Shown: piece by piece, positions 1 through 64,000 of the stretch | Layout of the letters: the number at the start of each line of letters is the position of its first letter | Position numbering within the stretch: the stretch's first letter is position 1 | NCBI GenBank assembly: GCA_023954375.1 | Contig: JAMLIC010000045.1 | Location: forward strand, 1 to 64,000 | Direction: 5' to 3' | DNA length: 64,000 bases | From: Planctomycetota bacterium | GTDB lineage: Bacteria; Planctomycetota; J058 | Program-made: the position numbers and the translations under genes | Notes under the pieces: model-generated | What the model saw: the letters and a program-made list of their open reading frames with translations, nothing else | Databases searched by the model: none | Told to the model about the DNA's origin: nothing

Positions 1-173
1 GGCGGCGCGGCGAGCGCCGCGCGCAGGCGCGCGAGGAGCGCGCGCGTCGCCTCGGCCTCGGCGCGGCAGGCGGGGCAGGCGGCGAGGTGGGCGTCGAGGT
101 GCGCGCCGGGCCGGTGGTCGGTCGAGCCGGAGAGCGCCTCGGGGAGCAGGTCGCGGGCGTCGTCGCAGGTCAT
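1..173 (-). CDS. anti-sigma factor, zinc-finger domain (partial)
   Basis: The visible N-terminal 57 residues begin MTCDDARDLLPEAL and contain HLAACPAC. This is the H-x3-C-x2-C signature of the zinc-binding anti-sigma domain that holds ECF sigma factors inactive. The start ATG overlaps the TGA stop of the sigma factor gene (ATGA), so the two are translationally coupled, as is usual for a sigma/anti-sigma pair. The C-terminus, where a membrane segment or sensor domain would lie, is beyond the window edge. The identity rests on the motif and on position. Confidence 0.8.
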   Translation of the reverse strand, partial: MTCDDARDLLPEALSGSTDHRPGAHLDAHLAACPACRAEAEATRALLARLRAALAAP

Positions 174-706
174 GGTCGTCGCTCCGGGTGGGCGGCGGGC
201 GCCGGGGCCTGCCGCCCGAGCAGGTCGCGGAGGCGGTCGAGGGCGCGCCGGAGGTGCACCTTCGCCGCCCCCTCGGAGATCCCCAGCGCGCGGGCCAGGG
301 CGGGGAAGCGCTCGCCCTCGACGACGCGCAGGAGCACGACGTCGCGCTGCCGCGGCGACAGCGCATCGAGCGCGTCGCGCACGCGGGCGAGGTCCTCGGG
401 GTCGAGGTCGAGGGCGTCGACCGGCGCGGGGTCCTCGCCGCGCCGCCCGAGCGCCGCGCCCTCGCGCCGCCGGCGGCGCAGGGCGTCGAACGCCAGGCGC
501 CAGGCGACGGCGCGCAGCCACGGGCCCGGGTCGCCCTGCACCTCGTCCAGGCGGGCGTGCAGGCGGACGAACGCCTCCTGGCACACGTCGCGGGCCGCGT
601 CGGCGTCGCCGAGGACCCGCGCCGCCAGCGCCGTGAGGGGGCGCGCGTGCGCCGCGTAGGCGGCCACGACGACGTGCTCGCGCGCGTCCCGGGGGGCGCC
701 GCTCAC
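170..706 (-). CDS. RNA polymerase ECF-type sigma-70 factor
   Basis: This 178-residue protein has the two-domain layout of extracytoplasmic-function sigma factors. The region 2 part contains DADAARDVCQEAFVRL and a WRLAFDALRRRRRE segment. Region 4 contains LSPRQRDVVLLRVVEG followed by a helix-turn-helix (ALARALGISEGAAKVHLRRA). I chose the GTG at 706, which overlaps the stop of the upstream lipoprotein gene as GTGA; the frame stays open further upstream but is Arg/Ala junk there. Together with the downstream anti-sigma gene it forms a three-gene unit. It likely directs transcription of an envelope regulon, perhaps including its own operon. Confidence 0.9.
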   Translation of the reverse strand: MSGAPRDAREHVVVAAYAAHARPLTALAARVLGDADAARDVCQEAFVRLHARLDEVQGDPGPWLRAVAWRLAFDALRRRRREGAALGRRGEDPAPVDALDLDPEDLARVRDALDALSPRQRDVVLLRVVEGERFPALARALGISEGAAKVHLRRALDRLRDLLGRQAPAPAAHPERRP

Positions 707-1743
707 CGCCGCAGGACCGCCACCGCGCGAAGGACCTGCGGCCGGTCGTTCAGCGCCTTCCCGTCGAAGCGGAACACGGCCGTGCGCCCGCCGTCCTCGA
801 GCGAGACGGCGTCGGAGAGGACGACCGCGCCGGGGAAGGTCACGCGCACGACGAAGCGCTCGTCCTGCAGGTCCTCGGTGGCCTCGAGGCGCGCGCGCTC
901 GAGGTCGAGGGCCGCGCCGAGCGCGGCCTCGAGCGCAGGGCGCGCCCCCGGCGCCGCGCCCTCGGCGACGGCGGCGTCGACGCCGGCGGCGAGCGCCGCG
1001 CGGCGGGTCTCCGCCCGGTAGCGCGCCTCGAGCGCGACCTGCTCCTGGCGCGGCGCCTCGAGGAGGCCCACGAGGTCGTCCACGCGCCACGCGCCGTCGA
1101 AGGCCGCCGCGTAGCCGGCGCGCGCTCGCAGGGCGCGGCGCGCGCCGACCGCCCGGTCCTCGCCGGGCGCGGCCGTCGTCGCCAGGGCGCGCTCGAGCAG
1201 GGCCTGGCCCTTGGCGCGCTCGAAGGCGAGGAGGCCCGCGAGGCCCTCGCGCCGGGCCGCCGGGTCGAGCGGGGCGCCGTCCTTGCTGGCGAGGCGGTCG
1301 CGCAGGGCCTGCGGCAGGTGCTCCTCGAACAGGCGCTCGCGCCAGGCCCACACGCGCGGCGCGTAGCGGCGCTCGAAGGTGTAGCGCGTCGCGCCGTCGG
1401 GGAGGCGCTCGACGGCCAGCGACGTGGTGAACCGGAGCGACGCCTCGTCGCCCGGCGCGCCGAAGCCCTCCGGCACGTCGGCGGCGCCGGCGAAGCGCGC
1501 CCGGGCCTCGCGGACGCGCTCGACCCGCCCGTCGTCGCGCGGGGCGTCGCGCTCGGTCACCAGCCACGGCGCCCCGGCGGGGAGGGCGTCGCCCCCCGGC
1601 GCGAAGTCGCCCGGGTCGCCCTTGAAGACGTGGACGACGTCGAGGGCGCCGTCGGCGGAGACCGTGATCCGCTCCTCGCGCTCGAGGCAGCCGGGGAGGA
1701 CGACGAGGCCGAGGACGGCCAGGACGTGCGTGAGGCGCACCAT
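703..1743 (-). CDS. predicted lipoprotein, first gene of the sigma/anti-sigma operon
   Basis: The 346-residue product starts MVRLTHVLAVLGLVVLPGC, a lipoprotein signal peptide with the modified cysteine at position 19. The rest is charged and largely soluble, with a predicted helical middle and a beta-rich end. No named domain is recognised. It is the first gene of the unit and overlaps the sigma factor start by four bases, so it is probably co-expressed with it. A role as envelope sensor or target of the sigma factor is possible but is only inferred from context. Confidence 0.75.
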   Translation of the reverse strand: MVRLTHVLAVLGLVVLPGCLEREERITVSADGALDVVHVFKGDPGDFAPGGDALPAGAPWLVTERDAPRDDGRVERVREARARFAGAADVPEGFGAPGDEASLRFTTSLAVERLPDGATRYTFERRYAPRVWAWRERLFEEHLPQALRDRLASKDGAPLDPAARREGLAGLLAFERAKGQALLERALATTAAPGEDRAVGARRALRARAGYAAAFDGAWRVDDLVGLLEAPRQEQVALEARYRAETRRAALAAGVDAAVAEGAAPGARPALEAALGAALDLERARLEATEDLQDERFVVRVTFPGAVVLSDAVSLEDGGRTAVFRFDGKALNDRPQVLRAVAVLRR

Positions 1744-1816
1744 GGCAGGGCTCCGGGTGTCGGGGTTCTACACCCTCCGGACGCCCGAGGGCGTCGAATC
1801 GATGACGGGGTCCCGG

Positions 1817-2494
1817 TCAGGCCCGCAGGCGCACGACGAGCGCGGCGCCGACCAGGAAGCCGCAACCCGTGACGGTGAGGGCGGTGGTGGGCAAGGGGCG
1901 ACCGTCGAGGTGCACGACGGTCGCCCAGAGGGCGCAGGGCAGGGCCGCGACCACGAGCGCACGCCGGGGCTCCGCAGCGCGCGACCCGGCCGGGGCGCGC
2001 CAGGCCGCCCCGGCGAAGACGCACCAGAGGCCGGCCTGGATGAGGCCCAGCGGGAGGACGACCGTCCAGACGATGGCGAGCGGAACGCCCAGGCGTTGGT
2101 TCCCGCAGGGGGAGAGCTCGCCGTGCTCGGCCACCCAGCGCTCCGGCGACCCGAAGAGCTCGTGCGAGGCCGCCGCGAGGGCCATGGCCTGTACCGCTCC
2201 GACGATCCACCAGGCGCGGGCCGCGCGCCCGGCGCGCGGCGTCAGGATCGAGACGAGCAGCAGGCCGACGAGCGCGAGCGCGGCACCAGCCGGCGTCCGG
2301 AGCTCGTGACCGCGGGCCAGGACGAGCACCTCGAGCCGGGAGAGCTCGACCCCCACTGCCGCGGTCCAGGCGAGCCATGACGGCGAGGCCAGCGCGACGT
2401 GGAGGCCCAGCCCCGCCAGGCGAGCGCCCAGGCGAGCGCCAGCCCTCGTTCCACGCGCGTGCCCTCCTCGCTCTCCACCCCTGAACCATGGCAA
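1817..2494 (-). CDS. multi-pass membrane protein of unknown function
   Basis: The frame encodes about 225 residues with five to six hydrophobic segments, for example AGAALALVGLLLVSIL, LAIVWTVVLPLGLIQAG and VAALPCALWATVVHL. No family motif is recognised. The start is uncertain: the frame opens with TTG at 2494 and has no ATG or GTG before the first membrane segment, so a TTG or later CTG start is implied. It is divergent from the ATP-grasp gene with fewer than 20 bases between them if the TTG is used. Confidence 0.55.
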   Translation of the reverse strand: MPWFRGGERGGHARGTRAGARLGARLAGLGLHVALASPSWLAWTAAVGVELSRLEVLVLARGHELRTPAGAALALVGLLLVSILTPRAGRAARAWWIVGAVQAMALAAASHELFGSPERWVAEHGELSPCGNQRLGVPLAIVWTVVLPLGLIQAGLWCVFAGAAWRAPAGSRAAEPRRALVVAALPCALWATVVHLDGRPLPTTALTVTGCGFLVGAALVVRLRA

Positions 2495-2511
2495 GCTGGT
2501 GACGTCTCCGC

Positions 2512-3378
2512 ATGCGCATCGCCCTCGCCACCTGCCTCCGACTGCCCGAGCCCGACCCCGACGCGCCGCTCCTGTCGGCCGCGCTCGCCGCGCGCGGCCA
2601 CGCGCCCGCGCTCGCCGCGTGGGACGACCCGGCGGTCGACTGGGCGGGGTTCGACCTGGTCGTCCTGCGTTCGACGTGGAACTACCACCGCCAGCCGGCG
2701 GCGTTCCTCGCCTGGGTGGACCGCGTCGCCGGGCTGACGCGGCTCGAGAACCCCGCGCCCCTCGTGCGCAGCAACGCCCACAAGGGCTACCTGCTCGAGC
2801 TCGCGGCGCGCGGGCTGCCCGTGACCCCGACCGTGCTGCTGCGCGCGGGCTCGGACACGCGGCTCGCGGACGTCCTCGCCCGCGAGGGCTGGCGCGACGT
2901 CGTGGTCAAGCCGGCCGTGTCGGCCGGCTCCTACGGCACGCTGCGCGCGGCGTCCGACGACCTGGCCCGGGGCGAGGCGCACCTCGCGGCCCTCCTGGCC
3001 GTCGAGGACGCGCTCGTGCAGCCGTTCCTCACGCAGGTCGCCGCGTGGGGGGAGCTGTCGGTCGTCTGCATCGACGGCGTCCCGACCCACTGCGTGCGCA
3101 AGCGGGCCCGCTTCGCGGGCGAGGACGAGCGCGCCGAGCCGCCGGGCGGCCTCATGGGCGACGACGCGATCGAGCTCGCCGGGCGGGCGCTCGCGCTCGC
3201 CGGCGCCGAGCGCGCCCTCTACGGGCGCGTGGACATGGCCCGCGACGAGGCGGGCTCCTGGCGGCTCATGGAGCTCGAGCTGATCGAGCCGTCGCTCTTC
3301 TTCGCGCCGCACCACGACCCGAAGGGAGAGGCCCTCGCGCGGTTCGTCGCCGCGATCGAAGGGCTCGGAGCTCGCTGA
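2512..3378 (+). CDS. ATP-grasp domain protein (RimK/glutathione-synthetase fold)
   Basis: This 288-residue protein has the ATP-grasp layout. An N-terminal pre-ATP-grasp domain (MRIALATCLRLPEPDPDAPL) is followed by a nucleotide-binding lysine loop in VVVKPAVSAGSYGT and, near the end, the acidic metal-binding stretch LMELELIEPSLFF. ATP-grasp enzymes ligate a carboxylate to an amine or thiol through an acyl phosphate. The substrate cannot be read from the sequence. Proteins of this size occur widely as unassigned relatives of glutathione synthetase. It starts at the ATG at 2512 and stands alone on this strand. Confidence 0.8.
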   Translation: MRIALATCLRLPEPDPDAPLLSAALAARGHAPALAAWDDPAVDWAGFDLVVLRSTWNYHRQPAAFLAWVDRVAGLTRLENPAPLVRSNAHKGYLLELAARGLPVTPTVLLRAGSDTRLADVLAREGWRDVVVKPAVSAGSYGTLRAASDDLARGEAHLAALLAVEDALVQPFLTQVAAWGELSVVCIDGVPTHCVRKRARFAGEDERAEPPGGLMGDDAIELAGRALALAGAERALYGRVDMARDEAGSWRLMELELIEPSLFFAPHHDPKGEALARFVAAIEGLGAR

Positions 3379-3749
3379 CCGAGTCCCCCGCGCCGTGGCC
3401 ACGCGCAAGTGCAAGCAGCGGATCGGTTGGCGCGGCTCCGAGGAGCCGGACCCCCGCGACCGCTGGCTGGACCGTCGTTGCGAGCGGGAGATTCCCCACC
3501 TCTCGCGCCGACGCAAGTGCAGCCTACGTGAAGCTTGGCGCGGCTCCGAGGAGCCGGCCTCTCCCAGCGGCGCTCTCCAGGACACGACGCGCCGAGGGTG
3601 ACGGTGCAGACCGGTGACACCCGCGTCACCTCGGAGGATCGCCCCGCGGCGGGGACCTTTCCCCGGCGAGGTTTCGGCGGCTGTCCTCGCGCTACCGGGA
3701 AGTAACGATCGGCTCCGTCCGTGCTCCCGCCCGGGGGGAGGTGAGCACC
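3379..3749. repeat. intergenic region with two copies of a short hairpin repeat
   Basis: This gap of about 370 bases has no convincing gene. It holds two similar copies, at 3403-3449 and 3511-3556. Each begins GCAAGTGCA and ends in GGCGCGGCTCCGAGGAGCCG, with about 20 variable bases between. The end contains a perfect inverted repeat, CGGCTCC-GA-GGAGCCG (3433-3448 in the first copy). The repeat lies downstream of the ATP-grasp gene and upstream of the dehydrogenase gene, so it could end transcription or be a small REP-like element. The rest of the gap presumably holds the promoter of the dehydrogenase gene, which I could not define. Confidence 0.65.
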
Positions 3750-5816
3750 GTGAAGCGTGTTGTCGTCATCGCGCGCGGGGCCGTCGTGGCCCTGCAGCTG
3801 GTCCTCGTCGTCGTGGCCGTGCTCCTCGCGTCGTCCGCCGCGCCGAGGTTCAACATCACGCCCCTGCCCCACCTGAAGAACGCCGCCCTCTCGGGCGCCG
3901 ACCTGGCGACCGTCCTGGGCGTGTTCCTCGGCTGGCATCTCGCCGGCTCCCTGGCCGCGCTCGCCTGGTTCCGCCGCCCCGCCTTCGACGACGCGCGCCG
4001 GGCCCTCGCCGAGCTCTACGTCGTCCTGATCGCCACCAGCCTGGCGAGCCTGCACCTGTTCGTCCTGACGATCGTGCCCTTCAGCGCCAACTTCCACGCG
4101 TTCGTCTACCTGTTCGCGCCGGCCCTCCACGTCGCGGCCTTCGCAGGGTTCGCCCTGCATCGGCCGGGCGCCGCGCCGACGCTGCGCGCGCGCGCGCGGC
4201 AGGTGCCGGGGCGGGTGAAGGGCCTCGCGGCCAGCCGCTGGACGGCGCTCACCTGCGCGCTCGTCGTCAGCCCGGGCGCGATGGCGGTCCTCTACAAGAA
4301 GAGCGGCGACTTCGCGAACCTCGTCAACAACATCCGCGTGACGCTGAACCACCGCGGCGACTCGCGCTGGGCCCTCGCCGAGGCCGTGCCGGGCCTCACG
4401 CTCGACCAGCCCATGGACGTGCGCTTCGCGCCGGGCCGGCCGACGCTCATGTTCGTCCTCGAGCGGCCCGGGCGCCTGGTGCGCGTCGACCTCGACCGCG
4501 ACCCGGCGCGCGAGGTGGTCCTCGACATCGCGGACGAGGTCGGGCCGGCGACGGTCGAGAACGGGGCGCTCTCGTTCGCGCTCCACCCCGAGTTCGGCCG
4601 CGACGGCTCGCCCAACGCCGGGTTCGTCTACGTCTACTACACCCACAGCCGGCCGGACGCGCTGAACAACCGCCTGGCGCGCTTCGACCTGTCGGCGGCG
4701 GACGTCGGCGCCTCGCGCCTCCTCCTCGTCGACCAGGGGCGCCCGCCCAACGGCTTCCACAACGGCGGGAGCGTCTTCTTCGACCGCGACGGCCTCCTCT
4801 ACTGGTCGTGCGGCGACTTCGGCGCGCGCCACGCGCAGCGCCTCGACCAGGGCCTCGGCGGCGGCGTGTTCAGGATCGACGTCGACCGCCGCGGCGGCGA
4901 CGTGAGCGGGCCGATCCTCCGCCAGCCGGAGGACGGCGCGACCGCCCACTACTTCATCCCGAGGTCGAACCCCTGGGCAGGCAGCCCCGACCGCCTGGGC
5001 GAGTTCCTGGCGCTCGGCCTGCGCAACCCGTTCCGCGTGTCGCTCGACGGCGACGACCTGTGGGTCGGCGACGTGGGCTGGGACGGCTGGGAGGAGGTCA
5101 CGCGCCTGCGGCCCGGCGACAACGGCCAGTGGCCCTACCGCGAGGGGCCGGTCGAGACGATCTACCCGCGGCCCGACGAGGTGATCGGCCGCGAGGCGCC
5201 CCCGGTGCACGCCTACGCCCAGACGGCCGTCGACCGGGCGGTGATCGGCGGCGTCGTCTACCGCGGCGACCGCTACCCGGCCCTGCGCGGCCGCTACGTG
5301 TTCGCCGACAACAACTCGGGGATCGTGCGCGCGCTCGACCCGGCGCACCCGGAGCGGCCGCCCGAGGCGCTCACGCGCGCCCCGTTCCTCGGCCAGCAGG
5401 GGATCACGTCGATCCACGTCGCGCCCGACGGCTCGATCCTCTTCACCGTCCTCGGCAGCAAGGCCGCGCCAAGCGGCGCGCTCCTGCGGCTCGGCGGCGC
5501 CGACGACGCGGTGACCGCCGCCGCCGACCCCGGCCCGGCGACCGGCGGCGTGGCGGGGAAGTACGAGGCGGTGTGCGCGCGCTGCCACGGCATCGACGGG
5601 CGCGGCGAGGCGTCGCTCGGCGCGGGCGTGGCCCCGCGCCCCGACTTCACCGACCCGGCGTGGCAGGCGCTGCGGACCGACGACGAGCTGCGGCGCGTCG
5701 TCCTCGAGGGCGGCGCGGCCGCGGGCAAGAGCCGCGACATGCCGGCGTGGCAGGGCTTCTTCGACGACGACGAGATGGACGCCCTGATCGAGCTCATCCG
5801 CGGCTTCTCGCCTTAG
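3750..5816 (+). CDS. membrane-anchored glucose/sorbosone dehydrogenase-like protein fused to cytochrome c
   Basis: The N-terminal 150 residues hold about four membrane helices (for example ALQLVLVVVAVLLASS and ALHVAAFAGFALH). A PQQ-dependent sugar dehydrogenase-type beta-propeller follows, recognisable from FALHPEF, GFHNGGSVFFDRDG, LGLRNPFRVSLD, VGDVGWDGWEEV and FADNNSG. The C-terminus is a small cytochrome c domain with the haem motif CARCH and a likely methionine ligand in SRDMPAWQGF. It probably oxidises a sugar or aldose-like substrate in the periplasm and passes electrons to its own haem. A GTG at 3741 is also in frame, but the strong GGGGGGAGGTGA ribosome-binding site favours the GTG at 3750. 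Confidence 0.85.
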   Translation: MKRVVVIARGAVVALQLVLVVVAVLLASSAAPRFNITPLPHLKNAALSGADLATVLGVFLGWHLAGSLAALAWFRRPAFDDARRALAELYVVLIATSLASLHLFVLTIVPFSANFHAFVYLFAPALHVAAFAGFALHRPGAAPTLRARARQVPGRVKGLAASRWTALTCALVVSPGAMAVLYKKSGDFANLVNNIRVTLNHRGDSRWALAEAVPGLTLDQPMDVRFAPGRPTLMFVLERPGRLVRVDLDRDPAREVVLDIADEVGPATVENGALSFALHPEFGRDGSPNAGFVYVYYTHSRPDALNNRLARFDLSAADVGASRLLLVDQGRPPNGFHNGGSVFFDRDGLLYWSCGDFGARHAQRLDQGLGGGVFRIDVDRRGGDVSGPILRQPEDGATAHYFIPRSNPWAGSPDRLGEFLALGLRNPFRVSLDGDDLWVGDVGWDGWEEVTRLRPGDNGQWPYREGPVETIYPRPDEVIGREAPPVHAYAQTAVDRAVIGGVVYRGDRYPALRGRYVFADNNSGIVRALDPAHPERPPEALTRAPFLGQQGITSIHVAPDGSILFTVLGSKAAPSGALLRLGGADDAVTAAADPGPATGGVAGKYEAVCARCHGIDGRGEASLGAGVAPRPDFTDPAWQALRTDDELRRVVLEGGAAAGKSRDMPAWQGFFDDDEMDALIELIRGFSP

Positions 5817-6178
5817 CGGCTGCGGCGGAGAGGTGTGCTCGCGGCTGCGGCGGAGGATGGCGGGCGGCGCCGTCCGTCGGGGTGTCGGGCGGAGCGCGAC
5901 ACCCCGACCGCTCAGGCTCCCTCGGCGGCCAGGCGGCCGCCATCGGTCGCCTTCGCGCGGCGTCGCCTCGCCCTCCTCCGCCTCGCCTGGGGCTCTCGCT
6001 GCGGAGGCGCGGCGAGGTGTGCTCGGGGGGCGGATCGGCCGTCTGCGAGGACGGCCGAGCGGGCGCTGCATGAACGACGAACCAACGAGGGTGTGCTCGG
6101 GGGCGGATCGGCCGTCTGCGAGGACGGCCGAGCGGGCGCTGAACGACGAACCAACGAGGGTCGTTCGAGGACAGGGCC
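5817..6178. repeat. long intergenic repeat element, copy 1
   Basis: This 362-base gap between convergent genes is filled by a repeat whose second copy lies at 39376-39850. A hairpin with 12-base perfect arms (5876-5887 and 5897-5908) lies near the left. It is followed by a conserved stretch that includes CTTCGCGCGGCGTCGCCTCG. After it come two direct copies of a unit of about 74 bases (about 6018-6091 and 6092-6165) containing GGATCGGCCGTCTGCGAGGA and ending ACGACGAACCAACGAGGGT. The two hairpin arms differ in sequence between copies but remain paired, which suggests that the structure matters. No open frame here looks like a protein. Confidence 0.75.
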
Positions 6179-6958
6179 CTACCCTAGCCCTCGCTGGGCG
6201 AGGTGCTCCTGCAGCCGCTGCCCGGCCGCGGCCAGGTGCGGGTGCGCCGCGAAGGCCTCGGCCAGGCGGCGCGCGTCGTCGGCGCAGGCGGCGTCGGGCG
6301 AGAGCTCGACGGGGAGGAGCTGCAGCTGGGCGACGAGCAGGGCGGTCGCCTCGTCGAAGAGCTGCGGGTGGGCGCCGACGAGGTCGGCGCCGGTGAGGAC
6401 GGCGCGGGCGAGGTGGCGCCAGCGCTCCTGCGCGGCCTCGTCCTCGTCGACGAAGCCGGCGAGGAACGCCTGGGCCAGCTCGCCGAGCAGCGCCGGCGCG
6501 CGCCCGCCGTGGGTCCCCTCCAGGGCCGCCTCGAGCGGGGCGGCGAAGCCGTCGGGGTCGCGCTTGTGGAGCCGGGCGCCGGCCGGGCCCAGGCGCTCGA
6601 GGGGCGCGACGAGCGCCGGCCAGGGGGCGTTCGCGCCGGCGGGGTAGGCGGCGAGGTGCTCGGCGAGCCCCTCCTCGGCGGCGAGCCCCTGCACCTGCGC
6701 CGTGCGGAACGGGTCCGGGTCGACGAGGAGCCCCGCGTCCCAGGCCTTCACGACCAGCCGGCCGGGCTCGACCTGCAGCCAGAGGGCGGCGCCGCGCTCG
6801 CCGTCGTTGACCTCGACCCGGTGGAGCCCCGGCGGCAGCCCGATCACGCCGGCGATCTCCAGCAGGCTCTTGCGCTGCACGCGCACGCGCGCGAGGTCGA
6901 CCCGCAAGGTCCCTCGCGGCGCATCGAGCACGACGACGGCGCTGACGCCCCGGCCCAC
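6179..6958 (-). CDS. AAR2-like protein (relative of eukaryotic splicing factor AAR2)
   Basis: The 259-residue product matches the two-domain plan of AAR2, the chaperone of the spliceosomal Prp8/U5 particle in eukaryotes. The N-terminal part has VVVLDAPRGTLRVDL, GLPPGLHRVEV and WLQVEPGRLVVKAW, corresponding to the beta domain with its proline-rich IPPGLH turn. The C-terminal helical part has LLGELAQAFLAGFVDEDEAA, ERWRHLARAVL, HPQLFDEATALLVAQLQLLP and a final AGQRLQEHLAQRGL, in the same order as in AAR2. I compared these with AAR2 from memory, not by a search. The start is the GTG at 6958 behind GAGGGGGAG. Since bacteria lack a spliceosome, its partner is unknown. It is divergent from the glycosyltransferase gene. 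Confidence 0.75.
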   Translation of the reverse strand: MGRGVSAVVVLDAPRGTLRVDLARVRVQRKSLLEIAGVIGLPPGLHRVEVNDGERGAALWLQVEPGRLVVKAWDAGLLVDPDPFRTAQVQGLAAEEGLAEHLAAYPAGANAPWPALVAPLERLGPAGARLHKRDPDGFAAPLEAALEGTHGGRAPALLGELAQAFLAGFVDEDEAAQERWRHLARAVLTGADLVGAHPQLFDEATALLVAQLQLLPVELSPDAACADDARRLAEAFAAHPHLAAAGQRLQEHLAQRGLG

Positions 6959-7064
6959 GGCAACTCCCCCTCGAGCGGTCGTCCGGCCGCGCGAGGGCAC
7001 GAAGATCGCCGCTCGCCCGGCGGCTGGCAAGCACGGTCCGGCCGGGGCGGGTTCCAATGGCCGC

Positions 7065-8078
7065 GTGGCCAGCCCCCCGCCCACGAGCGTGCTCCTCCCC
7101 GTGCGCGACGCCGCGGCCACGATCGACGCCGCGCTGGCGAGCGTGCGCGCGCAGACCGACCCCGACCTCGAGGTCGTCGTCGTCGACGACGGCTCGACCG
7201 ACGGCACGGCGGAGCGCCTGGCGGCGCACGCGGCCGAGGACGCGCGCGTGCGGGTCCTGCGCCGCGAGGGCCCGGGCGACCTCGTGGCCGCGCTCGAGGT
7301 CGGCCGGCGCGCGGCGAGGGGGCGGCTCCTCCTGCGCATGGACGCCGACGACGTGAGCGAGCCGACGCGCCTGGCGCGCTGCCGGGCGCTCCTCGACGAC
7401 GACCCGGGGCTCGCGGTGGCGTCGTGCCTCGTGCGCTCGTTCCCCGAGGGCGAGGTGCGCGAGGGGCGGCGGCGCTACGACGCGTGGCTCAACGCCCTCG
7501 TCGACCACGAGGCGATGGCGCGCGAGCGCTTCGTCGAGAGCCCGGTGGCGCACCCGTCGGTCCTGCTGCGCGCCGACGCGCTCGCCGCCGTCGGCGGCTA
7601 CCGCGACCCCGGCGGGCCCGAGGACTACGACCTGTGGCTGCGCCTGTTCGCCGCCGGGGCCCGCTTCGCCAAGGTGCCCGAGGTGCTGCTCCACTGGCGC
7701 GAGGGGCCTCTTCGCGCGTCGCGCCGCGACTCGCGCTACGGACCCGACGGCATGGCGCGGGTGCGCGCCCTCGCGCTCGCGGGCGCGCTCGCCGGGCGGC
7801 CGGCGGCGATCGTCGGCGCGGGCACGGCCGGGCGCCGCCTGGCGCGCCACCTGCTCGCGGCCGGCGCCCGCGTCACCTGCTTCCTCGAGGTCGACCCGAA
7901 GAAGGTCGGCCGCGCCCCGCGGGGGATCCCGGTCCTCGCCCACGAGGAGGGCCTCGCCCGCCGCGGCGACGCCGTCGTCGTGTCGGCCGTGAACGCCTGG
8001 GGCGCCCGCGAGCGGGTGCGGGACCTCCTCGCCCGGCAGGGCTTGGTCGAGGGCACGGACTTCTACCTGGCCGGCTGA
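7065..8078 (+). CDS. family 2 glycosyltransferase with C-terminal Rossmann-like domain
   Basis: The first 240 residues are a GT-A glycosyltransferase. SVLLPVRDAAATI opens the fold and VVVVDDGSTDGT binds the nucleotide sugar. MDADD is the metal-binding DxD motif, and GGPEDYDLWLRL is the typical ED-containing acceptor loop. The last 95 residues (AAIVGAGTAGRRLARHLL and on) resemble a nucleotide-binding domain like the N-terminus of sugar acetyltransferases, an uncommon partner here. It should transfer a sugar from a nucleotide donor at the cytoplasmic face of the membrane. The GTG at 7065 is the best start because sequence upstream lacks coding character. Confidence 0.85.
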   Translation: MASPPPTSVLLPVRDAAATIDAALASVRAQTDPDLEVVVVDDGSTDGTAERLAAHAAEDARVRVLRREGPGDLVAALEVGRRAARGRLLLRMDADDVSEPTRLARCRALLDDDPGLAVASCLVRSFPEGEVREGRRRYDAWLNALVDHEAMARERFVESPVAHPSVLLRADALAAVGGYRDPGGPEDYDLWLRLFAAGARFAKVPEVLLHWREGPLRASRRDSRYGPDGMARVRALALAGALAGRPAAIVGAGTAGRRLARHLLAAGARVTCFLEVDPKKVGRAPRGIPVLAHEEGLARRGDAVVVSAVNAWGARERVRDLLARQGLVEGTDFYLAG

Positions 8079-8186
8079 CAAGGACTTGACGCGCCGCGTG
8101 CGCCGGGCGTCCGGAATCGGGAGAGGCTGTCTCTCATCCGTCGAGCGCCCGGGCTTCCGAGGAGCCGGGTCGCCAGAGGACCCCTC

Positions 8187-9875
8187 ATGGCCTGGCTCTT
8201 CCGACCGACGCTCGCCTTCCTCGCGCTCCTCCTCCTGCTCGCGCCGGCGCGCGCGCAGGACGAGGTGCGCGTCCTGCGCGCCCGCCGCGCGCTCTCGTAC
8301 CTCTCCAGCAACGGCAACGGCGCCTCGATCTACCGCGCCGAGGCCGAGGTGGACCTCGCCGTGCGCAGCCCGTCCTTCGCGAAGGACGTGGGCGTGCGCT
8401 GGACCGCCGACGGGTGGCGGACCTTCGCGGACGCGCCGGCGCAGTACGTCGGCCGCCTCTCCGACGGCGCCGAGCACTGGCGCGCGCGCGTCGACCTCGG
8501 GACGGTCGGCCGCAACGTCCGCCTCGGGACCGAGCGCGGCGACATGGGCCCCGGGTTCGTGCGCCTGGCCGCCTGGCTGCGCGCCGGCAGGCGGTCCGCG
8601 TGGGACAACGGCGGCGGCGGCGACCACGCCGCGGCGGTGCTCGCGCCGGTGGCCGCGCCCCTCCCGCAGGCGAGGAAGGCCCTGGCGCCCGTGCTGATCG
8701 GCGGCGCGCTCCACCTCGTGGGCGGCCGCGAGCGCGAGGGCTACGGCTTCACCGTGCCCGACGTCCTGCGCCTCGACCCGGCCACGGGCGAGTGGACGCG
8801 CGTGGCCTCGCTCCCGGCGATCCCGTCGACGTCCGCCGGCGCGGCCGGCCCGAGCGTGTCGCCCGAGGTGCTCGCGGGCGCCGAGGTGGTCGCGGTCGGG
8901 CGCCGCCTGTTCGTGCTCGGCGGCACGGTGATCAAGATCGGCACGCGGCTCACGTCGACCCTGATCCTCGACCTCGACACGGGCGCCTGGACGGTCGGCC
9001 CGTCCTTGCCCGCGCCGCTCGCCGACCGCAGGGCGGTGGCCGCCGGCGGCGCGGTGCACCTCGTGCCCACGAGCCACGCGCGCGGGCCCGGCGACAGCGA
9101 CCGCGCGTTCGTGCTCGACGCGGGCGCGAGCGCCTGGCGGCAGGTGGCGGTCGGCGGGCTGTCGCTCCTGGCCGGGACGAGCTACGTCACGGCCGCCCAC
9201 GACGGCCGCCTCTACCTCCTCGGCGGGCGCGCCGGCGGGCCGAGCGGCGCGCCCCTGCGCGACGCGCTCGTCTACGACGGGGCCACGCGCGCGGTCCGGC
9301 GCCTCGGCTCGCTCCCGGTCGACCTCACGGGCGCCGAGCAGGCGACCGTCGTGGGCGGCCAGGTGCTCGTCGCCAACGTCGAGGTCGACCTCGGGCGCGG
9401 CGACGCCGCCGCGCTGCTCTTCGACCCCGTCGCGGCCGACGTCGTCCGCCTGCCGCGCCGCCCGCTCCTGCCGTTCGAGGCGGTCCTGGCCCCGGCGCCG
9501 CCCGTCCTGCTCGCCGGCCCCGGCGGGGTGAACGTCCGCCGCCTGCACGCGGCGCTGGTGCTCACGGGGACGTCGCGCGTCGACACCTGGTCGCCGGAGG
9601 AGGGCGCGCTCGCCCGCGGCGAGGCGCGCACGGTCGTCCGCGTGCAGCGCGACGTGGGCTGGGGTCGCGCGCTCACCGTGCGCGGCGCGGCCGCGCCGCT
9701 CGCCTGGGACCGCGGCCAGGCCGCGCGCTGGAGCCCGGGGAACGTGTGGGTGTTCGAGACGACCGACCTGCTCGAGGACGTGCTCGTCTGGAAGCCGCTG
9801 GTCGACGACCGGACCTGGTACCCCGGCCACGACCTGCGGGTGCGCCGCGGCGAGACGCTCACGACGACCTGGTAG
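8187..9875 (+). CDS. secreted kelch-repeat protein flanked by carbohydrate-binding-like modules
   Basis: A signal peptide (TLAFLALLLLLAPARAQ) directs this 562-residue protein out of the cytoplasm. Residues about 40-115 (KDVGVRWTADGWRTF and on) resemble a CBM21-type starch-binding module. The middle contains five to six kelch blades, for example GGALHLVGGRE, RRLFVLGGTVI and GRLYLLGGRAGG. The end (VRVQRDVGWGRALTVRGAAA, then VFETTDLLEDVLVWKPL) resembles a CBM20 starch-binding module. It may bind a glucan outside the cell. No catalytic residue is evident. The module assignments are by eye; the kelch repeats are clearer. Confidence 0.7.
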   Translation: MAWLFRPTLAFLALLLLLAPARAQDEVRVLRARRALSYLSSNGNGASIYRAEAEVDLAVRSPSFAKDVGVRWTADGWRTFADAPAQYVGRLSDGAEHWRARVDLGTVGRNVRLGTERGDMGPGFVRLAAWLRAGRRSAWDNGGGGDHAAAVLAPVAAPLPQARKALAPVLIGGALHLVGGREREGYGFTVPDVLRLDPATGEWTRVASLPAIPSTSAGAAGPSVSPEVLAGAEVVAVGRRLFVLGGTVIKIGTRLTSTLILDLDTGAWTVGPSLPAPLADRRAVAAGGAVHLVPTSHARGPGDSDRAFVLDAGASAWRQVAVGGLSLLAGTSYVTAAHDGRLYLLGGRAGGPSGAPLRDALVYDGATRAVRRLGSLPVDLTGAEQATVVGGQVLVANVEVDLGRGDAAALLFDPVAADVVRLPRRPLLPFEAVLAPAPPVLLAGPGGVNVRRLHAALVLTGTSRVDTWSPEEGALARGEARTVVRVQRDVGWGRALTVRGAAAPLAWDRGQAARWSPGNVWVFETTDLLEDVLVWKPLVDDRTWYPGHDLRVRRGETLTTTW

Positions 9876-9935
9876 GGCTTCTCCCCGGGCGCCCCGCGCG
9901 CTACCGTCGTGCGCCAACGAACGAGAGGAGCCGCC

Positions 9936-10166
9936 ATGGCCAAGGCCTGTCCGATCACGCGGGCCGAGTTCCGCGAGCACGCCAAGCCGATGCAGGTCAC
10001 GATCAACCAAGTGCCGATGATCGCCGAGGTGAAGGAGTTCTCCACAGGGTCGCTGGGGTGGAACCTCAACGGCAAGACGACGATCGAGATCAACGGCACG
10101 CCCGTGAGCGTGCAGATCGGGCTCAACCTGACGCTGGTGGGGAGCAAGGACCTGCCCAAGGATTGA
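9936..10166 (+). CDS. small conserved-looking protein of unknown function
   Basis: This 76-residue protein starts MAKACPITRAEF at an ATG behind GAGAGGAGCC. It ends with a beta-rich half containing STGSLGWNLNGKTTIEINGT and VSVQIGLNLTLVGSKDL. It has no signal peptide, is balanced in charge, and uses ordinary rather than Arg/Ala-biased residues, which marks it as a real gene. I do not recognise a named family. The alternating hydrophobic pattern suggests a small beta-sandwich or barrel. It stands alone, with a GC-rich hairpin just after the stop. Confidence 0.75.
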   Translation: MAKACPITRAEFREHAKPMQVTINQVPMIAEVKEFSTGSLGWNLNGKTTIEINGTPVSVQIGLNLTLVGSKDLPKD

Positions 10167-10175
10167 GCCAGGCGA

Positions 10176-10198
10176 CCGGGCGGGGGGAAGCCGCCCGG
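10176..10198 (+). terminator. GC-rich hairpin after the small gene
   Basis: Ten bases after the stop codon of the 76-residue gene lies a perfect inverted repeat, CCGGGCGG with a seven-base loop and CCGCCCGG. It has no clear T-tract, so it could be a transcription terminator or only an mRNA-stabilising stem. Confidence 0.45.
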
Positions 10199-10207
10199 CC
10201 GTTCGTG

Positions 10208-10310
10208 CTCGACCCGCCAGAGCGAGCGATGGGGAGGCGCGGAACGGGCCAGATCGTGCCAGTCCGGGACTCGCGCCGATCGCGCCCCCCTCGCGAGCGC
10301 ATCACTCATC
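10208..10310. repeat. roughly 95-base intergenic repeat, single copy
   Basis: The element starts CTCGACCCGCCAGAGCGAGC, contains GGGGAGGCGCGGAACGGGCC and ends CCCCCCTCGCGAGCGCATCA. The same element occurs in tandem at 28957-29305. The left half can pair with the right half (GCGATGGGGAGGCGCG against CGCGCCCCCCTCGC) with a few bulges. The stop codon of the next minus-strand gene (10306-10308) falls inside its right edge, so the element may serve as that gene's 3' end. Confidence 0.75.
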
Positions 10311-11523
10311 GCAGGGGGCGCACGAACTCGACGCCCCGGTAGCTGAAGCGCACGGCCGAGCGCGAGACGGCGACGACGACGAGGTCGTCGAGCGGCTCGC
10401 CGGTGCGCGGGTCGGCGACGCGGTCGCCCTCGGCGTGGACGCGGTCGTTGACGATCGCCGTGCGCGGCGCGCCCGGCGGCGGGAGCACGATCCCCGTGAC
10501 CTCGAGGCGCAGGGCCGCGATCGCCTGGCCGGTGCGCGCGCGGTCGGCGAGCGCCCGCGCCCGCTGGACGAGCTCGCGGGCGGCGTGGCGGGCGTCGTGG
10601 CGCTCGACCTCGTCGAGGCGCCGGGCCACGGCCTCGAGCCGGTCGACCTCGGCCAGGGCGTCGGCCCAGCGCCCGTCGTCGACCGCGCCGCGCGCCGCGC
10701 GCAGGTGGGCGTTGCCCTGGCGCAGGAGCACGCGCAGACGCGCCGCCGCCAGCACCTCGCCCGCCTCGCCGAGGCGGGCCTGCGCGGCGCGGAGCTCCTC
10801 CTCGGCGATCGAGGGCGCGAGGCGGCGCAGGAGCTCGTCGAGGTCGACGAGCAGCCGCTCGACCGCGGGTAGGTCGTCCGACCGCGCGCGCTCGAGGAGC
10901 CGCGCGAAGAGCGCGTCGAGCTCCGCGCGCAGGGCGGCCAGGTCGGGGCCGGCCTCGTCCGGGGCGGGGCGCTCGTCGTCGTCGCGGGCGGCCAGCGGCG
11001 GCTGGAACGGGTCGTGCGCGACCCCGGCGGTCAGCTCCTCGCCGCGCGCCGCGGTGAGCACGCCGAGGACGAAGTCGGGCCGGCGCAGGAGCGGGCGCAG
11101 GGGCGACGCGTCCGGCTCGGCGGCGAGGTCGCGCAGGACGAGGCGGCCGGCGCGGGCGGCGGCGAGCAGCAGGTCGGCCGCCTGGGCGGCGCGGCCCTCG
11201 CGCGCGCGGAGCCGGGCCAGGAGCGGCAGGGCGGCGACGTGGTCGGGCCGGCGGCCGAGCACCTCGAGGAGCGCGGCCTCGGCCGCTGCGGCGTCGCCGC
11301 GGGCGAGCTGCGCCTCGGCGTAGCGCACGAGGAGGCGCGGCTCGGCCCGCACCAGCCCCTGGGCGCGGAGCTGCTGGAAGCTCGTGACCACGTCGTCCCA
11401 GGCCCGGGCGCGCGCCGCCTCCTCGAGGCGCGTGCGCAGCACGAGCTCGAGGTCGCGGGGCGAGTCGTCGGCGAACGTCGGGGCGGCGGCGAGGAGCAAG
11501 GCGAGCACGGCGGCGCGGCGCAT
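10306..11523 (-). CDS. secreted TPR-like protein with GspB/PilP-like C-terminal domain
   Basis: The 405-residue product has a signal peptide (AAVLALLLAAAPTFA) and then helical repeats of TPR type (AWDDVVTSFQQLRAQG, RYAEAQLARGDAAAAEAALL). A long charged helical middle follows. The last 70 residues read VTGIVLPPPGAPRTAIVNDR and then VVAVSRSAVRFSYRGVEFV. That pattern is typical of the small periplasmic beta domain of GspB/PilP-type proteins. These connect secretin systems to the inner membrane, but no secretin gene is in the window, so the role is open. The protein should act in the periplasm. Confidence 0.7.
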   Translation of the reverse strand: MRRAAVLALLLAAAPTFADDSPRDLELVLRTRLEEAARARAWDDVVTSFQQLRAQGLVRAEPRLLVRYAEAQLARGDAAAAEAALLEVLGRRPDHVAALPLLARLRAREGRAAQAADLLLAAARAGRLVLRDLAAEPDASPLRPLLRRPDFVLGVLTAARGEELTAGVAHDPFQPPLAARDDDERPAPDEAGPDLAALRAELDALFARLLERARSDDLPAVERLLVDLDELLRRLAPSIAEEELRAAQARLGEAGEVLAAARLRVLLRQGNAHLRAARGAVDDGRWADALAEVDRLEAVARRLDEVERHDARHAARELVQRARALADRARTGQAIAALRLEVTGIVLPPPGAPRTAIVNDRVHAEGDRVADPRTGEPLDDLVVVAVSRSAVRFSYRGVEFVRPLR

Positions 11524-11603
11524 GGCGGTCCCTCCGCCCGGCTCTACGGAGCCCTCGCGCGGCCGCGAAACCGCGGCAGGCGTGCGTCAAGCGCACGCCG
11601 CTG

Positions 11604-11894
11604 CTAAGCCGCCTCCTCGCGCGGCAGCCGCGCCCGGTGCTGCTCGACGTAGGCGGCGAGCAGCCGCTCGACGACCCGGCGCTGCTTCACGCCCTGGATC
11701 GTGCACAGGAGCTTGAACTCGCGCGCCAGCTCCTGCGGCAGGTCGAACGAGCACTTGCGCAGGCCCGTCGTCGGCTCGCCCCCGTCGCGCGGCGGCTCGA
11801 AGGCCGCGGCGGCGGCCGCCTGCGCGCGGCGCTGGGCGTCGGTGCGCGGCGGCGGGACGGCGGTCATCAGCTCGTGCAGGACGCGCTCGTTCAC
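11604..11894 (-). CDS. ribbon-helix-helix-like protein downstream of parA (copy 2)
   Basis: The 96-residue product ends in KCSFDLPQELAREFKLLCTI and RRVVERLLAAYVEQH, a beta strand followed by two helices as in the Arc/ParG/CopG fold. The first half is a flexible Ala/Pro-rich tail, again like ParG-type partition proteins. The GTG start overlaps the stop of the preceding gene as GTGA. It is the last of three coupled genes after parA. It probably binds DNA or stimulates the ATPase; its identity as a partition partner is inferred from fold and context. Confidence 0.7.
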   Translation of the reverse strand: MNERVLHELMTAVPPPRTDAQRRAQAAAAAAFEPPRDGGEPTTGLRKCSFDLPQELAREFKLLCTIQGVKQRRVVERLLAAYVEQHRARLPREEAA

Positions 11895-12262
11895 CGGCCG
11901 CCCCCCTCGGCCAGGCCGAGGATCACGTAGGAGCGCACGAGGCCCTCGATCACCCGCGCCGGGTCGGCCGCCCGCAGGGCGCAGAGGGTGCGGAAGCGCG
12001 CGGCCAGCTCGGGCGGGAGCGCCAGCGGGTCGGGGCGCGGCGGGGCGTCCGCGAGGTGCGGCAAGGGCGCCGTCGGGCGGCGCAGGGCGCCGCTCGGCCG
12101 CGGCGACGTCGGCGCCCACGGCGCGCCGGCCGCCGGGCGGCGCAGGGCGGCCGAGCGCCCCCCGAGCGCCCCGCCGAACAGCGGGTCGTCCTGCGGCTCG
12201 ACGACCCCCGACATCGCCCGCTCGTAGTCCTGCATCAGCACGTCCGTCACCCCCACGCTCAC
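11891..12262 (-). CDS. ribbon-helix-helix-like protein downstream of parA (copy 1)
   Basis: This 123-residue protein has an acidic N-terminal part (TDVLMQDYERAMSGV) and a Pro/Arg-rich linker. The C-terminal domain is LALPPELAARFRTLCALRAA followed by ARVIEGLVRSYVILGLA, which fits the same strand-helix-helix pattern as its neighbour. It may be a divergent paralogue of that neighbour. Its GTG start overlaps the parA stop codon by four bases, and its own stop overlaps the next start in the same way, so all three genes are translationally coupled. Confidence 0.65.
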   Translation of the reverse strand: MSVGVTDVLMQDYERAMSGVVEPQDDPLFGGALGGRSAALRRPAAGAPWAPTSPRPSGALRRPTAPLPHLADAPPRPDPLALPPELAARFRTLCALRAADPARVIEGLVRSYVILGLAEGGGR

Positions 12263-12900
12263 GCCGCCTCCTCCCTGCGCCCCACGCCGAGCACCTCGAG
12301 CACCTCGTCGGCCAGCCCGGCGACCTCCTCGTCGGCCAGGCGGCGCGCGCCGCGCGGCAGCGCGCCCAGGCCGGCCGCCCCCATGCGCCGGTAGACCGAG
12401 CGCTCGAGCAGCCACGTCTGCGACACCGACCAGCCCAGGCGGGCCAGCGCGGCCAGGAGCTCCTTGCTCGCCGGCTCGCGCAGGTCGATCTTGTTCGGCA
12501 CGATCAGCGCGCGCGGCAGCCCGCCGCGCAGCTCCTGCGCCCGGCGCACCTGCGCGAGCGTGGCCGGCAGCGTCCGCAGGTCGAAGGCGGACGGGGCCAC
12601 CGGGATGATCGCGTGGTGCGCCACGGACAGCGCGGTGTTGAACTCGAGCCCGATCCCGGACGGGAGGTCGAGCAGCGTCAGCCCGGGCGCGGCGGCGAGC
12701 GCCGGGAACTCCGGCGGCCGCACCTCGGTCGCCACGGGCATGCGCCCCTCGGCGCGTTCGGCCACCGCCGCGAGCGACGCCTGGCGGTCGCCGTCGCACA
12801 GGCGCAGCGGCACCCCCAGCGTGGTGAGGCGCTCGGCGAGGAGCGCGGCGACCGTCGTCTTGCCGACGCCGCCCTTCTCCGAGGCGAAGCACACGAGCAT
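12259..12900 (-). CDS. ParA/MinD-family P-loop ATPase
   Basis: The 213-residue protein opens MLVCFASEKGGVGKTT, the deviant Walker A motif KGGxGKT that defines ParA/MinD ATPases. LLDLPSGIGLEF follows as the Walker B/switch region, and VPNKIDL is a nucleotide-contact loop. Such ATPases move or position DNA or protein cargo through dimerisation on DNA or membrane. It is shorter than chromosomal ParA, lacks the N-terminal helix-turn-helix, and resembles the small ParA of plasmids and protein-positioning systems. Two ribbon-helix-helix-like genes follow in coupled order. No ParB gene is near. Confidence 0.85.
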   Translation of the reverse strand: MLVCFASEKGGVGKTTVAALLAERLTTLGVPLRLCDGDRQASLAAVAERAEGRMPVATEVRPPEFPALAAAPGLTLLDLPSGIGLEFNTALSVAHHAIIPVAPSAFDLRTLPATLAQVRRAQELRGGLPRALIVPNKIDLREPASKELLAALARLGWSVSQTWLLERSVYRRMGAAGLGALPRGARRLADEEVAGLADEVLEVLGVGRREEAA

Positions 12901-13140
12901 CGACCACCCCCGGCTCGATGATCGGCCGCTCGGCGCCCGGGCTTGAGGGGGCGTGGGAGGGAAGGAGGGAAGGAGGGGTGACGCGCCCGCGTGGCCGGCC
13001 GGCCCCGGGCCCCGCCGCGTGACGACCTGCGCGTGGCGCGCGCGCCGCGCGCGCCGCGCCGGCGTCGTCACCGCCTGGTGGCCGGTTGGCAGGCGGCGCG
13101 CCGCTCGTACAGTCCCCTCGGGGGGCGAACGGCGGAGGAC

Positions 13141-15345
13141 GTGAGCACCAACCACTGGCAGGCCTGGGACCGCGACCGCGTGGTGGACGTGCGCAGCGAG
13201 AGCGGCCTCCTGCTGCTCGTGGCGGCCCGGCCGCGGCGCCGCCGGGCCTGGCGCGACGACGACGCGGCGGTCGCGGCCGAGGCGCGGGCCGAGCGCCTCG
13301 TGGCGCTCGACGCCGGCTTCCCGGGCGAGTTCCGCCTGCGCGTCGGGCGCCACGCCCCGGCGTCGCCGCTCCTCGCCGCCGGCGCCCTGCGCGTCGGCCC
13401 CGGCGGGGCGCGCGCCGGCGACGAGGCCCTCCTCGAGGGGGCCGGCCCGGGCCTCCCGCTGCCGCTGCCGCGCGGCCGCCTGCGCGTCGAGGTCCGCGCG
13501 CCGGAGAGCGACGACCCCGAGGCGCCCGACTACGTGCTGACGGTCTCGCGCCTGGCCGCGGCCGCGCCGGCGCCGCCGCCGCGCCTGGACGTCGTCGACC
13601 CGGCGCGGCGGCCGCGGCCCGAGGGGTGCGACGGCGCCGCGCGCCTGGAGGCGCGGGCGCGCCTCCAGGCCTCGCTGCGCGCGGCGAGCGACGACCCGGC
13701 CGCCCGCCGCGCCGCGCTCGATGTCTACCTCCGCGCCTGCCCGCGTGACCCGCGCGCCCTCGTCCTGCGCGCCGGCGCCAAGCGGGCGCAGGGCGACCTC
13801 GCGCGGGCGCTCGACGACGCGTGGCGCGCCACGGTCGTCGGCCCCCACGACGGCGCCGCGTGGGCGGCCCTGGCCGACCTGCTGCGCGAGGCGGGCCAGC
13901 GCGCGGAGGCCGCGCGGGCCGCCCGCCGCGCGCGGAGCTCGGCGCCGCGGCCCGGGCGGGGGCGTCGCGCGGGAGGGCGCGTGGGCGCGCCGCCGCCTCG
14001 TGAGCTGACCGACGCCCTGCGCACCGCCTGCCTGGCCGCGTTCGAGGCCGCCCGCCGCGAACGGCCGGGCGAGCGCTTCTACGCCTTCGGCGTGCGGAGC
14101 GACGGCCCCGACCTCCTGCCCGTGGCCGCCACGGAGGAGGGCATGCGCGGCCTGCCGGCCGCCGCGCGCTGGCGCCCGGCGCTGTGGCCGGTCCGCGCCG
14201 TCGAGCGCCGCGCGGCGGTGAAGGCCCCGCCCGGCCCGGGGCGCGCGCGCGCGCTCGAGGCCGCGGCCGACGCCCTGCGCGCCCTCGACGCGGAGGCGCG
14301 CTTCGGCGCCGGCGCCGAGCGGGCGCGCGTCGTCGTGGCCGTGTTCACGGCGGGCGCCACGCCCGAGGAGCTGGTCGCGGCGGCCCGGCGCCTCAACCCG
14401 CCCGAGGCCGTCGAGCGGCTGGCGCGCGAGGTCGGCGCGCGGCCGGACGCCTTCGGCCGCGGCGAGCGCGCCTACGCCGTCCACGCGCTCGCCTGCGCGG
14501 GCGGCCTCGTCGCCGCGGTCGCCGACGACGTCGTGTCGGTCTGGGACGCGCGCGACGGCGCGGCGCGCCTGCGCCGGCCGCTCCCCGGCGCGACGGCCCT
14601 GGCGCTCCAGGGCGACCTGCTCGTCGTCGGCGAGGCCCGGCGCGGCGCCCTCCACCGGCTGCGCCTGCCCGAGGGCCCCGACGAGCCCGCGCTCGCGGGG
14701 CCGCGCGCCGGCGTCACGGCCGTGGCGCTCACGCCGGGCGGCGAGGTCGTCGTCGCGGGCCGCGACCAGGACCTCGCGCGCCTCGACCCGGCGCGCGGGG
14801 TGGCGCGCGCGCGGCGGCGCCTGCGCGCCCTCGCCCTGGCGACGAGCCCCGGCGGCGACCTCCTCGCCGCGGCGACCGGCGGCCGCGCGCTGCTCCTCGA
14901 CCGCGCGACGCTCGCCGCCCGGGCCCCGGTGGGCCGCCGCTCGGACGCGCTGACCTGCGTCGCGTGGTCCCACGCCGGCGACCTCGTCCTGGCCGGCGGC
15001 CGCGACGGGGCCGGCCGCGGGGTCGTCGTCGTGTTCGACGCGCGCGCCGGCGTCGAGCGGGGCCGGCTGGCCGCCGGCGACGAGGTCACCTGCGTGGCCG
15101 CCTCGCCCGACGGGCGGCGGGCGGCCGCCGGCGACGCCAGCGGCGAGGCGCGCGTCTGGGACCTGGGCCGCGCCCGAGACGTCGCCCGGGTCGTCGCCCG
15201 GCTCGTCGCCCGGATCCGGGGGCCGCACCAGGCGCTCACCGGCGTGGCGTTCGGGGCCGACGGCGACCTCCACACGGCGGGCCGCGACGTCGCGCGCGGG
15301 GCGGCCGTGCGCGTGTGGCGCGCGCCGCGTAGGCTCGCGCCGTGA
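13141..15345 (+). CDS. TPR - DUF4303 - WD40 multidomain protein
   Basis: This 734-residue protein starts with GTG at 13141 behind GGAGGAC. Residues about 1-145 are a beta-rich domain I do not recognise. Residues about 150-275 look like TPR repeats (PAARRAALDVYLRACPRDPR). Residues about 285-440 resemble DUF4303 (LTDALRTACLAAFEAARRE, FYAFGVRSDGPDLLPVAATE). The rest contains about six WD40-type blades, for example VAWSHAGDLVLAGGRDG and VAASPDGRRAAAGDASGEAR. There is no signal peptide, so it is cytoplasmic. WD40 propellers usually act as scaffolds. Its stop overlaps the CYTH gene start (GTGA), so the two are co-translated. Confidence 0.75.
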   Translation: MSTNHWQAWDRDRVVDVRSESGLLLLVAARPRRRRAWRDDDAAVAAEARAERLVALDAGFPGEFRLRVGRHAPASPLLAAGALRVGPGGARAGDEALLEGAGPGLPLPLPRGRLRVEVRAPESDDPEAPDYVLTVSRLAAAAPAPPPRLDVVDPARRPRPEGCDGAARLEARARLQASLRAASDDPAARRAALDVYLRACPRDPRALVLRAGAKRAQGDLARALDDAWRATVVGPHDGAAWAALADLLREAGQRAEAARAARRARSSAPRPGRGRRAGGRVGAPPPRELTDALRTACLAAFEAARRERPGERFYAFGVRSDGPDLLPVAATEEGMRGLPAAARWRPALWPVRAVERRAAVKAPPGPGRARALEAAADALRALDAEARFGAGAERARVVVAVFTAGATPEELVAAARRLNPPEAVERLAREVGARPDAFGRGERAYAVHALACAGGLVAAVADDVVSVWDARDGAARLRRPLPGATALALQGDLLVVGEARRGALHRLRLPEGPDEPALAGPRAGVTAVALTPGGEVVVAGRDQDLARLDPARGVARARRRLRALALATSPGGDLLAAATGGRALLLDRATLAARAPVGRRSDALTCVAWSHAGDLVLAGGRDGAGRGVVVVFDARAGVERGRLAAGDEVTCVAASPDGRRAAAGDASGEARVWDLGRARDVARVVARLVARIRGPHQALTGVAFGADGDLHTAGRDVARGAAVRVWRAPRRLAP

Positions 15346-15833
15346 GCGCACCCCTGGAGATCGAGCGCGTGTTCCTGCTCGCGCGCCTGCCCGACCTGCC
15401 CGCCGGCGCGGAGGCCGTGCGAATCGAGCAGGGCTACCTGCCCGACGAGGGCGTCGCCGGCGTCGAGGGGCGCATCCGCCGGGCGACCGACGCGGCCGGC
15501 CGCGCCCGCTGCACGCACACGGTCAAGCGCGGCCTGGGGCTCGTGCGCACCGAGGAGGAGCGGGCGCTCGCGCCCGAGGAGTTCGAGCGCCTCTGGCCGG
15601 CGACGGCCGGGCGGCGGCTGGTGAAGACGCGCCACAAGGTGCGCGAGGGCGCGCTCGTGTGGGAGGTCGACGCCTTCGAGGGCCTCGACCTCGTCCTGGC
15701 CGAGGTCGAGCTGCCCTCGACCGACCACGCGGTGACGCCGCCGGCGTGGCTGGCGCCGCACGTCGTGCGCGAGGTGACCGAGGAGGCGGAGTACCGCAAC
15801 TTCGCGATCGCGCGGCGCCTCGGGCGCGTGTGA
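15342..15833 (+). CDS. CYTH-domain protein (triphosphate-binding tunnel fold)
   Basis: The 163-residue product has the CYTH layout. It starts MSAPLEIERVFLL and contains RIRRATD, THTVKRGLGLVRTEEER, KTRHKVREGALVWEVDAFEG and VLAEVEL, and ends EVTEEAEYRNFAIA. Members hydrolyse inorganic triphosphate or related compounds inside an eight-strand tunnel. The signature ExExK is altered: the expected lysine is valine at residue 10 (EIERV rather than EIERK), while the other tunnel Arg, Lys and Glu residues look kept. Activity may therefore be changed. It is coupled by a four-base overlap to the WD40 gene upstream. Confidence 0.85.
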   Translation: MSAPLEIERVFLLARLPDLPAGAEAVRIEQGYLPDEGVAGVEGRIRRATDAAGRARCTHTVKRGLGLVRTEEERALAPEEFERLWPATAGRRLVKTRHKVREGALVWEVDAFEGLDLVLAEVELPSTDHAVTPPAWLAPHVVREVTEEAEYRNFAIARRLGRV

Positions 15834-15893
15834 CCCTGGCCCACCCCGCCCGCCGCGCGTGGCTCCTTGCCCGCCGCGCCCGCGCGCCGGAGC

Positions 15894-16961
15894 ATGCTGC
15901 CCGTGACCCACGCCGCGCCGCGCCTGCTCGTCGTCGCCGCCTTCGCCGCGGTCTACCTGATCTGGGGGTCGACCTACCTGGCGATCAAGGTCACGCTCGA
16001 GACCCTGCCGCCGCTCGCGGCCGGCGCGGCGCGCTTCCTCGCCGCGGGCGCCCTCCTCTACGCCTTCGCGCGCCTGCGCGGCCACGCGGCCCCGACGGCG
16101 CGGCACTGGCCCGGGATGGCGTTCGTCGGCGGCCTCCTCCTCCTCGGCGGCAACGGCGGCCTCTCGTGGGCGCAGCAGCACGTGCCCTCGGGGCTGGCCT
16201 CCGTGGTGATCGCGAGCATCCCGCTGTTCGTGACCCTGATCGAGGCGCTGCGCCCCGGCGCCGCCGCGGGCGACCGCCCGGGGCCGGCCACGTTCGCCGG
16301 CGTCGGCCTCGGCTTCGGCGGGATCGCGCTCCTCGTCGCCGAGCGCCACGGCGCGCCCGCCGAGGTGCCGCCCGGCGACGCGGCCGTCCTCCTCGGCGCG
16401 GCCTTCTGCTGGGCCCTCGGCTCGGTCGGCTCGCGCCACGTGCCCCTGCCGCCGTCGATCCTCGTGTCGATCGCGGGGCAGATGCTCGCCGGCGGCGCGC
16501 TCCTCGTCGTCGCCAGCGGCCTCCTGGGCGAGTGGCCGCGGGTCGACCTCGCCGGCGCGTCGGCGCGCTCGCTCGGGGCGCTCGCCTACCTCGTGGGCTT
16601 CGGCTCGCTCGTCGCCTACAGCGCCTACGTGTGGCTCCTGCGCGCCGTCGCGCCCACGCGCGTCGCCACCTACGCCTACGTCAACCCGATCGTGGCCCTG
16701 CTCCTCGGCTGGGCGCTGGCCGGCGAGGCGCTGAGCGGGACCGCGCTCGCCGCGGCGGGCCTGACGATCGCCGGCGTCGTGGTGATCGTCACCGCCCGCG
16801 CCGCCCGGAGCGCGCCGCGCGACGAGGCGCCGCCCACCTCGCCGCCCGGCGAAGTGCGTGAGTCATCAATGTTGATGAGTTACACGCCCGACCCGCGCTG
16901 CTACCGTTCGCGCGCACATGACCCGCTCGCGCCCGGACGACCTCGAGACCAACGCGCGTAG
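15894..16961 (+). CDS. EamA/DMT-family metabolite exporter
   Basis: About ten hydrophobic helices in two repeats of five identify a drug/metabolite transporter. Diagnostic segments are AVYLIWGSTYLAIK in helix 1, ARFLAAGALLYAFARLRG in helix 2, and YVNPIVALLLGWALAGEALS in the second EamA repeat. Such carriers export small metabolites across the inner membrane. I chose the ATG at 15894 over an upstream TTG because the residues before it are low-complexity. The last 35 residues after the final helix have no membrane or domain character and may be a recent read-through extension. Confidence 0.85.
   Translation: MLPVTHAAPRLLVVAAFAAVYLIWGSTYLAIKVTLETLPPLAAGAARFLAAGALLYAFARLRGHAAPTARHWPGMAFVGGLLLLGGNGGLSWAQQHVPSGLASVVIASIPLFVTLIEALRPGAAAGDRPGPATFAGVGLGFGGIALLVAERHGAPAEVPPGDAAVLLGAAFCWALGSVGSRHVPLPPSILVSIAGQMLAGGALLVVASGLLGEWPRVDLAGASARSLGALAYLVGFGSLVAYSAYVWLLRAVAPTRVATYAYVNPIVALLLGWALAGEALSGTALAAAGLTIAGVVVIVTARAARSAPRDEAPPTSPPGEVRESSMLMSYTPDPRCYRSRAHDPLAPGRPRDQRA
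16863..16878. promoter_or_regulatory. palindrome, possible operator
   Basis: TCATCAA-TG-TTGATGA is a perfect 7+7 inverted repeat in otherwise very GC-rich sequence. It lies inside the 3' end of the transporter gene and about 100 bases before the start of the lipoprotein cluster. Its AT-rich composition and symmetry fit a dimeric repressor site for that cluster. No cognate regulator is visible. Confidence 0.4.
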
Positions 16962-16965
16962 GGAC

Positions 16966-17316
16966 GTGCTCTCTGGCGCCCCCGGGCGGCGAGTGAGCGC
17001 GCTCGCGACGGCCGCCGGGCTCCTCCTGTCGGGCTGCGCGATCCCGCTCCACGCGGGGCCGACGACCCATCACCTGATCATCGGGCTGGGCGTGGTGTCG
17101 ACCAACGAGACCCCGCACGCCGCGGTCGTGACCAACATGACCGCCTTCGGGATCTCCGCGTCCGATCGACCCGGCTTCAAGTTCGCAGTCGGCTACGCCT
17201 CAAGCGCCGTCGTCGCGGTGCCGGACGAGGCCGAGGACGTGCGCGTGGAGGTGATCCAGCGTCCGTTTGGTCCGCTCCGTGTGACGGCGCCTCGCGCCGT
17301 GCTCTCACGTCATTGA
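16966..17316 (+). CDS. small predicted lipoprotein
   Basis: From the GTG at 16966 the product is 116 residues with the signal peptide RRVSALATAAGLLLSGC and a lipobox cysteine about 23 residues in. An ATG at 16918 is in frame, but it would give an overlong signal sequence and overlap the transporter gene. The mature part (THHLIIGLGVVSTNETPHAA, FKFAVGYASSAVVAV) is beta-rich, with no recognised domain. Codon use is less extreme in GC than in the neighbours. It is followed 12 bases later by a second lipoprotein gene, and the pair probably form an operon. Confidence 0.7.
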   Translation: MLSGAPGRRVSALATAAGLLLSGCAIPLHAGPTTHHLIIGLGVVSTNETPHAAVVTNMTAFGISASDRPGFKFAVGYASSAVVAVPDEAEDVRVEVIQRPFGPLRVTAPRAVLSRH

Positions 17317-17328
17317 CGAGGAGACGAG

Positions 17329-18258
17329 ATGCTGCTCCTGATACGACCGGGTCTTGCCTCGATCGCCGCGTGCCTGGCGCTGACGGCCTGTTCGGCGCAC
17401 AACCACTACGTCGTCGCCGCGACCGGCACGGTGATTGGCGTGGAGGTCGCCCGGAACCCCGACAACCCCGCGCCCCATGCCAAGCTCGGCTACAACCGCG
17501 CCGAGCTGGCGCTGGTCCCGACGAACCGGCCGGCGGACGCGAACGACGACGAGAACGCGAACGGGACGAGGCTCAACGGTGCCGAGGAGTCCGTCGACGT
17601 GCTCATGGAGCTCCGCTACGGCGGGATCTTCGACGTGGGGGCCACGTCGGGGATCTACCAGCGGCTCGCGGTCGGCAAGACGGCCGTCGGGCAGCCCGGC
17701 GCAGCGTTCATGTTCGCGCGCGACGCGACAAGCACGCTTGACCCGAACACCGCCCTTGCGATCTCGAAGGCGTTCGCGCTCGGGGAGAACCGCCGCATCT
17801 CGGACGGCGCGATCGTCACGTTCCTCGAGAGCGTTCACAAGGGCCTCTCCGAGCTGAAGGACGACGCGGAGGCACAGAGGCTGGCGAAGGAGCTCGACGC
17901 CTACGCGGGGACGATCGTTCCTGCGGCGTACGAGGCCCTCTCCGACGATGCAGGGACCCCCCCGGACCCGACGAAGCTCGTCTCGCGCCAGGCCACCCCG
18001 TCAAGGAGCGTGGTCGGGCTCATGAGCTACTTCCGCGCTCTGGGGAGCAACGTCGCGAGGATCGAGGCCGCGGAGAAGGCTGCCGCCGCCGTCCAGAACG
18101 GGAAGGTCAAGATCGGCGACACGGAGAAGTCCTCCGACGAGCTCACCCAGTTGAAGGCCGGCTTCCGGATGCAAGCCGAGCGCGTCCGCGCCTCGCTCGA
18201 GGCCGGGCGTCCGGCCAGAGGGGCGTTCTCTTACTACCTCAAGCTGCTGCAGGAGTGA
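17329..18258 (+). CDS. predicted lipoprotein of unknown function
   Basis: The 309-residue product starts at an ATG behind GAGGAGACGAG. Its signal peptide ends ACLALTACS, with the cysteine at position 21. The mature part begins with a beta-rich section (HNHYVVAATGTVIGVEV, LGYNRAELALVPTNRPA) and continues as helices with coiled-coil character (ARIEAAEKAAAAVQNGKV, LKAGFRMQAERVRASLEA). I do not recognise a family. It lies in a stretch with lower GC and different codon use, between two other small genes on the same strand, suggesting a unit acquired as a block. Confidence 0.75.
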   Translation: MLLLIRPGLASIAACLALTACSAHNHYVVAATGTVIGVEVARNPDNPAPHAKLGYNRAELALVPTNRPADANDDENANGTRLNGAEESVDVLMELRYGGIFDVGATSGIYQRLAVGKTAVGQPGAAFMFARDATSTLDPNTALAISKAFALGENRRISDGAIVTFLESVHKGLSELKDDAEAQRLAKELDAYAGTIVPAAYEALSDDAGTPPDPTKLVSRQATPSRSVVGLMSYFRALGSNVARIEAAEKAAAAVQNGKVKIGDTEKSSDELTQLKAGFRMQAERVRASLEAGRPARGAFSYYLKLLQE

Positions 18259-18261
18259 GTC

Positions 18262-18447
18262 GTGGCCATTCCCGAGGAAGGACTCTGCTACAGGGACGAC
18301 CCGCCGGCCAACACGACCCAGGAGCGGAACGAGCGGCTCCGTGACGTGATCCTCATGAACATTGACGAGGAGATCGGGCGCGCCGTCCGGCGCGACGACC
18401 TTCCTGGCTGGTGCCTCTACGCGCCCGGGGCCGCGGACCCGACCTGA
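18262..18447 (+). CDS. small hypothetical protein
   Basis: A 61-residue acidic protein is predicted, starting with GTG three bases after the lipoprotein stop and behind CAGGAGTGAGTC. The sequence (IPEEGLCYRDDPPANTTQER, LRDVILMNIDEEIGRAVRRD) has no signal peptide or known motif. Spacing and the ribosome-binding site favour translation as the third gene of the lipoprotein cluster. The 89 bases after it show nothing recognisable. Confidence 0.55.
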   Translation: MAIPEEGLCYRDDPPANTTQERNERLRDVILMNIDEEIGRAVRRDDLPGWCLYAPGAADPT

Positions 18448-18536
18448 GAGGCCGCGCGTGGCCCTCGTCGAGACGACAACGGGCGCCTGGTGGAGGACCG
18501 GCTCGCCCTGCCCCCGCGACCGTGGCGGGCCACTGG

Positions 18537-19718
18537 CTACTCTCCGAACAGGAAGCGGAGAGGAACGTCCGCCCGCGCCCGCCAGGCGCGCTCGTCGTGG
18601 GTCGCGCCCTCGGCCTCGTGGTGCGCGAGGTCGCGCCCCGCCCACCCGGCCCCGCGCAGGGCGTCGCGCATGCGCCGCGTGTCGGGCGCGCCGTCCTGGC
18701 CGCGGCCGGCCGTCCCGGAGTCGAGGTACAGCCGCGGCCGCGGGGCCGCCGGGTCGCGCGCGGCGAGGAGGTCGAACGCCGAGCGCCCGTCGGGGGTCTT
18801 GAACCAGAACGACGACGACAGGCAGGCCGCCGCGCCGAAGACGTCGGGCCGCGCCAGGGCGAGCTTGAACGACACGAGCCCGCCCATGGACGAGCCGATC
18901 AGCGCGGTGTCGCGCGGGCCCGGCCGCGTGCGGAAGCGCGCGTCGACCGCCGGCTTGACCACGTCGCGCAGCAACGCCCCGTAGCGCTCCCAGCCGGCGC
19001 CGTACTCGTCCATGCGGTCCTCGCCGTGGGGCACGGCGACGAGGATCACCTCCTCGATCGCCCCGGCGGCGGCGAGGCGGTCGAGCGCCTCGTCGAGGTA
19101 CCAGCCGCCGTGGCCGAAGCAGATCCCGTCCTCCGACCACACGTTCTGCCCGTCGTGCGCGTAGACGACCGGGAAGCGGCGCGCGGCCTCCCGCGCGTAG
19201 GACGGCGGCGTGTAGACGAACACCGGCCGCGGCGGCAGCCCCGCGGGCGGGGGCGGCAGCGAGGCCGCTTCGAGCACGTGGAAGGCGCCCGCCCGGGCGC
19301 GCGTCGGGCGGGGGACGGGTGGGCGAGGGGCGAGGTCCGGCGCGGGGACGTCGCCCACGACGAGGACCGAGTTCCGGTGCCCGTCGGGCTCGCGGCGCGG
19401 GTTCGCCGGGTCGTGCGTCCACGCGCCGTCGACGACGAACTTGTAGCGGTAGACCCCGGGCGCGAGGCGCGCCGCCCGCCGGAACACGCCGTCGGCCCCG
19501 CGCTCGAGCGGCCAGGCGTCGGGCGCCCAGCCGTTGAACTCGCCCGCCACGCACACGCGGCGCGGCGCCGCCGCGCCCGGGTCGAAGGCGAACGTCACCG
19601 GCACCTCGTCCTCCGCGCCGCCCGCGAGCGCGGCCCCCGCCGCGAGGAGGCACGCGGCCACGGGCCAGCGGGGGCGCCGGCGCGCCGGCGCGAGCGGGGC
19701 GGTCTCTCGGTCGGTCAT
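18537..19718 (-). CDS. secreted esterase with AMPK/CBM48 glycogen-binding domain
   Basis: After an N-terminal membrane or signal segment (WPVAACLLAAGAALAGGA), residues about 45-115 form a glycogen-binding-like domain (VCVAGEFNGWAPDAWPLERG, GVYRYKFVVDG). Residues about 160-390 are an alpha/beta-hydrolase of the enterochelin-esterase type. RFPVVYAHDGQNVW carries the oxyanion strand, IGSSMGGL the nucleophile serine, and THDERAWRARA the catalytic histidine near the end. The same domain pair occurs in feruloyl and other carbohydrate esterases. It probably cleaves an ester on a saccharide or siderophore outside the cytoplasm. The ATG at 19718 follows GGCAGGTGGCG. Confidence 0.85.
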   Translation of the reverse strand: MTDRETAPLAPARRRPRWPVAACLLAAGAALAGGAEDEVPVTFAFDPGAAAPRRVCVAGEFNGWAPDAWPLERGADGVFRRAARLAPGVYRYKFVVDGAWTHDPANPRREPDGHRNSVLVVGDVPAPDLAPRPPVPRPTRARAGAFHVLEAASLPPPPAGLPPRPVFVYTPPSYAREAARRFPVVYAHDGQNVWSEDGICFGHGGWYLDEALDRLAAAGAIEEVILVAVPHGEDRMDEYGAGWERYGALLRDVVKPAVDARFRTRPGPRDTALIGSSMGGLVSFKLALARPDVFGAAACLSSSFWFKTPDGRSAFDLLAARDPAAPRPRLYLDSGTAGRGQDGAPDTRRMRDALRGAGWAGRDLAHHEAEGATHDERAWRARADVPLRFLFGE

Positions 19719-19790
19719 CGCCACCTGCCGTCTCGCGGCCGTTTGTAGCACGGCCTGTTTCCGGCGGGACGGAGCCGCTATGCTCGACGC

Positions 19791-20459
19791 ATGCTCGAGG
19801 CCCGCTACACCCCGCGCGCCCCGCGCGTGCACACCGCCGGCGGCGCGGTCCGGCGGCTCGCGCTGCACGGCGGGGCGGACCTCGACCCGACCGAGGACCT
19901 GCTCCTCGACCTCGGCGCGGGCGGGATGAAGCTGCTCACCGGGCGGCCGATCCACGCGGGCGACCTGCTCGACGTCGCGCTCTCGCATCCGGCCCTGCGC
20001 GGCGCCGTGACCCTCGCGGCGCGGGTCGTCTGGACGCGGCCGAGCCCCACCCACCCGGGCTACTTGGAGGCGGGGCTGACGTTCGACGGGCTGCGCGACA
20101 CGACCCGCGTGGCCCTCGAGCAGGTCATCGGCGCGGAGCTCGGCAGCCAGGTCCTGTGCCGCGGGCGCGGGCAGGTCGGCTGGGTGGCCCCGGGCCAGGA
20201 CGGCGCCACCTGGTTCGTCTACGACCTCGAGCGCCGCGAGGTCGCCCGGATCCTCGCCGACGCGGGCGGCTTCCGGGCGCAGCGACGGGTCGGGCGCGCC
20301 GAGCAGTGGTCGCGTGACCTCGAGCGGCTGATCGACGCCCTCGCCTGGACCCTCGAACAGCCCTCGGAGCTCCTCGAGACGAGCCCACCGGTCTCCGGCG
20401 GAGGGCCCGGACGAGCGCCGCGTTCTGGTGATTCGTCTCGCGGACCGGCTGCAGGGTGA
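19791..20459 (+). CDS. PilZ-domain protein
   Basis: Of 222 residues, the first 110 fit a PilZ domain: an arginine-containing start (RRLALHG), LLLDLGAGGMKLLTGRPIHA as the D/NxSxxG-like segment, and VTLAARVVWTRPS with YLEAGLTFDGL. PilZ domains often bind cyclic-di-GMP, but the usual RxxxR and DxSxxG residues are only partly kept, so nucleotide binding is uncertain. The C-terminal half is helical and unassigned. It is divergent from the esterase gene. A hairpin overlaps its stop codon. Confidence 0.7.
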   Translation: MLEARYTPRAPRVHTAGGAVRRLALHGGADLDPTEDLLLDLGAGGMKLLTGRPIHAGDLLDVALSHPALRGAVTLAARVVWTRPSPTHPGYLEAGLTFDGLRDTTRVALEQVIGAELGSQVLCRGRGQVGWVAPGQDGATWFVYDLERREVARILADAGGFRAQRRVGRAEQWSRDLERLIDALAWTLEQPSELLETSPPVSGGGPGRAPRSGDSSRGPAAG

Positions 20460-20467
20460 GACGAATC
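20430..20467 (+). terminator. hairpin across the PilZ gene stop
   Basis: GATTCGTCTC (20430-20439) and GAGACGAATC (20458-20467) form a perfect ten-base stem around an 18-base loop that includes the last codons of the PilZ gene. There is no T-tract. It may stop transcription or protect the mRNA end. Confidence 0.4.
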
Positions 20468-20605
20468 GGTGGGGATCGAGCGCACAAGGCGCCTGAACGG
20501 AAATCAGTTACGACGAGCGTCGGCCGGCATGACGTCTGCTAAACGAGGCCGAGACGCATCCATCGCGAGCAGCGCGGGACACACCGCGGCGGGGAAGGAC
20601 CGACC

Positions 20606-22255
20606 ATGATTCGAGTGCGTGCGCTGGCGACCGCGGGCCTCGTGACCGCCCTCGGCCTCGCCCAGGCCGAGATGGCGTTCGCCCAGGCCCGCGAGGCGGT
20701 CGAGTACACGACGCTCACGCGCCGCGTGACCGGCGGGCCGCCGTTCCCGGTCCGCGCGGTCCTCACCTCGGCCGAGGAGTACGGGCGCTTCTTCCGCACG
20801 CGCGAGCCGGCGCAATGCGACTTCGCCAACGAGTTCCTGATCCTCGTGCACCTCGGCACGGAGGGGAGCCAGGGCTACACCGTCCGGATCACCTCGGTCG
20901 AGCGCGTGCAGTCGAACCCGCCCGTCGTGACGGTCAAGTACCGCCTCACGCCGGGGGCCGGCAACGCGGGCACGGTCGGCGCCCGGCCGACGACGCGCCC
21001 CGAGGACCCGCCGGTCGTCGCCGAGGCGCCGGCCGAGCTGATCAAGGTGCGCCGGAGCCAGCCGCGCGACCGCCACACGAGCGCCGGGATCGACCTGGCC
21101 CGGGACCAGCTGCGCTTCTTCGAGGAGGGCGGCATGGAGCGCGTGGGCTTCAACGTGATCGCCCGCACGCTCGCCGGCGAGGGCGCCTTCGAGCAGGTGA
21201 CGGTCGACTTCACGGGCGACGTGAAGGTCCGCATGGGCTCCGGCGAGCCCAAGAAGACGCGCCTGCTCCTGTCCGAGCTCGACCGCATGGCGATCGTCGC
21301 GCAGAACTCGCAGATCAAGTCCCTGCCGCGGACGGTGCCGACGCAGCAGCTCGGCGGCCGCCGGTTCTTCTTCAACCACTTCGACGGCGCCCGCCGGCGC
21401 ACGATCGTCGAGGGCACGCACAACCACGAGGGCGCCTACGCCGACCGCATCCGGCCCCTGTCCCAGGCGTTCGACCTGATCCTCGGGCGGCTCGAGCGGC
21501 GCCCGATCCAGGTCGAGGGCCTGGTCGAGCTCGTGGAGGAGGCCGATGCGGTCCGCATCCAGGGCCCCCTCGGGCTGAGCTACTACCTGCGCGGCCCGCT
21601 GGCCAGGAAGCTCGTCGTCCTGCAGGGGCGCAAGGTCGTCCTCGAGGCCGTGGCGCAGCTCAAGAGCTCGACCGAGGCCGAGGGCGTGATCCGGCAGGTG
21701 ATCTACCCGCAGCGGTCGCAGATCGCGGGCACGATCGCCCAGCAGGGCGGCAAGCTGGTGATCGTCCCGGCCTACCCCATGCCCGACGCGCCGATCCCGC
21801 TCCTGGGCCCCCGCGCGAGCGAGCTGGTGACCCCGGAGATCGGCAAGCCGGTCATGCTCGACATGTGGCTCATGTTCAACGACCGCGGCCTGCCGAACGA
21901 GGGCTTCGTCGAGTCGATCCTCGCCATCACCCTCTCGCACGTGGTCCTGCGCGACCGCCCCGAGTCGCAGTCGATGCCCACGGGCGAGCTGCCCGAGCGG
22001 ACGACGGTCTGGGTGAGCGCGCGCCGCGGCGGCGGCGAGGGCGTGGCCCTGGCGGCCGCGAACATGAAGAGCGGCTGGGTGCCGTCGCAGCTGCTCCGCT
22101 TCCACTACAACCCGAAGGTCCCTGGCCTGGCCGAGGGGCTCGACCCGCGCAACCCCAACGAGTCGGGTGACCCCCGCCTGCGCGGGCGGATCGAGCGCGA
22201 GCTCGAGGACGAGCGCAACCGGTCGCGCAACCCGAACGTGGACCGGCCGCGGTAG
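20606..22255 (+). CDS. secreted protein with PrcB-like domain
   Basis: This 549-residue product has a signal peptide ending AEMAFAQA. Residues about 60-120 (EFLILVHLGTEGSQGYTVRI followed by SVERVQ) match the PrcB C-terminal type domain, first described in a regulator of a surface protease complex. The remaining 400 residues contain beta-rich sections (VTVDFTGDVKVRMGSGEPK, RIQGPLGLSYYLRGPLARKL) that I cannot assign. The protein ends in a highly charged Arg/Glu/Asn tail. It should be periplasmic or surface-located. It stands alone and is convergent with the dehydrogenase gene, separated by a strong nested hairpin. Confidence 0.7.
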   Translation: MIRVRALATAGLVTALGLAQAEMAFAQAREAVEYTTLTRRVTGGPPFPVRAVLTSAEEYGRFFRTREPAQCDFANEFLILVHLGTEGSQGYTVRITSVERVQSNPPVVTVKYRLTPGAGNAGTVGARPTTRPEDPPVVAEAPAELIKVRRSQPRDRHTSAGIDLARDQLRFFEEGGMERVGFNVIARTLAGEGAFEQVTVDFTGDVKVRMGSGEPKKTRLLLSELDRMAIVAQNSQIKSLPRTVPTQQLGGRRFFFNHFDGARRRTIVEGTHNHEGAYADRIRPLSQAFDLILGRLERRPIQVEGLVELVEEADAVRIQGPLGLSYYLRGPLARKLVVLQGRKVVLEAVAQLKSSTEAEGVIRQVIYPQRSQIAGTIAQQGGKLVIVPAYPMPDAPIPLLGPRASELVTPEIGKPVMLDMWLMFNDRGLPNEGFVESILAITLSHVVLRDRPESQSMPTGELPERTTVWVSARRGGGEGVALAAANMKSGWVPSQLLRFHYNPKVPGLAEGLDPRNPNESGDPRLRGRIERELEDERNRSRNPNVDRPR

Positions 22256-22275
22256 GCGGCCCGTTCGGGGCGACT

Positions 22276-22353
22276 GAAGACAGGTCACAGAGATCACGGA
22301 GGGAAGACAGAGGACACAGAGCTCTCTCTGTCTTCCCTTTGTGACCTGTCTTC
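22276..22353. terminator. nested bidirectional hairpin between convergent genes
   Basis: Outer arms GAAGACAGGTCACA (22276-22289) and TGTGACCTGTCTTC (22340-22353) are exact complements. Inside them GGGAAGACAGAG (22301-22312) pairs with CTCTGTCTTCCC (22326-22337). The symmetric layout between two gene ends fits a two-way terminator. The sequence is unusually AT-rich for this window. Confidence 0.75.
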
Positions 22354-22355
22354 TT

Positions 22356-23519
22356 CTATGCCGATGCGCCCAGCGCCTCCCGGACCGCGTCCCCGCACTC
22401 CGAGCAGCGCGCGTCGCCGCCCAGGTCGTAGGTGACGCGCTTGCCCTCGCGCAGGACGGCGGCGACCGCCGCCTCCATGTCGGCCGCGACGGCGTGCAGG
22501 CGCGGGTCGGCGAACCGGGTCGAGAGCCAGTCGGCCATCATGGCCGCCGAGAGGATCGCGGCCAGCGGGTTGACCTTGTCCTGGCCGGCGTACTTGGGCG
22601 CCGAGCCGTGGATCGGCTCGAACATGGCGTGCTCGAAGCCGATGTTCCCGCCCGCCGCCATGCCCATGCCGCCCTGGGTGGTCGAGCCGTTGTCGGAGAT
22701 CACGTCGCCCACGAGGTTGGGCGCCACGACGACGTCGAACCACTCGGGGTTGCGGATCTGCCACATGCAGAAGGCGTCGAAGAGCGAGGTGTCCGGCTCG
22801 ATGTCCGGGAACTCCCTGGCCACCTCGCGGAACGTGTCCTCGAAGTACTTGTGGGCGCCGATGATGTTCGACTTCGTCACGCAGGTGACCTTGCCCGGCT
22901 TCCCGCGCGCCTTGCGCTGGCGGGCGAGCTCGAAGGCGTAGCGGCACACCCGCTCGGTCGCCTTGCGCGTGACCTCGATCGGCGTCATGCGGCCGATCAC
23001 GTTCCCCTCGGGGTCGGTCAGGTCGAGCGTCTTGCCGCTGTACGCCTCCTCGGTGTTCTCGCGGCACACGACGTAGTCGACCTGCCCGGGCTCCCAGATG
23101 TCCATGAACCGGCCCGACACCTTGTGGCGCACGCCGGGCAGGAGCTTGATCGGGCGCACGTTGACGAACAGCTCGAGGCGCAGGCGGTTCCCGATCACGA
23201 GGGCGTAGCCCGCGAGCTGCGCCGTGGGGTAGGGCTGCCCGGGCTTCGTGAACACGCTGCGCTTCGTGACCGGGTCGTCGGCGCCGACGGCGCCGAGGAG
23301 GATCGCGTCGGCGGCGGCCACGCGCGCCTCCGAGCCCTCCGGCCACTCGACCCCGTGCTGAAGGTAGTGCTCGCCGCCGCCGGGGATCTCCTCGAGGTCG
23401 AACGCGACGCCGTGGCGGGCGGCGGCGGCCGTGAGCACCTTGATGGCCTCGACGGTGACCTCCGGGCCGATCCCGTCGCCGGGGAGGGTCACGACGTGGT
23501 AGCGGTCCTTCGCGGGCAT
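22356..23519 (-). CDS. isocitrate/isopropylmalate dehydrogenase family enzyme
   Basis: The 387-residue product carries the full beta-decarboxylating dehydrogenase set. TLPGDGIGPEV opens the fold and VVCRENTEEAYSG is the substrate loop. VTKSNI carries the catalytic lysine region, APNLVGDVISDNGSTTQGGM holds the metal-binding aspartates, and FEPIHGSAPKYAGQDKVNP is the nucleotide loop. RENTE is more like isocitrate or homoisocitrate dehydrogenases than LeuB, which has RELTGG, so I leave the substrate open. The C-terminus has an extra CSECG motif. No leucine or TCA genes lie nearby to decide. The start ATG is at 23519. Confidence 0.85.
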   Translation of the reverse strand: MPAKDRYHVVTLPGDGIGPEVTVEAIKVLTAAAARHGVAFDLEEIPGGGEHYLQHGVEWPEGSEARVAAADAILLGAVGADDPVTKRSVFTKPGQPYPTAQLAGYALVIGNRLRLELFVNVRPIKLLPGVRHKVSGRFMDIWEPGQVDYVVCRENTEEAYSGKTLDLTDPEGNVIGRMTPIEVTRKATERVCRYAFELARQRKARGKPGKVTCVTKSNIIGAHKYFEDTFREVAREFPDIEPDTSLFDAFCMWQIRNPEWFDVVVAPNLVGDVISDNGSTTQGGMGMAAGGNIGFEHAMFEPIHGSAPKYAGQDKVNPLAAILSAAMMADWLSTRFADPRLHAVAADMEAAVAAVLREGKRVTYDLGGDARCSECGDAVREALGASA

Positions 23520-23649
23520 CGGCTCCTCCTCGGTGGGACGTCGGTGGGTCGTGGGGGGGCCCCCTGCCTACCATGGGCGGAGGCGGCCGCGCCAGGGTCA
23601 GGCATCCCCGGAGCCCCGGTATAACGGCGCGACGCCGCAGGAGGTCCCC

Positions 23650-24237
23650 ATGCGCCGCGCGCTCGCGTCCCTCGCCCCTACCGTCGGGCTGCTGACCGCC
23701 GGGCTGCTGCTCCCGCTCGCCGCCGCGCAGGACGCCCCGCCGCCGCCCGGGCCGAAGGAGGTGGCCGGGGTGCGCTTCGCGCCGCCGGCGGACGCCGGCT
23801 GGGTCGAGGCGCCGGTCACGAACCGGATGCGCGCGGCCCAGTACCGGCCGCCCCGCGCCGCGGGGGACGACGAGGACGCGGAGCTCGTCGTGTTCCACTT
23901 CGGCGGCGGCGGCGGCTCGGTCGAGGACAACCTGGCCCGGTGGATCTCGCAGTTCCGCCAGCCCGACGGGGGGTCCTCGCGGGAGGCCGCGAAGCTCGAG
24001 CGGCGCGAGGTGGGCGGCCTGGCGGCGCACCTGATCGACCTCGCCGGCACCTACGTGGCCGAGACGCGCCCGGGCGCCGGGGAGCGGGTGAACAAGCCCG
24101 GCTGGCGCCTGCTCGGCGCGATCGTCGAGACGCCGTCGGGGCCGTTCTTCGTCAAGCTCGTGGGGCCGTCCGCGACGGTCGAGGCCGCGCGGCCCGCGTT
24201 CACGAGGTTCGTCGAGTCGTTCCGCGCCGTGTCGTAG
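23650..24237 (+). CDS. secreted hypothetical protein
   Basis: From the ATG at 23650 behind GCAGGAGGTC, the product is 195 residues with a signal peptide ending LLLPLAAAQ. The mature domain is compact: GVRFAPPADAGWVEAPVTNR, AELVVFHFGGGGGSVEDNLA, RWISQFRQPDG, AAHLIDLAGTY and FFVKLVGPSATV. The WISQF and FVKLVGP patterns recur in planctomycete secreted hypotheticals as far as I recall, but no function is known to me. It is convergent with the membrane protein gene that follows. Confidence 0.75.
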   Translation: MRRALASLAPTVGLLTAGLLLPLAAAQDAPPPPGPKEVAGVRFAPPADAGWVEAPVTNRMRAAQYRPPRAAGDDEDAELVVFHFGGGGGSVEDNLARWISQFRQPDGGSSREAAKLERREVGGLAAHLIDLAGTYVAETRPGAGERVNKPGWRLLGAIVETPSGPFFVKLVGPSATVEAARPAFTRFVESFRAVS

Positions 24238-24246
24238 CGACCCCGG

Positions 24247-25782
24247 TCACGGTGGCGGCCGCTCGACCACCGCGAAGTGCCCGTCGTCGTGGACCCGCCG
24301 CCAGCCGTGCTCGCGCTCGAGCGCGAGGAGCGGCGGGGCGAGGTTGCCGAGCACCACCAGGTCGACGCCCCACGCGTCGAGGCGCTCCGTCCAGCCCGGC
24401 CGCTGGTGGGCGATGTGCTCGTAGTCGTCGTAGGCCCGCCCCCGCGCGTGCAGGTCGCCGCGCCCGTCGATGAACACCCGCCGCGCCGGGTAGAGGGCCC
24501 ACACGAGGAGGCCGCCGTCCGAGTAGCGGCCGAAGACGCGCTGGTCGCCCCCGCGCGCCTGCAGCCACTGCACGGCGGCCACCGGGGCGTCGGGCGGGAA
24601 GGGCGGCGCCGAGGCCTGGCCGGGCCGCGCGGGGCCGGCGAGCGCCAGGAGGAGGGCGCCGTAGGCGGCGGCGAGCGCCGCCGTGGCCGCCGGGAGCGCC
24701 GCGGCGGTCGGGGTCAGGAGACGGTCGAGCGCGGCCACGCGCCCGCCCACCCGCCCCTCGAGCGCGCGCGTCCAGGCGGCCGCGAACACGGGGGCGCTGA
24801 CGAGCGCGAACGGCACGATCGCGCGGCGCATCTTCCACGAGAGCGCGAAGAAGAACGCCGCCGCGAGGAGCTCCCGGGCGCGCAGCCGCTCGGGCGAGAG
24901 CCAGAGGCCGAGCGCCCCGAGCGCCGTGTAGCCGAGGAGCCAGACGCCGAGGTCGGAGGCGGGCGAGAGCGGCATGAGCTCGGTGATCGACTCGAGCTGC
25001 GCGCCGAGCGCGCGCGTGTAGGTGGCCGCGTAGACGAGCGCGGCGAAGCCGTGCGGGTGCAGGGCGAAGCCGAGCGCGGCGGCCGCCGCCACGCCGAGCA
25101 GGAGGCGCGCGCGGCGCGGGAGCAGCCCGAGCCCCTCGCGGCGCGCGTCGACGCACGCGCCGGCCGCATCGAGGCCCACGAGCGCCAGGCCGAAGACGAA
25201 CCCGCCGTGCAGGTGGCTCCAGGCCAGCAGCGTCGCCAGGAGGGCGCCCGCGCGCGGCCAGGAGAGGCGCAGGGCGGGGTCGGGCCGCGCGAGGAGCCAC
25301 ACGGTGAGCGCCAGGAGGGTGAAGGTCACCGCCTGCGGGCGGATGCTGTGCACCCGCACGGCGGTCATCCACAGGGGCCAGAGCGTGAGCAGGGCGAGGG
25401 CGGCGCCGGCGCCGCGGGCGCGCGCCGCCAGGAGGGTGAAGGCGACCGTGCCCGCGAGCCACAGGGCGGCCAGCGCCACCGGCCCGTCGAAGCCGCCGGC
25501 GAGGAAGGCGCGGTAGAGGGCGACCTGGGCCAGCCAGTTGAGGTTGATCCAGTCGAGCCCGTCCGTCGTGAAGCAGAGGGGGTCCTCGCGCGGGACCTCG
25601 CCCGCCTCGACGATCAGCCGCCCGCAGGCGAGGTGCCACGCGCCGTCGAAGTCGTTGAGCGGGGCCGCCGGCCGGCCCAGCGGCGCGCCGCGGACGGCCG
25701 GCAGGAGCGCGACGGCCAGGACGAGGGGCACGACGGCCGCCAGGCCGAGCCTCACCCACCGCGCTGCGCCCCCGTCCGTCAT
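24247..25782 (-). CDS. multi-pass membrane protein, GT-C glycosyltransferase-like
   Basis: The 511-residue product has about ten to eleven membrane helices. The first loop reads NDFDGAWHLACGRLIVEAGE, close to the Asp-containing first periplasmic loop of GT-C/PMT-type transferases. The C-terminal soluble part (VAAVQWLQARGGDQRVFGRY, RRVFIDGRGDLHARGRAYDD) matches the end domain seen in many predicted bacterial transferases of this class. It may move a lipid-linked sugar to an acceptor on the outer side of the membrane. The substrate is unknown. The ATG at 25782 gives a compact N-terminus. Confidence 0.7.
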   Translation of the reverse strand: MTDGGAARWVRLGLAAVVPLVLAVALLPAVRGAPLGRPAAPLNDFDGAWHLACGRLIVEAGEVPREDPLCFTTDGLDWINLNWLAQVALYRAFLAGGFDGPVALAALWLAGTVAFTLLAARARGAGAALALLTLWPLWMTAVRVHSIRPQAVTFTLLALTVWLLARPDPALRLSWPRAGALLATLLAWSHLHGGFVFGLALVGLDAAGACVDARREGLGLLPRRARLLLGVAAAAALGFALHPHGFAALVYAATYTRALGAQLESITELMPLSPASDLGVWLLGYTALGALGLWLSPERLRARELLAAAFFFALSWKMRRAIVPFALVSAPVFAAAWTRALEGRVGGRVAALDRLLTPTAAALPAATAALAAAYGALLLALAGPARPGQASAPPFPPDAPVAAVQWLQARGGDQRVFGRYSDGGLLVWALYPARRVFIDGRGDLHARGRAYDDYEHIAHQRPGWTERLDAWGVDLVVLGNLAPPLLALEREHGWRRVHDDGHFAVVERPPP

Positions 25783-25831
25783 CCCGGGCGAGTCTACCCG
25801 CGGCCGGCGCGCCGCCCCGCGTCGGCGCTCG

Positions 25832-26779
25832 TCACGCCCCCAGCACCTCGCGTGCGCGCGCCGCGTCGCGGGCGATCTGCGCCCGGAGGGCGTCAACGCC
25901 CTCGAAGCGCCGCTCGTCGCGCAGGCGCTCGACGAACTCGACCTCGAGGTCCAGGCCGTAGAGGTCGCGGCCGCCCTCGAGCAGGTGGACCTCGACGAGG
26001 TCCTGCTCGTCCGCGGTGAACGTCGGGCGCCGGCCCACGTTGGCCACGGCCGGGAGGAGCGGGCCGTCCTCGTGGCGGACCACCGTGCGCGCTCGCACGG
26101 CGTAGACCCCTCGAGGCGGCCGCAGGGCGGCGCCGAGGTCCAGGTTCGCCGTCGGGAAGCCCAGCGCGCGCCCGCGCTGGTCGCCCCGGACGACGTGGCC
26201 GAGGACGGAGACGGGGCGGCCGAGGAGGCGCCCGGCGAGGTCCAGGTCGCCCCGCCGCAGGGCGTCCCGCACGGCGGTGCTCGAGGCCTTGACGCCCCCG
26301 GTCTCGACCAGCGGCACGGCCTCGGCGACGAACCCGAGGCGCTCGCCCAGGCGCGCGAGCAGGGCCACGTCGCCCCGCCGGCCGCGGCCGAAGCGGTGGT
26401 CCGCGCCGAGGACGACCCGCGACGCGGCGAGGCGCTCGGCGAGGACGCGCTCGGCGAAGACCTCGGCGGGCCACGAGGCCACGTCGGCGTCGAAGGGCAG
26501 GACGACCACCCCGGCCGCGCCGCGGCGACGCAGGAGCGCGACCCGGTGCGCCAGCGTGGTGATCAGCGGCGGCGCCCCCCCGCCCAGCACGGCGCGCGGG
26601 TGCGGCCAGAACGTGACCACGACCGGCGCCACGCCGGCCGCGCGCGCCGACGCGACCAGGCGGTCGAGCAGGGCGGCGTGGCCGAGGTGCACGCCGTCGA
26701 AGACGCCCACCGTGACGGCGGGGCGGCCGAAGGCGCCGGGGAGGGCGGGGTCGTCGAGGTCGAGGCGGCGGAAGGTCAC
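25832..26779 (-). CDS. ribF: bifunctional riboflavin kinase / FAD synthetase
   Basis: RibF phosphorylates riboflavin to FMN and adenylates FMN to FAD in the cytoplasm. The 315-residue product has the adenylyltransferase motif GVFDGVHLGH (residues 25-34) and the second synthetase motif VVLGADHRFGRGRRGDV. KASSTAVRDAL precedes the kinase half, which has GRALGFPTANLDL and PRGVYAV, then ANVGRRPTF and VEVHLLEG. All are in order and length is normal. The GTG at 26779 is the start. It is followed upstream on the same strand by peptide deformylase, about 75 bases away. Confidence 0.95.
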   Translation of the reverse strand: MTFRRLDLDDPALPGAFGRPAVTVGVFDGVHLGHAALLDRLVASARAAGVAPVVVTFWPHPRAVLGGGAPPLITTLAHRVALLRRRGAAGVVVLPFDADVASWPAEVFAERVLAERLAASRVVLGADHRFGRGRRGDVALLARLGERLGFVAEAVPLVETGGVKASSTAVRDALRRGDLDLAGRLLGRPVSVLGHVVRGDQRGRALGFPTANLDLGAALRPPRGVYAVRARTVVRHEDGPLLPAVANVGRRPTFTADEQDLVEVHLLEGGRDLYGLDLEVEFVERLRDERRFEGVDALRAQIARDAARAREVLGA

Positions 26780-26855
26780 CGGGGCGCCCGTGCTCTCACG
26801 CTGGATCGGACGCGGGCGCCCCCTGCGCGGAGCGCGGGTCGCCGTCGGGGTCCCG

Positions 26856-27377
26856 TCAGACCGCCGCGCCCTCGAACTCCTCCTCGAGCTCGCGCAGGCG
26901 CCGCTTGATCGACTGCTTCTTCGCCGGGCTCAGCCGGTCGATGAACAGCACGCCGTCGAGGTGGTCGTACTCGTGCAGCAGGCAGCGCCCGTTGAGGCCG
27001 TCGGCCTCGATGCGCACGTGGTGGCCGTCGAGGTCCTGGCCCTCGAGCACGACGACGCGCTCGCGCTCGACCTTGCCGCGGATCCCGGGCAGCGACAGGC
27101 AGCCCTCCTCGAACAGCCAGGTCCCGCCCTTCTTCTCGGTGACCACCGGGTTCACGACGACGAGCTCGTCCTCGGGGCGCCCGCTGATGTTCACCACGAA
27201 CAGGCGCACACCCCAGCCCACCTGCGGCGCGGCGAGCCCGATCCCGTGCTCCTCGTACATGAGCGGGAACAGCGCCCGGGCGCGCGCGCGCAGCTCCGGC
27301 GTGATCTCCTCGACGGGGAGCGCCTTCTGGCGCAGGCGCGGGTCGGGGTACTTCAGCACGCGGTCGGGGGTGTGCAT
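26856..27377 (-). CDS. def: peptide deformylase
   Basis: Peptide deformylase removes the formyl group from the initiator methionine of nascent proteins. The 173-residue product has all three metal-site motifs: GIGLAAPQVG (residues 45-54), EGCLSLP with the metal cysteine, and HEYDHLDG with the two histidines and the catalytic glutamate. The C-terminal helix is Lys/Glu-rich (LSPAKKQSIKRRLRELEEEF). The gene starts with ATG at 27377 and is divergent from the TPR gene. Its usual partner fmt is not adjacent. Confidence 0.96.
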   Translation of the reverse strand: MHTPDRVLKYPDPRLRQKALPVEEITPELRARARALFPLMYEEHGIGLAAPQVGWGVRLFVVNISGRPEDELVVVNPVVTEKKGGTWLFEEGCLSLPGIRGKVERERVVVLEGQDLDGHHVRIEADGLNGRCLLHEYDHLDGVLFIDRLSPAKKQSIKRRLRELEEEFEGAAV

Positions 27378-27534
27378 GACGACTCTGGTTCTCCGCGGTC
27401 TATCTTAGGGGGGGCTGGCCGGCACGACAAGAGACCGCCCGGGAAGGGTTTGGCTTGGCCTGGCCGGCCGGATCGGGTATCGTGATCCCCTCGGTGTGTC
27501 GCGTCACACCGGCCAGGCACCACCAGGGAGAGCG

Positions 27535-28905
27535 ATGTCGGACAAGCACCTGGACAAGGCGCGTGACGCCGTCAAGAAGAAGAACTACGAGTACGCGGTC
27601 CACCTGTTCATCGCGTACCTGACGACGCACCCCGCCGACGTGGCGGTCCGCAAGGAGCTGCGCGAGGCCGAGCGCGCCTGGAAGCGCATGAGCGGCGGGG
27701 GCGGCTTCTTCGCCGGGGCCAAGACCAAGGCCCTGGGCATGAAGGCCGCGACGATCATGGTCAAGAAGGACCCCGAGAAGGCCATGCTCGCCTGCGAGGA
27801 GATCCTCAAGCAGGACCCCGACGTCATCCCGGCCCTCATCAAGCTCGGCGAGTCGGCCCACCTGGCCAAGTACAGCGACGTGGCGATCGCGGCCTTCGAG
27901 GACGCGCTGGCGGTCGACAAGGACTGCAAGGACGCGCTGCGCGCCATGGGCCGTACCTACAAGGACATGGGGACGATCAACAAGTCGAAGCCGGAGATGG
28001 AGAAGGCGCTCAAGTGCTTCCAGCGCCTGGCCCGGCTCGACCCCAAGGACAAGGAGGCGGAGGAGGAGACCAAGAACATCCCCGCCGCGATGACCGCGAT
28101 CACGATCAAGGAGGGCGTCGACAAGGGCGGCTACCAGAACCTGATCGACAAGGACGAGGCGCAGGCGCTCGAGAAGCAGTCGCAGCGCGTGCGGACGCCC
28201 GAGCAGGCCCTCGAGCGCATCTCCGAGCTCGAGCCGAAGGTCGAGAAGAACCCCAAGGACACCAAGACGATGCGGCTCATCGCCGAGCTGTACGTCAAGG
28301 CCGAGCGGCCCGAGGACGCCCTCGCCTGGTGCGACAAGGCGCTGGAGGCCGACGCCAACGACTTCCTCGCCTCGGAGCTCCGCGGCGACCTGCTCATGAC
28401 CCGCCACGAGACCGGGGTCAAGCAGCTCGAGGAGGCCTACCGCCGGTCGCCCGACGAGCGGATCAAGGCCAAGCTGGCCAAGGCGCGCCACGAGAAGCTG
28501 ACCTTCGAGATCGACGAGTACCGCAAGCGCGTGCAGGCGCACCCGACCGAGATGGGCCTGCGCTACCAGCTGGGCAAGGCGCTCTACGACGCCGAGAAGA
28601 TCGACGAGGCGATCCCGGAGCTGCAGAAGGCCAAGCAGGACCCGCGCAAGAAGTCGGAGGCCGGCTACTACCTCGGCTACTGCTTCGTGAAGAAGAAGAT
28701 GGCCAAGCTGGCGGTCAACGAGCTCAACGCCGCCCGCGACGGCCTCTTCGAGATGGAAGGCATCAAGAAGGACATCACCTACCTCCTCGGGCGTATCTAC
28801 GAGATGGCCGGCAAGAAGGACGCGGCCCTCACGGAGTACTCGCAGATCGCGGAGGTCGACTTCGGCTACAAGGACGTCACGAAGCGGCTCGAGGCCCTGA
28901 GCTAG
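27535..28905 (+). CDS. cytoplasmic TPR-repeat protein
   Basis: The 456-residue product is almost entirely helical repeats, for example AMLACEEILKQDPDVIPALI, DVAIAAFEDALAVDKDCKDA, RYQLGKALYDAEKIDEAIPE and GYYLGYCFVKKKMAKLAVNE. It has no signal peptide and is rich in Lys, Glu and Asp, unlike the Arg/Ala-rich neighbours. TPR proteins of this sort act as assembly scaffolds. No catalytic domain is present. I chose the ATG at 27535 behind CAGGGAGAGCG rather than an upstream in-frame GTG. A run of intergenic repeats follows its stop codon. Confidence 0.85.
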   Translation: MSDKHLDKARDAVKKKNYEYAVHLFIAYLTTHPADVAVRKELREAERAWKRMSGGGGFFAGAKTKALGMKAATIMVKKDPEKAMLACEEILKQDPDVIPALIKLGESAHLAKYSDVAIAAFEDALAVDKDCKDALRAMGRTYKDMGTINKSKPEMEKALKCFQRLARLDPKDKEAEEETKNIPAAMTAITIKEGVDKGGYQNLIDKDEAQALEKQSQRVRTPEQALERISELEPKVEKNPKDTKTMRLIAELYVKAERPEDALAWCDKALEADANDFLASELRGDLLMTRHETGVKQLEEAYRRSPDERIKAKLAKARHEKLTFEIDEYRKRVQAHPTEMGLRYQLGKALYDAEKIDEAIPELQKAKQDPRKKSEAGYYLGYCFVKKKMAKLAVNELNAARDGLFEMEGIKKDITYLLGRIYEMAGKKDAALTEYSQIAEVDFGYKDVTKRLEALS

Positions 28906-29394
28906 AGGATCGCCCGCCCCTCGCGAGCGCAGCCTTCAGCGTCAGTGAGCTCGAGCTCGACCCGCCGGAGCGAGCGATGGGGAGGCGCGGAACGGGCCGA
29001 ATGCCATGGCCCGGGCACTTACGCCGATCGCGCCCCCTCGCGAGCGCATCACTGCGATGGGGAGGCGCGGAACGGGCCGAACGCCAAGGCCCGGGCACTT
29101 ACGCCGATCGCGCCCCCCTCGCGAGCGCACTTACTCGACCCGCCAGAGCGAGCGATGGGGAGGCGCGGAACGGCCGAACGCATGGCCCGGGCACTTGCGC
29201 TGATCGCGCCCCCCTCGCGAGCGCATCACTGCGATGGAACGGGCCGAACGCCATGGCCCGGGCACTTACGCCGATCGCGCCCCCCTCGCGAGCGCATCAT
29301 TCATCACAAGTCGTGTTAGGGTGTTCCGCTCGCGCGGGGCGCCTGATAGTGTGCTCCGCCTTCGGCACCGATCACTGCGGAGACAGAGAGAGTC
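28906..29394. repeat. tandem array of the roughly 95-base intergenic repeat
   Basis: This 489-base gap holds four back-to-back copies of the element seen once at 10208-10310, at about 28957-29053, 29054-29132, 29133-29230 and 29231-29305, plus a fragment near 28911-28934. Copies 1 and 3 carry the leading CTCGACCCGCCGGAGCGAGC type segment, and copies 2 and 4 lack it, so pairs may have been duplicated together. Each has GCCCGGGCACTT and ends in CCCTCGCGAGCGCA. Short Arg-rich frames in it are not genes. The last 90 bases (29306-29394) are the leader of rpsT and contain two near-identical GTGTTAGGGTGTTCCGC / CTGATAGTGTGCTCCGC blocks that may be promoter parts. Confidence 0.85.
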
Positions 29395-29682
29395 ATGGCG
29401 CACAGCCTGAACGCGAAGAAGCGCAACCGTCAGAACAAGAAGCTGCGGACGGTCAACCGGGCGCGCAAGCAGACCCTGAAGACCGCCACCAAGAAGGTGC
29501 TCGGCGCGGTCGACCAGAAGAGCGCCGCCGAGGCGCAGACGCTCATGCGCGAGCTGCAGGCGAAGCTCGACAAGACGGCGCACAAGGGCACGATCCACAG
29601 GAACAAGGCCGCCCGCCGCAAGAGCCGCATGCAGAAGCGCGTCAACGCCCTGCTCAAGGCCGGCGCGGCGCCCCAGGCCTAG
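29395..29682 (+). CDS. rpsT: 30S ribosomal protein S20
   Basis: The 95-residue product is a typical S20. It begins MAHSLNAKKRNRQNKKLRTV, has a helical middle (RKQTLKTATKKVLGAVD) and ends in KGTIHRNKAARRKSRMQKRV followed by a short tail. It binds 16S rRNA early in assembly of the small subunit. The start ATG lies behind GGAGACAGAGAGAG. A GC-rich stem of GGCGGGGGGTG and CATCCCCTCCGCC type shortly after the stop may terminate the transcript before the tRNA gene. Confidence 0.96.
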   Translation: MAHSLNAKKRNRQNKKLRTVNRARKQTLKTATKKVLGAVDQKSAAEAQTLMRELQAKLDKTAHKGTIHRNKAARRKSRMQKRVNALLKAGAAPQA

Positions 29683-29768
29683 CCGCCGCCCGGCGGGGGG
29701 TGGTCTTGCATCCCCTCCGCCGTCTGGTACGGTGCTGAACCGCGCGGTCGGCGCTCGCCGACCGCTCC

Positions 29769-29842
<74 letters not shown>

Positions 29843-29847
29843 TCGCG

Positions 29848-29885
29848 GAGCCCCGTCGGAGACGACGGGGCTCTCGCCTTTTCGA
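29848..29885 (+). terminator. rho-independent terminator after tRNA-Arg
   Basis: GAGCCCCGTCG and CGACGGGGCTC form a perfect 11-base stem with loop GAGA, followed within a few bases by CCTTTTC. It ends the tRNA transcript and faces the 3' end of the convergent kinase gene. Confidence 0.85.
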
Positions 29886-29908
29886 GGCCGCGCGTCACCC
29901 ACCGCTCG

Positions 29909-34189
<4,281 letters not shown>

Positions 34190-34257
34190 GCGGGCAGCTT
34201 AGCCGCGCCGCCGGACGACGGCACCCGCGCGCGCCGCGCGTCAGGCCGCCGCGCTCG

Positions 34258-36384
<2,127 letters not shown>

Positions 36385-36475
36385 GCCCCCACGGTAGCCC
36401 CCCGCCCGGGCGGGCGCCCACGGCGCGTTGAGCGGCGGGGCCGGGCGCACTACCATTCACCGCGCGAGGCGGACC

Positions 36476-37993
36476 ATGCCCTGGGACTGCACCACCTGCG
36501 GCAGCGTCGCCGTGCTCGACGACGAGCCCGTCTGCCCCGGCTGCGGCGGCGCGAAGGCCGCCTGGACGATGCACGCCGACCGGACGCGCACCTTCCGCAC
36601 GGCCCGGCGCGAGAAGCTCGAGCTGCTCCGGGGCGGCGCCCACGCGCCGGTCGAGCAGGCCGCGGGCTACCCGGACGACGTCGCGCTCGCGCCCGCGCGG
36701 GCGGCCGTGTCGCTCGACAAGGCGTCGGCCCGCTCGCTCGCGGCGCGCGGCCTCCTCCCCGCGCCCGCGCACGTCCTCGTCGCGCGCCTGCACCCGCGGC
36801 CGGGGCAGGACCCCGGGCTCCAGACGACCGTGCTCTTCGAGGCGCAGGAGGTCGCGCCCGAGGACCACCCGCGCGAGCCGCTGACCGAGCCGGGCGCGCT
36901 CGACGCCTGGTTCGTCCTCGTCCACGGACCGGAGCCGGCGGACGACCTCGCCTTCCCGGGCCTGACGGTCCTCGACGTGACCGAGGCCGCCCTCGAGGCC
37001 GGCCACGCCCCGCAGGTCGGCGTCGCCGGCCTCGGCGGGCGCAGGAAGGACCTGCCGATCGAGCCGCTCGTCCTGGCGCACCTGCACGCCCGGCTCCTGT
37101 GCGAGCCCGGCGAGGCGCCCGCCGGGCCCGCCGACCTGGCCTGGGAGAAGGACGGCCAGCCGGTGACGGAGGCCGACGGGCTGCCGCTGCCGGCCGAGGC
37201 GGGCGAGGACGGGGTGCTCCGCGCGCACGACCTCCCCTGGGGCGACTACACCGTGCAGGCCACCCTGCGCGAGCCGCTCGACGCGCACGACGGGCGGGCG
37301 CTCGAGCGCGCGGCGCTGCCGCTGCTCGCGCGGCCCGACGACGAGCCGCACCTCCAGTGGGTGCGCCTCGCGCCGCGCCGGGGGCACCTCCACGCCCGGC
37401 TGGTCCACCCCTGCGGGTTCTTCGTCGGCGAGGCCGACCTGGCCTGGGAGAGGGACGGCGAGCCGGTCGTCGCGGACGACCTCGGGCTGCCGGCCGGGCT
37501 CGACGCCGACGGGGTCCTGCGCGCCCGGGACCTCCCGTGGGGCGTCTACACGGTGCAGCCCGCCCTGCGCGCCCCGCCGCGGGGCCTCGCCGGGCGGCCG
37601 CTGGCGCGGGTCGCCCTGCCGCTCCTCGCGCGCGAGGACCCCGAGCCGCACCTGCAGCGCGTGCCGTTCGCCGGGCGCCGCGCCCGCCCGGCCCTCGACG
37701 AGGACGATCCGGACGAGGGGTCGCTCCACGCCGTCCTCCTCCTCGACCCCGACGGCGCCCGGATCGAGCGCGCGACGCTCTCCTGGGCGGCCGACGACGT
37801 CTCGCGCCTGCCCGACGAGGTCGGCGCGGGGGGCGTGATCCGCGTCGACGGGCTGCCCCCGGGCGACTACGTCGTCTCGGCGACCCTCCCCGACGGCCGC
37901 CGGACCGCGCCGGTGGCCCTGCCGCTCCTCGCGGCGCCCGACGACGAGCCGCATCTCCAGTGGGCCCGCCTCGCGGGCGGGGGGGCGAGGTGA
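36476..37993 (+). CDS. zinc-ribbon protein with three tandem Ig-like repeats
   Basis: The 505-residue product begins MPWDCTTCGSVAVLDDEPVC followed by PGCGG, a zinc ribbon of two CxxC pairs. A section of about 170 residues that I cannot assign follows. The last 300 residues are three repeats of about 95-100 residues, each starting around HLHARL or SLHAVL. Each runs through ADLAWEKDGQPV-like and DLPWGDYTVQATLR-like parts and ends with LPLLARPDDEPHLQWVRL-like segments. The pattern suits Ig-like or carboxypeptidase-regulatory beta-sandwiches. It has no signal peptide. Its stop overlaps the next start (GTGA), so it is co-translated with the peptidase-like gene. The start is the ATG at 36476. Confidence 0.7.
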   Translation: MPWDCTTCGSVAVLDDEPVCPGCGGAKAAWTMHADRTRTFRTARREKLELLRGGAHAPVEQAAGYPDDVALAPARAAVSLDKASARSLAARGLLPAPAHVLVARLHPRPGQDPGLQTTVLFEAQEVAPEDHPREPLTEPGALDAWFVLVHGPEPADDLAFPGLTVLDVTEAALEAGHAPQVGVAGLGGRRKDLPIEPLVLAHLHARLLCEPGEAPAGPADLAWEKDGQPVTEADGLPLPAEAGEDGVLRAHDLPWGDYTVQATLREPLDAHDGRALERAALPLLARPDDEPHLQWVRLAPRRGHLHARLVHPCGFFVGEADLAWERDGEPVVADDLGLPAGLDADGVLRARDLPWGVYTVQPALRAPPRGLAGRPLARVALPLLAREDPEPHLQRVPFAGRRARPALDEDDPDEGSLHAVLLLDPDGARIERATLSWAADDVSRLPDEVGAGGVIRVDGLPPGDYVVSATLPDGRRTAPVALPLLAAPDDEPHLQWARLAGGGAR

Positions 37994-39372
37994 GCACGAC
38001 CACCGAGGCGCCGTCGCTCCGGCTCCGGCCGAACCTCCTCTTCAGCGGCGGGCGCGCCGCCGCGCGGATCGAGTGGCTGCCGCGCGAGCGCGTCGGCCGG
38101 CGCCTGACGCTCGAGCTCGTCGAGGTCGACCCGGACGCGCCGCAGGGCAAGGAGGTCGTGGCCACGTTCGAGGTGACCGTCGTCGAGGCGCCCGAGGGCG
38201 AGGAGGGCCTGCGCTTCGCCGACGTCGAGCGGACCCTCCGCGCGGGCGAGGAGACCGCCCTGCCCGGACCGGACAAGGACGGCGTCACCTGGTCGGTGCC
38301 CCACCTGACGCTCGCCCTCGAGGGGGACGAGGGCGAGCACGTGGTGATCGTGAACGTCGCCCAGGGCAAGGACCGCGCCAACGCCGAGGGGCTGACCTAC
38401 GAGCTCGGCCTGCGCCTGTCCGACGGGCCGGAGCGCCTGTTCCCGGCCCCGGACCAGCCGGTCCCCTACCTCGAGCTCAACTGCGAGGCGACGCTCGCCG
38501 AGAACGCGGCCCGGGCGGCGGTGTGGATGGCCGACCGGCACTGGGCGGCGCTGAAGAAGGGCCGGCTGGGCCTCTACTACGGGATCCAGTCGACGTACGC
38601 CCAGAACTACCGCTCGCAGTGGGAGATCGCCGGCTGCCACCTCGGGTGCCACGTGTGCGCCCTGCGCGCGCAGGACGAGGCCGAGGGCCGCACGCCCGAC
38701 AAGGGCAGCGCGTTGACCGACCACACGCCGCGCAAGACCCCGCTGACCCTGACCGACTGCACGATCTACGTGATCGACAGCATCTGCATCGGGCTGCAGA
38801 AGGCGCGCGCCGGCGCCGACGCGGCGTGGTTCCGCGCCCGGCGCAGCCAGCGCCGCTCGTTCTCCGGCCTCGACGTGGGCCACGTCCTGGGCGAGATGGG
38901 CTGGGTCGTCCTCTACTTCGACCCGACGGGCGACGACCTCGACGGGATCGTCGCCGACGTGCAGGCGGACGGCATGGCGACCGACAAGCTCAGCAACAAG
39001 CCCGGGCTGCAGACGCCGGTCGCCGCCGTGATCAGCGGGCACGGCGACCCCCTGCACCCCGACCACGCCGCCGCGAAGGCGCGGTTCGACGCGCTCTCGC
39101 GGCTGCCGTTCGTCGTCTTCCTCCCCCAGTCGCACGTCCACATGCTCATGGGCGTCGAGGGCAAGCTCTACGAGTGCCACTGGAGCCACGGCCCGCGGGA
39201 CCGCGAGCTGTTCGAGGCCCGCAAGACGATCGACGAGCACTTCGGCAGCTACGGCTTCTTCGCCTTCATGCCGCGGTCGTACTACTACGAGCGCGTCGAG
39301 CCGGTCGAGGCGGAGCGCCTCGAGTGGCCCGAGCCGACGCTCGACGAGCCCCGGCACGCGCCGGACGAGTAG
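37990..39372 (+). CDS. putative Cys/His peptidoglycan hydrolase-like protein with shared N-terminal domain
   Basis: The 460-residue product has two parts. Residues about 9-170 form a beta-rich domain (SLRLRPNLLF, LTLELVEVDPDAP, VVATFEVTVVEA, YELGLRLSDG, VPYLELNCEA) that recurs in the vWA protein at 39859-41760. The C-terminal part has CHLGCHVC and then TDCTIYVIDSICIGL, with a helix-start cysteine. LPFVVFLPQSHVHMLMG follows with a histidine on a strand, then YECHWSHGP. This order of Cys helix and His strand is that of NlpC/P60-like amidases. A cell-wall amidase or effector role is inferred. No signal peptide is seen. It is coupled to the Ig-repeat gene. Confidence 0.65.
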   Translation: MSTTTEAPSLRLRPNLLFSGGRAAARIEWLPRERVGRRLTLELVEVDPDAPQGKEVVATFEVTVVEAPEGEEGLRFADVERTLRAGEETALPGPDKDGVTWSVPHLTLALEGDEGEHVVIVNVAQGKDRANAEGLTYELGLRLSDGPERLFPAPDQPVPYLELNCEATLAENAARAAVWMADRHWAALKKGRLGLYYGIQSTYAQNYRSQWEIAGCHLGCHVCALRAQDEAEGRTPDKGSALTDHTPRKTPLTLTDCTIYVIDSICIGLQKARAGADAAWFRARRSQRRSFSGLDVGHVLGEMGWVVLYFDPTGDDLDGIVADVQADGMATDKLSNKPGLQTPVAAVISGHGDPLHPDHAAAKARFDALSRLPFVVFLPQSHVHMLMGVEGKLYECHWSHGPRDRELFEARKTIDEHFGSYGFFAFMPRSYYYERVEPVEAERLEWPEPTLDEPRHAPDE

Positions 39373-39858
39373 TGTGATCGCGGCTGCGGCGGAGGATGGC
39401 GGGCGCTGCCGTTCGCCATGGTGTCGCGCTTCGCGCGACACCATGGCCGCTCAGGCTCGGTCGGCGGCCAGGAGGCCGCCTTCCCTCGCCTTCGCGCGGC
39501 ATCGCCTCGCCCTCCTCCGCCTCGCCTGAGGCTCTGGCTGCGGAAGCGCGGTGAGGTGTGCTCGGAGGCGGTCCGGCCGTCTGCCAGGACGGCCGGTCGC
39601 GTCGCAACACGCCAGGTGGACCATCAACGGTCCGTCGAGGACCGGGAGGCTTGACACAGGGTGTCTCGGTCGGCGGCCAGGAGGCCGCCTTCCCTCGCCT
39701 TCGCGCGGCATCGCCTCGCCCTCCTCCGCCTCGCCTGGGGCTCTCGCTGCGGAAGCGCGGTGAGGTGTGCTCGGAGGCGGTTCGGCCGTCTGCGAAGACG
39801 GCCGAGCGGGCGCCGCGCCGGAACGACCAAACACCGGTTCGAGGGAAAGGCCCTGGAT
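39373..39858. repeat. long intergenic repeat element, copy 2 (partly duplicated)
   Basis: This 486-base gap repeats the element at 5817-6178. The hairpin is CCATGGTGTCGCGC (39416-39429) with loop TTC and exact complement at 39433-39446. It is followed by the conserved CTTCGCGCGGCATCGCCTCG block. The block after the hairpin is present twice, near 39456-39600 and 39668-39812, each followed by a GTGAGGTGTGCTCGGAGGCG unit with a CGGCCGTCTGC hairpin. Frames across it are Arg/Pro-rich and not credible as genes. It separates two convergent genes. Confidence 0.75.
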
Positions 39859-41760
39859 CTAGATGGCCGTGAACGTCCCCCCGTTGCGGGCGGCCAGCTT
39901 CTGCATGAAGTCGTTGAAGCCCTGGCCGTCGGCCGCGGCGAAGCCGTAGGTGTCGATCGTCCACCCCGGGCGGAGGCGGGCGCGCGTGTCGGTGATCTCC
40001 TTGATGATCGCGGCGCGGCTGGCCTCGCTGGTCATCCCGGGGCGGACGTTGGGCGCGCCGTCCGAGAGGAGCACGACCGTCAGCGCCGCCGGCGGCGCCG
40101 CGCCGCCTGGGCCCTTCGCCTCGCGCAGGGCCATGAGCATGGCCTCGCCGGTGGGCGTGCTCCCGCGCGGCCGGAGGCCCTCGATCCAGGTCACCGTCGA
40201 GGCGTCGATCGGGCCGAGGGCGTCGCGCCAGCGGTCGAGCTCGACGGCGCGCGGGTCGGCGCTCGAGCCGCCGTAGGCGATCAGGTTCACGAGCGCGTCG
40301 GCGTGCGCGGCCTGCAGGTCGCCGAGCAGCCGCCGCAGGGCGCGCTTCACGCGCGAGAGGCGCGTGTTCTCCTCGAGCGCCCGCAGCCCGTCGGTGGCCT
40401 GCATGGAGCCCGAGACGTCGATCACGAACAGGACGTCCTTCGTCCGCGGCAGCGGGAGCGTGATCTCGGGGGGCGGCTTGTCGTCGGGGCAGGGGATCTC
40501 GTCGACCGTCCACACGGCCGCGTCGTAGAGCGGGCCCAGGTCGCCGCGCGCGAGCGACGCCGGCCGCTCGGAGCCGTCGACGAAGAACATGAACTCGGTG
40601 CGGCGGTTCTCGACGCTCCCCCGCCCGCCCTGCTCGGCCACGAGCGGGTAGCGCTCGCCGCAGCCGATCGAGCGCGTCGCGTCGCTCATGGCGTCGAGCC
40701 AGCGCACGCCCGTCACGAGCTTGTCCATGTCGGCCCGGCGCTGGTGGCCGAGGAGCCGCATGAGGAAGTCCTGGTAGACGTCGAACACCTGGCCCCAGAA
40801 CGCGTCGGGCACCGTCTTCACGGCGGCGACCTGCGCGGCGGTGGGGGGCGCCGGCTCGGCGGCGCCGGCGAACTTCGCCTTGAACAGGCCGTCGAACTCG
40901 AGGAGCGCGCGGGCCGTCGCCTGGGGGACCGCCTGGCGGCCCGCCCCGCGGTCGCTCGACGGGGGCCCCGGGTCGATCCCGGCGGCCCAGCTGAACGTCG
41001 CCGCCCAGCGGAGGATCGTCTGCGCGTCGAGGGTCGCCCAGCGGCCCTTGCACCGGGCCACGAACGCGGCGCGGTTCGCGGCGTAGTCGCCCTCGTGGCC
41101 GCCGCGCATGAGGTGCAGGACGCTCCGCGCGCGGTCGTCGGAGAGCCGGTCGTTGTCCGCCGCGGCGCCGACCGAGTCGGTGTGGCTCAGCACGAGCAGG
41201 CGCCCGTCGCGGTGCGAGCGGGCGTAGTCGAGCACCCCGTAGAGGACCCAGACCCCGTCGGGCAGGACGACCGCGCTGTCGTTGCTGAAGTTGAGCGCCT
41301 TGCAGTTCATCTTCGCGTAGCGGCTGCCGACCGAGCCGCAGTCCATGCGCGCGTAGGGGAGCGGCTTGCCGGCCGGGTAGACCTCCTTGCCCGACGGGTC
41401 GAGCACGACCAGGCCGAGCTCGAAGAAGCGGCCCTCCTTGGCGTCCCTGGGCTTGTCGACCGCGACCTGGTGCTCGCCCGCGACGCCCTCGAAGACGAGG
41501 GTGAAGCTCGGGGTCCCCTCGGGCGGCGTCCCGGCCTCGCCGACGCGGGCGGCCGCGCTGAAGCGCCGCGCCCCGCCGGAGCCGGCCACGACGGTGACCG
41601 AGAAGGTCGCGACGTCGGTCGGGCGCAGGCCGTCGTCGTCGACCTCGACCAGCTTCAGCTGGCAGCGCTGCCCGGTCAGGGCGAAGAACTCGGGCCGGAC
41701 GCTGACCCTGGCGCCGGCCTTGAAGACGTTCGGCGTGAACCGGAGCGAATAGGCCGCCAC
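39859..41760 (-). CDS. OmpA-like and von Willebrand A domain protein with shared N-terminal domain
   Basis: The 633-residue product starts at the GTG at 41760 behind GGGGAGG. Residues about 4-155 (SLRFTPNVFKAGARVSVR, CQLKLVEVDDDG, VATFSVTVVAG, FELGLVVLDPSG, PLPYARMDCGS) match the N-terminal domain of the peptidase-like protein at 37990. Next comes an OmpA C-terminal-like segment (LLVLSHTDSVGAAADNDRLS, DDRARSVL), which usually binds peptidoglycan. The final 210 residues are a von Willebrand A domain with the metal site DVSGS (FVIDVSGSMQATDG), IAYGG, and VVLLSDGAPN. The protein may bind cell wall and a partner protein. It is convergent with the gene whose domain it shares. Confidence 0.75.
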   Translation of the reverse strand: MAAYSLRFTPNVFKAGARVSVRPEFFALTGQRCQLKLVEVDDDGLRPTDVATFSVTVVAGSGGARRFSAAARVGEAGTPPEGTPSFTLVFEGVAGEHQVAVDKPRDAKEGRFFELGLVVLDPSGKEVYPAGKPLPYARMDCGSVGSRYAKMNCKALNFSNDSAVVLPDGVWVLYGVLDYARSHRDGRLLVLSHTDSVGAAADNDRLSDDRARSVLHLMRGGHEGDYAANRAAFVARCKGRWATLDAQTILRWAATFSWAAGIDPGPPSSDRGAGRQAVPQATARALLEFDGLFKAKFAGAAEPAPPTAAQVAAVKTVPDAFWGQVFDVYQDFLMRLLGHQRRADMDKLVTGVRWLDAMSDATRSIGCGERYPLVAEQGGRGSVENRRTEFMFFVDGSERPASLARGDLGPLYDAAVWTVDEIPCPDDKPPPEITLPLPRTKDVLFVIDVSGSMQATDGLRALEENTRLSRVKRALRRLLGDLQAAHADALVNLIAYGGSSADPRAVELDRWRDALGPIDASTVTWIEGLRPRGSTPTGEAMLMALREAKGPGGAAPPAALTVVLLSDGAPNVRPGMTSEASRAAIIKEITDTRARLRPGWTIDTYGFAAADGQGFNDFMQKLAARNGGTFTAI

Positions 41761-41982
41761 GGCGCACCTCCCCTCGACCGTGCGATCCTCGCCCGCCGCG
41801 CCACGGATCGCCAGCAGCCGTGCGTGCCAGGGCGCGGGTCGATTCACCAAAGCTGGTGGTCGGTCCCCCAGGTTCGGCGGGCCATCTCTGGACCGCCCTT
41901 CCTGCGCCTGGAGTTGCGCTGCTGCGACGAGCGGCACCGGCCGTGCTGTCCGTGGGGCGCCTCCCGCGCCCGGAGTTCATCC

Positions 41983-42690
41983 ATGCCCTCGCCGCCGCTC
42001 CGCTGGAAGGTCGTCTACTGGGGCCCTCAGGCCGCCGGGAAGACCACCAGCCTGCGCGTGCTCGCGCGCGGGTCGGCGGCGGCGCGCCGCGGCGTGACCT
42101 CGATCGTGGCCCAGCCCGACCACGCGGGCTGCCGGTTCGAGCTCCTGCCCCTCGACCTCTCGCGCGGCGGGCGGCCGACCGCGCACCTCGACGTGTTCAC
42201 CGTGCCCGGCTGCCCGCTGTGCGTGGCGACGCGCGGGCTGGTGCTCCAGCGCGCCGACGCCATCGTGTTCGTGGCCGACGCCCATCCGGACCGGCTGCGG
42301 GCCAACCGCCAGGCCGCCTTCGAGCTGCTCGCGGCGCTGCAGGCGCAGGGGCGCGACCCGGCCAGCCTGCCCCTGGTGATCCAGTCCAACAAGCGCGAGC
42401 TGCCGCGGGCCCTCCCGGCGGACGCCCTGCGGGCGGCGCTCCGGCCCCTGGGCCGCGAGCGGCCGCTCGTCGAGTCGGTGGCGACGCTGAGCGAGGGCGT
42501 CGCCCCCGCCCTGCGCCTCGTCACGCGCGCGCTCCTGGCCCGCGACGGCGCCGCGCGGCGCGCGCCGCCGGCGCCGGCGCCTGCGGCCCCCACGCCGGCC
42601 GAGCCGACTCCCGCCCTGCCGCCGGCCCCCGCCCCGAAGCGGCGGCGCCGGGACCGCGGGCGGTCCGAGCGGCTCGCGCTCGCCCGCTGA
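41983..42690 (+). CDS. MglA-like Ras-family GTPase
   Basis: MglA-type GTPases set front/rear polarity and act in other switch roles. The 235-residue product has KVVYWGPQAAGKTTSLRVL as P-loop, LDVFTVPGCPLC in the switch 2 position (TVPG instead of DxxG, as in MglA), DAIVFVADAHPDRLRANRQA, and SNKRELP as the nucleotide specificity loop (MglA usually NKRDLP). The last 45 residues are a Pro/Ala- then Arg/Lys-rich tail (APKRRRRDRGRSERLALAR), unlike typical MglA, which could contact membrane or nucleic acid. The start ATG at 41983 follows CGGAG. No MglB (roadblock) gene is adjacent. Confidence 0.8.
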   Translation: MPSPPLRWKVVYWGPQAAGKTTSLRVLARGSAAARRGVTSIVAQPDHAGCRFELLPLDLSRGGRPTAHLDVFTVPGCPLCVATRGLVLQRADAIVFVADAHPDRLRANRQAAFELLAALQAQGRDPASLPLVIQSNKRELPRALPADALRAALRPLGRERPLVESVATLSEGVAPALRLVTRALLARDGAARRAPPAPAPAAPTPAEPTPALPPAPAPKRRRRDRGRSERLALAR

Positions 42691-42739
42691 CGCGGGTCAC
42701 GGACAGGCGCCGCGCGCGCGCGAGGAGACCACGGAGACC

Positions 42740-43021
42740 ATGAACGACAGGTTCGAGGCGATCGGGCGGCTGGAGGACGAGCTGGCGCAAGGGTTCGAGG
42801 ACCTCACGCCGCACTGGGAGGTCCGGGGCGCCGACCCCGTGCTCACCGTCCGCTGCGGCGACGTCGAGGTGGAGCTCGTCCCGCAGGACGACGGCCGCTT
42901 CCGGCTGAGCGCGGCGGCGTCGGCGGAGCAGGTCGCGCAGGTGCTCGCGCTCCTCACGCGCCGCCCCGCGCCCGCCCCCTACCGCACGCGGTCGCGGCGG
43001 CTGTCGGCCGTCCAGAGCTGA
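42740..43021 (+). CDS. small hypothetical protein after the MglA-like gene
   Basis: The 93-residue product (MNDRFEAIGRLEDELAQGFE, PHWEVRGADPVLTVRCGDVE, VELVPQDDGRFRLSAAAS) looks like a small alpha-beta domain with an Arg-rich tail. I recognise no family. It lies 49 bases after the MglA-like gene on the same strand and may be its functional partner, but it does not look like MglB. The ribosome-binding site CGAGGAGACCACGGAG is good. Confidence 0.65.
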   Translation: MNDRFEAIGRLEDELAQGFEDLTPHWEVRGADPVLTVRCGDVEVELVPQDDGRFRLSAAASAEQVAQVLALLTRRPAPAPYRTRSRRLSAVQS

Positions 43022-43028
43022 CGGTCGC

Positions 43029-43514
43029 CTACTGACGGAGGGCCGCGACCTCGCGCACCAGGTCGGCGAGGCGCTCGCCCTCGAGCAGCGTCCCCAGGCG
43101 GTGGCCGTCGTCCACCTCGACCAGCCGCACGAGCCCCGGCGTGCCCGTGCGCGCGAGGCGGCGGCTGCCCTCGATGTCGATCACGTCGTCGCGCGTGCCG
43201 TGGACGAGCAGCGCGGGCACCGCGTCGGGCAGGCGCAGGTTCGGGTCGAAGCGGGCCGACGCCTGCGCCAGGAGCAGCGTCGGGCCGGCCCAGGCGCCGC
43301 GGACGAGGAGGACGACCGCCAGCGCCCCGCCGAACGACGACCCGACGACGACGTCGGGGCGGAAGCTGGCGATCGCCCGCGCCTGCTGCTCGAGGCAGGC
43401 CAGGAAGTCGCCCGTGTCCATCGCCTCGGTGTGGGCCTCGAAGCGCGCCGCCAGGTAGCGGGCCTTGTCGCCCTGCGGGCTGCTCTCGAGGCCGTGCATG
43501 AACAGGACGCGCAC
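43029..43514 (-). CDS. alpha/beta hydrolase, YqiA-like esterase
   Basis: This compact 161-residue hydrolase starts MRVLFMHGLESSPQGDKARY. The nucleophile motif is VVGSSFGGALAV, the acid is in VHGTRDDVIDIEGSRRLA, and the histidine is in VEVDDGHRLGTLL. Length and motifs match the YqiA/UPF0227 esterases. It probably cleaves a small ester in the cytoplasm. The GTG start follows GAGGAGGCCCC. It is seven bases from the end of the convergent small gene and about ten bases downstream of the TerB-like gene, with which it may be co-transcribed. Confidence 0.8.
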   Translation of the reverse strand: MRVLFMHGLESSPQGDKARYLAARFEAHTEAMDTGDFLACLEQQARAIASFRPDVVVGSSFGGALAVVLLVRGAWAGPTLLLAQASARFDPNLRLPDAVPALLVHGTRDDVIDIEGSRRLARTGTPGLVRLVEVDDGHRLGTLLEGERLADLVREVAALRQ

Positions 43515-43523
43515 GGGGCCTCC

Positions 43524-45041
43524 TCAGGGGGCGGGCGGCGGGGGCGCGCCGCCCCCGGCGAGCAGGTCGAGCAGGCGCTCGCTGACCGCCTGCCGGGGGA
43601 TCCCGGCCAGCTGCGCGATCTCCATCACGCGGCGCTGCTCGTTGTGGTCGAGGCAGCCGTCGGCGGCCACGACCTCGAGCATCGCGTCGAGGAGGAGCCG
43701 CTGCTCCGCCGGGTTCTTGCTCAGGTCGAGCTTCTCGCCGCGCGCGCCCTCGGCCTCGAGCGCGGCGGCCTCCGCCTGGTCGAGGAGGAGCTGCTGGCGC
43801 TGCGCCTCCAGCGCCTCGCGCTCGCGCGGGTCGACCTCGCCGTCGCAGTGGGCGAGGTGGCAGAGGATCCGGTAGATCCGCCGCCGCCCGGCCGGCGTGA
43901 CCTCGCCCGCGATCCGCGTCGTGTCGGGGACCATCGACGGCTTCGTGGCGCTCCGCGCCGAACCGACCACGGCGTCGAGGTTGCGCCGCGCCCGCGCCCA
44001 GTCGTCGCGCTCGCCGAAGCACGTCACCTCGAGCGCGTGGTCCTCCCAGGGGAGGAGGAACGAGGCCGAGTAGGTCTCGTGGCCCCCGACCGGCCCGCCG
44101 ACGGGCCCGCCGATCGCCGCCTCGTGCTCGGCGAACACGCCCGCCTTGCCGCCGAGCGTCGTCGCCTCGAGCCGCGGGCCCTGGAGCAGGCGCGCCTGGG
44201 CCCAGGCGACGTGCTGCTGCACGAGCCGCCCGGCGGCCTCGACCGAGCGGCCGGCCTCGGGGTGCTCGGGCTGGCGGCAGACGGTGAGGAAGGTGACCCG
44301 CTTCTCGAAGGTGACCCGGCGGAAGAGCTGCCCGTGCTTGAGGCGCCCCTGGTCGGCGGCGAGGAAGCCCGGCGGGAGGTCGAAGGCGAGCGCGTCGAGG
44401 ACGACGCGCCGCGACGGCGCGACCGGCTCGGGCTCGAGGCGCCGGGCGCCCACGCGCAGCGCCTCCAGCGCCGCCCGGACCCGGCTCAGCGGGTGATCGG
44501 GGGACGCCGCGTCGTGCTCGGGGGCGTCCGTCGGCAGGGCCAGGAGCAGCCGCTCGGGCCACGCGGCGGGCGCGAACCCCGCCCTGGCGGCGGCCGGCTC
44601 GGGCTGGAAGCCGTACGGGTCGGCCCCGCTCGCCGGGTCGCGCCCCGCGTCGCGGGCCAGGGCCTCGGCGCCGCCGGTCGCCACGACGCTCACCGCCAGG
44701 TGCCCCTGACTCGTGGGCACGAGCGCGCGCCCCACGACGACCAGGCCGGGCCCGTCCGTCGCCGGCTCCTTCGTGATCCCCACGACGCCGAGCGTCGGGT
44801 GGAGCTCGCAGGCGAGCAGCCCGCCCCCGCGGGCCGCCGCGATCAGCCGCAGGTCGAGGCGGTAGTCGTCGAGCAGCGCCGGGTCGACGATCACCTGCTC
44901 GGGCAGGTGCGAGACGAGCACCAGCGCCCCGTCAGGCGCGCGCCACACGGCGGCCAGGACCTCGTCCTGCACCTGCCGCCAGCCGTCGGGGACGGTCAGG
45001 CGCACGCCGAAGGTGCCGTCGATCACCTTGGGCTGGGTCAC
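43524..45041 (-). CDS. protein with C-terminal TerB-like domain
   Basis: From the GTG at 45041 behind GAGGAGGCG, the product is 505 residues. The first 370 residues contain two similar-looking alpha-beta blocks (FGVRLTVPDGWRQVQDEVLA and LDALAFDLPPGFLAADQG) that I cannot name. The C-terminal 120 residues (IYRILCHLAHCDGEVDPRER, LLLDAMLEVVAADGCLDHNE) match the TerB helical domain with its acidic metal-binding residues. TerB-like domains occur in tellurite-resistance and membrane-stress systems. No other ter genes are present, so the role is open. No signal peptide is seen. Confidence 0.75.
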   Translation of the reverse strand: MTQPKVIDGTFGVRLTVPDGWRQVQDEVLAAVWRAPDGALVLVSHLPEQVIVDPALLDDYRLDLRLIAAARGGGLLACELHPTLGVVGITKEPATDGPGLVVVGRALVPTSQGHLAVSVVATGGAEALARDAGRDPASGADPYGFQPEPAAARAGFAPAAWPERLLLALPTDAPEHDAASPDHPLSRVRAALEALRVGARRLEPEPVAPSRRVVLDALAFDLPPGFLAADQGRLKHGQLFRRVTFEKRVTFLTVCRQPEHPEAGRSVEAAGRLVQQHVAWAQARLLQGPRLEATTLGGKAGVFAEHEAAIGGPVGGPVGGHETYSASFLLPWEDHALEVTCFGERDDWARARRNLDAVVGSARSATKPSMVPDTTRIAGEVTPAGRRRIYRILCHLAHCDGEVDPREREALEAQRQQLLLDQAEAAALEAEGARGEKLDLSKNPAEQRLLLDAMLEVVAADGCLDHNEQRRVMEIAQLAGIPRQAVSERLLDLLAGGGAPPPPAP

Positions 45042-45109
45042 GCGCGCCTCCTCCTCGACCGGGCCACCGCCGTCAACTCTACCGGCGCGGCGGCGCGCGT
45101 GGTGCAGGG

Positions 45110-46384
45110 TCAGCCGGCGAAGAGCTCCTGCACCACCCGTCCGGCGGGGTCGACCACCTGGATCGGGCGCCCCTCGGGCGTGGCGTTCACCCGCGCGCGG
45201 TCGACCCCGAGCGCGTGGGTCACGGTGGCCAGGAGGTCGGCCGCGGTCACGGGGCGCTCGGCGACCGTCTGGCCGTCGGCGCTGGTCGCGCCGACGACGC
45301 GCCCGCCGCGCACGGGGCCGCCCGCCAGGGCCACCGACCAGCCCACCGCGTGGTGGTCGCGCCCGTCGTTCTCGTTGATCCGGGGCGTGCGGCCGAACTC
45401 GGTCGCCACGAGCACGAGCGTGCGCCGCAGGAGGTCGCGCTCGCGCAGGTCGCCCAGCAGCGCGGCGAGGCCCCGGTCGAGCAGGCCGCAGAGCCGGCGG
45501 TGGCCGGTGAAGTTGTCCTGGTGCGTGTCCCAGCCGCCGAGCTGCACCTCGACCGCCTTCACGCCCGCCTCGACCAGGCGCCGCGCCATGAGGCAGCCCT
45601 GCCCGAAGGCGCCCTCGCCGTAGGCGGCGCGCACGCGCGCCGACTCCTGCGCGAGGTCGAACGCCCGCACCTCGCGCGAGTGCATGAGCCGGTCGGCCTT
45701 CACGAACACTGCGCGGTGGCCGTCGGTCTCGTCGCCCGGGTGGTCGCGCCGGAACTGCCGCTCGACCGCCTCGAGCAGCCGCCGCCGGCGGGCGAAGCGG
45801 GTCGCGTCGACGCCCGCCGGGTAGGCGAGGTCCTGCACCGGCCGCGTCGGGTCGGCGACGGTGAACGGCGCGTAGGGCACGCCCAGGAGCCCGGGCCCCG
45901 TCCCCTGGCCGCCGATGCACACGTAGGGCGGCAGGTCGGCGTCGGCCCGCGCGAGCGCCTGCGACACGAGGGCGCCCAGGTCCGGGTGGCGCACCGTCCC
46001 GCTCGGGGCCCAGCCGGTGTGCACGAGGTAGGTCGCCCGGTCGTGCGCCCCCTCGCGCGTCGCCATGCTGCGGATCAGGCTCACGTGGCGCATGTGCTCG
46101 GCCGTGAGCGGGAGGAGCTCCGAGACGAGCACGTCCTTCTGCGCCGTGCGGAGCGCCTTCAGCGGCCCGGCGCTGGCCGTCCCCGGCTTGGGGTCGAACG
46201 TGTCGGTCTGGCTCATGCCGCCCGACATCCAGAGCACGATGCACGCGTCGGCGGCCGTGACCGATGGCGGCGCCGCCCCGGTCTCGCCCTGCGCGCGGGC
46301 GCGGCCCGCCAGGAGCAGGCCCAGCCAGCCGCCCAGGCCCAGGCGCAGGAGCTGACGGCGGTCGCAGCAGGGGTCGAGGCGCAT
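45110..46384 (-). CDS. DUF1501 family secreted protein
   Basis: DUF1501 proteins are abundant in Planctomycetota and belong to the alkaline phosphatase/sulfatase-like fold; their substrates are mostly unknown. The 424-residue product has a Tat-type start (CCDRRQLLRLGLGGWLGLLL), IVLWMSGGMSQTDTFDPKPG, HRDRAT-like AHDRATYLVHTGW, VQLGGWDTHQDNF and ATEFGRTPRINENDGRDHHA, all typical of the family. It should be exported folded. Usually a DUF1549/DUF1553 gene is its direct neighbour; here that partner lies about 4 kb away at 50115-51614. The ATG at 46384 is used. Confidence 0.9.
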   Translation of the reverse strand: MRLDPCCDRRQLLRLGLGGWLGLLLAGRARAQGETGAAPPSVTAADACIVLWMSGGMSQTDTFDPKPGTASAGPLKALRTAQKDVLVSELLPLTAEHMRHVSLIRSMATREGAHDRATYLVHTGWAPSGTVRHPDLGALVSQALARADADLPPYVCIGGQGTGPGLLGVPYAPFTVADPTRPVQDLAYPAGVDATRFARRRRLLEAVERQFRRDHPGDETDGHRAVFVKADRLMHSREVRAFDLAQESARVRAAYGEGAFGQGCLMARRLVEAGVKAVEVQLGGWDTHQDNFTGHRRLCGLLDRGLAALLGDLRERDLLRRTLVLVATEFGRTPRINENDGRDHHAVGWSVALAGGPVRGGRVVGATSADGQTVAERPVTAADLLATVTHALGVDRARVNATPEGRPIQVVDPAGRVVQELFAG

Positions 46385-46432
46385 ACCGCGTCTTACCACG
46401 CGCGGCGCCCGCCCGCCGGGTATCCTCGCCGC

Positions 46433-46699
46433 ATGCCCGCGCAGACCTGCTTCCGCCACACGCGGCGCCCGGCCGACTACCGCTGCCAGCAGTGCGGCCG
46501 GCCGATCTGCGAGCGCTGCATCAACAACGCGCGCTTCTGCTCGAAGGAGTGCAACGCGCGCTACAGCTCGTTCATCGCCGACTACGAGCGCCCCGTCCGG
46601 CGCGGGGGCGGCGGCGTCGGGCGCGCGCTCCTCGTGCTGCTGCTCACGGCCGCGGTCGTGGGGGGCCTGGTCTACGCGCAGCAGCGAGGCCTCCTGTGA
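46433..46699 (+). CDS. small membrane protein with B-box-type zinc finger
   Basis: The 88-residue product has CFRHTRRPADYRCQQCGRPI and CERCINNARFCSKEC, a spaced set of Cys and His like B-box zinc fingers, and one C-terminal membrane helix (ALLVLLLTAAVVGGLVYA). The finger is expected on the cytoplasmic side and probably binds a protein. The start ATG at 46433 is divergent from the DUF1501 gene by about 50 bases. Its last 56 bases overlap the end of the convergent YfhO-like gene. Confidence 0.8.
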   Translation: MPAQTCFRHTRRPADYRCQQCGRPICERCINNARFCSKECNARYSSFIADYERPVRRGGGGVGRALLVLLLTAAVVGGLVYAQQRGLL

Positions 46700-49022
46700 G
46701 GAGCGCCACGAGCGCCGCCGCCCCGAGCGCGAGCCCGGCGCCGCGCCGCGGCGTGGCGTAGGCGAACACGACCTCCCCCCGGAAGCCGGCCGGGAGCGGG
46801 ACGCCGCGCAGGGCCACCTGCGCCGGCAGGAGCGGGAGCGGCGCGCCGTCGGCCGTGGCGCAGGTCCACCCGGGCGCGAAGGCGTCGGCCACGACGAGCA
46901 CCCCGCCGGCCGGCGCGTCGACCCGGACCACGACCCGCTCGGGGTCGTCGACGACGACCTCCGCCGGCGTGGGCGGCGGCGGCGTGGGCGGCGGCGGGGC
47001 CGCCGCGGGAGCGGCGGCGACCGCCGCCTGCTCGAGGAGCACGTGGCGCCGCGGGTCGAGCCACGCCGCGCCGGCGGCCTCGAGCGCCGCGCGGCGGTCG
47101 ACGACGGCGACGACCGCGTCGGGCGGATGGAGCCGCGCGCGCGGCAGCGCCGTCGCGCTCGCCCACACGCGCTCGTCGCCCTCGTGGACGAGCGTCAGCC
47201 CGTCCGGCCGGCGCGGGTCGTCGCCCCCGCGCGTGACGACCGCGCGCACGGCCAGCGCGTCGCGCCAGGCGGGCGGCAGCCGCGACGGCTCGAGGAACTG
47301 ACGGACCGGGGACGGCGACCCGAGCGCGGCGAGGAGGTCGGCGTAGCGCCCGCTGTGGAGCGACCCGTACGACCCGGCCGCGCGGACGCCGTGCGGCGCG
47401 AGGACGTTGGGCAGGAGCGGCGGCTGCACGAGGGCGCGGTCGCTCCCCGCGACGGCGACGGCGGCGCGCGTCGCCGGCGTCTCGGGGTAGTACGCGCCGG
47501 GCGGCGACGACGTCGTGTAGACGTGCGCCTCGCGCAGGAGGTCGCCCGCGGCGAGCGCCGCCACGGCCGCCGTCGCCAGCCGCGCCCGCGCCGGGGCGAC
47601 CGCCGCCGCGACCAGGGTGGCCGCGGCGAGGAGGAGCGGCCCGAGCGTCGGCGCGAGCATCCACGGCCCGCCCGGCCAGGCCCCCCTCGGGCCGAGGTGC
47701 ACGCCCGGCGGCGCCCCGCCGGGGAACGGGCCCTGTCCGAGCGGGCCCAGGAGCGCGGGCGCGCGGGCGCCCTGGACGAGGGCGAGCGCGAGCGCCGCCA
47801 GGGCGACCACCGCGGCGGCGCGGACGACGCGGCGCTCGCCCCTCGCGAGCGCGTCGGCGCCGGCCGCGACGAGCGGGAGGGCCAGGAGCGGGAGCACCCA
47901 GAGCACGCGCGCGGGCGAGGTGCCCTTGAAGCCCGGGGCGAGCGCCCACAGGCCGTAGGCGAGCGGCGGCGCGGCCAGCGCCACGGCGCCGACGGTCAGC
48001 AGGGCGAAGGGCCAGGTGCGCGCCCGGCCGACCCCGGCCAGGGCGAGCGCGAGGACGGGCAGCCCCAGGTAGAGGCGCAGCTCCTGCACGTTCTCGTAGG
48101 GGGTGCGGGCGCCTCCCACCCCGCGCGCCGGGTGGCCGCCGAGGTCCGGCGCCACGGCCCGGAGGAGGTGCGCCGGCTCGAGGCGCACCGTGCGGTCGAG
48201 CCACTCGCTCACGGGGATCGGCGCCCGGCTCGAGGCCCCCTGCAGGGCCGAGAGCGGGAGGAGCCGCGGCGCCGCGAGGCAGCCGCCGAGGGCCACGCCC
48301 GCCAGGGCCAGCCCGAGCGCGCGGGCGCGCCGCCCGGGCGCGGCCGCGGCGGCGGCCAGCGGGGGGGCGAGGGCCGCCGTGAGGAGCCAGAGCTGCGGGA
48401 ACGCGCCGAGCGCCAGCCCGCCGGTCGCCAGCGCCAGGCCCGCGGCGGGCCGCGGCCCCGGCCGCCGCGCCAGCGCCTCGGCCGCCCAGAGCGTCAGCGC
48501 GCCGAAGGGCAGGGCGGCCGAGATCCAGGGCCGGGCGAGCCACGCCGTGAACAGGGGCGAGAGCTCGTAGGCCAGGGCGGCGAGGAGCGCCGCGCGCGCC
48601 CCGTGCCCGCGCCAGCGCAGGTAGAGGAGCGCGCACACCCCGCCCAGGAGCACGTGCAGGAACGACAGCAGCGCCGTCGCCGCCCACGGGGGCAGGTGGC
48701 GGTAGGCCAGCCACGCCGGCGGGTAGTCGAGCGCCGGCCAGCTCGCGACCCCGCACGGCTCGCCCAGGCCGAGGAGCGGGTTCCAGCGCGCCCCGCCGCT
48801 CCGCCGCGCGTGCAAGGCCTCGGGGAGCTCGAGCAGGACGGGGTCGTAGTCGGCGAGGACGTTCGGCCAGGGCCCCGGGGCGCGCTGCCAGTCGGGCCAG
48901 TGGCCCACGAGCCCCCACCCGGGGACCGCCTCGCCCCGCAGGGCGGGCGCGTGCAGCGCCAGCGCCAGCGCCGCCAGGGCGGCGACGGACGCCGCGAAGG
49001 AGCGTCGGCGAGAGGAGGGCAT
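46644..49022 (-). CDS. YfhO-like multi-pass membrane protein
   Basis: The 792-residue product has about 13 membrane helices and a C-terminal soluble beta domain (VVVRVDAPAGGVLVVADAFA, PGWTCATADGAPLPLLP, VALRGVPLPAGFRGEVVFAY). This matches the YfhO class, large membrane proteins thought to glycosylate lipoteichoic acid or similar polymers. FLHVLLGGVCALLYLRW, PFGALTLWAAEALA and PARVLWVLPLLALPLVA are clear helices. Both GTG at 49046 and ATG at 49022 are possible starts; I chose the ATG, which gives a standard signal-anchor start. The actual substrate is unknown. Confidence 0.8.
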   Translation of the reverse strand: MPSSRRRSFAASVAALAALALALHAPALRGEAVPGWGLVGHWPDWQRAPGPWPNVLADYDPVLLELPEALHARRSGGARWNPLLGLGEPCGVASWPALDYPPAWLAYRHLPPWAATALLSFLHVLLGGVCALLYLRWRGHGARAALLAALAYELSPLFTAWLARPWISAALPFGALTLWAAEALARRPGPRPAAGLALATGGLALGAFPQLWLLTAALAPPLAAAAAAPGRRARALGLALAGVALGGCLAAPRLLPLSALQGASSRAPIPVSEWLDRTVRLEPAHLLRAVAPDLGGHPARGVGGARTPYENVQELRLYLGLPVLALALAGVGRARTWPFALLTVGAVALAAPPLAYGLWALAPGFKGTSPARVLWVLPLLALPLVAAGADALARGERRVVRAAAVVALAALALALVQGARAPALLGPLGQGPFPGGAPPGVHLGPRGAWPGGPWMLAPTLGPLLLAAATLVAAAVAPARARLATAAVAALAAGDLLREAHVYTTSSPPGAYYPETPATRAAVAVAGSDRALVQPPLLPNVLAPHGVRAAGSYGSLHSGRYADLLAALGSPSPVRQFLEPSRLPPAWRDALAVRAVVTRGGDDPRRPDGLTLVHEGDERVWASATALPRARLHPPDAVVAVVDRRAALEAAGAAWLDPRRHVLLEQAAVAAAPAAAPPPPTPPPPTPAEVVVDDPERVVVRVDAPAGGVLVVADAFAPGWTCATADGAPLPLLPAQVALRGVPLPAGFRGEVVFAYATPRRGAGLALGAAALVALLTGGLAAARRPGPPRPRP

Positions 49023-49246
49023 CGCGCGCCGATCTTCCGGGGGCACGGGCGGAGCGTAAAGGGGCGGCCCGAGAGCTGCATCATCCGCGACGGGACGTCA
49101 GCATTCGTCCTCGGATGTGGCCTCGCTCAGCCCAACGGGTGCTGCGATGGTCGTGCGAACCCATTGAGATCGAGGGGGATGGAGCTCTGGGCGTTAGGAC
49201 ATTCTACGGGGTATTCGGGATGGGTTCGGCTGGCTAGACTTCTACC

Positions 49247-49660
49247 GTGGAGAAGGACACCGACACTCGCGCGGGTTACGCTCCGCTCGACGCGATCGAG
49301 CCTGTCACGGGCCGTCCATGCACCGTATGGATATCCAGGGAGAGAGTCGCGAGAGTCGCGAAGGGGGACTTGCGCGGAGCGAAGCAACTTGCGTACTGCG
49401 AGCCCTACGTTCTGGCTTACCCGACGGCGATTTTCCGGGGCCTGAAGCGAGAGGGTGCCACACAAGGGCTTCTGTACGTTGGCGTGCCCCCTAAGGCTTC
49501 CTATGGGGAATCAGGAGTAGAAGGCCCGCCGCCGCCCGGCATGGTCCTGGGGGTGTACGTGATCGATGGCGTGGCCTATCACGCGCGGTGGTTCGCAGCC
49601 GACAACTCGGGAAAGGTCCCCGAGGCTTGGGAGGAAGACCTGGAGGAACGTGCCCTATGA
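49247..49660 (+). CDS. hypothetical protein in a lower-GC two-gene islet
   Basis: The 137-residue product (MEKDTDTRAGYAPLDAIEPV, VWISRERVARVAKGDLRGAK, GLLYVGVPPKASYGESGVEG, MVLGVYVIDGVAYHARWFAA) is soluble and has no signal peptide. I do not recognise it with confidence. The strand order and size would fit a small toxin or nuclease-like protein, but no active site is evident. The region from about 49.08 to 50.1 kb has clearly lower GC and mixed codon use, unlike both neighbours. Its stop overlaps the start of the next gene (ATGA), the arrangement of many two-gene toxin/antitoxin units. Confidence 0.65.
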   Translation: MEKDTDTRAGYAPLDAIEPVTGRPCTVWISRERVARVAKGDLRGAKQLAYCEPYVLAYPTAIFRGLKREGATQGLLYVGVPPKASYGESGVEGPPPPGMVLGVYVIDGVAYHARWFAADNSGKVPEAWEEDLEERAL

Positions 49661-50061
49661 GCCGAAGCGACGATTTCGCGAGCCTTGTCATGGGCATGGT
49701 GCCGGAGGAGCCCAAGGCGTTCGAGCCTTACGTCCGGCATGACCCGGACGGCGACTGCATCGAGTTCATCGCGCTGCCGCATGCCTACCGTGGGGAGCGG
49801 ATCGACGAGCGAGTCACCGCGCTCTACAGCGTGGAGAACGGTGAGCTCATGGGGTCGCTCGTGAAGGGAGTCAGCAAGCTCCTGGAGAGAAACCCTGGGT
49901 GGCTGATCGAACTCGATGACGGAAAGTTCCGGCTGTCGCAGCTGATCAGAGCGGCCGAGGCCTCGAAGGAGAACTCGACGGAACCCCGGCGGCTGACATA
50001 CAAGAAGCTCGCGAGCCTGGCAGAAGAGCACCAGATCCAGGCCGAACTCGCCGCGCACTGA
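49657..50061 (+). CDS. hypothetical protein with DUF2283-like stretch
   Basis: The 134-residue product is coupled to the previous gene by a four-base overlap. The middle part (VRHDPDGDCIEFIALPHAYR, IDERVTALYSVENGELMGSL) resembles DUF2283, a small beta domain in many proteins paired with toxins. The remainder is helical (GVSKLLERNPGWLIELDD, YKKLASLAEEHQIQAELAA). If the pair is a toxin/antitoxin, this would be the antitoxin-like member. That is an inference from pairing and the weak domain match. Confidence 0.6.
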   Translation: MSRSDDFASLVMGMVPEEPKAFEPYVRHDPDGDCIEFIALPHAYRGERIDERVTALYSVENGELMGSLVKGVSKLLERNPGWLIELDDGKFRLSQLIRAAEASKENSTEPRRLTYKKLASLAEEHQIQAELAAH

Positions 50062-50084
50062 TCGAGGCCAGGCACTACGAGTAC

Positions 50085-50108
50085 GGGCCGCCCGAAAAGT
50101 GCCGGCCC
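50085..50108 (+). terminator. weak hairpin between convergent genes
   Basis: GGGCCG and CGGCCC enclose a 12-base loop containing CCGAAAAGT, just after the islet's second gene and just before the end of the convergent DUF1549/DUF1553 gene. Only six pairs form, so this is tentative. Confidence 0.35.
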
Positions 50109-50114
50109 TCACGC

Positions 50115-51614
50115 TCAGTGGTTCGTGACGAACTCGCTCGAGTTGAGCAGCGCCCAGCACAGGTCGGCGAGGAGCTGCGCCCGCCCGTCCGACGAGAGCC
50201 CCGCGCTCGCGTCGCGCAGGGCCTGCCGCTCGGCCCTGGTCGGCGCGCGGCCGACGGTCCGCAGGTAGATCGAGGCCACCTGCTCGTCGAGCGTCGCCAG
50301 CCCGAGCACGCGGGTCATCACGGGCGAGCCGTCCGCGCCGACGCGCAGGACCGAGTTGGTGATCGGCCCGTTGAGGAGGCTCAGCGCCTGCGTGATCGTG
50401 TAGGCGTCGGACGCGACCTCGTCGGCCGACTCGCCGGCGAACGTGCGGAAGAACTCGCGGCGGCGGGCGCGCAGGGCGTCGGGGTCGTCCTCGAGGCCGG
50501 TGGCGCGCGCGAGCGACGTCCAGAGCTGCTCGGGCGAGAGCGGGCGCAGCCGCGCGCGGGCGAAGACCTCCTGCTGCGCGGCCTTCGTCGCCGCGGGGCC
50601 GGTCGAGGCCAGCCCGTAGGCCCGCGTCGACAGGACCACCTCGCACAGGCGGCGCAGGTCGTGGCCCGACTCGACGAAGTCGCGCTCGAGCCGCGCGAGG
50701 ACCTCGGGCAGCCGCGGCCGCTGCGTCACGTCGTCGGGGTCCTGGAAGGCCCGCCCGAAGAAGGCCGCCCACACGCGGTTCACGGTGGCCCGCGCGAAGC
50801 CGGGGTTGCCCGGCGCCGTGAGCAGCCGCGCCAGCTCGCGCGCGCGGTCGGCCCCGGGCGCCGGCGCCTCGCCGCCGAGGAACCGCGCCGCGACGCGCTC
50901 GCCGCGGCCGGGGATCGCGACCTGCGGCCCCGGCGCGAGGAAGGCGGCCACGCCCCAGAAGTCGCGCTGCGTGAACGCGTCGTCGTAAGGGTGGTCGTGG
51001 CACTCGGCGCACTGGAGGCTGAGGCCCTGGAACACGCGCATGAGGTTGCCCGTGACCTCGGCCACGCGGCCGCCGTAGCGGTCGCGGTACTCCGCCGGCC
51101 CGCCGCGCGCCTGGGGCGGGGCGACGAGGTCGCGCACGACCGCGTCCCAGCGCGCGCCCGCCGCGACCTGCCGCGAGAGCCAGGCGACGAGCGTCTGCTC
51201 CGGCTCGGCCGCGTCGAGCGAGGCGAAGACGACGCGGCGCCCGACGAGCTCGTTCGCCCAGCGGCCGGCCATGGTCCGCGCGTAGCCCTGCCCGTGCAGG
51301 AGGGCGCGGATCCACGTCGCCCGCCGCGCGGCGGCGTCGCCGCCGCGCTGGGAGAGCACCGCCGCGACCGTGCGCTCCTCCGGAATCACGCCCTCGAGGT
51401 CGAGGCTCAGGCGGCGCAGGAGCGTCGCGTCGTCGGCCGGCGGCGACGGCGCGACGCCGGCCTCCTTCCAGGCCCGCTCCAGGAGCGCGTCGACCTCGCG
51501 CGCCACCTCGACCGCCGTCGGCGGCGGCGCGGCCGGCGCGCGCCGCGGGGCGAGCGCCGCGGCCGCCACGACCGCGAGGAGGAGGAGCGACGCGAGGCGC
51601 GGGGCCGTCACCAC
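50115..51614 (-). CDS. DUF1549/DUF1553 secreted protein
   Basis: The 499-residue product has a signal peptide (LASLLLLAVVAAAALAPRRA) and the planctomycete pair DUF1549 (VDALLERAWKEAGVAPSPPA, LLRRLSLDLEGVIPEERTVA, WANELVGRRV) and DUF1553 (NPGFARATVNRVWAAFFGRA, LRRLCEVVLSTRAYG, ALLNSSEFVTNH). Between them is SLQCAECHDHPYDD, the conserved CxxCH-type motif. These proteins are thought to act on complex substrates outside the cytoplasm together with DUF1501 proteins; the reaction is unknown. The start is the GTG at 51614 (a second GTG follows directly). A lipoprotein peptidase gene lies 41 bases upstream. Confidence 0.9.
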   Translation of the reverse strand: MVTAPRLASLLLLAVVAAAALAPRRAPAAPPPTAVEVAREVDALLERAWKEAGVAPSPPADDATLLRRLSLDLEGVIPEERTVAAVLSQRGGDAAARRATWIRALLHGQGYARTMAGRWANELVGRRVVFASLDAAEPEQTLVAWLSRQVAAGARWDAVVRDLVAPPQARGGPAEYRDRYGGRVAEVTGNLMRVFQGLSLQCAECHDHPYDDAFTQRDFWGVAAFLAPGPQVAIPGRGERVAARFLGGEAPAPGADRARELARLLTAPGNPGFARATVNRVWAAFFGRAFQDPDDVTQRPRLPEVLARLERDFVESGHDLRRLCEVVLSTRAYGLASTGPAATKAAQQEVFARARLRPLSPEQLWTSLARATGLEDDPDALRARRREFFRTFAGESADEVASDAYTITQALSLLNGPITNSVLRVGADGSPVMTRVLGLATLDEQVASIYLRTVGRAPTRAERQALRDASAGLSSDGRAQLLADLCWALLNSSEFVTNH

Positions 51615-51655
51615 GGGGCGAGCTTCGCCCGGGGGGCGGGGCGGCGCAAGGAGGG

Positions 51656-52753
51656 CTACCGCGCCGGCCCCGGCAGGGCCAGCATGGCCCGCCCCTGCGC
51701 CACCCGCTCCCGCAGCGCCGCGCGCGGGTCGTCCTCCTCCGCGAGGCGCCGCAGCGCGTTGATCGTGGCGACCAGGTCCTGGCCGAGCTGCCGGTGCAGC
51801 TCCTCGAACAGGTCCAGCTCGCCGTGGTAGCGCTGGTAGGCGAGGACGAAGGCGTTGTTCAGCTCCACCGACCCGTCGAGGACGTGGTCGTAGGCGCCCT
51901 CCGGCAGCCGCGGGCGGACCTCGCGCGCGAAGCGCTCGCGCCAGGCGGCGACCTCCTCGGCCTTGCGGCGCAGCTTCTCCTCGCGCGCCCCGCTGGCCTG
52001 GTAGACGCGCCACAGCGCCTCGCGCAGGTCGGCCAGGGCGCCGTTGAACAGCGCCCGGTGGCGCGCGTCCTCCCGCGCCGCGGCGAGGGCCGGGTCGGCC
52101 TCGCCGCCGCGGGCGAGGAAGAACGCCTCCGCGCCCTTGTTGCCGATGAACGTCGCCAGCGTCTCGTTGAACTCGGCGTCGCCCTCGACGAACACCGTCG
52201 CGTGCGCCAGCTCGTGCACGATGATGTCGGCGATCGTGGCCTCGTCGTAGCGGAGCATCGACGTGAAGAACGGGTCGTCGAACCAGCCGAGCGTCGAGTA
52301 GGCCGGGACGCCGAGGACGATCGTGTCCAGCCCCACGCGGCGCAGGCGCGCCCCCTCGTCGCGGGCCCTGCCCTCGTCGAAGTAGCCGATGTAGGGCATG
52401 CGCCCGACGATCGGGAAGTCCCACGTGTAGGGCGCGAACGCGTCCGGGTCGCTGGCGCTCACGTTCCACGCGATCGGCCGCTCGCCGGTGTCGTAGACGC
52501 TGGTGTAGCTCCCCGTCTCCGTCAGCCCGAGCCGCTCGATCGCGAACGCGCGCACGTCGCGCACGAGCTCGAGCTTGCCCCGGGCCTCGGGGCGCGCCTC
52601 GCGCGCGATCGCGCGCTCGAGCGGCTCGCGCCCGAGGAGGATCCCCAGCTGACCCCGCGCCACGTGCAGGGAGTAGCAGCCGGGCGCGCCCCCGAGGACG
52701 AGGGCGAGGGCGAGGGCGAGCGCCCCGCGGCTAACCGATGAGGATGATCTCAC
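51656..52753 (-). CDS. lipoprotein zinc aminopeptidase-like protein (DUF2265)
   Basis: The 365-residue product has a lipoprotein signal (LALALALVLGGAPGC). The peptidase core IIVHELAHATVFVEGDAEFN carries HELAH as zinc ligands and catalytic Glu, with EFNE as the likely third ligand downstream. The segment LGVPAYSTLGWFDDPFFTSM precedes it, as in the putative aminopeptidase family DUF2265. A helical C-terminus with coiled-coil character follows. It should sit on the outer face of a membrane. I chose the GTG at 52753, which places the start inside the 3' end of the HD-GYP gene, so the two may be coupled. Confidence 0.85.
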   Translation of the reverse strand: MRSSSSVSRGALALALALVLGGAPGCYSLHVARGQLGILLGREPLERAIAREARPEARGKLELVRDVRAFAIERLGLTETGSYTSVYDTGERPIAWNVSASDPDAFAPYTWDFPIVGRMPYIGYFDEGRARDEGARLRRVGLDTIVLGVPAYSTLGWFDDPFFTSMLRYDEATIADIIVHELAHATVFVEGDAEFNETLATFIGNKGAEAFFLARGGEADPALAAAREDARHRALFNGALADLREALWRVYQASGAREEKLRRKAEEVAAWRERFAREVRPRLPEGAYDHVLDGSVELNNAFVLAYQRYHGELDLFEELHRQLGQDLVATINALRRLAEEDDPRAALRERVAQGRAMLALPGPAR

Positions 52754-54371
52754 GCAGCGTGTCACCCAGCTCGCCCTCATCGTCGTCGCCCTCCGACGGC
52801 GGCGGCGGCGGGGTGATCGGCTCGGCGGCGGCCGGGGGCCGCGCGGCGGCCTCCCGGGCGGCCTGCTGCGTCTCCTTGTCGATCTTGCACGTCTCGTGCG
52901 ACTCCACCGGCACCGGGGCCGCCTGCTTCTGGGCCGGGCCCTTGCGATAACGGTGCCACGCCGACACGAAGGCCTCGACCAGCTCCGGGTCGAGCCGCTT
53001 GCCGGCGATCTTGCGCAGGATCTCGTGCCCCTTCTCGTACGGCGCGCCCTTCTGGTACGGGCGGTCGGTCGTGATCGCGTCGTAGGTGTCGGCCACGGCG
53101 ACGATCCGGGCGATGAGCGGGACCTCGTCGCCCTTCATGCCGTGCGGGTAACCCCCGCCGTCCCAGTCCTCGTGGTGCAGCTCGGCCGCGGCGACCACGT
53201 CGCGGAGGAACGGGATCTCGCCCAGGATCTTCGCCCCGCGCACCGGGTGCTTCTTGACCTCGTCCATCTGCTCCGGGGTCAGGCGCGGGTTGGTGTTGAA
53301 CTTGAGCACGCTGTCGGGCATGCCGATCTTGCCTATGTCGTGCACGGCCGCGCCCAGCGTCACCCGGTAGAGGTCCTGCCCCGAGAGGCCGAGCTCCTTG
53401 CCGAGGATGCGCGAGTAGTGGCGCACGCGCTCCGAGTGGCCGCGCGTGTACACGTCCTTGGCCTGGATCGACTTCATCATGGCGTCGATCATGGACGAGA
53501 AGAGGACCTCGAAGTCGACGCGCGACCGGGCCGCCGCGACCGCCGGGCCGGTGCGCATGCCGATCGACTCGATCACGGCCAGGGCGTCGGGGTCGAAGCC
53601 GCCCTCGCGCGGCGCGTCGAGGTGGATGACGCCGACGGCGCGGCCGTACGCCACGATCGGCGCGCCGAGGACCGGGCCGTCCGCGTCGTGGCGGGCGAAG
53701 CCCTTGCGCTCCGCGACGACCTCGAAGGCCAGCGCCTTCGAGAAGGGGATCTCCCCCGTGTCGGCGGTGAGGTTCCGCACCACGCTGGGGACGATCTCCC
53801 CCGTCCGCTCGTCGACGAGGAGGATGAACCCGCGCTGGGCCCCGCCGGCGGCGAGCGCCGCGTCGAGCACGGCGGCGAGGATCTCGGTGGGCGCCTCGAG
53901 CTCGGCCAGGGCCTGGTCGAGCTGCTCGAGGACCCCCCCGCGCCGCGCGAGCCGCTCCAGCTGCTCGCGCGAGAGGCTGGCCACGTCGATGAGCCGCGGC
54001 TCGCGCCAGGGGACGACCTCGACGTCGGTCCGCACGGCGCCGCGGTCGATCGCCTCGCCGGGGAGGATGCCGCCCTGGCGCTGGAGCTCGAACGCCATGA
54101 CCGAGCCGCCGATGCGGACGGTGTCCCCGTGCTTGAGGTCGACGACGCGCGCCTCGCGCCCGTTGACGAAGGTCCCGTTGGTGCTCGCGTTGTCGTGGAG
54201 CGTGTACTGGCCGCTCTCGCTGCGGACGATCTTCGAGTGGACCCCGCTCACCGCGACGTCGTTGAGGACGATCGTGTTGTCCGCGCTCCGCCCGATCGTG
54301 ACCGTCGTGCCGGAGAGCGTGAACAGGCGCCCTCGGTCGGGCCCCTCGATGACGTGGAGGCTGGCCGGCAT
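52731..54371 (-). CDS. FHA - GAF - HD-GYP regulator
   Basis: The 546-residue protein starts with an FHA domain (VTIGRSADNTIVLNDVAVSG, HSKIVRSE, NASTNGTFVNG). Residues about 155-290 are a GAF sensor (RGFILLVDERTGEIVPSVV, APIVAYGRAVGVIHLDAPR). HD-GYP follows at about 305-480 (HSERVRHYSRILGKELGL, VHDIGKIGMPD, HHEDWDGGGYPHG, ADTYDAITTDRPYQ) with its metal-binding His and Asp residues kept. HD-GYP domains usually break down cyclic-di-GMP. The FHA domain suggests control by a Ser/Thr kinase. The C-terminus is a disordered Pro/Glu tail. No signal peptide. It is 22 bases from the peptidase start. Confidence 0.9.
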   Translation of the reverse strand: MPASLHVIEGPDRGRLFTLSGTTVTIGRSADNTIVLNDVAVSGVHSKIVRSESGQYTLHDNASTNGTFVNGREARVVDLKHGDTVRIGGSVMAFELQRQGGILPGEAIDRGAVRTDVEVVPWREPRLIDVASLSREQLERLARRGGVLEQLDQALAELEAPTEILAAVLDAALAAGGAQRGFILLVDERTGEIVPSVVRNLTADTGEIPFSKALAFEVVAERKGFARHDADGPVLGAPIVAYGRAVGVIHLDAPREGGFDPDALAVIESIGMRTGPAVAAARSRVDFEVLFSSMIDAMMKSIQAKDVYTRGHSERVRHYSRILGKELGLSGQDLYRVTLGAAVHDIGKIGMPDSVLKFNTNPRLTPEQMDEVKKHPVRGAKILGEIPFLRDVVAAAELHHEDWDGGGYPHGMKGDEVPLIARIVAVADTYDAITTDRPYQKGAPYEKGHEILRKIAGKRLDPELVEAFVSAWHRYRKGPAQKQAAPVPVESHETCKIDKETQQAAREAAARPPAAAEPITPPPPPSEGDDDEGELGDTLREIILIG

Positions 54372-54592
54372 TCAGGTCCTCCTGGCCGCAGGTGGGCCGC
54401 CGAGGCGGGCCCCACCGTGGGACCCCAAGCATAGAGAGCGGGGCGACTTGGCGGTAGGGGACCGGGGGCGTCCGATTCCGCGGGCGTCGCGCGGGCATGA
54501 CGCCGTGTCGCGCGACGCGACGCCGGAGGACGGAGGGGCCGAGGGTTGGGGCGGTCCGTCCCGTGCTACGCGGGCAGCGCGAGAGGTGACCC

Positions 54593-54778
54593 ATGCAGCG
54601 CCACAACGGCGACGTCCTCCGGCTCCGCCCCGTCCTGAGCGCGCCCGCGAGCGAGGCCGAGGGCCGCTCCACCTGCCGCACCTGCGGGCGCGCGGTGCCG
54701 CGCGGCCAGGACCGGCCGTTCTGCCTCGAGCACGCGCCCTACGCCCGGACGCTCCGCCTGGCGCTCGGCCACGCCTGA
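54593..54778 (+). CDS. small zinc-ribbon-like protein
   Basis: The 61-residue product contains CRTCGRAVPRGQDRPFCLEH, with three cysteines and a histidine spaced as a small zinc site. The start ATG follows GAGAGGTGACCC. Nothing else is recognised. It is divergent from the HD-GYP gene and followed by a hairpin before the next lipoprotein gene. Confidence 0.65.
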   Translation: MQRHNGDVLRLRPVLSAPASEAEGRSTCRTCGRAVPRGQDRPFCLEHAPYARTLRLALGHA

Positions 54779-54781
54779 CGG

Positions 54782-54804
54782 GGCCCCAGGCTGTTATCCT
54801 GGGC
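54782..54804 (+). terminator. hairpin after the zinc-ribbon gene
   Basis: GGCCCCAGG and CCTGGGCC pair with a single bulge around a seven-base loop, four bases after the stop codon. There is no T-tract, so it may be an attenuator or stabilising stem. Confidence 0.45.
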
Positions 54805-54829
54805 CGCCCACAAGGACCCAGGGTGCTCC

Positions 54830-55660
54830 ATGCGATCGACGCTGCTCCGTGCCCTCCCTGCCCTCCTCCTCGGCCTGACGCTGACCGCCTGCCCGCCCCC
54901 CACCCCGCCGGCGAGCGGCGGCGGCGGCTCGAACCCGCCCGCACAGCAGGGCGGCGGCGGCGGCGGCGGTGACGCGCAGGGCGGCGCGCCCGCCGACGCG
55001 AGCGGCGCCGGCGCCGCCGCGGGCGAGTCGTGGCAGGTGATCGCCTCGCCGGCGGTGAAGGACCAGATCTACCCCATGCTCCAGGCGGCGGAGACCTGGC
55101 CCGCGCCCGCCGGGCTCAAGGCCGTGGAGGAGGTCCCGGCCGAGCGGCGCCCCGACCCCTCCAAGGTCCGCGCGCTGAAGGAGCTGGTGGCGTTCGTGGT
55201 CCACCCGGACCTCCGCCCGCGCGACATGGACGCCGCGATCGGCGTCGACGCCCAGGGGCGGACGTTCATGCGCCTCGGCAAGGACAAGGCCCGCGGCTCG
55301 GCGTCGGTCGACGTGCGCCGCAGCGTCGAGGACAAGAAGTTCGACATGCCGGTGTTCGCGCTGACCCTCGACGACCCCGCGGCCGGCGCCCAGACGCTCG
55401 AGCGGCTCAAGCGCCGGGTGCGGCAGGTCGTGGCCCCGGAGCTGGCGCGCGAGATGGAGGCGCCCAAGCACGACCTCGAGGCCCACCCGAGCGTCAACGG
55501 CGAGCAGGGCGTGGCCGCCATGGCCATGCTCGACCGCAACGGCTTCGGCGGCCAGTTCCCCTACCTGTACGCCTTCGGGACCGACAAGCACCTGCTGGTG
55601 CTCCTGCAGGAGGTCCCGCACATGAGCCTCGGCGACGACGACGGGCAGGGCCCCAGGTAG
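54830..55660 (+). CDS. predicted lipoprotein
   Basis: The 276-residue product has a lipoprotein signal (LLRALPALLLGLTLTAC). A low-complexity linker of about 50 residues rich in Gly, Pro and Ala follows, then a folded domain (VIASPAVKDQIYPMLQAAET, LVAFVVHPDLRPRDMDAAIG, FDMPVFALTLDDPAAGAQTL, QFPYLYAFGTDKHLLVLLQE). No family is recognised. The layout of lipid anchor, flexible linker and soluble domain fits an outer- or inner-membrane-anchored periplasmic domain. It is on the same strand as the hybrid histidine kinase gene about 70 bases downstream. Confidence 0.75.
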   Translation: MRSTLLRALPALLLGLTLTACPPPTPPASGGGGSNPPAQQGGGGGGGDAQGGAPADASGAGAAAGESWQVIASPAVKDQIYPMLQAAETWPAPAGLKAVEEVPAERRPDPSKVRALKELVAFVVHPDLRPRDMDAAIGVDAQGRTFMRLGKDKARGSASVDVRRSVEDKKFDMPVFALTLDDPAAGAQTLERLKRRVRQVVAPELAREMEAPKHDLEAHPSVNGEQGVAAMAMLDRNGFGGQFPYLYAFGTDKHLLVLLQEVPHMSLGDDDGQGPR

Positions 55661-55729
55661 TCAGGGCGACGCGACGGCGCCTCGCGCGCCGGCCTGCCGC
55701 GGGCTATACGACACCCGGACGGAGGCGGG

Positions 55730-57514
55730 GTGGTGGAGGACGACCGCGCGCTCGTCGACCACGCGCCGGACGGGCTCCTGCTCGTCGGCGCCGACGGCCG
55801 GATCCGGCGCGCCAACGCCGCCGCGGCCCGGCTGCTCGGCGCCGCCCCCGGGGAGCTGGTCGGGCTGCCGCTCGAGGAGCTGCGCGGCCCGGGCGCCCCG
55901 CGACCGGGCCGCGAGCGCTGGGGGCGCGTCGAGCTGGACGTGCGCCGGGCGGGCGCGCCGGACGGCGTCGCCGTCCTCTCCTTGCGCCCCGCGGCCGACG
56001 CCGAGGACGAGCTGCGGCGCTACGAGCGGATCGTCTCCGCCACGCCGGACCACATCTCGGTCGTCGACCGCGGCTACGTCTACCGGACCGTGAACGACGC
56101 CTACCTCGTGGCGCACGGCCTGCGCCGCGAGGAGATCGTCGGCCAGCGGGTCGCGGCGCTCCTCGGCGAGGAGTTCTTCGAGCGGGTGGTCCGGCCGCGC
56201 CTCGACGAGTGCCTGGCCGGGCGCACGGTGAGCTACACGGCGTGGTTCGACTTCCCCGTCGAGCGGCGCTTCATGAGCGTCACCTACTACCCGCTCCGCG
56301 ACGCCGCCGGGCAGGTGCAGGGCGTCGTGGTGAGCTCGCGCAACGAGACCGAGCTGCACCGCGCGCAGGAGGAGCTGCGCGAGAAGGAGGAGCAGCTCCT
56401 GCACGCGCAGAAGCTCGAGGCCGTCGGGCGGCTCGCCGGCGGCGTGGCGCACGACTTCAACAACCTGCTCACGGTGATCATGGGCTACGCCGAGGTGCTC
56501 CTCCGCCGCGCGCCCCGCGACCCGCTCGAGCGCGAGATGCTCGAGGAGATCCAGGCGGCCAGCGAGCGGGCGGGCAGCCTCACCGCGCAGCTCCTGACGT
56601 TCAGCCGCAAGCAGCTCGTCCAGCCGCGGCTGCTCGACCTCGACGCGGTGGTCTCCGACATGCACCGCCTGCTCCGGCGGGTCATCGGCGACGACGTCGT
56701 CCTCGAGACGCGGCACGGGGCGGCAGGGCGCGTCCTCGCCGACCGCGGCCAGCTCGAGCAGGTCCTCATGAACCTGGCCGTGAACGCGCGGGACGCCATG
56801 CCGGGGGGCGGGCGCCTGAGCATCGTGACCGGCGCGGTCACCCTGGACGCGGCGCAGGCCGCGGCGCTCGACCTCGCCGCCGGGCCCCACGTCGAGCTCT
56901 CGGTCACCGACACGGGCGAGGGGATGGACGAGGCCACGCGGGCCCGCATCTTCGAGCCGTTCTTCACCACGAAGGAGCAGGACAAGGGGACGGGGCTCGG
57001 GCTGTCGACGGTCTACGGGATCGTGCGGCAGGCCGGCGGCGCGGTCGAGGTGCGGAGCGAGCCGGGCGCCGGGGCCACGTTCCGCATCCTGCTGCCGGCG
57101 TCGCCGGCGGGGGCCGACGAGGCCGGGGCGGCCGCCGCCGGCCCCGCCCCGCGCGGCACCGAGACGGTCCTCCTCGTCGAGGACGACGCCCACGTGCGCC
57201 GCCTGCTCGAGCAGGTGCTGGCGACCGCCGGCTACGACGTGCTCCCGGCCGCCGACGCGCCCCAGGCCCTCGACCTCTCGCGGGGGCACGCCGGCCGGAT
57301 CCACCTCCTCCTCACCGACCTCTCCATGCCCCGCGTGGGCGGCCGGGCGCTGGCGCGGCGCCTCCTCGGCGAGCGCCCCGACATGGCCGTCCTCCTCATG
57401 TCGGGGCACGCCGAGGACGACGGCGGCGAGGGGCCGGTGGCGGGGTTCGTCCAGAAGCCCGTCCGCCTCGAGGTGCTGCTGGAGCGGGTGCGAGAGTCCC
57501 TGAAGGCGCGCTGA
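55730..57514 (+). CDS. hybrid histidine kinase with PAS sensors and receiver domain
   Basis: The 594-residue product lacks a signal or membrane helix. Two PAS-like domains (HAPDGLLLVGADGRIRRANA; IVSATPDHISVVDRGYVYRT) lead to a histidine kinase with phospho-acceptor GGVAHDFNNLLTVIMGYAE (His near 241). The ATPase part has N box LMNLAVNARDAMP, DTGEGM and GTGLGLSTVYGIV. A receiver domain completes it (VLLVEDDAHVRRLL, LLTDLSMP with Asp near 530, VQKPV). It senses a cytoplasmic signal and passes phosphate internally. No response regulator gene is adjacent. The start is the GTG at 55730. Confidence 0.92.
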   Translation: MVEDDRALVDHAPDGLLLVGADGRIRRANAAAARLLGAAPGELVGLPLEELRGPGAPRPGRERWGRVELDVRRAGAPDGVAVLSLRPAADAEDELRRYERIVSATPDHISVVDRGYVYRTVNDAYLVAHGLRREEIVGQRVAALLGEEFFERVVRPRLDECLAGRTVSYTAWFDFPVERRFMSVTYYPLRDAAGQVQGVVVSSRNETELHRAQEELREKEEQLLHAQKLEAVGRLAGGVAHDFNNLLTVIMGYAEVLLRRAPRDPLEREMLEEIQAASERAGSLTAQLLTFSRKQLVQPRLLDLDAVVSDMHRLLRRVIGDDVVLETRHGAAGRVLADRGQLEQVLMNLAVNARDAMPGGGRLSIVTGAVTLDAAQAAALDLAAGPHVELSVTDTGEGMDEATRARIFEPFFTTKEQDKGTGLGLSTVYGIVRQAGGAVEVRSEPGAGATFRILLPASPAGADEAGAAAAGPAPRGTETVLLVEDDAHVRRLLEQVLATAGYDVLPAADAPQALDLSRGHAGRIHLLLTDLSMPRVGGRALARRLLGERPDMAVLLMSGHAEDDGGEGPVAGFVQKPVRLEVLLERVRESLKAR

Positions 57515-58192
57515 CTACCGCTCCTCGAGGGCGTAGGCGGTGCGCAGCTCGGCCGGCTGCCCGTCGGCCGTCGCGCGCGGCGGGCGGGCGGCGAGGCGCA
57601 CGCGGCGCGGGGGCAGCTGGATCCTGCCGGCGTCGACGGGGGACCAGGCGCCGTCGATCAGCACCTCGGGCCAGCGGCGCTCGAGGGTCTGGCCGTCGCT
57701 CGTGAGCTCGAGCCCATGGACCACGCGCGCCTCGACGCCGCGCGCGGAGGCGGCCGCGGCCCACGCGGTCGGCTCGAGGCCGGGCGCGAGGTCGTCGAGG
57801 GCGGGCGGGAGCGCCCGGGCGCCGGGGTCGAGGCGGTCGATCACCGCGCGCACGTTGACCGTCGCCGCCTCGCCGCAGCCCACGCGCAGGACGCGGTCGC
57901 CCCCGGCCTCCTCGAGCGCCAGCGCCCCCCGGGGCCCGACCTCCACGGCCAGGCTGGAGACGCTCTGGAACTCGTCCGACGCGGGGAGGGGGAGCCACAT
58001 GACCACCTCGCCCGGCGCGGCGACCACCTCGCTCCGGGCGACCAGGACGAAGCGCGGCGGCGCGCCCGGCTCGTGCTCGACCGCGCGGCGGACCAGCACG
58101 AGGTCGCGGCCCGGGTCGGCGCCGCGGCAGCCGAGCAGCGCGAGGGTCAAGGCGGCCAGGGCGGCCCGAAGGCCTGTTCGCGCCGGTGCCAT
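57515..58192 (-). CDS. predicted lipoprotein, convergent with the histidine kinase
   Basis: The 225-residue product has a lipoprotein signal (LRAALAALTLALLGC). The mature part is beta-rich (PRFVLVARSEVVAAPGEVVM, VSSLAVEVGPRGALALEEAG, PEVLIDGAWSPVDAGRIQLP), with no recognised family. It is probably periplasmic and membrane-anchored. The start ATG at 58192 is used. Its stop lies directly at the end of the histidine kinase gene. Confidence 0.7.
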   Translation of the reverse strand: MAPARTGLRAALAALTLALLGCRGADPGRDLVLVRRAVEHEPGAPPRFVLVARSEVVAAPGEVVMWLPLPASDEFQSVSSLAVEVGPRGALALEEAGGDRVLRVGCGEAATVNVRAVIDRLDPGARALPPALDDLAPGLEPTAWAAAASARGVEARVVHGLELTSDGQTLERRWPEVLIDGAWSPVDAGRIQLPPRRVRLAARPPRATADGQPAELRTAYALEER

Positions 58193-58311
58193 GGGTGCGT
58201 CTCGTGATAGGGGACGCCGCGCCGGCGCGCAACCGCCGGGGGACCGACGCCGGAGAGGGCCTCCGCTGGCCCCAATGCCAGAGGGTTGGCGCGCTAGCCC
58301 AGAGCCACTCT

Positions 58312-58457
58312 CAGCTGTTAGCTGTTAGCTTTTAGCTGTTAGCTTTTAGCTCTTGGCTGTTCGCTGTTCGCGATGAGCTTGTCCGAGGGGAGCCCATGGT
58401 GCGCGACCATCGCCAGGAGCGACGCTCAACAGCTTTCGCGCATCGGCCAAGAGCTAA
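58312..58457. repeat. AGCTGTT/AGCTTTT tandem array with inverted repeat
   Basis: Within the 298-base gap between two minus-strand genes, 58312-58370 is an array of seven-base units (AGCTGTT, AGCTTTT and variants). Its composition is unlike the rest of the window. The array's TTAGCTCTTGGC (58346-58357) is the exact complement of GCCAAGAGCTAA (58446-58457), about 88 bases on. It may form a large hairpin or be the remnant of a small mobile element. No gene is seen in the gap. Confidence 0.65.
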
Positions 58458-58490
58458 CCGCTAACTGCTCCTGCGGCCGTGTGTTGAGCC

Positions 58491-59273
58491 TCAACCATTG
58501 GGCATTGCCGCTGGCCCGGGCTGGACGCGGCGCAGCACGAAGACGGCGCTGCCGTCGATCTGCTCGAGGTCCATGGGGCGGTCGAGGTCGTAGCGGCGGT
58601 CGAACACCGCCGCGACCTCGAGCGCGCCCTCCGCGGCCTCCGCGAGGAGGGCCCGGGCCTGGGCCCGCGTGTAGGTGCGCAGCGGCTGCCGCGACTCGAT
58701 CCGGCGCCTGGTCCCCCCGTCCGTCACGTCGAGCCGCACCTGCATGGTCTCGAGCCGGCGCGCGGGGCAGGCGTCGCCCAGCCCCTCGATGCGCCCGGCC
58801 ACGTGGACCCGGCCGCGCCGCGTCTCCCACTCCTCGACCGAGTCCTCCCGCGTCATCCCGCCGGTGACGTCGAAGCCGAGCACGTAGACGCCCCCCGGGC
58901 GCAGGGCCCGCGCGACCGCGCGCAGGTGGCCGCGGGCCGCCTCCTCCGTGAGGAGGTGGCGGAAGGAGTCGATCAGGCAGTAGGCCAGGTCGAACGCCCC
59001 CGCGGCGACCGCGAACCGGCCGGCGTCGGCCTGGAACGCGCGGCAGCCGGTCGAGCGAGCGAAGCGCACCATGGCCGGGTTGAGGTCGAAGCCCGCGGCG
59101 TTCGGCACGACGCGCAGGAGCCGCCCGGTGCCGCAGAAGGGCTCGAGGGCGCGCGCGGGCGCGCGGCCGAGCCCGAAGCGCGCCGCGGCGTCGAGGAGGA
59201 AGTCGCGCTCCCGGCTCGCGTCCCAGCCGAAGAGCACGTCGTAGTAGAGGGCCTCGTCGTACCAGTCGGGCAC
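58491..59273 (-). CDS. class I SAM-dependent methyltransferase
   Basis: The 260-residue product has the Rossmann methyltransferase series. ALEPFCGTGRLLRVVPN is motif I, AAGFDLNPAMVRFARSTG motif II, and FAVAAGAFDLAYCLIDSF motif IV. LRPGGVYVLGFDV is post-motif IV. The N-terminus WYDEALYYDVLFGWD resembles small-molecule methyltransferases of unclear substrate. Its open frame continues far upstream but loses protein character, so I use the GTG at 59273 (PDWYDEALYYD). It faces a divergent small coiled-coil gene. The acceptor is unknown. Confidence 0.85.
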   Translation of the reverse strand: MPDWYDEALYYDVLFGWDASRERDFLLDAAARFGLGRAPARALEPFCGTGRLLRVVPNAAGFDLNPAMVRFARSTGCRAFQADAGRFAVAAGAFDLAYCLIDSFRHLLTEEAARGHLRAVARALRPGGVYVLGFDVTGGMTREDSVEEWETRRGRVHVAGRIEGLGDACPARRLETMQVRLDVTDGGTRRRIESRQPLRTYTRAQARALLAEAAEGALEVAAVFDRRYDLDRPMDLEQIDGSAVFVLRRVQPGPAAMPNG

Positions 59274-59448
59274 GTGCCGCGCTCGTCGGATGACTCGATG
59301 GCGCCCCGAGGGGCCCACGCGCGCGAGCGCGGGGGGGGGCCGCGGGGGCGTGAGCCCCCGCGAACCACACGCGATGACGGCGCTCGTCACCCCACGTGAC
59401 GAGCGCGGGGAGTGTATCCGCGGCGGCGCGCGCGGTATCGTCCAGGGC

Positions 59449-59715
59449 GTGCAGCAGCCGGTGACCCACCTGACCAGGCGCATCGCCCTCGCCCACAAGG
59501 CGGCGCTCGAGGCGCTGAACGACATCGAGCGGCAGGTCGAGCAGCAGGCGAAGCAGCTCGACGAGATGTCGCAGGCGCGGCGCTTCGACGAGGAGGCGGC
59601 CGAGGCCCAGTCGCGCCTCGTGGCCGCCCTCCAGGACGCGATGACGCTCCTCGAGCGGGCCGAGGGGGCGCTCGCCGACGCGCAGGGGAGGCTCGAGGAG
59701 CTGGAGCGGACGTGA
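59449..59715 (+). CDS. small coiled-coil protein
   Basis: The 88-residue product is nearly all heptad-like helix (ALEALNDIERQVEQQAKQLD, DEEAAEAQSRLVAALQDAMT, LLERAEGALADAQGRLEELE). It starts with GTG at 59449. No family is recognised. It precedes the fusion enzyme gene by about 77 bases on the same strand and may be co-transcribed. Confidence 0.6.
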   Translation: MQQPVTHLTRRIALAHKAALEALNDIERQVEQQAKQLDEMSQARRFDEEAAEAQSRLVAALQDAMTLLERAEGALADAQGRLEELERT

Positions 59716-59792
59716 GCGGCGGGGCGCCGGCCCGCCTTCGGCTTGCCGCCCCGCCCCCCCCGGTTTAGCCTCGCCGCCCCTGGAGGTCGGTC

Positions 59793-62738
59793 ATGGGGCT
59801 GCTCGACGGCAAGGTCGCGATCGTCACGGGCGCGGGCGGCGGGATCGGCCGCTGCCACGCGCTGCTCCTCGCCCGCGAGGGGGCCCGCGTCGTCGTCAAC
59901 GACCTCGGCGTGGCCCGCGACGGCTCCGCCGCCGGCCAGCGCATGGCCGACCAGGTCGTGGACGAGATCAAGGCGCAGGGCGGCCAGGCGGCCGCGAACT
60001 ACGACTCGGTCGCCACGCGCGAGGGGGCGCAGGGCCTGCTGAAGACCGCGGTCGACGCGTTCGGCCGGGCGGACGTCCTCGTCAACAACGCCGGGATCCT
60101 GCGCGACAAGACGCTCCTCAAGCTCGACGACGAGGCGTTCGACCTCGTGATCGCGGTCCACCTGCGCGGCACCTACCTGTGCTCGCAGGTGTTCGCCGAG
60201 CACGTGAAGGCGCGCGCCGAGCAGGGCGACCGCGGCGGGCGGATCATCAACACGAGCTCCTACGCCGGCCTGATCGGCAACTTCGGCCAGACGAACTACG
60301 CCGCGGCCAAGGCCGGCATCTACGCCATGACGAAGGTCTGGGCGCTGGAGCTGGCCAAGCTGGGGATCACGGTCAACTGCATCGCCCCCATGGCCAAGAC
60401 GCGCATGACCGAGGACATCGCGGCGGTGCCCGACACCATGCTCCCCGAGCAGGTCGCGCCGATGGTCCTCTACCTGGCCTCCGACCTCGCCGCGGAGGTG
60501 AACGGGCGGGTCTTCGGGATCCACGGCCAGCAGCTGCTCGAGTACAAGATGCTGATGACCGAGGGGGTCACGAAGGCCGGCAAGGAGCTGTGGACCACGC
60601 AGGAGATCCACGAGAAGCTCCCGCAGATCTCGGCCGACAAGGCCGCCCCGGCGCCCGCGGCGCCCGCCGCCCCCGCGGCGCCCGCCGGCGACGAGGCCGT
60701 GATCGAGACGGCCTTCACGCTCCTGCCGAAGGTGTTCGTCCCCGAGCGGGCCAAGGGGTGGAAGGCCACGATCCACTTCGACATCGCCGGGACGTCGCCC
60801 TGGACGGTGACGATCGACGACCAGGGCTGCCGCACCGAGAAGGGCAAGGCGGGGGCCCCGACGTGCGTCGTGACGGTCGACAAGGCCACCTACGCGCAGG
60901 TCCTCACCGGCCAGGAGAAGCCGGAGAAGGCCTTCATGGCCGGCAAGATCAAGGCCACGAACCTGGGCGACATGATGAAGTTCGGCTCCGCCTTCGACAT
61001 GAAGAAGGCGCGCGAGCTGGCCGCGTCGCACGCGCCGAAGGCGGCGGCGCCGGCCGCGGCGACGCCGGCCGCCCCGGCAGGCGCCATGACCCCCGAGCAG
61101 GTGATCGACCAGGCCTTCGGGCTCCTGCCGCAGGTGTTCGTCGCCGAGCGGGCGAAGGGCTGGAAGGCGACGATCCACTTCGACATCGCCGGCGCGTCGC
61201 CCTGGACGGTGACGATCGACGACCGGGGCTGCCGCACCGAGAAGGGCAAGGCGGGGGCGCCCACGTGCGTCGTCACCGTCGACAAGGCCACCTACGCCCA
61301 GATCCTCACCGGCCAGGAGAAGCCGGAGAAGGCCTTCATGGCCGGCAAGATCAAGGCCACGAACCTGGGCGACATGATGAAGTTCGGCTCGGCCTTCGAC
61401 ATGAAGAAGGGCCGCGAGCTCGCCGCCGCGCAGGCCCCGGCGGCGGCCGTCGCCGCGCCGGCCGCCGTCGCCGCCCCGCAGGCCGGCGCCGCCGCGGCGA
61501 GCCCCTCGGCCGTCGTCGCCCGCGGCTTCGAGGTCCTGCCGGGCGTCTTCCAGCCCCAGCACGCCGCCGGCTGGAGGGCGGCGCTCGTGTTCGACGTCGC
61601 CGGCGCCGGCGAGTGGACGGTCCGCGTCGCGGACGGGGCCTGCACGGTCACCCGGGGCAAGGCCGACGACGCCACGTGCGTCGTGAAGGCCGCGGCGGAG
61701 GACTACGCCAGGCTGCTCGCGGGCGAGCTCAAGCCCGAGCAGGCCTTCATGCAGCGGCGGGTCACGGCCTCGAACCTGGGCGACATGATGAAGTTCGGCC
61801 GCGCCTTCGACATGAAGAAGGCCGCCGAGCAGCTGCGCCAGGCCGCCCCGGCCGCCCCGGCCGCCCCGGCGCAGGCCAAGGCGGGCGGCATGAGCCGGGC
61901 CGCGATCGGCCGGCGGTTCGCGACCCCCGAGCCGCAGTTCGCGCGCCCCGAGCACATGCGCCTGTTCGCCGGGGCCACGGAGGACGGCAACCCCGCCTAC
62001 CTCGACGAGGGGCGGCCCGGCGGCGTGGTCGCGCCGCCCATGTTCGCCGTGCGCCTGCTGAAGGACGCGACCTTCCGGACCGTCGGCGACCCGGAGCTCG
62101 GCGCCGACCTCATGCGCCTCGTCCACGGCGAGCAGGACATGGAGTTCCTCCGCCCGCTGCGCCCGTGGGACCTCGTGGCCGCCCGCTGCGAGGTGACCGG
62201 GATCGAGGAGAAGTCCACGGGCGAGCTCCTGCAGGTCGAGGAGCGCCTGCTCGTCGACGGGGAGCTGGCCGTCCGCGTGCGCGCGTCCATGTTCATCCGC
62301 GACCCCGGCAAGAAGAAGGAGGGCGCCGCCGAGCCCGCCGGCGACGCCGCGCCCCCGCGGGCGGTCTCGTTCAGGGACCAGGTGACCGTCGCCCCCGACC
62401 AGAGCCTCCGCTACGCCGAGGCGTCGCTCGACAACAACCCGATCCACACCGACCCCGAGGTGGCCAGGCTCGCCGGCTTCCCGGGCGTGATCCTCCAGGG
62501 CCTGTGCACCATGTCGTTCGCCTGCCGGGCCGTGGTGAACGCGGTCGCCGGGGGCGACCCGCTGCGCCTGCGGCGCCTCGCCGTCCGCTTCTCCCGCCCC
62601 GTGCTCATGGGCGACGTGCTCACGGTCGAGGGCTGGGACCAGGACGAGCGCGAGGGCCTGCGCACCTACGGCTTCCGGGTCGTGAACCAGAAGGGCGACG
62701 AGGTGATCAAGAACGGGGTCGCCGAGGTCTCGGGCTAG
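59793..62738 (+). CDS. multifunctional short-chain dehydrogenase - triple SCP2 - MaoC hydratase
   Basis: The 981-residue chain combines the parts of eukaryotic peroxisomal MFE-2. Residues about 1-265 are a short-chain dehydrogenase (VTGAGGGIGR, NNAG, INTSSYAG, NYAAAKAG with Tyr near 169). Three SCP2 sterol-carrier domains follow at about 298-413, 431-545 and 570-682, each with a WKATIHFDIAG-like core and an AFMAGKIKATNLGDMMKFGS-like end. Residues about 699-981 are a double hot-dog 2-enoyl-CoA hydratase (GRRFATPEP; then SLDNNPIHTDPEVARL). It should hydrate enoyl-CoA and oxidise the hydroxyacyl-CoA. Three SCP2 units placed before the hydratase is a distinct order. Confidence 0.9.
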   Translation: MGLLDGKVAIVTGAGGGIGRCHALLLAREGARVVVNDLGVARDGSAAGQRMADQVVDEIKAQGGQAAANYDSVATREGAQGLLKTAVDAFGRADVLVNNAGILRDKTLLKLDDEAFDLVIAVHLRGTYLCSQVFAEHVKARAEQGDRGGRIINTSSYAGLIGNFGQTNYAAAKAGIYAMTKVWALELAKLGITVNCIAPMAKTRMTEDIAAVPDTMLPEQVAPMVLYLASDLAAEVNGRVFGIHGQQLLEYKMLMTEGVTKAGKELWTTQEIHEKLPQISADKAAPAPAAPAAPAAPAGDEAVIETAFTLLPKVFVPERAKGWKATIHFDIAGTSPWTVTIDDQGCRTEKGKAGAPTCVVTVDKATYAQVLTGQEKPEKAFMAGKIKATNLGDMMKFGSAFDMKKARELAASHAPKAAAPAAATPAAPAGAMTPEQVIDQAFGLLPQVFVAERAKGWKATIHFDIAGASPWTVTIDDRGCRTEKGKAGAPTCVVTVDKATYAQILTGQEKPEKAFMAGKIKATNLGDMMKFGSAFDMKKGRELAAAQAPAAAVAAPAAVAAPQAGAAAASPSAVVARGFEVLPGVFQPQHAAGWRAALVFDVAGAGEWTVRVADGACTVTRGKADDATCVVKAAAEDYARLLAGELKPEQAFMQRRVTASNLGDMMKFGRAFDMKKAAEQLRQAAPAAPAAPAQAKAGGMSRAAIGRRFATPEPQFARPEHMRLFAGATEDGNPAYLDEGRPGGVVAPPMFAVRLLKDATFRTVGDPELGADLMRLVHGEQDMEFLRPLRPWDLVAARCEVTGIEEKSTGELLQVEERLLVDGELAVRVRASMFIRDPGKKKEGAAEPAGDAAPPRAVSFRDQVTVAPDQSLRYAEASLDNNPIHTDPEVARLAGFPGVILQGLCTMSFACRAVVNAVAGGDPLRLRRLAVRFSRPVLMGDVLTVEGWDQDEREGLRTYGFRVVNQKGDEVIKNGVAEVSG

Positions 62739-62747
62739 GCGCGGCGC

Positions 62748-63230
62748 GTGCTCCCGCCCTTCGGCCGCCCCCTCGCCCCGCTGCCGCCGCTCCTGGCGCG
62801 CCTCCACGCCTTGCTCGAGGCGCACGCCGAGGCGACCGAGGAGGGGGTGCTCATCATCGAGCAGGACCGCCGCCCGGGCGCCGACCCCACGGCCACGCCG
62901 GTGATCGTGTTCGTGCCGGCGCGGCCCCGGCCCGAGGCCGCGACGGGCCGCGCGGCGCCGGAGCTGATCGCCGAGGTCGTCGTGCCCGGCGGCGAGCCGC
63001 GCGAGGCGCGCTACGCCCGCGCGGGGGTGCGCGAGTACTGGCGCGTGGAGCCGCGCGACCCCGGCCCGCCCCGGGTGGTCGTGGCGACCGACCCGGACGG
63101 CGAGGCCGGGCGGTTCCGCGCCCGGGCGAGCTTCGAGGGCGTCGACCTCGTCCGCTCGGGCGTCCTCCCCGACCTCGCGCTCCGGCCGGCCGACCTCGTC
63201 GCGGGCGACGCCCCTCCGCACGAGGCGTAA
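62748..63230 (+). CDS. degenerate Uma2-family (DUF820) endonuclease-like protein
   Basis: The 160-residue product carries the Uma2 core PELIAEVVVPGG followed by EARYARAGVREYWRVEP. The usual lysine of the PD-(D/E)xK site, normally in a RGEKRALYA-like stretch, is absent here. The N-terminal third of the fold is also shorter than usual. It may be catalytically inactive or a remnant. The start is the GTG at 62748, ten bases after the fusion enzyme, so it may be carried on that transcript. Confidence 0.6.
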   Translation: MLPPFGRPLAPLPPLLARLHALLEAHAEATEEGVLIIEQDRRPGADPTATPVIVFVPARPRPEAATGRAAPELIAEVVVPGGEPREARYARAGVREYWRVEPRDPGPPRVVVATDPDGEAGRFRARASFEGVDLVRSGVLPDLALRPADLVAGDAPPHEA

Positions 63231-63334
63231 GTCGAGCAGCGGACGGCGCGTCGCGCGAGGGGTGCGGCTACGACCTGCCCGCGGCGGGCGCTATCATTCG
63301 GAGGCCCCTGCGCCCCGAGCCCCGAGGGACTTGC

Positions 63335-64000
63335 ATGTCGCTCAAGCCCCCCGCCTTCGACACCCTCTGGGCCAACTACCCGGTTGGCAGCTCCCCGGAC
63401 GTGCGCCGCGAGATCGGCGGGCAGGTCGACAACGACGACTACGCGAACACCTGCGCGATCCGCCTCAGCCGGACCCTGAACCTCTCCGGGCAGCCGATCA
63501 AGCCGGCCCAGGGCCTCCTCACCGTCCGCGGCGGCGACGGCAAGCGCTACGCGCTGCGCATGCGCGAGCTGACGACCTACCTCCAGAACCGCTGGGGGCG
63601 CCCGCAGGTGCGGGTCCGGCGGCCGGACGGCGACACGTCGCAGTTCGACGGCAAGAAGGGGGTGATCTCCTTCCTGGGGATCCCCGGCTACACGGGCGGC
63701 GGGCACATCGACCTGTGGGACGGCTCGCGGACGCAGCAGGGGGCCTACTTCGACTCGAACGAGGTCCTCCTGTGGGAGGCGCCGCTGGTGGCGGCCGCCG
63801 CCCCCGACGAGGCGCCGGAGGAGGTGGAGCCGGACCTCGTCGACGACGGCCAGCCGTCGTGGGAGCTCGAGCCGTCCGACGACCAGGCCGAGCAGGAGCC
63901 TGCGCCGGCGGTGCATCCGGCGCGCGGCACCGAGGCCGACCCGACGCTCCCGCCGGAGGAGGACGAGGCGCAGGGCGGCGGCGGCGGCGGCGCGCCCGCG
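63335..64000 (+). CDS. Tae4-like peptidoglycan amidase effector (partial)
   Basis: The N-terminal 150 residues match the Tae4 family of type VI secretion amidases, which cut the peptide stems of cell-wall peptidoglycan in rival cells. NTCAIRLSRTLN holds the nucleophile cysteine (residue 40) and GGHIDLWDG the catalytic histidine and acid (His124, Asp126). A long acidic, Pro/Glu-rich extension then continues past the window edge; known Tae4 proteins end soon after the core. No Tai4-type immunity gene precedes it, and no secretion genes are visible. It starts at the ATG at 63335, about 105 bases after the Uma2-like gene. Confidence 0.85.
   Translation, partial: MSLKPPAFDTLWANYPVGSSPDVRREIGGQVDNDDYANTCAIRLSRTLNLSGQPIKPAQGLLTVRGGDGKRYALRMRELTTYLQNRWGRPQVRVRRPDGDTSQFDGKKGVISFLGIPGYTGGGHIDLWDGSRTQQGAYFDSNEVLLWEAPLVAAAAPDEAPEEVEPDLVDDGQPSWELEPSDDQAEQEPAPAVHPARGTEADPTLPPEEDEAQGGGGGGAPA

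Follow-up and report, generated by a model that had tools for sequence, protein, structure and literature searches.

The window, i.e. the whole stretch of 64,000 nucleotides that was analysed, comes from a planctomycete genome of 10.1 Mb (G000), where it lies on a 67-kb contig. Its minus strand carries a gene for a bacterial relative of the eukaryotic protein AAR2, with the following features:

6179..6958, minus strand: solo AAR2 gene, 259 aa, GTG start at 6958, stop codon at 6179-6181
6964..6970, minus strand: GGGGGAG, a putative ribosome-binding site judged from sequence, 5 nt ahead of the GTG
6722..6943, minus strand: N-terminal beta domain (AAR2_1st), residues 6-79, delimited by DSSP of the model (Pfam PF20981 below cut-off)
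6821..6835, minus strand: PPGLH motif, residues 42-46 (human AAR2 has P-P-G-I-H at the equivalent place)
6194..6712, minus strand: all-helical C-terminal AAR2 domain, residues 83-255, taken from the model (Pfam PF05282 at residues 142-228)
6503..6514, minus strand: THGG loop (T-H-x-G), residues 149-152, taken from alignments

The gene is surrounded by bacterial neighbours, with a sugar-dehydrogenase/cytochrome c gene (3741-5816, plus strand) on one flank and a divergent glycosyltransferase gene (about 7065-8078, plus strand), followed by a kelch-repeat gene, on the other. Compared with its same-genus counterpart it shows 88% DNA identity, with 16, 17 and 60 mismatches at codon positions 1, 2 and 3. 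Since dN is 0.071 and dS 0.318, we consider it a selected protein-coding gene; the dN/dS ratio of about 0.22, obtained for both AAR2 copies, indicates purifying selection and, together with a third-position GC of 0.99, supports coding on the minus strand. Elsewhere in the window, at 43527-45041 (minus strand), a 505-aa protein is encoded whose C-terminal TerB domain is about 50% identical to the AAR2-fused TerB of relatives, while a Pfam search with the remainder of this protein gave no match.

Identity of the encoded protein

The sequence-only reading of the window had ascribed the plan of AAR2 to this protein on the basis of short motifs, and all of these are present on the minus strand in the order proposed: LDAPRGT, GLPPGLHRVEV, LQVEPGRLVVKAW, LLGELAQAFL, ERWRHLARA and LVAQLQLLP. 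The ascription was borne out by both profiles and structure. Pfam PF05282 matched the window protein with E 3e-8 and 34.2 bits (cut-off 23.6), while none of 14 control genomes contained a match to this model. For PF20981 the window protein alone scored weakly, 17.2 bits, under the cut-off of 23.6, and paralogues from the same genome and family scored above it (45.5, 47.9 and 40.3 bits). Searching PDB sequences with the single protein by phmmer returned one weak match, human AAR2 (E 0.037). A family profile made from an alignment of ten planctomycete AAR2 sequences recovered human AAR2 with E 3.1e-20, both domains in order and 38.5 bits for the N-terminal region, and after addition of two cyanobacterial sequences it reached human AAR2 with E 3.7e-24 and yeast Aar2 with E of about 2e-6.

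The AlphaFold2 model of the window protein had a mean pLDDT of 89.6 and pTM of 0.87, and the top eleven matches found by Foldseek in the PDB were all Aar2 (E 1e-9 to 1e-3). The TerB-fused type was modelled separately, with a pLDDT of 79.4 overall and values below 50 confined to the linker and the first residues; its top eleven PDB matches were again Aar2 structures (human E 3.6e-11). The profile match is thus significant and the predicted fold Aar2-like, and we regard it as practically certain that the window protein is a two-domain AAR2 homologue. The beta domain was also considered as a relative of PEGA, and this was rejected after hhalign comparison with PEGA domains of the same genome (probability below 1%). 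In both models a chain of the RtkS-PpkA complex (PDB 9K1U) was matched weakly (E 0.03 and 0.1); judging from the models, this match appears to fall on the AAR2 beta domain (6722-6943, minus strand) and could hint at the origin of that domain.

Distribution, paralogues and TerB fusions

The family profile found AAR2 in six of the seven genomes of one planctomycete family and in no other planctomycete genome searched (392 genomes in all). A Pfam hit in another planctomycete (L011) was discarded as spurious, having two internal stops and not being recovered by the family profile. Among public records, the Planctomycetota MAGs ACE_PLA31, HKST-UBA89, RX1_metabat.bin.42 and NORP233 are named relatives. 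No AAR2 was detected in scans of viral contigs or in phage records, and the PADLOC anti-phage defence models gave no hits on the window protein; the PADLOC model PDC-S48 matched weakly, within the TerB part of a fusion.

Five of the six AAR2-bearing genomes have two copies, which in the genome of the window lie on contigs 56 and 26. Three solo copies, the one described here included, form one group in the tree (support 93/91), and the remaining eight have TerB upstream of AAR2. Such fusions occur in every AAR2-bearing genome of the family, the window's own among them, and the three fused copies that also carry a TPR-like tail have two TerB domains each. The TerB part exceeds the TerB cut-off in most paralogues and weakly matches the co-chaperone DjlA. 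One copy (G005) that seemed to be devoid of TerB is split by an apparent frameshift, which places both TerB domains upstream in another frame.

Gene surroundings of AAR2 differ between the planctomycete genera. In G002 (L051, position 2016) the start of the solo AAR2 gene overlaps the stop of the upstream gene, an arrangement that suggests a coupled operon, as read from the sequence; the upstream product looks LURP-one/scramblase-like by eye, with no match in Pfam or NCBIfam.

Possible relation to contractile injection systems

A tblastn search over plasmids yielded one record, pOSC7112.04 of the cyanobacterium Oscillatoria nigro-viridis PCC 7112. Here the gene order is: eCIS_core protein, AAR2, a 159-aa protein, a second AAR2, a YbjN-domain protein, gp25, baseplate J and a P2 I-like tail protein. 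One AAR2 (WP_015211848.1) is annotated as 'AAR2 pre-mRNA splicing protein'; the second (WP_190274485.1, NC_019764.1 42339-43133) is annotated as hypothetical, and its N-terminal domain scores 52.4 bits, above the cut-off. Proteins with DUF4157/eCIS_core are eCIS cargo or proposed helpers of cargo loading or chaperoning (PMC8213781, PMC11297309).

The planctomycete family likewise possesses an injection-system cluster, consisting of two sheath genes, a tube gene, CIS_tube-LysM and an AAA ATPase. Sheath and eCIS_core matches occur together in six of the seven genomes, five of them with AAR2, and no sheath was found in three other genomes of the order. No such cluster was found around the window AAR2 or the planctomycete paralogues, this arrangement being true of the Oscillatoria pair alone; in the genome of the window the cluster lies on contig 105 and eCIS_core on contig 57, both unlinked to AAR2. 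Two incomplete genomes break the correlation, G004 with AAR2 and no sheath or eCIS_core match, and G003 with sheath and eCIS_core and no AAR2 match.

The contig 105 cluster (L094, L095) is contractile-injection-like, is kept in most family genomes and contains two distinct sheath genes separated by 3.9 kb. The contig 57 gene (L085:11604-15734) encodes a 1377-aa protein with three eCIS_core domains outside any injection cluster, and multi-copy ORFs of this kind are found also in G002, G003 and G006.

Proposed function and alternative explanations

TerB is a scaffold domain, present also in the co-chaperone DjlA. From the combined analyses, the likeliest role of the window AAR2 is that of a soluble adaptor for protein binding or of a chaperone in assembly, a reading that we hold about as readily as we doubt it; the term chaperone is taken by analogy from the eukaryotic protein. 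We infer binding of a client protein by AAR2 and, for the TerB part, a role in its localisation or regulation. The client would be held by a body made of the beta domain (PPGLH) and the helical domain, in the way Aar2 holds Prp8 in eukaryotes; in the sister proteins this body is tethered to one or two TerB domains by a low-confidence, probably flexible linker, some of them adding the TPR-like tail, and the copy in the window is the free-standing paralogue of the tethered form.

As to the client, the single lead comes from the cyanobacterium and points, tentatively, to eCIS_core-type cargo of contractile injection systems. The corresponding explanation is that AAR2 works for these systems as a chaperone of their cargo or an adaptor in its loading; it would bind the eCIS_core (DUF4157) leader and keep the cargo loadable just as Aar2 guards Prp8 from premature assembly. 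The position of the Oscillatoria pair directly downstream of an eCIS_core protein and inside a gp25/baseplate cluster agrees with it, and so does the co-occurrence within the family set beside the sheathless genomes of the same order; nevertheless, physical linkage is seen at one locus, and because AAR2 is unlinked in planctomycetes and the two incomplete genomes are mismatched, we keep this explanation among the unlikely ones. A broader scenario makes bacterial AAR2 a chaperone that holds cargo (in cyanobacteria, contractile-injection cargo of eCIS_core type), from which spliceosomal AAR2 was recruited and which planctomycetes elaborated independently into their TerB-fused forms; as a whole it seems to us quite improbable. 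Service of AAR2 in FHA or serine/threonine-kinase signalling is highly doubtful. At three independent loci TerB-AAR2 does have an FHA protein as its direct neighbour or two genes away (kinase-FHA in G006, FHA in G004 and FHA-GAF-cyclase in G000/G001), and phosphorylation controls eukaryotic AAR2; but where each genome gives at least 120-150 FHA matches such neighbours are common by chance (p about 0.01, a rough estimate before feature choice), and the position of the eukaryotic phospho-serine has no conserved Ser in bacteria. FHA domains are very numerous in the family genomes in general, from 121 to at least 150 matches in each.

The sequence-only reading had named as a tempting partner a reverse transcriptase of group II introns, to which the Prp8 core is related, while remarking that none is encoded in the window. 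The remark is correct, the contig having no RVT_1 match, and the genome-wide search that it proposed did yield such proteins, with ten RVT_1 and five maturase-domain matches in the genome of the window. Prp8-like proteins, by contrast, did not appear, as Prp8 domain IV (PF12134) had no match in the seven family genomes, nor in any control genome, so that this result comes without a positive control. The partnership itself was not supported: maturase domains occur in three of the seven family genomes, being absent from four of the six that bear AAR2 and present in the one free of it, a comparison limited by the fragmented assemblies. Moreover, the contacts known for AAR2 lie mainly with the RNase H-like domain of Prp8 (in yeast also with its Jab1/MPN-like domain) rather than with the RT, and the window protein has no counterpart of the human binding tail (366-377, PMC9629490). 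We therefore find a group II partner extremely unlikely. The five maturase-domain matches (G000 contigs 1, 13, 39, 50 and 91) score the same or almost the same, which to judge by sequence looks like the trace of an intron that multiplied recently.

Origin of the bacterial AAR2

Two origins had been offered for the gene, a fold older than the spliceosome and a transfer. The planctomycete and cyanobacterial proteins split from human and yeast AAR2 with support 99/97 in a tree whose eukaryotes are these two and which contains no Asgard sequences, so that neither root nor direction is fixed by it; the paralogue types within the family were anciently separated. This split, the old paralogue types and the domain fusions speak against a recent eukaryotic gift, and of the two offered origins a recent transfer is disfavoured. 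The patchy spread, confined to one family of the phylum, would fit a recent uptake of a eukaryotic gene by planctomycetes, or a contaminated assembly. Both are very unlikely, given that third positions are GC-rich, that bacterial genes surround AAR2 on the 67-kb contig and that it is present in six separate assemblies; in addition, acquisition is opposed by the inclusion of cyanobacterial copies in the split, by TerB fusions on old paralogue types and by a bacterial T-H-x-G signature that human AAR2 is missing.

The bacterial family with its solo and TerB-fused paralogues and the cyanobacterial pair beside an injection cargo gene provide concrete candidates for the ancestral AAR2 partner, so that the role which AAR2 had before splicing can be tested directly in biochemical experiments. 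What is new and testable are the TerB fusions of planctomycetes and the injection-system surroundings of AAR2 in the cyanobacterium.

Comparison with known systems

AAR2 in bacteria had been presented as unexpected, which it is not: besides the annotated Oscillatoria gene, prokaryotic AAR2 was described from Lokiarchaeota, Gerdarchaeota and Limnospira maxima in the main text of Vosseberg et al. 2023 (PMC9887622), where AAR2 stands out as the only protein of the spliceosome to have a one-to-one orthologue in prokaryotes. Prokaryotic AAR2 as such is not new. As described there, those proteins reach the PF05282 gathering score, like the window protein, a comparison that goes by description rather than by sequence; that main text makes no mention of planctomycetes or TerB fusions. 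Our literature search, in which PMC9887622 was covered by its main text, found no paper on TerB joined to AAR2 and no relevant one on planctomycete or injection-system AAR2, and the planctomycete radiation into solo and TerB-fused types is new as far as this search showed.

The Oscillatoria proteins resemble the window protein in being solo, two-domain and equipped with the T-H-x-G loop, at 27-32% identity to the planctomycete sequences, and differ in their tandem position inside a contractile-injection cluster, whereas the window AAR2 stands alone. Most fused paralogues share with DjlA-type proteins the TerB domain (PF05099, DUF533), which forms their N-terminal part; they have no J domain, TerB being joined to AAR2 instead.

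In eukaryotes AAR2/Aar2p is a U5 snRNP assembly factor that holds Prp8 (PDB 7PJH, 3SBT, 4I43). Human AAR2 requires its tail (366-377) and Met230 for binding to the RNase H-like domain of PRPF8, with Ile225 and Met230 making up a conserved core of the interface, and is switched at Ser284, equivalent to position 253 in yeast (PMC9629490). By alignment, the window protein stops about 11 residues before that tail, and the other copies, solo and fused, end at the last helix or with a TPR-like extension. In our reading of the alignments Met230 is not kept in bacteria, Ile225 corresponds to a hydrophobic Leu/Val, and no conserved Ser occurs at or next to the phosphosite position (human 284, yeast 253). 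The T-H-x-G loop, nearly invariant in the aligned bacterial proteins, is not found in human AAR2; TerB/TPR fusions likewise set the bacterial proteins apart, and bacteria have no spliceosome. It is highly probable that the window AAR2 does not act in splicing, and the existence of a bacterial relative with TerB-joined sisters argues that AAR2 in bacteria must have another, putative job. The proteins are nevertheless alike in their two domains, in the order of these and in the predicted fold. Bacterial and human AAR2 are about 18-25% identical, similar to human and yeast (24%, PMC9629490), and the residues kept are those of the helical core and the FRG..PPG[LI]H stretch, the N-terminal segment that makes no contact with the RNase H-like domain in either the human or the yeast complex (PMC9629490).
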